22,492 nucleotides of DNA from a virus: positions 1 to 22,492 of the IMG/VR virus record IMGVR_UViG_3300009181_000381; one strand, 5' to 3'. The notes beneath the pieces were generated by a model that worked only from the letters and a program-made list of their open reading frames with translations, had not been told where the DNA came from and did no database searches. The position numbers and the translations under genes were made by a program. The first letter of the stretch is position 1. Each line of letters starts with the position of its first letter. Positions 1 through 22,492 of this stretch are shown here, piece by piece.

Positions 1-1
1 A

Positions 2-82
2 AAGGATGATGATGATGCACCTGATTCATTATCTGGATTGGCTGAATTCATCCAATCATTTTTACCACACCTGTTTAAATGA
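2..82 (+). CDS. Terminase large subunit, C-terminal end (partial)
   Basis: Open frame entering from the left edge and ending at TGA 80-82, leaving 26 visible residues. The tail contains DDDDAPDSLSGLAEF. Many large terminases end their RNase H-like nuclease domain with a DDAPD[AS]L motif carrying a metal-binding Asp, and the next structural gene is the portal, the usual order. The role would be ATP-driven packaging and cutting of DNA at the portal. The stop overlaps the next ATG. Only the last residues are visible, so the call rests on this motif and on position. Confidence 0.6.
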   Translation, partial: KDDDDAPDSLSGLAEFIQSFLPHLFK

Positions 83-279
83 TGGCTGATAAAAATTGCA
101 AAAAATGTTTTAAGGGCAAATCAGTTTACAAACAATGCATGTGTTGTTTATTGGTTGACAGGGATGGTGATCAGAAATTATGCAAATGGTGTTCATTGTG
201 TGGGGTGTGGTTGTGTGATGATTGCAGGATTAATCCGTTGAAAAGAATCAAAGCGTTTGGATTACAATTTTTCACTTAA
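79..279 (+). CDS. Small cysteine-rich putative zinc-binding protein
   Basis: A 66-residue protein with ten cysteines, arranged as CxxC at 7/10, 20/23, 35/38, 38/41 and 46/49, followed by a basic tail (PLKRIKAF). The spacing suggests two or more zinc sites, a treble-clef or ribbon type fold; this is inferred from cysteine spacing only. It starts at ATG 79, overlapping the upstream TGA, though ATG 82 is also possible. It lies between terminase and portal, so it may assist packaging or bind nucleic acid, but no function can be assigned. The promoter-like element of the portal gene begins six bases after its stop. Confidence 0.6.
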   Translation: MMADKNCKKCFKGKSVYKQCMCCLLVDRDGDQKLCKWCSLCGVWLCDDCRINPLKRIKAFGLQFFT

Positions 280-284
280 TCAAT

Positions 285-299
285 TACTTTTGTCATATG
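285..299 (+). promoter_or_regulatory. P1: TAnnTTTG element four bases before portal ATG
   Basis: TACTTTTG (285-292) is an exact match to the Bacteroidota -7 consensus TAnnTTTG. Four bases (TCAT) separate it from the ATG at 297, which would place transcription start at or next to the start codon. A TTTG lies at 256-259, but the 25-base spacer is longer than usual, so the -33 element is doubtful. The same element with the same spacing precedes the genes at 7794 and 10816. Confidence 0.5.
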
Positions 300-1754
300 G
301 TTAATTTTTTCCCGATAAACCAAATTCAAAGTTGGTTTAATAATTGGCAATGGCGGAGGGGTGCCCAAAACTTTTTTGTTAATCAGGTATTCAATGCATC
401 CACACCTGTTTATGTTGATGTGGAAAAATCCATGATTGCATATATGGATTGCCCACACCTTAATGTGGTTGTTAATAAAGGTGCAGAATTATTTTCCAAT
501 GGCCGGTGGATCATGGTTGATACAAAGGATGAATCAATAACATATCCTGATGATCCAATTTTAACATTGTTAAACAATCCCAATCCAATTCAGAACAGCC
601 AAAAATGGTTGTACCAATATTATTTTTACAGGGCATTGTATTCCAATAATTTTATTTACAAACTACAAGGTACCACCACATCACCAATTAAATGTTTGTG
701 GCACCTGCCATCAGATTGGATGACAATAAAATTAACCGGCAAATTTTACAACCAATATGATATCAATGGCATCATTGAATATTATGAGTTGATGCAAACA
801 GCAATGGGGTTGCAGGAAAAATTCCAAACAGAAACTGTCATTTATGATTCTTATAATTTTTCACCAATTGAAGGAAAGGGAATCAGCAAAATCAGAGGAT
901 TAAAATTGCCAATCAGCAACATTGTTGCATCATTAAAAACGCGTAACATCCTGATGACAGAAAAAGGGATGATTGGTATTTTATCAAATCAGGCCAAAGA
1001 TAATTCTGGTGGCATTCCATTATCAAAGGATGAAAGGTTGCGCATTGAAAATGATTTCCAAAATCAGAAAGGATTGTATGGAACAGGATCACACATATCA
1101 GTTACCAATGCATCATTGACATGGCAACCAATGTCATTTCCAACAAGAGATTTATTATTATTTGAGGAAATTGAGGATGATTTTGCAACCATCATATCAG
1201 CATTTGGGTTGGATCGGGATATTTTCCCATCACTAAAAGGTGCCACATATGAGAATAAAAATGCAGGTGAAAAATCATCATATCAAAATGGCATACAGCC
1301 AATTGCCTATGATCTTGCAAATACACTAACAAATGAATTTAAATTGGATGGGAAAAAATTGTGTTTGGATTATTCATATCTGCAAATAATGAAGGAGGAT
1401 GAATTAAAGGAGGCGCAGGCAGAAAAAATTGAAATTGATGGTTATTCAGTATTGTATAATGATGGGGTGATAACATTGGAACAGTATGCAGAGTTAACAG
1501 ATCAGCAATATATCCCAATTGAAAAGGAAACATTAACAGAGGCGCAAAATAATTTGCGCGGATTGGTTGGATCAGTATCCGGAATAATGCAAATCAATCA
1601 GTTTGTGGCACAGGGAATTGTGGACAAAACAACAGCAGTTAATATTCTGATGTCAGTTTATGGCTACGATCAACCAACTGCAACCGGCATGATAACAAAT
1701 AATGTGATACCAATAACACAGCCAATACCATCAGTATCAATTCCAACAGCATGA
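297..1754 (+). CDS. Phage portal protein
   Basis: A 485-residue protein of typical length for HK97-type portals, placed between terminase and prohead protease. The N-terminal part (about 40-110) resembles portals in layout: a segment on amino acids and internal pools, then NPNPIQNSQKWLYQYYFYRALYSNNFIYKL, where the polypeptide enters the wing region. A central helical stretch (about 180-330) includes RGLKLPISNIVASLKTRNILM and EEIEDDFATIISAFGLDRDIFP, like the stem/clip and crown of this family. The C-terminus is Gln/Ile/Pro-rich. Twelve copies would form the DNA channel at one capsid vertex. It starts at ATG 297 directly behind P1 and overlaps the next gene by four bases. Confidence 0.85.
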   Translation: MVNFFPINQIQSWFNNWQWRRGAQNFFVNQVFNASTPVYVDVEKSMIAYMDCPHLNVVVNKGAELFSNGRWIMVDTKDESITYPDDPILTLLNNPNPIQNSQKWLYQYYFYRALYSNNFIYKLQGTTTSPIKCLWHLPSDWMTIKLTGKFYNQYDINGIIEYYELMQTAMGLQEKFQTETVIYDSYNFSPIEGKGISKIRGLKLPISNIVASLKTRNILMTEKGMIGILSNQAKDNSGGIPLSKDERLRIENDFQNQKGLYGTGSHISVTNASLTWQPMSFPTRDLLLFEEIEDDFATIISAFGLDRDIFPSLKGATYENKNAGEKSSYQNGIQPIAYDLANTLTNEFKLDGKKLCLDYSYLQIMKEDELKEAQAEKIEIDGYSVLYNDGVITLEQYAELTDQQYIPIEKETLTEAQNNLRGLVGSVSGIMQINQFVAQGIVDKTTAVNILMSVYGYDQPTATGMITNNVIPITQPIPSVSIPTA

Positions 1755-1948
1755 GTATCATAACCAATATTATCAAAGCATTTACACCTGCAAAAAAACA
1801 GGACAAAATATACATGACGCACACACAATACACCATTTTCATGAATCGCGCAAAAAACATTCAGAGGATGGCAAAGAAAAAAGTATTGCAGGATGTGTTG
1901 GATTGTGAAACAAAACCATTGAATGATTTTATAACAAAACACAAATAA
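1751..1948 (+). CDS. Small basic hypothetical protein
   Basis: A 65-residue, lysine-rich protein, probably mostly helical (central RAKNIQRMAKKKVLQDVLD), with no signal peptide or membrane segment. Its ATG overlaps the portal stop (ATGA) and its stop is one base before the protease ATG, so it belongs to the head operon and is probably translated by coupling. I do not recognise a family. A head-assembly accessory role is possible from position only. Confidence 0.65.
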   Translation: MSIITNIIKAFTPAKKQDKIYMTHTQYTIFMNRAKNIQRMAKKKVLQDVLDCETKPLNDFITKHK

Positions 1949-1949
1949 A

Positions 1950-2762
1950 ATGGAACAGAACAGGCAGGGAATCCAATATGCAGTTAAGACATTCGGACAG
2001 GGAATATCTGTAAAGGATGTTAGCACATCGGACAGGATTGTAACAGGTTTTTTTAACAGTTATAATTGGTTGGATTCAGATGGTGATAACCTGTTAAATG
2101 GGTGTGCCAAAAAATCCATTACAGAAAGGGGTGCCCAATCAACTGCAGTTGCCAAAATTAAACATGCATTGAATCATGATTTATCACAGTTGGTTGGAAA
2201 GATACAGGTATTGGAGGAAAAAGAATTGGATGGTATCAATGGAATATATTTTGAAACAAAAATGGCCAATACAGAATTGGGTAATGACACATTGCAGAAT
2301 TATCTGGAGGGTGTATATGATAACCATTCAATTGGATTCCGGTACATGCAATTGCAGATGATTGAAAAATTTTCAATGGGTGTACAATGGGAACAAATCA
2401 AATCATCCATTATTAATCCACAGGATATGGATCAGCGCGAAATGGTGTTTGTTATAAAAGAAATTAATTTGTTTGAAGGATCAACAGTTGCATTTGGATC
2501 AAATTCATTAACACCATATTTGGGAACAAAATCCACAGATAAAAAAACTATTCTGTTTTCATTAAACAACAGGATGGATAAATTAGTGAAATCATTATCA
2601 TCAGGAACACAATCAGATGACATGATGAACACATTTGAATTGCAGGTGGCACAGATAAAACAAATGATGGGTGAAATAATCAACACACCAATTGTTGATG
2701 AAAAGAAATCACAACCAACAAATAATCAATTAGATATTAGTAAAATTGTTGCCATGTATTAA
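1950..2762 (+). CDS. Prohead protease, HK97 type (peptidase S78-like)
   Basis: A 270-residue protein. The family signature is visible: an NHD motif at 75-77 within HALNHDLSQLVGKI (catalytic His76) and SIGF at 127-130 (nucleophile Ser127), preceded by a strand with TGFFNSYNWLDSDGD near 32-46, where this family recognises itself and opens the fold. The order portal, protease, capsid is that of HK97-like phages. The enzyme would cleave the scaffolding N-terminus of the capsid protein inside the prohead, then itself. The C-terminal part (about 200-270) is helical and low in motifs and may bind the capsid. The start is ATG 1950, one base after the preceding stop. Confidence 0.88.
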   Translation: MEQNRQGIQYAVKTFGQGISVKDVSTSDRIVTGFFNSYNWLDSDGDNLLNGCAKKSITERGAQSTAVAKIKHALNHDLSQLVGKIQVLEEKELDGINGIYFETKMANTELGNDTLQNYLEGVYDNHSIGFRYMQLQMIEKFSMGVQWEQIKSSIINPQDMDQREMVFVIKEINLFEGSTVAFGSNSLTPYLGTKSTDKKTILFSLNNRMDKLVKSLSSGTQSDDMMNTFELQVAQIKQMMGEIINTPIVDEKKSQPTNNQLDISKIVAMY

Positions 2763-2855
2763 TCATTGTACATGATCACATTAATTTGCCGATAAAAAAA
2801 CAGTATTAAAACAGCAAACGAAACCAAATTTTAAAAATTTTAAATCAAAATAAAA
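2763..2855 (+). promoter_or_regulatory. A-rich untranslated leader of the capsid gene
   Basis: 93 bases without a gene, ending in AATCAAAATAAAAATG at the capsid start. The leader of the tail-tube gene (9740-9754) carries AATCAAAACAAAAAT, differing at one base over the first 15. Bacteroidota translate efficiently from A-rich, Shine-Dalgarno-free leaders, so this may be a strong translation signal. TTAATTTG at 2781-2788 is a one-mismatch -7 box without a good -33 partner. Confidence 0.35.
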
Positions 2856-4151
2856 ATGTCACAAACACCAGAGGATGCACTATTGGAAAAAATTAAATCC
2901 GATACCATCAAAAATTTTAAAGAGTTAGTAAACAACGATCCGGAAATCAAAGAATTGAAATCGTTATCTGAAAAAATCAAATCAGCAACAACTGATCAGG
3001 ATATTGCAGATTGCAAAAAATCCATTGAGGAAGTTGGATTGATGATCAAATCATTGAAGGAAAACCAATCAGCCAAAACCAAATCAACAGGATTTGCTGA
3101 TAACCTGTGGAACAGTTACAAGGCAATGTTTGATGCCGGTAAGATCGGAACAAAAAATGCTGATGGTGAATTCACAATCAAAATTGGCAAAGGATCATTT
3201 GAATCAATGGAATTCAAATCAGCCGGTACAATCACAGAAAGCAATGTTACACCTGTTGGTACCAATGCAATACCATTTACATTGGCTGATTACATGCCAA
3301 ATTATATTGGAATATCGCGCAGAAATCCATTTATTGTACAGTTGTGCAATTTGGGTAGAACAGCCAAAAGATATATCCAATTGGTTGAGGTTGCAAATCC
3401 AGATGGAGGCGCATCAACAACATCAGAGGGATCAGCAAAAACACAACAGGATTTTGATCTGGTTGAAAAGTCAGCAACAGTTCAGAAAATGACATCATAT
3501 GTGAAAGCATCCAAAGAATCATTGGATGATATACCATACATGGAATCATTGATCCGGTCACAGTTGATGGAATTGGTTATCCTTAAATTGGATGCACAGG
3601 TATTGGGTGGTGATGGATCTGCACCAAATCTGAATGGTATCTTAACACAAGCAACCACATTTTCAGCAGGGACATTTGCAAATGCTGTTGATTATGCAAA
3701 CAGATTTGATGTGTTGCGTGTAGCGGTTAATCAGATTGAAATTGCAAGCGGTGGAGATACTAACTTCTCTGCGAACTTTGTGCCTAACTATATCGTGTTG
3801 CACCCTACAGATGTTACAGCGATGGAATTAACAAAGAGTACCCAAGGTGTTTACCTCCTTCCTCCTTTTATGTCAGTTGATGGTAATGTAATATCTGGAT
3901 GTCGTGTTATTGCAAACACAGGTATCACAGCAGGAACATTTTTGGTTGGTGATTTCAGTAAGGCATTTGTAAAAATGCGCGAGGATGCAATGATTAGTGT
4001 TGGATATGAGAATGATGATTTCACAAAAAATTTAGTTACAATTTTATGTGAAACAAGGGCAGTCATTTATATCCCATCAAACTATTTAAAGGCATTTGTT
4101 ACAGGATCATTCAGCACAGCATTGGCATCATTGAAGAATACATTGAGTTAA
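2856..4151 (+). CDS. Major capsid protein, HK97 fold
   Basis: A 431-residue protein. Residues 1-75 are charged and helical, fitting the internal scaffolding (delta) domain that the upstream protease removes; the mature part begins somewhere after about 75-100. Later segments (SRRNPFIVQLCNLGRTAKRYIQLVEV, then KASKESLDDIPYMESLIRSQLMELVILKLDAQVLGGDGSA) match the N-arm, E-loop and spine helix layout of HK97 capsids. NGIL and GCRVIANTGITAGTFLVGDFSKAFVKMRED near 345-375 are the usual A-domain end. Hundreds of copies form the shell. It has its own A-rich leader and is followed by T1. About 3711-3910 uses foreign codons (see separate entry). Confidence 0.9.
   Translation: MSQTPEDALLEKIKSDTIKNFKELVNNDPEIKELKSLSEKIKSATTDQDIADCKKSIEEVGLMIKSLKENQSAKTKSTGFADNLWNSYKAMFDAGKIGTKNADGEFTIKIGKGSFESMEFKSAGTITESNVTPVGTNAIPFTLADYMPNYIGISRRNPFIVQLCNLGRTAKRYIQLVEVANPDGGASTTSEGSAKTQQDFDLVEKSATVQKMTSYVKASKESLDDIPYMESLIRSQLMELVILKLDAQVLGGDGSAPNLNGILTQATTFSAGTFANAVDYANRFDVLRVAVNQIEIASGGDTNFSANFVPNYIVLHPTDVTAMELTKSTQGVYLLPPFMSVDGNVISGCRVIANTGITAGTFLVGDFSKAFVKMREDAMISVGYENDDFTKNLVTILCETRAVIYIPSNYLKAFVTGSFSTALASLKNTLS
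3711..3910 (+). other. Patch of foreign codon usage inside the capsid gene
   Basis: The surrounding genes use almost only TCA, GCA, CCA, ACA and TTG. Within this stretch codons such as TCT, GCG, CCT, CTC and CTT appear together (for example CTCCTTCCTCCTTTT near 3855). The reading frame stays open and the encoded segment (FVPNYIVLHPTDVTAMEL) is a conserved-looking capsid core. This looks like a short recombination tract from a related phage. Edges are approximate, judged by eye. Confidence 0.5.
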
Positions 4152-4174
4152 TTTAGTACAGCGAATAAATAATG

Positions 4175-4211
4175 ATGGCCATCACTTTGTTGTGGTGGCC
4201 ATTTTTATTTT
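4175..4211 (+). terminator. T1: intrinsic terminator after the capsid gene
   Basis: An 11-bp stem, ATGGCCATCAC (4175-4185) with GTGGTGGCCAT (4192-4202), one G-T wobble, with loop TTTGTT, followed by TTTTTATTTT. It ends the head operon 24 bases after the capsid stop. The 3' arm plus tail, GGTGGCCATTTTTATTTTA, is identical to that of T2 at 10788-10806. Confidence 0.85.
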
Positions 4212-4243
4212 AGTGTGCAGTAAATATTTATGGTAATATAAAT

Positions 4244-4258
4244 AATTATGTTATAATT
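4244..4258 (+). promoter_or_regulatory. AT-rich palindrome before the HTH gene
   Basis: AATTAT-GTT-ATAATT is a perfect 6-bp inverted repeat ending three bases before the HTH ATG at 4262. It could be an operator for autoregulation by that small protein, but short AT palindromes are common in such DNA. The rest of 4212-4261 holds a weak promoter resemblance (TATTTATG near 4225, one mismatch to TAnnTTTG). Confidence 0.2.
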
Positions 4259-4261
4259 GCG

Positions 4262-4456
4262 ATGATGAAAACATCAAAAATATCCATTGGGCATAAATTA
4301 AAATCGGATCGCGTATCATTATCATTATCAATATACAGGGTTGCAAAGGATACAGGATTGCAGGAATCACAGATCAAATCAATGGAAAGGGCATCAACCA
4401 ATTATACCATTGATACATTGCACACATATCAGAATTATTTAAACAGTAAGAAATGA
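4262..4456 (+). CDS. Small helix-turn-helix protein (XRE/Cro-like)
   Basis: A 64-residue protein. Residues 22-42 (SIYRVAKDTGLQESQIKSMER) have the layout of an HTH: helix 2 VAKDTG, turn, recognition helix ESQIKSMERA, followed by a further helix TIDTLHTYQNYL as in Cro/C1-type folds. At this length it would be a single DNA-binding domain, probably dimeric. It leads the glycosyltransferase block after T1 and overlaps the next gene by four bases (ATGA), so it may control that block. ATG 4265 is an alternative start. It could equally be a repressor fragment without function. Confidence 0.6.
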   Translation: MMKTSKISIGHKLKSDRVSLSLSIYRVAKDTGLQESQIKSMERASTNYTIDTLHTYQNYLNSKK

Positions 4457-5319
4457 ACATTGTATTAGTTACAGCATTATGGCGCAGACCAGAATTGGCA
4501 AAGATAGTTTTGGAGTATTACAGAAAAACATTTCCAAACATCCAGATCATTGCAGTTGTTACAGATAATGATTTGCAGTTTGGTGTGGATGGTGTTGAAT
4601 TTGTGGAGGCACCCAATGATCCATTGGCGCAAAAGTTTAATAAGGTATTTGAATCAGCAAAAAAACACAATCCTGATGCTGTAATCCTAACCGGATCATC
4701 AGATATTTTATCAGAAAGGTTGATTAATTATTACAAACTTAATTACAACAGCAGATCACCTTATGTATTAGGGTTGGAAGATTTTTATTATTATTCATTG
4801 GCACAAAGGAAATCCATCCATTGGCATGGATTCATGCAGGGTAAGTTTGGCCATTTACCAATTGGTGCAGGTAGGATATTCAGCAGATCAATATTGGATA
4901 AACTAAAATGGAAACCATATGGTGATTTAAAATTGAATAGGGGGTTGGATTGCAATTCATCATTGCATATGGAATCACATGGAATAACACACAGAAAGGT
5001 ATTGATGGCTGATTCGGGACATGCTGTTTGTCTAAAGGATTCCAACATTGCAATCAACAGATTTGATGATTGGAAATTTAATGGGGATGAAATCAGTAAT
5101 GATGATGTGATGATATATTTTTCTGATGTCATTAATAAATATCATGAATTGCAGGTTGATGAATCTAAATTCCCATCAGGAAAAATGATTAAATGTGTAT
5201 TGGTTGTATCCCATGCATATGGGGAATACTTTGGTGAAATAGGGCAGGAAATAATGTTGGAGGGCAGGACAGCATTGGGTATGTACAGAAACAAATTAAT
5301 TGATATCATTAATGAGTAA
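4453..5319 (+). CDS. Putative glycosyltransferase, GT-A-like
   Basis: A 288-residue cytosolic protein. The N-terminus MNIVLVTALWRRPELAKIVL fits the first strand and helix of a GT-A fold. N-D-P-L-A-x-K-F-N at 55-63 and GSSD at 81-84 follow the order seen in GT-A enzymes, where the second supplies the metal/nucleotide-binding acid (DxD-like). The second half (QGKFGHLPIGAGRIFSR) fits an acceptor-side region. Donor sugar and acceptor are unknown. It overlaps the HTH gene by four bases and the following membrane peptide by eight, so the block is translationally coupled. It is probably a modifier of virion proteins or host surface glycans; this is inference from the block's content and position. 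Confidence 0.7.
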   Translation: MNIVLVTALWRRPELAKIVLEYYRKTFPNIQIIAVVTDNDLQFGVDGVEFVEAPNDPLAQKFNKVFESAKKHNPDAVILTGSSDILSERLINYYKLNYNSRSPYVLGLEDFYYYSLAQRKSIHWHGFMQGKFGHLPIGAGRIFSRSILDKLKWKPYGDLKLNRGLDCNSSLHMESHGITHRKVLMADSGHAVCLKDSNIAINRFDDWKFNGDEISNDDVMIYFSDVINKYHELQVDESKFPSGKMIKCVLVVSHAYGEYFGEIGQEIMLEGRTALGMYRNKLIDIINE

Positions 5320-5440
5320 AAGCATAAACAAAATGAATAAAGAGGAAAAAAGCGCAATGAAGTTGGGGGTTATATTCCTGCTGATTGGATCATTGGTTGG
5401 TGGTTTATTTTGGTACATGGTGTTGAATCTCATTTTCTAA
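5312..5440 (+). CDS. 42-residue single-span membrane peptide
   Basis: ATG 5312-5314 opens inside the end of the glycosyltransferase gene and TAA 5438-5440 overlaps the next ATG as TAATG. The peptide has a charged N-terminus (KSINKMNKEEKSAMK), then about 22 hydrophobic residues (LGVIFLLIGSLVGGLFWYMV). A single membrane segment with the basic end likely inside is the simple reading. Tight coupling on both sides and codon use like its neighbours support a real gene. Function is unknown; it may anchor the glycosyltransferases to the inner membrane or act on the host envelope. Confidence 0.6.
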   Translation: MSKSINKMNKEEKSAMKLGVIFLLIGSLVGGLFWYMVLNLIF

Positions 5441-6192
5441 TGAGGGCAACCAGATTTATTATCATTTCATCAGGATACAACTGTGCAGATTATGTATCCA
5501 ATTGCATCAGATCAATACAAAATCAAAGGTATGTTCGATGGAAAGCAATTTTTATATCTGATGGATCAACAGATGGCACAGCATCAGAGATATCAAAAAA
5601 CATCAGAAAAAACAGCAACATGATTGCTGAAATATATTCTGATAATGTTGGTGCATCCAAAAGAAGATATGATGCCATTAAAAAATATTCTGATGATCCC
5701 AATGATGTGATTCTGTTGGTGGGGTTGGATGATGAATTATCCAATGATGCATTGTTTATTATCAATAAGCAATACATTGCCGGTAAATGGATGACTTATG
5801 GAAATTGGAAGGATCAGAATGGTGAAATGATACCACAATCATTTCCGTTAACATTTTCAGATGCTGTTCATGAATCCAGAGAATACAGGAAGGTGGCATA
5901 CAGATCAACAGCACCAAATACATTTAAAAGATTTCTGTTTGATCAGTTGAATGAGGATGATTTTAAAATTGATGGCAAATGGTTTGAATGCACCACAGAA
6001 TCAAATCTGATGTTTTCATGTTTGGAAATGTGCGGTAAAGATAAAATTGGTGTAATAATGGATGCCATATACACATACAATAAGAGAGGCAACCAGATGA
6101 CAATAATGCGATTTGGAAGAATGGAACAGAAAAGGGTATTTGATAATGTTGTAAATAGGGATAAAAAAAACAAATTGATTTATGAATGTTGA
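5440..6192 (+). CDS. Glycosyltransferase family 2
   Basis: A 250-residue protein with a clear GT2 N-terminal domain: FIIISSGYNCADYVSNCIRSI at 7-26, the nucleotide-binding DGSTDGT at 41-47, VGASKRRYDAI at 70-80, and the metal-binding L-D-D-E at 96-99. Such enzymes move a sugar from a nucleotide donor with inversion. I chose ATG 5440, which overlaps the preceding stop and gives the normal GT2 start, rather than the upstream in-frame ATG 5410 that lies inside the membrane-peptide gene. There is no C-terminal membrane helix. It overlaps the methyltransferase by 11 bases. Acceptor unknown. Confidence 0.85.
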   Translation: MRATRFIIISSGYNCADYVSNCIRSIQNQRYVRWKAIFISDGSTDGTASEISKNIRKNSNMIAEIYSDNVGASKRRYDAIKKYSDDPNDVILLVGLDDELSNDALFIINKQYIAGKWMTYGNWKDQNGEMIPQSFPLTFSDAVHESREYRKVAYRSTAPNTFKRFLFDQLNEDDFKIDGKWFECTTESNLMFSCLEMCGKDKIGVIMDAIYTYNKRGNQMTIMRFGRMEQKRVFDNVVNRDKKNKLIYEC

Positions 6193-6736
6193 TGAACAAA
6201 GTTGGAAACAGGCCACATTGAATCTGATTGAAAGGCGAAAATTATGGGGGCATCCTGATGATAACCAGAAAGTTGATAATGTAATCAGGGATTATAAAAC
6301 ACACATATCAAAAGTATCTGTTGGTGCATCAGTATTGGATGTTGGTTGTGGTGGTGGGTACCTGCAACAATGCATTGATGAATCAATTATGTATTATGGG
6401 TTGGATGCATTTCCTGTGAATGATACTGTGATCAATGGAAAAATTGAGGATGATAAAATTGTTGAACAGTTTACTGCACCTAATACAATCATTGATACAA
6501 TTTGTGCATTTGCGGTGATGGATAATTGCCATGATTTTGATTTGGCAATACAGAACATGAAAAAGATTGCACAGAAAAACATTGTATTTTTAACCGGAAT
6601 CAACATTGAGGTGGATCAATATCACACATTCAAACTACAGTTGTCTGATTACAGGAACAGGTTATCAGATTGGAATGAAACATACATTGAGGAATTAATG
6701 CCACAGGTATTTTTAATTGAATACACAAAACCATAA
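6182..6736 (+). CDS. SAM-dependent methyltransferase, class I
   Basis: A 184-residue protein. Motif I is VLDVGCGGGYL at 51-61, followed by the acidic end of strand 2 (YYGLDAFP near 70-77) and a strand-4 region DTICAFAVMDNC near 101-112. The rest is a short Rossmann-type domain with a C-terminal strand pair. Within a glycosyltransferase cluster it probably methylates a sugar or a precursor rather than DNA, as no DNA methylase catalytic motif (DPPY or PC) is seen. The stop abuts the next ATG directly. Confidence 0.75.
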   Translation: MNVDEQSWKQATLNLIERRKLWGHPDDNQKVDNVIRDYKTHISKVSVGASVLDVGCGGGYLQQCIDESIMYYGLDAFPVNDTVINGKIEDDKIVEQFTAPNTIIDTICAFAVMDNCHDFDLAIQNMKKIAQKNIVFLTGINIEVDQYHTFKLQLSDYRNRLSDWNETYIEELMPQVFLIEYTKP

Positions 6737-7639
6737 ATGAAAGTATTATTTATAAATTATTCAGATTACGCAAATCTGTCTTTTAATTTATCGGAAAGTT
6801 TGAAATCTGTTGGTGTGGATTCCCAATGTTTATGCCTGACATCACATCCATTTGGATATGAAAAACAGGGTGTTCATGTTAATCACATTACCATGATTGA
6901 ACAGTTGCAAACTGCTGATCTGGTTATCATCGGACATTCATCACCATATCTGATTGAATACATCCCAAAAGGAAAAAATGTTTGGGTGATGCATACAGGA
7001 ACAGCATACAGGCAGAATCATTTAGGACACAATGAAATTTTCAACTCATTAGTAACCGGCACATTAACTGATTCACCGGAGTTTATGGAATTGGGTGCAA
7101 AAAATATCCATTATGTTGCAACAGCAATTGATACTGATGCCATCCAACCAATCAGGTGTGGTTGTACTGAATTGGTGTTTGCACATTATCCAAACAAGGG
7201 AGGCACAAAGGGAACAGAAAAGATAAAAGAAATGATGTCAGGGTTTGATGTAAAATTTATTGTTGATGAATCCAATGTGCCACATAAAGAAAATTTAAAA
7301 AGGATGGCACAATGTGATGTGTACATTGAATTGTTTGCACCACAGCAGGATGGAAAAATTTATGGATCATTTGGTGTGACAGCATTTGAATCATGTGCGA
7401 TGGGTAAAATAACCATCACCAATTCATTATTCAATGATGTGTACACCACAGCATATGGTGTTGGTGAATTGTGTGTGGCCAATTCAGAGGAAACATTTAA
7501 GGTTTGGATAAAACATTGGATGGATGCATCCAGATTGGAGATCATGAAAAAACAGGATGATGTTAGAAATTGGATTGTTGAAAAGCATTCATATAAAGCC
7601 ACAGGAAATTATTTACACAAAATACTTTCAATTTTATGA
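6737..7639 (+). CDS. Putative glycosyltransferase, GT-B (family 4-like)
   Basis: A 300-residue protein. The N-terminal half (MKVLFINYSDYANLSFNLSESL, DLVIIGHSSPYL, KNVWVMHTGTAYR) is Rossmann-like as in GT-B folds. In the C-terminal half, YGSFGVTAFESCAMGKITIT (209-228) matches the family-4 pattern of a Glu near the donor phosphate followed by a small-residue-rich helix (E-x(3-7)-A-x-G). It would transfer a sugar with retention. It is the last gene of the block; its TGA overlaps the ATG of the decayed endonuclease. Confidence 0.75.
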   Translation: MKVLFINYSDYANLSFNLSESLKSVGVDSQCLCLTSHPFGYEKQGVHVNHITMIEQLQTADLVIIGHSSPYLIEYIPKGKNVWVMHTGTAYRQNHLGHNEIFNSLVTGTLTDSPEFMELGAKNIHYVATAIDTDAIQPIRCGCTELVFAHYPNKGGTKGTEKIKEMMSGFDVKFIVDESNVPHKENLKRMAQCDVYIELFAPQQDGKIYGSFGVTAFESCAMGKITITNSLFNDVYTTAYGVGELCVANSEETFKVWIKHWMDASRLEIMKKQDDVRNWIVEKHSYKATGNYLHKILSIL

Positions 7640-7776
7640 AAGAGATGCAATAAGGGTAAATATGTAGTTGTCGTTGATGATAGTGATTTTGAATGGCTGA
7701 ATAGATTTAAGGAGAAGAATACAATAAATCCGCTAAATTTTATCATGGAGAATTTGCAAGATTGAATTTAATTTAA
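7636..7776 (+). pseudogene. Remnant of an HNH/AP2 homing endonuclease
   Basis: Both ends of a familiar protein survive. ATG 7636 gives MKEMQ then a stop; one base out of frame, 7652-7711 reads KGKYVVVVDDSDFEWLNRFK, the N-terminal signature of HNH endonucleases that carry an AP2 DNA-binding domain. In another frame, 7714-7776 reads EEYNKSAKFYHGEFARLNLI then TAA, the usual AP2 C-terminus of the same proteins. The catalytic middle is missing. So the gene has at least two frame breaks and a large deletion. Codons here (GTC, AGT, CCG) differ from the neighbours. It marks a former selfish insertion at the right edge of the glycosylation block. Confidence 0.75.
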
Positions 7777-7781
7777 TTTAC

Positions 7782-7796
7782 TATTTTTGTAATATG
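7782..7796 (+). promoter_or_regulatory. P2: TAnnTTTG element four bases before connector ATG
   Basis: TATTTTTG (7782-7789) matches TAnnTTTG, with TAAT then ATG at 7794. A TTG at 7762-7764 gives a 17-base spacer, within the range described for Flavobacterium-type promoters, and lies in the endonuclease remnant. This spacing supports ATG 7794 as the true start of the next gene, although that frame meets a TGA ten codons later. Confidence 0.55.
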
Positions 7797-8576
7797 GTTA
7801 TTGTACAAAAATCAGATTTTAATTGATTTCAATTATTAGCGAAATCAAATAACACCAATACTGTATTGCAGTCATATATTGACAGGTATGAAAAGTTGAC
7901 TATTTATCAATTATTGGGTGTTGATTTGGGAAAATTATTCATTGCTGATTTAATACCATCAACAATAACATTGGATGATCGCGGTGATTATGATGCATCA
8001 GTTGGAACATTTCCTGCAACAGGAGGATCAGGAACAGCAGGTGCAATAATGGAGGGTGACTATTGGACAATATCTGTTGCCGGCACATTGGGTACCACAG
8101 ATTATGTGGTTGGTGATCTGGTGTATGCATTGGATGATGCACCGGCACAAACACCAACTAATTGGGCAAAAAAGGAATTAAGATTCACAACCATTTATGA
8201 TGCATTCACATTGCAATCAGATGGTGATACCTATTATGGAAATGATTGGGCAAATTTTTGGGGGTATTGGTGTGGATCAGATTCCGGTGGGATTTATAAT
8301 TCCTATGGTATAAAGGATATTTTGGTGTCAATCATATATTATTATTATGTTGCAGGAACACAGGTAAAACAATCACAATCAGGTGCAGTATTAAACCAAA
8401 CAGAAACAGGTGATATTATGTCACCATTAAATGCATTCAGAACAGCAGAAATAAAATGGAATGAAATTCTGAACAGTATTGGCGCGGTGCAATGGTATTG
8501 CGCAATTTATGATCCTGATACATATCCGGAATACAGGGGTGTGATTTTTAAACCACAGTATTCTGCATTGTTATGA
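7794..8576 (+). CDS. Head-tail connector protein with in-frame TGA and inserted domain
   Basis: Read from ATG 7794 the frame gives MVIVQKSDFN, a TGA at 7824-7826, then FQLLAKSNNT...LQSYIDRYEKLTIYQLLGVDLGKLFIADL. That is the N-terminal pattern of Bacteroidota-phage connector proteins (SDF-x, then LQ-x-YID-x-YE...LLG), which runs across the stop. There is no ATG between the stop and residue 86, so an intact start would have to be non-ATG (TTG 7866 is one). Residues about 65-125 look like a tail-fibre domain inserted into the connector. The frame resumes with RFTTIYDAF and ends with SGAVLNQTE...YRGVIFKPQYSALL as expected. The protein should sit at the portal vertex. Either a mutated gene or readthrough. 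Confidence 0.65.
7986..8168 (+). other. Fibre-type domain inserted in the connector gene
   Basis: About 60 residues (YDASVGTFPATGGSGTAGAI, ISVAGTLGTTDYVVGD, DDAPAQTPTNWA) match a module I know from phage tail fibres, where it repeats as YDAS-x-GTYP-x-GGSGTAGAI...GD...V-x-GTLG...VGD-x-I...D-x-PGQT-x-x-NW. The connector sequence resumes on both sides without a gap. The match is from memory of the pattern, not a search. Confidence 0.5.
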
Positions 8577-8953
8577 TCCGGATACTGATAATGATGATGG
8601 TATTATTTGTTGCCTGTAAAAAGGAAACACCATTGCCTGATCCTGTAAAGGAAAAGGTGTACAATGTTACATTTACATCCTATTCAATAAGCAACAGATA
8701 TTGCATGGTGGTTAATGATACCATTAATCCATCAGGCCATTACATTTATATTGATGCAAATACATTTTCAATCACATTACCATTGTATGAAAAACAATTA
8801 GATCATAATGCTGTACTGTTTAATATTTTGATGTTACCACATGATTCATTATTTTTAAAAGCGGAAAGCAATGAAAGATCCACAGAAAAAGGATTTGGAT
8901 GGAATTGCAATTGCACCACACAATTATTACTACCATTACAAACATTAAAATAA
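8573..8953 (+). CDS. Small lipoprotein within the connector/tail operon
   Basis: A 126-residue protein with a short lipoprotein signal: MIR, hydrophobic ILIMMMVLFVA, then Cys15 (lipobox LFVAC), and KKE after the cysteine. In Bacteroidota, charged residues just after the lipidated Cys influence export to the cell surface; here they are mostly basic, so the final location is uncertain. The mature part is probably beta-rich (VYNVTFTSYSISNRYCMVV) with cysteines at C44, C112 and C114. Overlap with the connector stop (ATGA) and abutment with the next ATG make it part of the late operon. Phage lipoproteins are known to block superinfection (for example T5 Llp); that role is inference here. It could also be a virion component. 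Confidence 0.7.
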   Translation: MIRILIMMMVLFVACKKETPLPDPVKEKVYNVTFTSYSISNRYCMVVNDTINPSGHYIYIDANTFSITLPLYEKQLDHNAVLFNILMLPHDSLFLKAESNERSTEKGFGWNCNCTTQLLLPLQTLK

Positions 8954-9694
8954 ATGGCATATCTGGAATCATTGGTTGATATTATTGATGGCATTGTTAG
9001 TGGGTTAACATTTCCTGTTACAATTAAATCAGTTGTTGAAACAACTATTGTTACAGATGAAGGTGAAACCATTGATGTCTATGCGATAACAACATGTGAT
9101 ATTTATCATGCACAGCCATCATTTTATGTAACCATTGGTGGCCATTCATATCTGATTAGGCGCATTGATGCATCAACCAATGTGTTGTATGTTAGTGGAT
9201 CAGTATCAATAACTGCAACATCATTTAATCTATACACACCATACTTTTTTCATGGTGTTCCAATTGAGGTTGGTAATGAGTTGATGAACATTCCTGATGC
9301 TGTTGACAAAACACCAATGATCTGGTTGCATGAAAATTATTTGGAGGAAATAGATAGGAATCCAGAAAGCATTATTGAAAGGGTGTCATCATTCAGATTG
9401 TTTTTTTTGACACAGGCAAACAATGAATTGTGGTTGGTTGATACAGCATATGAAAATGCCATCATGCCAATGCGAAGGTTGTCTGAAATATTTATATCAG
9501 CATTAGAGGAGGCAACCGGAAGATTTGAAACGGATGATTTCAAATATGATGTTACCAATTATGCAAAGTTTGGTGTATACATATCCAACAAAGGTGTGTT
9601 GAAAAATATGTTTGTTGACAAGTTAGGAGGGTGTGAATTAGCAATGGATTTGCCAATCATAAAGGATTTAAGTTGTTGCGATTATTTGTGTTAA
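8954..9694 (+). CDS. Neck or tail-completion type structural protein
   Basis: A 246-residue protein between the connector and the tail-tube gene, the place of neck or tail-terminator proteins. The N-terminal half is beta-rich (VTIKSVVETTIVTDEGETIDVYAIT, FYVTIGGHSYLIRRID) with an OB- or jelly-like look. The C-terminal half, PMIWLHENYLEEIDRNPESIIERVSSFRLFFLTQ then MRRLSEIFISALE, is helical, and the last residues are Cys-rich (CELAMDLPIIKDLSCCDYLC). I recognise the type from Bacteroidota phages but not a named family. The start ATG directly follows the lipoprotein TAA. Confidence 0.6.
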   Translation: MAYLESLVDIIDGIVSGLTFPVTIKSVVETTIVTDEGETIDVYAITTCDIYHAQPSFYVTIGGHSYLIRRIDASTNVLYVSGSVSITATSFNLYTPYFFHGVPIEVGNELMNIPDAVDKTPMIWLHENYLEEIDRNPESIIERVSSFRLFFLTQANNELWLVDTAYENAIMPMRRLSEIFISALEEATGRFETDDFKYDVTNYAKFGVYISNKGVLKNMFVDKLGGCELAMDLPIIKDLSCCDYLC

Positions 9695-9762
9695 AAAATA
9701 AAATTAGGAATTAAAAAAAACATTTACATTTACATTATTAATCAAAACAAAAATTTAAAACT
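9695..9762 (+). promoter_or_regulatory. A-rich leader of the tail-tube gene
   Basis: 68 bases without a gene, over 80% A+T, containing AATCAAAACAAAAAT (9740-9754), almost the same as the capsid leader. It probably gives strong translation. I see no TAnnTTTG here. Confidence 0.35.
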
Positions 9763-10740
9763 ATGTCATGCGTTGGTTGTAGTTGCGATGCCGGTTTAAG
9801 TAACACAGGCACAGGGTGTACACCTATAATGCAGGTTGCCAGAAAAGTTATTTTGGTACCTGTTTATGATGTCTTAGGTAATAAAAATCGTGTGCTGTAT
9901 TCAGCAACATGGAATCAGGCATATTTTGATACGCGTTTGGATAATGATACTGCTGATGGTGACAAATGGACACCATTACCTGATATGAAAAATGTGGAGG
10001 ATGTGCGCGGTGATAATATCATGGAAACATTTGATGATCAATCCACAGTATTCATACAGGAAGCATCACGAAAATTCACAGGAATAATTGTTGGTGCATC
10101 AGGATCAGGATCAGCATCACCACAATTAAAGGGATACATTGAGCAGGCGCGATGTGTAAATGTTGGTGTTTATTTCGTTGACAAAAACGGAAATCTGATT
10201 GGCAAAAATTCATCTGATGGATTAGCATTGGAACCAATTGTTATTGATGAACAATCATTGTCAGTAATGTTGGTGAAAACAACAGATAAAACCATCCAAA
10301 AGTTACAGGTATCATTCAATTTTGACATCAATGAAAAGGATGAAGATTTGCGAATGATTGTTTGTGATGAATTAGGTGGTGCAGATTTACTTGCAATTCA
10401 AGGTGAATTGGAGGTGAATTGGGTATTTTCATCAATAACATCAACATCAATTACTGTTCGTTTATATACAAACTATGGCACACCAATTAATCCATTGGTT
10501 GTTACAGGAATGGCTGTTGATAATTTTTATTCATGGGTAACAAGTACAACGGCAAGGATCAGAAATACAACTGATTCTTCTGATGTGACAATAACCGGAT
10601 TAACAGAATCACCCAATGGAACCTATGCATTAACCTATGCATCACAAACAGTTGGTGATGTGTTGCAATTTTCAATGTCAGCATCTGGATTTGATTTCAA
10701 TGGAATGGAGGATGATCTTGTAACAATACCAATTTCGTAA
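9763..10740 (+). CDS. Probable major tail (tube) protein
   Basis: A 325-residue protein starting MSCVGCSCDAGLSNTGTGC (Cys 3, 6, 8 and 19), a Cys-rich start I associate with Bacteroidota-phage tail-tube proteins. The core (about 20-210) is beta-rich: ILVPVYDVLGNKNRV, FTGIIVGASGSGS, VNVGVYFVDKNGNLIG, LQVSFNFDINEKDEDLRMI. The C-terminal 110 residues (VFSSITSTSITVRLYTNYG...TGLTESPNGTYALTY) look like an added Ig-like domain, common as decoration of tail tubes. It has its own leader and terminator, as the capsid gene does, matching the high copy number of a tube. It sits before the tail-completion and tape-measure genes, as expected. Confidence 0.65.
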   Translation: MSCVGCSCDAGLSNTGTGCTPIMQVARKVILVPVYDVLGNKNRVLYSATWNQAYFDTRLDNDTADGDKWTPLPDMKNVEDVRGDNIMETFDDQSTVFIQEASRKFTGIIVGASGSGSASPQLKGYIEQARCVNVGVYFVDKNGNLIGKNSSDGLALEPIVIDEQSLSVMLVKTTDKTIQKLQVSFNFDINEKDEDLRMIVCDELGGADLLAIQGELEVNWVFSSITSTSITVRLYTNYGTPINPLVVTGMAVDNFYSWVTSTTARIRNTTDSSDVTITGLTESPNGTYALTYASQTVGDVLQFSMSASGFDFNGMEDDLVTIPIS

Positions 10741-10771
10741 AGTTTGTTTTTTATTGATAATTGCCATGATG

Positions 10772-10806
10772 ATGGCCATCTGAAAAGGTGGCCATTTTTA
10801 TTTTAT
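10772..10806 (+). terminator. T2: intrinsic terminator after the tail-tube gene
   Basis: A 10-bp stem ATGGCCATCT (10772-10781) with AGGTGGCCAT (10786-10795), one G-T wobble, closed by a GAAA (GNRA-type) tetraloop and followed by TTTTTATTTTA. It starts 31 bases after the tail-tube stop. The 3' arm and tail are identical to T1 over 19 bases. Its T-tract runs straight into promoter P3. Confidence 0.85.
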
Positions 10807-10818
10807 CTTTGCCAGATG
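10804..10818 (+). promoter_or_regulatory. P3: TAnnTTTG element four bases before tail-gene ATG
   Basis: TATCTTTG (10804-10811) is an exact TAnnTTTG, then CCAG, then ATG 10816. Same four-base spacing as P1 and P2. It overlaps the T-tract of T2, and no TTG lies at the usual -33 distance, so either promoter strength is low or a phage factor helps. Confidence 0.45.
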
Positions 10819-11280
10819 ATAATGTTTGGTGCAATAAAAAATGTATTAAAGAATGTGCGGAAATTGGATGGAAAAAAAATCCTGCATGACTCATTGGATA
10901 ACAGCCAAATTCAATCTGATATAATTGGGTTAAATACTGATGAACAATTATTCAAACAGGGTGTGTTTGCTGATGGGAAACCAACAGGTGATTATGCAAC
11001 CAATACAATTTATGGCACACCGGAATACAAAGGAAAGATCGAGAAAAACCAACCATATGATCACCTGACATTCAAAGATACAGGTGCATTTTATGGATCA
11101 TTTATATTTATAAATGGTCAGGATGGATTTGTGATTACAGCAAATACAAAAATACATGGTAAGGATTTGCAGGAAAGCAATGGAAAAATTGTAGGTTTAA
11201 CCGATGAAAGCATTTCAACAGTTAGGGGATGGGTTGCGCCAATATGTATTGCAAAAACTAAAGAAATATTATTTAAGTAA
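10816..11280 (+). CDS. Tail-completion-like protein (DTGxFYxSF motif)
   Basis: A 154-residue protein with KDTGAFYGSF near 93-102, then a beta segment (GFVITANTKI) and EESNGKIVGLTDES-like text. HK97 gp10-type minor head/tail proteins carry a comparable DTG-x(2-3)-S motif, so a tail-terminator or completion role is plausible; this is a motif resemblance only. I start it at ATG 10816, just after P3; ATG 10822 is also possible. An upstream ATG-less extension through T2 is not a gene. Its last 77 bases overlap the next gene in another frame. Confidence 0.55.
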   Translation: MIMFGAIKNVLKNVRKLDGKKILHDSLDNSQIQSDIIGLNTDEQLFKQGVFADGKPTGDYATNTIYGTPEYKGKIEKNQPYDHLTFKDTGAFYGSFIFINGQDGFVITANTKIHGKDLQESNGKIVGLTDESISTVRGWVAPICIAKTKEILFK

Positions 11281-11758
11281 ATGCTATTCATCCATTGATG
11301 AATTGCCAATATATTATTGGGATAAAATAATTGAAACACATAATGTTGCATTCCTGTTAAAAAAAAATTATAAACAGATGAATGTAAAAAGGGTGAATGC
11401 ATTATCAGAATATGTGTTGATCCAATATTGGAATGGCATCCAGAATGATTACATAAACAGATTTGGATTTTCAGAATCCTTTTTAGAAATATTCAGAAAG
11501 GAAAAACAGATTGCAAAGTTAACTGCAAAGTTGATAATAAGTGGTGATGCAACTGTGCAAACATTCATCAACATTGCTAAATTTGAAGCGGATCAATTAA
11601 GGAATAAGAATCTGCGCAAAATGGATATCTATGAAACCAAAACACAGTTGGAAAAATTAATGGGTTTTAAAATCAATATGTTTGAAACAACTGTTGCAGA
11701 ATTTTTTGGATACATAAACAGCGCGGAAAAAATAAACCAACAACATACCAATGGCTGA
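11204..11758 (+). CDS. Helical tail-assembly protein, possible tape-measure chaperone
   Basis: A 184-residue, mainly helical protein directly before the tape measure, where phages keep their tail-assembly chaperones (lambda gpG/gpGT position). Recognisable stretch: CYSSIDELPIYYWDKIIETHNVAFLL, seen in Bacteroidota phages at this place. Its frame opens at 11201, just after a stop, so ATG 11204 is the only ATG start before residue 59; this forces a 77-base overlap with the previous gene. Codon use in the overlap is normal in both frames. A frameshifted fusion with the upstream gene, as in gpGT, is possible but no slippery sequence is obvious. It overlaps the tape-measure gene by eight bases. Confidence 0.6.
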   Translation: MKAFQQLGDGLRQYVLQKLKKYYLSKCYSSIDELPIYYWDKIIETHNVAFLLKKNYKQMNVKRVNALSEYVLIQYWNGIQNDYINRFGFSESFLEIFRKEKQIAKLTAKLIISGDATVQTFINIAKFEADQLRNKNLRKMDIYETKTQLEKLMGFKINMFETTVAEFFGYINSAEKINQQHTNG

Positions 11759-14042
11759 AGATATAATTAAAAGTGAAGATATTATTGCGCCAAATGTATT
11801 TCAGCCAACCATTGATCAGGCCAAAGAATTGCAGTTGTGGTTGACAAAGTTGGAACAGGGATTCAAATCCATTGCACAAACAACGGCCGGTGGCATATCC
11901 AAAAATGATCCAACATCAATTGATGATCTGAAAAAGCAACAGGAATTAAATGAAAAGTTGGCCAAAACATTGGAAGGTTTAAACGATGTGCAAAAACAAA
12001 ATCTGATCATACAGGAAAAAATAAAACAGTTAACAACAGAAAGGAATAACAAGATAAAACAGGAAGTGATCCTAAGCACACAACTAAAGGGATCATTAGC
12101 ATCATTAAAAGCGGAATTAAATTTAATCAGTAATGCATGGAATAAGGCATCAGAATCAGAGAGGGGAAACGAAAATGTAACCGGATCATTAGCACAAAAA
12201 AAACGGATACTAACTGAACAGATTAAAAAGTTAGAATTTGCCACAGGAAGTTACAGCAGGAATGTAGGAAATTATACCAAATCATTTGTGACATTGGCCA
12301 AAGGATTGGGAGGCATCACAGGTATTGTTGGTGCATTAGGTAATGCCATTGGATTTAATACTGATGCCATTCAGAATGCATCAGCCATTGCACATGAATT
12401 TGTTGCATTCTCAAAGAATGTAAAACATGCAAAGGAATTGGAAACTGTTGCAACAGAAACAAATACTGTTGCACAGGAAACCAATACTGTTGTAACCAAT
12501 ACATCAACAAAGGCCACAGGTGTTTATGGTGTGGCATTAACTGTTGTGTCTGGAATTGCAAGGGCAACAGGTTTATCAATGGCGGTATCATGGGCATTAG
12601 CAACAGCAGGGATATCAGTATTGATTGCCGGCATTGTTGCATTAACAGTTTATTTGAAACACCAGAGAGAGGAAACGGAAGCATTGGCAGAAAAGGAAAA
12701 GGCATTGCAACAGGGCAGGGATTCCAGAGCAGTAAAAAGGGATGCACAGGATCAGATAGAGTTGGATAATATGCAATTCAAATTGGATCGGAGAAAAAAA
12801 GAGGGTGCAACATTGGAGGAAATCAATCAATTGGAAAATCAATTGTTGGATATAAAAATCAGGCAGAATGCGGAGGATGAAATAAAATTCAGACATCCAA
12901 CTGATGATGATGGATTGAAAAAATATCAGGATATTTTGGTGGAGGGCAACAAACTACAAAATGAACAAATCCTGCTGAATGTAAAAGAGGCGAAAACAAT
13001 AAAAGAAAAAAACAAAGAAAAAGAAAAGGAAGTTGATTTGGAGTTGCAGGAATTGGAGTTGAATTATAAGTTGAGAAAACAGGGTGAGGAGGAAAATAAA
13101 TTGTGGAAATCATCACACACTAACATGGCTGTTGTCATTAACGACACAAAAATGTTAACCACAGAATATGACAGGTTGAATAAAACAAGGGCAGGATTAA
13201 TTGGTGATAAATCAAAGTCTGCAAAGGCATCATCAGAAAAGGATTTGGATGAGGAACAGAAAAAGAATTTGAAAAGAATTGAGGATGAAAAAAAAATGGA
13301 GGAAACAATATTCAAAGCATATGCAGATCGTATAATTAAACAAAGGGAAGTTAATGCACAGGAATTATCTGAAATTGAAAGGGGTATTGATGCACAGATG
13401 CAATTGGCTGTTAATGGCCAAAAAAACACATTGGATTTTATGTTGCGCCAAAGGGCAGAGGCATTGGAAAAACAAAAGGCATTAGAAAAAAAGGCCAACC
13501 GACAAAAGGAGGCACAGCAGATTGCGGAATTATTTTTGGAATTTATGAAAGTTTATGCAGGAAAGGATGGTGGATTTGGTGCATCAGCAAAGGCATTAGC
13601 ACAAACAGTTATTGCAAAAGGTATTGCATCAGCAATATCCGGAACATATCATGATGGAACAGATGACACAGGTGATGGTGGAAACATGGATAACAAAGGT
13701 GGTATGTTGGCTGCATTGCACCCACATGAGGGGGTTGTAACCAGATCAGCCAATGAGAAATACAAAGGTGTGGTAAATGCATTGAACACCGGCACATTGG
13801 ATGAATATTTCCGCATGAATTATAATTTAACAGATAGATCAAAATCACAGATTGTTAATGATGCACAAAATATTATGCTATCAAATAAAATTGATCAGTT
13901 GATTGGTGTGGTTAAAAACAAAACTGAATGGCAGATATCAGAAAATTTGTTTGGTGAATTAATAAAGGTGAAAAAGCAAAATGGAATTGTGCAACATACA
14001 ACAGTAAAAAGTTCACCAATAATTAAAAGGAATATCAACTGA
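11751..14042 (+). CDS. Tail tape measure protein
   Basis: At 763 residues the second-largest reading frame here after the 825-codon frame at 16331, with tape-measure architecture: an N-terminal coiled coil (55-165, rich in K/E/Q/L), a hydrophobic part (181-201 and 258-302, the second with several potential membrane helices), a long charged coiled coil (305-600), then a glycine-rich end (GTDDTGDGGNMDNKGGMLAALHPHEGVVTRSANEKYKGVV near 635-675), a tail seen in Bacteroidota tape measures. With about 0.15 nm per residue the tail would be near 110 nm, suggesting a siphovirus. The protein sets tail length and probably helps DNA cross the inner membrane. It ends by one-base overlap (TGATG) with the next gene. 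Confidence 0.85.
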   Translation: MAEDIIKSEDIIAPNVFQPTIDQAKELQLWLTKLEQGFKSIAQTTAGGISKNDPTSIDDLKKQQELNEKLAKTLEGLNDVQKQNLIIQEKIKQLTTERNNKIKQEVILSTQLKGSLASLKAELNLISNAWNKASESERGNENVTGSLAQKKRILTEQIKKLEFATGSYSRNVGNYTKSFVTLAKGLGGITGIVGALGNAIGFNTDAIQNASAIAHEFVAFSKNVKHAKELETVATETNTVAQETNTVVTNTSTKATGVYGVALTVVSGIARATGLSMAVSWALATAGISVLIAGIVALTVYLKHQREETEALAEKEKALQQGRDSRAVKRDAQDQIELDNMQFKLDRRKKEGATLEEINQLENQLLDIKIRQNAEDEIKFRHPTDDDGLKKYQDILVEGNKLQNEQILLNVKEAKTIKEKNKEKEKEVDLELQELELNYKLRKQGEEENKLWKSSHTNMAVVINDTKMLTTEYDRLNKTRAGLIGDKSKSAKASSEKDLDEEQKKNLKRIEDEKKMEETIFKAYADRIIKQREVNAQELSEIERGIDAQMQLAVNGQKNTLDFMLRQRAEALEKQKALEKKANRQKEAQQIAELFLEFMKVYAGKDGGFGASAKALAQTVIAKGIASAISGTYHDGTDDTGDGGNMDNKGGMLAALHPHEGVVTRSANEKYKGVVNALNTGTLDEYFRMNYNLTDRSKSQIVNDAQNIMLSNKIDQLIGVVKNKTEWQISENLFGELIKVKKQNGIVQHTTVKSSPIIKRNIN

Positions 14043-14938
14043 TGGATTATCAATTCAGTATTGATTTTGGATCAGAATATGTTGTGGTGGCACAACCATT
14101 AAATCATTCAGCAATAAAAATTGATGTTGATTTCACATCCGGATCACCATCAGCATCAGTATCATCCATTGCATTTGAATGGGTTGGTGATACAGCAGAA
14201 AAAATAAATACCTATGTGCAACAGGGTTTGTCCGGTGGGCGTGGAATTTATGAGGGGTTAGGATTGCGCATTGATGCCTGCAATCAATCCATTGGTTTTG
14301 ATCTGGTGTTGGATTTGGCGCATAGTGAAACACGAATTGAATGTGATAGGGTAAGTTGTCCAATCATTGAGGCCGGCAGAATTGATTGGATGAATGACAT
14401 TGCAGGATCATTCACATTCTGGTATTTGGCCACACCAATAACAGATGGTGGTGCAGGAATCATAACTGCATCAGATTACAAAGCCACACCATATGTGATA
14501 ACAGAATTACCACAGTACACACAGGTGATCACATTATCAATATCCACATTGTTAATAATATGGCAAACCATTCAGTTGGTGCAGGACATATCAGATTTGA
14601 TTGAAAAAATTATTGGTGACATTTCAGATTTAACCACACAAGTGGGTACAAACATTGGAACATTGATTGTTGACATTTTGATATTGGTTGGCACAGTTGC
14701 ATATACTTACTTAGTTGTAAAGGCATTGATACAATTAATACAGGAAATTGTGGACAATATCATACAGCGCAAAAAATATAAATTGTGTATGCGAATTGAT
14801 GATTTATTCAGAAAGGGATGTCAATACCTAAATCTGAATTTTTCATCGTCAATATTTTCACCATCATCAATTTATTATGATGCCACATGGATGCCACAAA
14901 AAATTGTACAGCCAAATTTAAATTATCAGGCATTTTAA
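14042..14938 (+). CDS. Baseplate-type tail protein, N-terminal part (before in-frame TAA)
   Basis: 298 residues from ATG 14042 to TAA 14936-14938. The start is beta-rich (YQFSIDFGSEYVVVAQPLNHSAIKIDVDF), followed by two strongly hydrophobic helices (about 163-181 and 205-233), then FRKGCQYLNLNFSSSIFSPSSIYYDATWM. The next 90 bases stay open in the same frame and lead into the gene at 15029, so one protein of about 669 residues seems to have been split. The position after the tape measure fits a baseplate hub or distal tail role; the helices might enter the host membrane. Named family not recognised. Confidence 0.65.
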   Translation: MDYQFSIDFGSEYVVVAQPLNHSAIKIDVDFTSGSPSASVSSIAFEWVGDTAEKINTYVQQGLSGGRGIYEGLGLRIDACNQSIGFDLVLDLAHSETRIECDRVSCPIIEAGRIDWMNDIAGSFTFWYLATPITDGGAGIITASDYKATPYVITELPQYTQVITLSISTLLIIWQTIQLVQDISDLIEKIIGDISDLTTQVGTNIGTLIVDILILVGTVAYTYLVVKALIQLIQEIVDNIIQRKKYKLCMRIDDLFRKGCQYLNLNFSSSIFSPSSIYYDATWMPQKIVQPNLNYQAF

Positions 14939-16051
14939 TTATCATTTGACAGGCCAGAGGATGAACTGTCAGGAATCGGAAATCCATATGGATATTATGA
15001 TGGAACATTTAAGGATTTCATTGAGGACATGAAAACATTATTTAATGCTGATATCAGGATTGATAATGGTACAATGTATTTTGAGGAAAAACATTATTGG
15101 AATTTATACAATCCATACATTGTTGATAATACAGATGAAATTGGGTACACCTATAATGCCAATGATCCACATGGAACAAATGCAACAGAATGTCCATCAG
15201 TTTACAATTTACAATTTCAGTTGGATGATTCAGAAATGAATACCATCCACAGATATCAAGGCACAACAGCATCTGTACAGGTATTGCCAAATGTTATTGG
15301 TAATAAAAAACATCTGACATCACAAACAGGTGTGGTTATAACATTCCCCTGTGCATTAGGAAAGCGAAAAGAATATTTAAATGATGTTGAGATTAAACTA
15401 CAAAAATTAATAAATTTTACCCATGATCTGGTATCAGTTGTTGATTTTATTGTTGAGGTTGCAATAAATTCATTGTTGGGATTGCCGGGTGCAGTTGCAA
15501 GTATAATTGCAGGGCATCCAATCATACAGATAAACAATTTGTCCGATAGCATACCAATTGATACATTCAACCAAAGGATTGGTTGGTTGGAATTATCCAA
15601 TGATTCATTCAGCATACCAAAAATATTTGTTGGTACACAGGTTGGCAATGATTGGGAGGTGCATCCAAACAGTTATGAAAGGATGTCAGCACAGGGATTG
15701 TTATATTGGTTTCATGGAAAAAATTTGGCCACCAGAGGAAACCAATACTTAACATATTTTGATAAGGTGTTTAAATTCTGTTGCGCGGATTTTGTGCAGG
15801 TGTTACAATCCAATGTGATGATGGTACCAACAACATCAGGTGGGCATGTGTTTGGAAAGTTTACCAGAATTGTGTGGGATTTGGAATCAGAAATGGCCAC
15901 AGCAGATTACAGGATCAATCAATTATTCACAACCAATTTAACAGAAAGGTTAATTGTTGATGGATTAAATGCAGGTGTGATTGGACAGGGCGGATCATCA
16001 GGTGGCAATGGATCAGGTGGTGGTGGTGGTGGTACACAATGGCCACAGTAA
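14939..16051 (+). CDS. Baseplate-type tail protein, C-terminal part (after in-frame TAA)
   Basis: Same frame as the gene before it. The 30 codons after the TAA (LSFDRPEDELSGIGNPYGYY then DGTFKDFIED) are good coding sequence without ATG; the first ATG is 15029, giving 340 residues from MKTLFNADIRIDNGTMYFEEK. The stretch FKDFIEDMKTLFNADIRIDNGTMYFE crosses the possible restart and reads like a continuous domain of Bacteroidota baseplate proteins. Later there is a hydrophobic region (LVSVVDFIVEVAINSLLGLPGAVASIIAG) and a Gly/Ser end with six GGT codons. If the TAA is real, translation must read through it or restart at 15029. Confidence 0.65.
   Translation, partial: LSFDRPEDELSGIGNPYGYYDGTFKDFIEDMKTLFNADIRIDNGTMYFEEKHYWNLYNPYIVDNTDEIGYTYNANDPHGTNATECPSVYNLQFQLDDSEMNTIHRYQGTTASVQVLPNVIGNKKHLTSQTGVVITFPCALGKRKEYLNDVEIKLQKLINFTHDLVSVVDFIVEVAINSLLGLPGAVASIIAGHPIIQINNLSDSIPIDTFNQRIGWLELSNDSFSIPKIFVGTQVGNDWEVHPNSYERMSAQGLLYWFHGKNLATRGNQYLTYFDKVFKFCCADFVQVLQSNVMMVPTTSGGHVFGKFTRIVWDLESEMATADYRINQLFTTNLTERLIVDGLNAGVIGQGGSSGGNGSGGGGGGTQWPQ
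16016..16033 (+). repeat. (GGT)6 triplet repeat
   Basis: Six GGT codons in frame give Gly6 near the C-terminus of the baseplate-type protein (SGGNGSGGGGGGTQWPQ). Length change would add or drop glycines without shifting the frame, so it is a flexible linker rather than a phase switch. Confidence 0.8.
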
Positions 16052-16061
16052 AAACAAAACT

Positions 16062-16334
16062 ATGGACACAGATAAGTTTAGACAAATGCAAGAAATGAGT
16101 GCAAAACTGCAACAATCAGCAAATGAATTTGCACCACAACTAAAATTGTTACAAGCAAAGGCAGAAGAAATAAAGTTGTTGGCAGAAAAATTTAAACAGC
16201 GTGATTTAACCAACATTGTTATTGATGGTAATAAATGTTCAGTAAGTCATTCAGATAATGGTGTTGTGGTAATTACATTTGATGCACCTAACAATGCAAA
16301 CATTTTTCATCATAAATTAATAACTAACCAATGA
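16062..16334 (+). CDS. Small coiled-coil hypothetical protein
   Basis: A 90-residue protein. Residues 1-50 (MDTDKFRQMQEMSAKLQQSANEF, then LKLLQAKAEEIKLLAEKF) form a likely coiled coil; the rest (LTNIVIDGNKCSVSHSDNGVVVITFDAP) is a small beta part. I start at ATG 16062, ten bases after the preceding TAA, because the upstream frame runs through the Gly repeat of the other gene as low-complexity sequence. It overlaps the next gene by four bases (ATGA). Probably a tail accessory protein; family unknown. Confidence 0.65.
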   Translation: MDTDKFRQMQEMSAKLQQSANEFAPQLKLLQAKAEEIKLLAEKFKQRDLTNIVIDGNKCSVSHSDNGVVVITFDAPNNANIFHHKLITNQ

Positions 16335-18595
16335 GTGTTGTAATTACATCCAGAACATTTTATGATGAATACACAGATACAGGTGGTGGTGGTGTCACAT
16401 ATTTAAATGGTGGCATTGGCAACAGGATGAAATGTGTGATTGAATTTTACACATTTTTAGGAAAAGAAAACAGCAGAATGGTATTTGATTCAGCCACCAA
16501 AACCATTACCAATGGCAACAGGTTGGATACAACCAATTTTATATCAGATGGATGGTTGGTTGGGATGACTATTGATGTAATTGGTACAGTATCAAACAAT
16601 GGCACATACACTATTACAGCAGTTGAATCAACAGTAATAACAGTTGCAGAAGCATTGGTAAATGAAACGGATGAATCATGTTCATTTTATGACACCACAC
16701 CAATTACTGCCTGTGACTTTTTATACAACATAATTCCAAATGGTGCATCAGAATCATATGCATCCTTAACAGATCGCGGAAACATTCAAAAATATGTTGT
16801 TGATGGAATTGCATCAGGAACAGCCACACCTGTTTATTTCCTTGTTGGATCAAATTCAATGGGGTGGGTGACTAATGAGATAACCGACACAACAACAGGT
16901 GAAACAAATGAGGTATTTATTGAAGGTGCAGGAATCACAGATTATAAACAGGCATTCACATTAACACAATGGTTTACAGTCACACCATTATGGTTGAACA
17001 ATCAGGATAGAAATTTTGCAAACAATATTGCACCTGATTACCTAATCCTGCCAAATGGATTAAAATACATTTTCAGAATCAATGCAAAGTTTGATTTTTA
17101 TGATCCTATTGTGCCACACACAGGTGGCATCAGTAATGAAAATGGGATGTCATGTTGGTATAATGCCAACAATACAAACACCAGATCATTGTATAATGTA
17201 AAATCAATTACATATACTAATCCTGCAACATCAGAGGTATTTGATTCAATTGATTTTTCAATACCAACAGAAATTGTGATTGAATTATATTCTGTTGCAG
17301 GATCATTTCTATATACTGCACCATCATCACCATCAACAGCAATAACATTGGATTTTATTTGGAATGATTTGAATCTGGTTGATTTCACTAATACACCGGA
17401 TACAACATTGCGCCAAAATTTTATGAATGATAGGTTGATTGCGCAGATAACTGATCCATCAACTAATGGTGAATACTTTGGAACAGATTACCAGATCATT
17501 ACAGATTTATCAATTTCATATATTGATGCAAACAATGTTACACTAACATTTCAAACAGATTTTGCAACATATCTGCAGGGCATATTGTCACAACAGCCAA
17601 TCAGCAACAGGAATTATTCATTACTGATATCAACACAGGATGAAACCATAAAAACAACAAAACAAAATGATCGCGTGGTGGTGTTGGTTGATGACAATCA
17701 GTTGGCATATGATCAAACTGATGCAACATTGATTGAGGCATTGGATGAATTCCATGTGTACCAATATCCAAACATTGATGCCAATGATGAAAATTATGTA
17801 TTGGGGTGGGGTGGCGATCCTTTCTATGTTGATTTTCCATTTTTATTTTTAACTGATCCTGATGCAGATGGTGTTTATCCATCATTGCGAAGTTGTGGAA
17901 TGCAGGTTGTTGCAGTAAAAACAGGTGAGGATGATTTTGTTATTGAATCAACAACATTTGATACAGGATTTGCAATTGTCAGGGGTGGTGTGCAGGATAT
18001 TGATTTATCACAATCGCGCAGTTTTATTGGTTTGCCTGATGAATATAACACCTGTTCGATAACAAGGGATGACACCATTGACACCGGCACACAATCAGGA
18101 TATAGATTCAAATATGCATTTGCATTAAGATATGAATATTGGTTGAATGTCATTCAAACATCACAGCAATGGCAATATCCAATTTATCAGGATATTACTG
18201 ATGTATCCCAATTGTGGGAAACAATGGTTGCAAACGGATGGACATTGCAATTGAAATTTGTTGCGAATGCCAGAGGATACGATGATCATATTACTAATTT
18301 TTGGGCATATACAGAAATGGATCAAAGGGCAATTGGATCGGCACCAGATGGAGGCATAACATTTACATGTGTTGTTGATTTCATAAATGAGGATGATGTT
18401 ATTGTTGGAACATATGATACAAGTGATCCAACATTATATGGTGCAATATTGATTGGCACCAAAACAAAAATCAGGTGTACATTTTATGGCAATTTCACAA
18501 CCATGCCTGTTGGATTCAATTCATTTTATGGATACCTTTTCATGGATTTGTTGAATAGTGGTGGAATAAACAATAGAAGGTTTGCACAAACATAA
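16331..18595 (+). CDS. Large tail protein, beta-rich, cut by in-frame TAA
   Basis: 754 residues from ATG 16331 to TAA 18593-18595, with 70 further good codons to TAA 18806 (825 codons in all). Mostly beta-rich with recurring modules: FDSATKTITNGNRLDTTNFISDGW then GMTIDVIGTVSNNGTYTITAVESTVITVAEAL near 50-105 resembles a small beta module common in phage baseplate and fibre proteins. No catalytic motif seen. Later parts (ITDLSISYIDANNVTLTFQTDF; FRYEYWLNV-like text near 600) are typical of tail surface proteins of Bacteroidota phages. The role may be a minor tail or fibre-attachment protein. The in-frame stop removes the last 70 residues unless it is read through. Confidence 0.6.
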   Translation: MSVVITSRTFYDEYTDTGGGGVTYLNGGIGNRMKCVIEFYTFLGKENSRMVFDSATKTITNGNRLDTTNFISDGWLVGMTIDVIGTVSNNGTYTITAVESTVITVAEALVNETDESCSFYDTTPITACDFLYNIIPNGASESYASLTDRGNIQKYVVDGIASGTATPVYFLVGSNSMGWVTNEITDTTTGETNEVFIEGAGITDYKQAFTLTQWFTVTPLWLNNQDRNFANNIAPDYLILPNGLKYIFRINAKFDFYDPIVPHTGGISNENGMSCWYNANNTNTRSLYNVKSITYTNPATSEVFDSIDFSIPTEIVIELYSVAGSFLYTAPSSPSTAITLDFIWNDLNLVDFTNTPDTTLRQNFMNDRLIAQITDPSTNGEYFGTDYQIITDLSISYIDANNVTLTFQTDFATYLQGILSQQPISNRNYSLLISTQDETIKTTKQNDRVVVLVDDNQLAYDQTDATLIEALDEFHVYQYPNIDANDENYVLGWGGDPFYVDFPFLFLTDPDADGVYPSLRSCGMQVVAVKTGEDDFVIESTTFDTGFAIVRGGVQDIDLSQSRSFIGLPDEYNTCSITRDDTIDTGTQSGYRFKYAFALRYEYWLNVIQTSQQWQYPIYQDITDVSQLWETMVANGWTLQLKFVANARGYDDHITNFWAYTEMDQRAIGSAPDGGITFTCVVDFINEDDVIVGTYDTSDPTLYGAILIGTKTKIRCTFYGNFTTMPVGFNSFYGYLFMDLLNSGGINNRRFAQT

Positions 18596-18808
18596 TTTGA
18601 TTCAGAAACCGGATCACCATTTACATTTGCTGTGGCTGATCCATTGGCTGATTTATCATGGAGTTCAGCAAACATGACAATCAATCTGTTTTATTATTCA
18701 AAAGTTACATTGGAATGTTGGTATGACGATACAGTATTAAATTGGGCGGTGAATAATGAGGGGGTGCAGATTTATCCAAAGTTGGGATTTTTAAATTTCA
18801 TTAGTTAA
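18596..18808 (+). pseudogene. C-terminal coding remainder of the large tail protein
   Basis: 71 codons in the frame of the preceding gene, from TTT 18596 to TAA 18806-18808, without a usable start (the only ATG is at codon 27). It reads FDSETGSPFTFAVADPLADL, then MTINLFYYSKVTLECWYDDTVLNW, with the codon use of the neighbours and ending ten bases before the next gene. It is the natural end of the gene at 16331, separated by one TAA codon. Confidence 0.6.
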
Positions 18809-18818
18809 AATAAAAGGG

Positions 18819-19865
18819 ATGCCATTAATACCAACCAATCCACAGGCAGTAACTGATTTGTTAGGGATGACACCGGCACCACCAACATTTAGTAATCAGG
18901 ATGATGTGGTGGTTATAGGAACACAATCAAAAAAAATCAATGTTGGAATCATTGCAGGATTAATGCAATTTAACAATTGCACAGATGATGAATGCAGATC
19001 ATTGAATGATCCATGTTGTTATCGCAATCCGGTATTTGGTGTTGATGATTCATCAATCACATATCCAACATATGAAAATGATTTTTCGTCATTCCTGTTG
19101 GCATATTACACATTGTTATCACCATCCATTACCATCACATTGCAAAAGTTATCCGGATCAACATGGGGTAATGTGGCCACATTAAATTCCGGTGCATTAG
19201 GATTAAATTATGCTTATGGATCAATTGCCGGCCACAGCAATTATGTTGGTTATGCATTGAATTGGGGATTGGTGTTTGTTAATTATGGTGCAGGGATTTA
19301 CAGGATCAAAATTGTTACTGTGAATTCTGGTGTAACATCATGTTTGGCATCAGAGGAATATAAACTGTTGGAATTTGATTGTGAAAGGGCGCAGGGTACA
19401 GTTAAATTTGAAACAACCACCAATGGAAAAATTGGTGATAAAAGGGTTGATTATCTGTTGCATGATTTCACAAACATGGCATGGTATGATTCATTAAGGG
19501 TAAATGGATTTTTCGGATATGAAAAGGTGTCAGAATATCGCACAGTCAATTTGGAGTGGGGAAATCCTAATCATGGCAAAATACAAAAGGTCAGGGATGA
19601 ATCAGTTTCATCATTTGAATTCCTTATGCGACAGGACACACCACAATATGTACACACCAGATTGATGGTTTATGGTTTAATGGCCGATACATTACAAGTA
19701 TCTGATTATAACATCAACAATTCTGATTGGGATATAAAAAGGATGTTTGTTGTTAGGGATTCATCATATGAACCAACATATTATAATGATCGCAATCGCA
19801 GGATTGCCGGTGTGAAAATGACATTTAAAAAGGGTGTGCAATCATCCATTAAAACCAACTGTTGA
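18819..19865 (+). CDS. Tail structural protein, Cys-rich N-terminal part
   Basis: A 348-residue protein. After a Pro-rich start (MPLIPTNPQAVTDLLGMTPAPP) there is a segment with CTDDECRSLNDPCC, then beta-rich sequence (ITITLQKLSGSTWGNVATLN, GIYRIKIVTVNSGVTSC), and a second part ERAQGTVKFETTTNGKIGDKRVDYLLHDFTNMAWYDSLRVNGFFGY to the end. I recognise the type from Bacteroidota-phage tails, placed just before the fibre, but no named family. It ends with KTNC and its TGA overlaps the fibre ATG by one base. Baseplate periphery or fibre-attachment role is likely by position. Confidence 0.6.
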   Translation: MPLIPTNPQAVTDLLGMTPAPPTFSNQDDVVVIGTQSKKINVGIIAGLMQFNNCTDDECRSLNDPCCYRNPVFGVDDSSITYPTYENDFSSFLLAYYTLLSPSITITLQKLSGSTWGNVATLNSGALGLNYAYGSIAGHSNYVGYALNWGLVFVNYGAGIYRIKIVTVNSGVTSCLASEEYKLLEFDCERAQGTVKFETTTNGKIGDKRVDYLLHDFTNMAWYDSLRVNGFFGYEKVSEYRTVNLEWGNPNHGKIQKVRDESVSSFEFLMRQDTPQYVHTRLMVYGLMADTLQVSDYNINNSDWDIKRMFVVRDSSYEPTYYNDRNRRIAGVKMTFKKGVQSSIKTNC

Positions 19866-21994
19866 TGACACCATTGATTCATGCATCCACATATTGGACA
19901 TCACAGAATATTGTGTTGGAACCATCACAGATTGGATTGGAATCCGACACCAACCAATTTAAAATTGGTGATGGTACCACAGCATGGAATGATCTTTCTT
20001 ATTATGCAACAGTTTTTGAATATGCTGTGGCATCAGGAACAGATACATATGCATGCAATTTTGGAAAGGCATTAATTGTATCCAACAACATTCCTGATTA
20101 TTATACAGGATTGCGCATATGGGTAAAATTTACCAATGCAAATACAGGTGCATGTACATTGAACATGGATGGGTATGGGGCAAAGGGAATAAAAAAGAAT
20201 GTCAGTACAGCATTGGCATCTGGTGATATTTTGGCCGGTGGGATTTATGTGTTAGTTTATGATGGCACCAATTTTCAAATTGAGGGTGTTGGATCAGGTG
20301 GTGGCAGTACATACACAGTTGATAATGGATTGACTGAAAATGTTGCAACCAATTTTCAATTGGGGGGGCAGTTGACACACATAACATCCATTGGTACTGT
20401 TGATGATGATTCATTTTATTTGGAAATATTGGGTGATGCCGGTAATTATTCATCCAATGGTATTCTGTATGTTCATGGTGCGCAATATGGTATTGGAGGA
20501 CAGGGATCATCAGTTGGTGTAACAGGTACAGCAGATTCAATTCCATTGTGGGCAGTTAACACAGCCACAGGAAGAAATAATATTGTTGATGGTGTGGTTA
20601 TCAATCGCGCAAATGCTAATGCATTGACGGGAATGGGTGTACAGATACACACCAATTTATCAGATTCAGCCGGTGGCATAGACACAGCATCATTATTGAT
20701 TACCAAATGGAGTACACCAACAGCAGGAAATGAAACAGCGCAATGGGAGGTGTGGCTAAAAACAGGTGGTGCATCAGAAACCAGAAAATTGGCGGTGGCC
20801 GGATCAGGCCAATTGATATTGGATAAATATGGCATCAACACATTTGCAGGTGTACCAACATATGCATTGGGTACAGATGCATCAGGAAACATTGTTGAAT
20901 TTGCAGTTGGTGGTGGTGGTGCAGTTGCAGGTGCTGATAAACAGGTGCAGTATAATGATGCCGGATCATTTGGAGCAGAAGCAGGATTTGAATATGACAA
21001 GACAACGAATATTCTTTCAGTTGATACTGTTGATCTTGATAAAGCTATATTAACAGATATTGCAACACCAACAGCACCAGCAACAAACTCATTAATACTT
21101 TTTTCAAAAGACCAAAATGGACTATCAGTTCCTCACATATTAGATGAGAATGGAAATGAGATTGAAATAACAAGGGATAACTTAACGATAGTTAGGAATA
21201 CAAGTGGTGCATCAATTTCTAAGGGTTCAGTAGTCTATATAACAGGTGCAACAGGTTCGGTTCCTAATGTTTCAAAGGCAAGAGCAAATTCATTAACTAC
21301 ATTACCTGCTTATGGTATAATGTACCAAACAACAGCCAACACTGGATTCGGTTGGATGATGGTATTAGGGATGATTGAAAAAATTGATTTATCGGCTTTT
21401 TCAATTGGTGATTTACTGTATGTATCATCAGCAACAGCAGGATTATTAACCGCAACTAAACCTGTTTCACCAAATTACGCTCAATCAATGGGTGTAGTTT
21501 TAAATAACGGAGTTGGTAATGGGGTGTTACAAGTATTTACAAGAATAGTTGAAGTAGCAACCACACAAGCATCAGGAACTAACGATACATCAATATCTAC
21601 AACAGCTTTTGTTCAGCAAGAAATAACTAACTTAAAAAAAGGAAGTTTTGGTGCAACATGGGATGGACAAGGTGGTGTGATTGGCACAGGTGGATGGCAG
21701 GAAATTATAATCCCATATGCAGGAACCATTACAGATTGGGTGATTGATTCATATACACCGGCAACAGGTGTTGCAGTTAGTGGATCAATTATTATTGAAT
21801 TATACAGGAGTGGTGCAAGTATAATTGGTGCAGGGAACAAACCAACATTGGCAGTTGCATCAACAAACACAGCATCTGTTAGTGGATGGACATCCACAGC
21901 AGTTGCAGTTGGTGATAAGTTATATGCATATGTGAGTAATTCACCTGTATCCTGTTTGAAGGTAACCTGTACATTTAAAATTACCAAAACATAA
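19865..21994 (+). CDS. Tail fibre / receptor-binding protein
   Basis: A 709-residue modular fibre. Residues 18-46 (VLEPSQIGLESDTNQFKIGDGTTAWND) are the fibre repeat found at the head of many phage fibres and in major-tropism-determinant N-termini. Next is a domain with NTGACTLNMDGYGAKGI and VYDGTNFQIEGVG (about 95-140), then a shaft with KQVQYNDAGSFGAEAGFEYDKTTNILSV. Residues about 440-560 (NTSGASISKGSVVYITGATG onward) are a widespread fibre module with foreign codons. The C-terminal 115 residues are a beta domain that may bind the receptor. The start is ATG 19865, overlapping the previous stop, not TTG 19862. Trimeric in inference. Confidence 0.8.
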   Translation: MTPLIHASTYWTSQNIVLEPSQIGLESDTNQFKIGDGTTAWNDLSYYATVFEYAVASGTDTYACNFGKALIVSNNIPDYYTGLRIWVKFTNANTGACTLNMDGYGAKGIKKNVSTALASGDILAGGIYVLVYDGTNFQIEGVGSGGGSTYTVDNGLTENVATNFQLGGQLTHITSIGTVDDDSFYLEILGDAGNYSSNGILYVHGAQYGIGGQGSSVGVTGTADSIPLWAVNTATGRNNIVDGVVINRANANALTGMGVQIHTNLSDSAGGIDTASLLITKWSTPTAGNETAQWEVWLKTGGASETRKLAVAGSGQLILDKYGINTFAGVPTYALGTDASGNIVEFAVGGGGAVAGADKQVQYNDAGSFGAEAGFEYDKTTNILSVDTVDLDKAILTDIATPTAPATNSLILFSKDQNGLSVPHILDENGNEIEITRDNLTIVRNTSGASISKGSVVYITGATGSVPNVSKARANSLTTLPAYGIMYQTTANTGFGWMMVLGMIEKIDLSAFSIGDLLYVSSATAGLLTATKPVSPNYAQSMGVVLNNGVGNGVLQVFTRIVEVATTQASGTNDTSISTTAFVQQEITNLKKGSFGATWDGQGGVIGTGGWQEIIIPYAGTITDWVIDSYTPATGVAVSGSIIIELYRSGASIIGAGNKPTLAVASTNTASVSGWTSTAVAVGDKLYAYVSNSPVSCLKVTCTFKITKT
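20985..21640 (+). other. Foreign codon-usage module inside the tail fibre
   Basis: Within this stretch the codons change: CTT, TCT, CCT, GCT, ACG and TCG appear (for example GTTCCTCAC near 21127), against TCA, CCA, GCA and TTG elsewhere. Both AGCT sites of the window (21043, 21604) are here. The native style returns at about 21640. It covers the fibre module starting near TNILSVDTVDLDKAI and ending near VQQEITNLKK, so a domain exchange is likely. Edges are approximate. Confidence 0.55.
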
Positions 21995-21997
21995 AAA

Positions 21998-22492
21998 ATG
22001 CCAACAAAATACTACATCCAGACAAAGGAAAGGAGAGGAAAAAATACTGCAGTCACATTGGTTTTGTTTGTTTATACAGGATCATTTGTTGATTCAATTG
22101 CTGTGGAAATTCAACACCAGAATCCAAATGATGTAAACGAAATTTATTCAAACATTATTAAAAGGGGTGCATCTGAATTATTGAAATTGAAATCAGCACC
22201 AATTATTGATGCATTGATACCAAACATTCCTGCAACATTTACCACACCTAATTTTATTGCCAACATTATTGGCACACCAAACAGAATTGGATATGAATAT
22301 CTGGTAACCACAGTTCAGTACAATTATACATTGGGTGGATTTGAAACAATAACAATTAGCCATTTTAGGCCGACACAACAAAGTGATATTGAAACATTGA
22401 TTCTGGCATCTGGTGAAAAACAGGTATTGGAAAATGATGAATCAATAAACATTGATAATATATTGGATCAGTTGGTAACAGAATTTTATGAA
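21998..22492 (+). CDS. Hypothetical structural protein (partial, runs off right edge)
   Basis: ATG 21998 opens three bases after the fibre stop and the frame is open to the window end (165 codons). The start MPTKYYIQTKERRGKNTAVTL is followed by mixed alpha/beta sequence (VEIQHQNPNDVNEIYSNIIKRGASELLKLK, then NRIGYEYLVTTVQYNYTLGG). Codon use is native. No family recognised; probably another tail or fibre accessory protein given operon position. Confidence 0.7.
   Translation, partial: MPTKYYIQTKERRGKNTAVTLVLFVYTGSFVDSIAVEIQHQNPNDVNEIYSNIIKRGASELLKLKSAPIIDALIPNIPATFTTPNFIANIIGTPNRIGYEYLVTTVQYNYTLGGFETITISHFRPTQQSDIETLILASGEKQVLENDESINIDNILDQLVTEFYE

What the first reader, a model, noticed from the sequence alone, without database searches (positions are those of the whole stretch)
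7986..8168. Tail-fibre type domain inserted in a head-tail connector protein
Between FIADLIPSTI and RFTTIYDAF, which are adjacent in ordinary connectors of this type as I know them, lies a roughly 60-residue segment with the fibre-module pattern YDASVGTFP...GGSGTAGAI...VAGTLG...VGD...PAQTPTNW. In fibres it is a small beta module on the surface. Here it would be displayed as a ring at the portal vertex, which I have not seen described.
Basis: partly seen in the sequence, partly recalled or inferred. Interest (0 to 1): 0.6.

Follow-up and report, generated by a model that had tools for sequence, protein, structure and literature searches.

The report
Fibre module inside phage neck protein
An uncultured phage has a small piece normally found in tail fibres built into the ring-forming protein thought to join its head to its tail, and relatives carry other pieces at the same or another spot, sometimes exchanged while the rest of the protein stays almost identical; this suggests that the phage neck is a changeable display surface and not only plumbing.

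Summary
The product of 7794-8576 is a connector-type protein encoded downstream of the capsid gene. Between FIADL and RFTTI it carries 76 residues where insert-less relatives have about 5-15. A profile built only from tail-fibre proteins (85 domains) finds this segment at 42.8 bits, E 2e-11; the best of 5,000 shuffles scores 13. The insert is shared only by a small clade (window, L002, L010, L130/L007). L080 has a different module at the same site. Two other lineages carry glycine-rich modules at a C-terminal site, where near-identical cores (97-100%) hold modules only 18-38% identical. Decoration has therefore been gained repeatedly and exchanged. A tail-fibre module in that role, and module swapping there, I found nowhere in the searches made. 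The adaptor role rests on gene order and topology; fold and profile searches found no known adaptor. The insert was modelled only at low confidence. The window copy also has a TGA at codon 11 that its sister contig lacks.

The parts
7794..8576 (+). Connector (adaptor-type) gene; in this copy codon 11 is TGA, open from 7827
   Evidence: homologue L002:5968-6747 is open and 260 aa; about 120 homologues found, typically the next sizeable gene after the capsid
7824..7826 (+). In-frame TGA at codon 11; the sister contig has GGA (Gly) here
7827..7952 (+). N-terminal helical core up to FIADL (long helix and short helix)
   Evidence: AF2 of L002 (pLDDT 74-91) and of insert-less L012 (pLDDT mean 84)
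7953..8180 (+). Site A insertion: 76 residues between FIADL and RFTTI
   Evidence: Alignments with insert-less homologues
7980..8177 (+). Tail-fibre module (KGxWDASxGxxP ... YxVSVAGT ... VGDxxxA ... W)
   Evidence: Fibre-only HMM 42.8 bits, i-E 2e-11; shuffle control 13.0 bits
8181..8207 (+). RFTTIYDAF: return to the core, short helix leading into the beta-hairpin
8217..8291 (+). Trp/Tyr/Gly-rich expansion at the tip of the beta-hairpin before GIKDIL
   Evidence: shared with L010; shorter W- or Y-rich expansions in L216 and L108
8298..8573 (+). C-terminal helical core and C-terminal segment (GIKDIL ... AVQWYC ... YPEYRG)
2856..4151 (+). Major capsid protein (HK97 fold family), used to collect relatives
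   Evidence: PF05065 E 8.7e-30, phrog_10 E 2.8e-39

Best explanation
The gene product is the adaptor (neck-1 type) protein of a siphovirus-like phage of the Bacteroidota-phage kind. Its helical core forms the ring under the portal (inferred). In this clade a small beta module of tail-fibre origin has been inserted into the connection between the second helix and the short helix and beta-hairpin that lead to the next long helix (insertion and homology shown). From that connection it points outward and makes a peripheral ring of about twelve copies at the neck (inferred from Milano gp14 and T7 gp11). Its most likely work is that of other adaptor beta domains: holding the neck to the capsid vertex across the 12:5 symmetry mismatch and stabilising the joint (inferred). 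The recurrent gain of different modules, and the exchange of modules at the C-terminal site while the core stays 97-100% identical, suggest that exposure to a changing partner (a capsid or decoration protein, or the cell surface) matters as well.
For: Insertion relative to many insert-less homologues. Fibre homology from a fibre-only HMM, shuffle control, and independent tblastn hits in fibre-type proteins: Aeromonas phage P5 E 1e-4, a collagen-repeat fibre E 5e-3, a Vibrio phage D239 long tail fibre as a weak hit. The insert evolves with the core: L002 vs L010 53% identity in the insert, 50-58% in the helical core; window vs L002 3 synonymous and 2 non-synonymous codon changes in the insert, 20 and 0 in the core. 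Carriers of module 1 group together (support 0.85) inside insert-less lineages, with L080 and its different insert nearby. Site B: two separated lineages with GxGYxxGD modules; near-identical cores with modules 18-38% identical. AF2 of the insert-less core at pLDDT 84, pTM 0.82 places site A in the short loop after the second helix. Milano gp14 inserts its beta-sandwich (residues 51-140) after residue 50, where it binds the capsid (PMC10491603).
Against: No fold or profile match to any solved adaptor: Foldseek PDB none at E 0.001, HHalign to HK97 gp6 probability near 0. In the full-length model the insert region has pLDDT 32-56, so its fold and direction are not established. Nothing shows the protein is in the virion of this phage; the hattifnatt9-1 homologue and the homologous gp07 of Polaribacter phage Danklef_1 are annotated only as 'structural protein'. 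The window copy has a premature stop.
Confidence: 0.55

Rival explanations
1. The module is a neck-mounted binding domain (glycan or surface receptor, like whiskers or Ig-like domains on heads) that helps the virion stick to the cell or to mucus-like matter, and its exchange reflects changing hosts.
For: The module's home is tail fibres. Site-B modules differ widely between near-identical cores, as expected for host-facing parts. A Trp/Tyr-rich tip lies next to it.
Against: In fibres the module sits upstream of SVxGxxG-type linkers and beside coiled coils, which looks like a shaft or linker part and not a tip. Site-A module 1 itself shows no exchange between window and L002. The R4C authors argue that an adaptor beta domain near the head is unlikely to take part in adsorption (PMC10276861).
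Confidence: 0.2
2. The inserts are tolerated passengers: fibre-module DNA is abundant in phage pools and lands by illegitimate recombination in permissive surface loops, without function.
For: Most homologues do without it; several unrelated modules in two loops; both amino-acid changes between window and L002 fall in the insert.
Against: The reading frame and about 53% identity are kept between L002 and L010, similar to the core; the module is retained in all members of its clade that cover the site (L007 and L130 in part).
Confidence: 0.15
3. The protein is not an adaptor but another head or neck protein (for example a decoration or head-joining protein) of the DUF6712-like family, and the module decorates the head.
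For: No similarity to solved adaptors; 14 of 33 homologues match DUF6712, a family of unknown function, best E 1.1e-5.
Against: Position after the capsid gene, as for HK97 gp6, across a large and varied set of loci; helix-helix-[beta]-helix-loop-helix-C-terminal arm topology resembles class 2 and 3 neck-1 proteins; no other candidate adaptor was recognised between capsid and tail genes.
Confidence: 0.1

Closest known systems
Class 3 neck-1 proteins: Agrobacterium phage Milano gp14, T7 gp11 (also T4 gp13, class 4) (PMC10491603)
   Same: Helical ring protein with a beta domain placed after the second helix (Milano residues 51-140; here residues 54-129 of the L002 product) and a further loop before the last long helix; encoded in the head-neck region.
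   Different: The known beta domain is a capsid-binding beta-sandwich and was reported absent from the siphophage homologues named there; here the inserted part is a tail-fibre module. No sequence or fold match was found, and capsid binding is untested.
R4C and RcGTA adaptors with an attachment domain (PMC10276861, PMC7296036)
   Same: Siphovirus-type neck adaptors carrying an extra beta domain outside the capsid; R4C's is Ig-like and proposed to give local stability; RcGTA's binds capsid proteins.
   Different: In R4C the attachment domain is N-terminal, not inserted; different domain type; one fixed domain, no exchange reported there.
Tail-fibre module KGxWDASxGxFP...VSVAGTV...VGD...W (no Pfam entry found)
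   Same: Significant profile match of the insert; the DAS, VAGT and VGD positions and a late W are kept.
   Different: In fibres it is part of long repetitive proteins beside SVxGxxG, coiled-coil or collagen stretches; here it is inside a small helical ring-type protein.
Structural protein gp061 of Flavobacterium phage hattifnatt9-1, and DUF6712 (PF20459)
   Same: Homologous core by HMM; same place after the capsid gene.
   Different: No module at site A or B; function not assigned beyond 'structural protein'.

Membership tests
Tail-fibre module (profile built here) | Significant match to a profile built only from fibre proteins | tested here: met
   42.8 bits, i-E 2e-11; no connector core in any fibre ORF used
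Tail-fibre module (profile built here) | Above chance for its composition | tested here: met
   Best of 5,000 shuffles 13.0 bits
Tail-fibre module (profile built here) | Fibre context (long repetitive protein, SVxGxxG or coiled coil beside it) | tested here: not met
   Inserted between core segments of a 260-residue protein
DUF6712-like / hattifnatt9-1 gp061 connector family | Homologous core on both sides of the insert | tested here: met
   phmmer and iterated HMM, window E 6.6e-28 in the final round, 4e-39 in the second set
HK97 gp6 / SPP1 gp15 adaptors (Ad1) | Gene follows the capsid gene in the head-to-tail order | tested here: met
   compared with HK97. In the window and its clade a four-gene cassette lies between
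HK97 gp6 / SPP1 gp15 adaptors (Ad1) | Detectable sequence or fold similarity | tested here: not met
   HHalign to HK97 gp6 only, probability near 0; Foldseek PDB none at E 0.001
HK97 gp6 / SPP1 gp15 adaptors (Ad1) | Twelve- or thirteen-mer ring on the portal | not testable with these tools
   No multimer prediction; uncultured phage
Class 3 neck-1 proteins (Milano gp14 type) | Beta domain inserted after the second helix of the helical core | tested here: inconclusive
   Topology agrees in the AF2 models, but the insert is at pLDDT 32-56 and no superposition was possible
Class 3 neck-1 proteins (Milano gp14 type) | Beta domain binds the capsid | not testable with these tools
   Needs cryo-EM or crosslinking

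The most novel reading that the evidence does not exclude
The adaptor ring of these phages is an exchangeable display collar: beta modules drawn from fibre, sheath and baseplate proteins are swapped in and out of two surface loops of one conserved ring protein, so that a ring of about twelve copies of a variable ligand-binding domain sits at the neck and varies between close relatives.
Probability: 0.25. Interest if true: 0.7.

Novelty: new variant of a known kind. Interest (0 to 1): 0.5.

Why it matters
Neck adaptors are usually treated as conserved plumbing. Here one adaptor-type family is decorated repeatedly with modules shared with fibre or other tail proteins, at two sites, and in one group the module is exchanged while the core is almost unchanged. 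That would make the neck a third exposed, evolvable surface besides fibres and capsid decoration, and it gives a natural set of matched proteins (same core, different module) for testing what adaptor beta domains do: capsid attachment, stability or adhesion.

Tried and rejected
Pfam and PHROGs on the insert alone gave only chance matches. PDB sequence search with the insert or the connector profile gave nothing credible. tblastn of the whole connector in the phage records found no relative, so carriers are known only from IMG/VR contigs; two genome-contig scans found none. Foldseek of both models against the PDB was empty; the viral library gave three significant hits, all uncharacterised proteins, two of them longer (235 and 413 aa). 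Reassigned TGA was considered for the codon-11 stop and rejected: the same gene ends in TGA and the sister contig has GGA. A link between the insert and the neighbouring glycosyltransferase cassette was considered: every module-1 carrier covering that region has a 3.3-3.7 kb cassette between capsid and connector, but insert-less L216 has similar genes (one between, three after the connector) and L091 has one, so the cassette does not explain the insert. Origin of the L080 insert: no phage match found, so 'fibre-type' is unproven for that one. A profile test against adaptors other than HK97 gp6 was not made.

Full report
WHAT IS IN THE SEQUENCE. The window is a whole IMG/VR virus record of 22,492 bases. 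It carries a portal (PF04860), prohead protease (PF04586) and HK97-type capsid protein (PF05065), then four genes of a glycosyltransferase and methyltransferase type cassette, then the gene in question, then tail genes up to a fibre. The gene starts at ATG 7794; codon 11 (7824-7826) is TGA and the frame is open again from 7827 to the stop at 8574-8576. The sister contig L002, 99% identical in protein, reads GGA there and encodes 260 residues without interruption, so an intact copy exists and the window copy is either mutated or misassembled.

THE INSERTION. Relatives were collected through the capsid gene and through the connector itself. About 120 homologous connectors were recognised with an iterated profile. 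In the nearest insert-less relatives FIADL is followed after about 5-15 residues by RFxxI; in the window there are 76 residues between them. The same insert is in L002, L010, and partially sequenced in L130 and L007. A second, smaller Trp/Tyr/Gly-rich expansion lies at the tip of the next beta-hairpin.

IT IS A FIBRE MODULE. tblastn with the L010 insert finds Aeromonas phage P5 (E 1e-4), in a long fibre-type protein, and a protein annotated as collagen alpha 1 (E 5e-3), with a weaker match in a Vibrio long tail fibre. A profile seeded only with those three fibre segments and iterated on 80 IMG/VR loci gave 85 domains in 81 ORFs; none of these ORFs contains the connector core. The locus scan that fetched them used an alignment with one connector row, but no connector sequence entered the profile. 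This profile finds the window insert at 42.8 bits, i-E 2e-11, aligned over 7980-8177; the best of 5,000 shuffles of the segment reaches 13.0 bits. In fibres the module stands before SVxGxxG-type linkers, within long repetitive proteins.

IT IS NOT ALONE. L080 carries a different 56-residue insert at the same site; no source was found for it. At another site, before the C-terminal segment, L077/L082 and, far away in the tree, L126-L128 and L224-L246 carry GxGYxxGD modules. One of these resembles Rhizobium phage tail sheath proteins (E 1e-3), and L082 matches a baseplate wedge family (phrog_32294, E 3e-4). Within L227-L243 the core is 97-100% identical in protein and 91-96% in DNA, while modules of different types are only 18-38% identical and differ in length (85 to 184 residues). 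A tree of the core puts the module-1 carriers together (0.85), with insert-less L092 beside them and L080 next (0.90), and separates the two site-B groups. Decoration of this family has thus been gained several times and, at site B, exchanged.

STRUCTURE. AF2 of insert-less L012 (33 sequences) gives pLDDT 84, pTM 0.82: helix 23-43, helix 45-55, helix 62-68, hairpin 71-82, helix 85-102, hairpin 110-121, long helix 123-151. Site A is the short loop 56-61; the Trp/Tyr-rich expansion is the tip of the first hairpin. The full L002 model has a good core, but the insert is at pLDDT 32-56 with predicted strands. Neither model matches a solved structure, and HHalign to HK97 gp6 fails. Calling the protein an adaptor therefore rests on its place after the capsid gene, homology to 'structural protein' genes of hattifnatt9-1 and Danklef_1 and topology.

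HOW IT MOST LIKELY WORKS. In Milano gp14 a beta-sandwich is inserted after residue 50 of the helical ring protein, forms a peripheral ring and bridges the 12-fold neck to the 5-fold capsid; the authors place T7 gp11 in the same class and describe class 1 (HK97 gp6, SPP1 gp15) without it (PMC10491603). RcGTA and R4C have attachment domains outside the capsid. By topology the window's insert is at the Milano position. Shown: insertion, fibre homology, single-clade distribution, conservation with the core, recurrence and exchange in relatives. Inferred: ring, outward display, capsid attachment or stabilisation as the main role, and a possible binding role.

VERDICT. It is a new variant of a known kind (adaptors with extra beta domains). 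The repeated gain and the exchange of modules are more surprising than the single insert.

Noticed in passing
L227-L243 (IMG/VR contigs), connector gene: Module exchange at the C-terminal site: connector cores 97-100% identical, inserted modules of different types 18-38% identical and 85 to 184 residues long.
   Followed up: partly
window 4453-7639; L004, L010, L007, L008, L216: Four-gene cassette (two GT-like genes without Pfam match, one GT2 family gene, one methyltransferase) between capsid and connector genes; conserved in module-1 carriers, rearranged around the connector in L216. It might modify virion proteins.
   Followed up: partly
window 8573-8953; also genes beside the connector in L080 and L014: Small gene with a lipoprotein-type signal (VACKK) inside the head-neck gene block; similar signal-bearing small genes lie beside the connector in L080 and L014.
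   Followed up: no
window 7640-7780: Short ORF remnant (GKYVVVVDDSDFEWLNRF in the window) between the cassette and the connector, resembling the start of an HNH-type endonuclease from memory only; L002 lacks 66 bases here and has 20 others.
   Followed up: no
window 7824-7826: Premature TGA in the connector gene, GGA in the sister contig.
   Followed up: yes
window 14042-16051: Two adjacent genes match successive parts of one PHROG family (phrog_12387, positions 14-276 and 317-451), as if a single tail protein were split in two.
   Followed up: no
BFVD entries A0A6J5SI71 (235 aa) and A0A6J5NA89 (413 aa): Structural relatives of the insert-less core that are 60 and 240 residues longer, so possibly further decorated connectors.
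   Followed up: no
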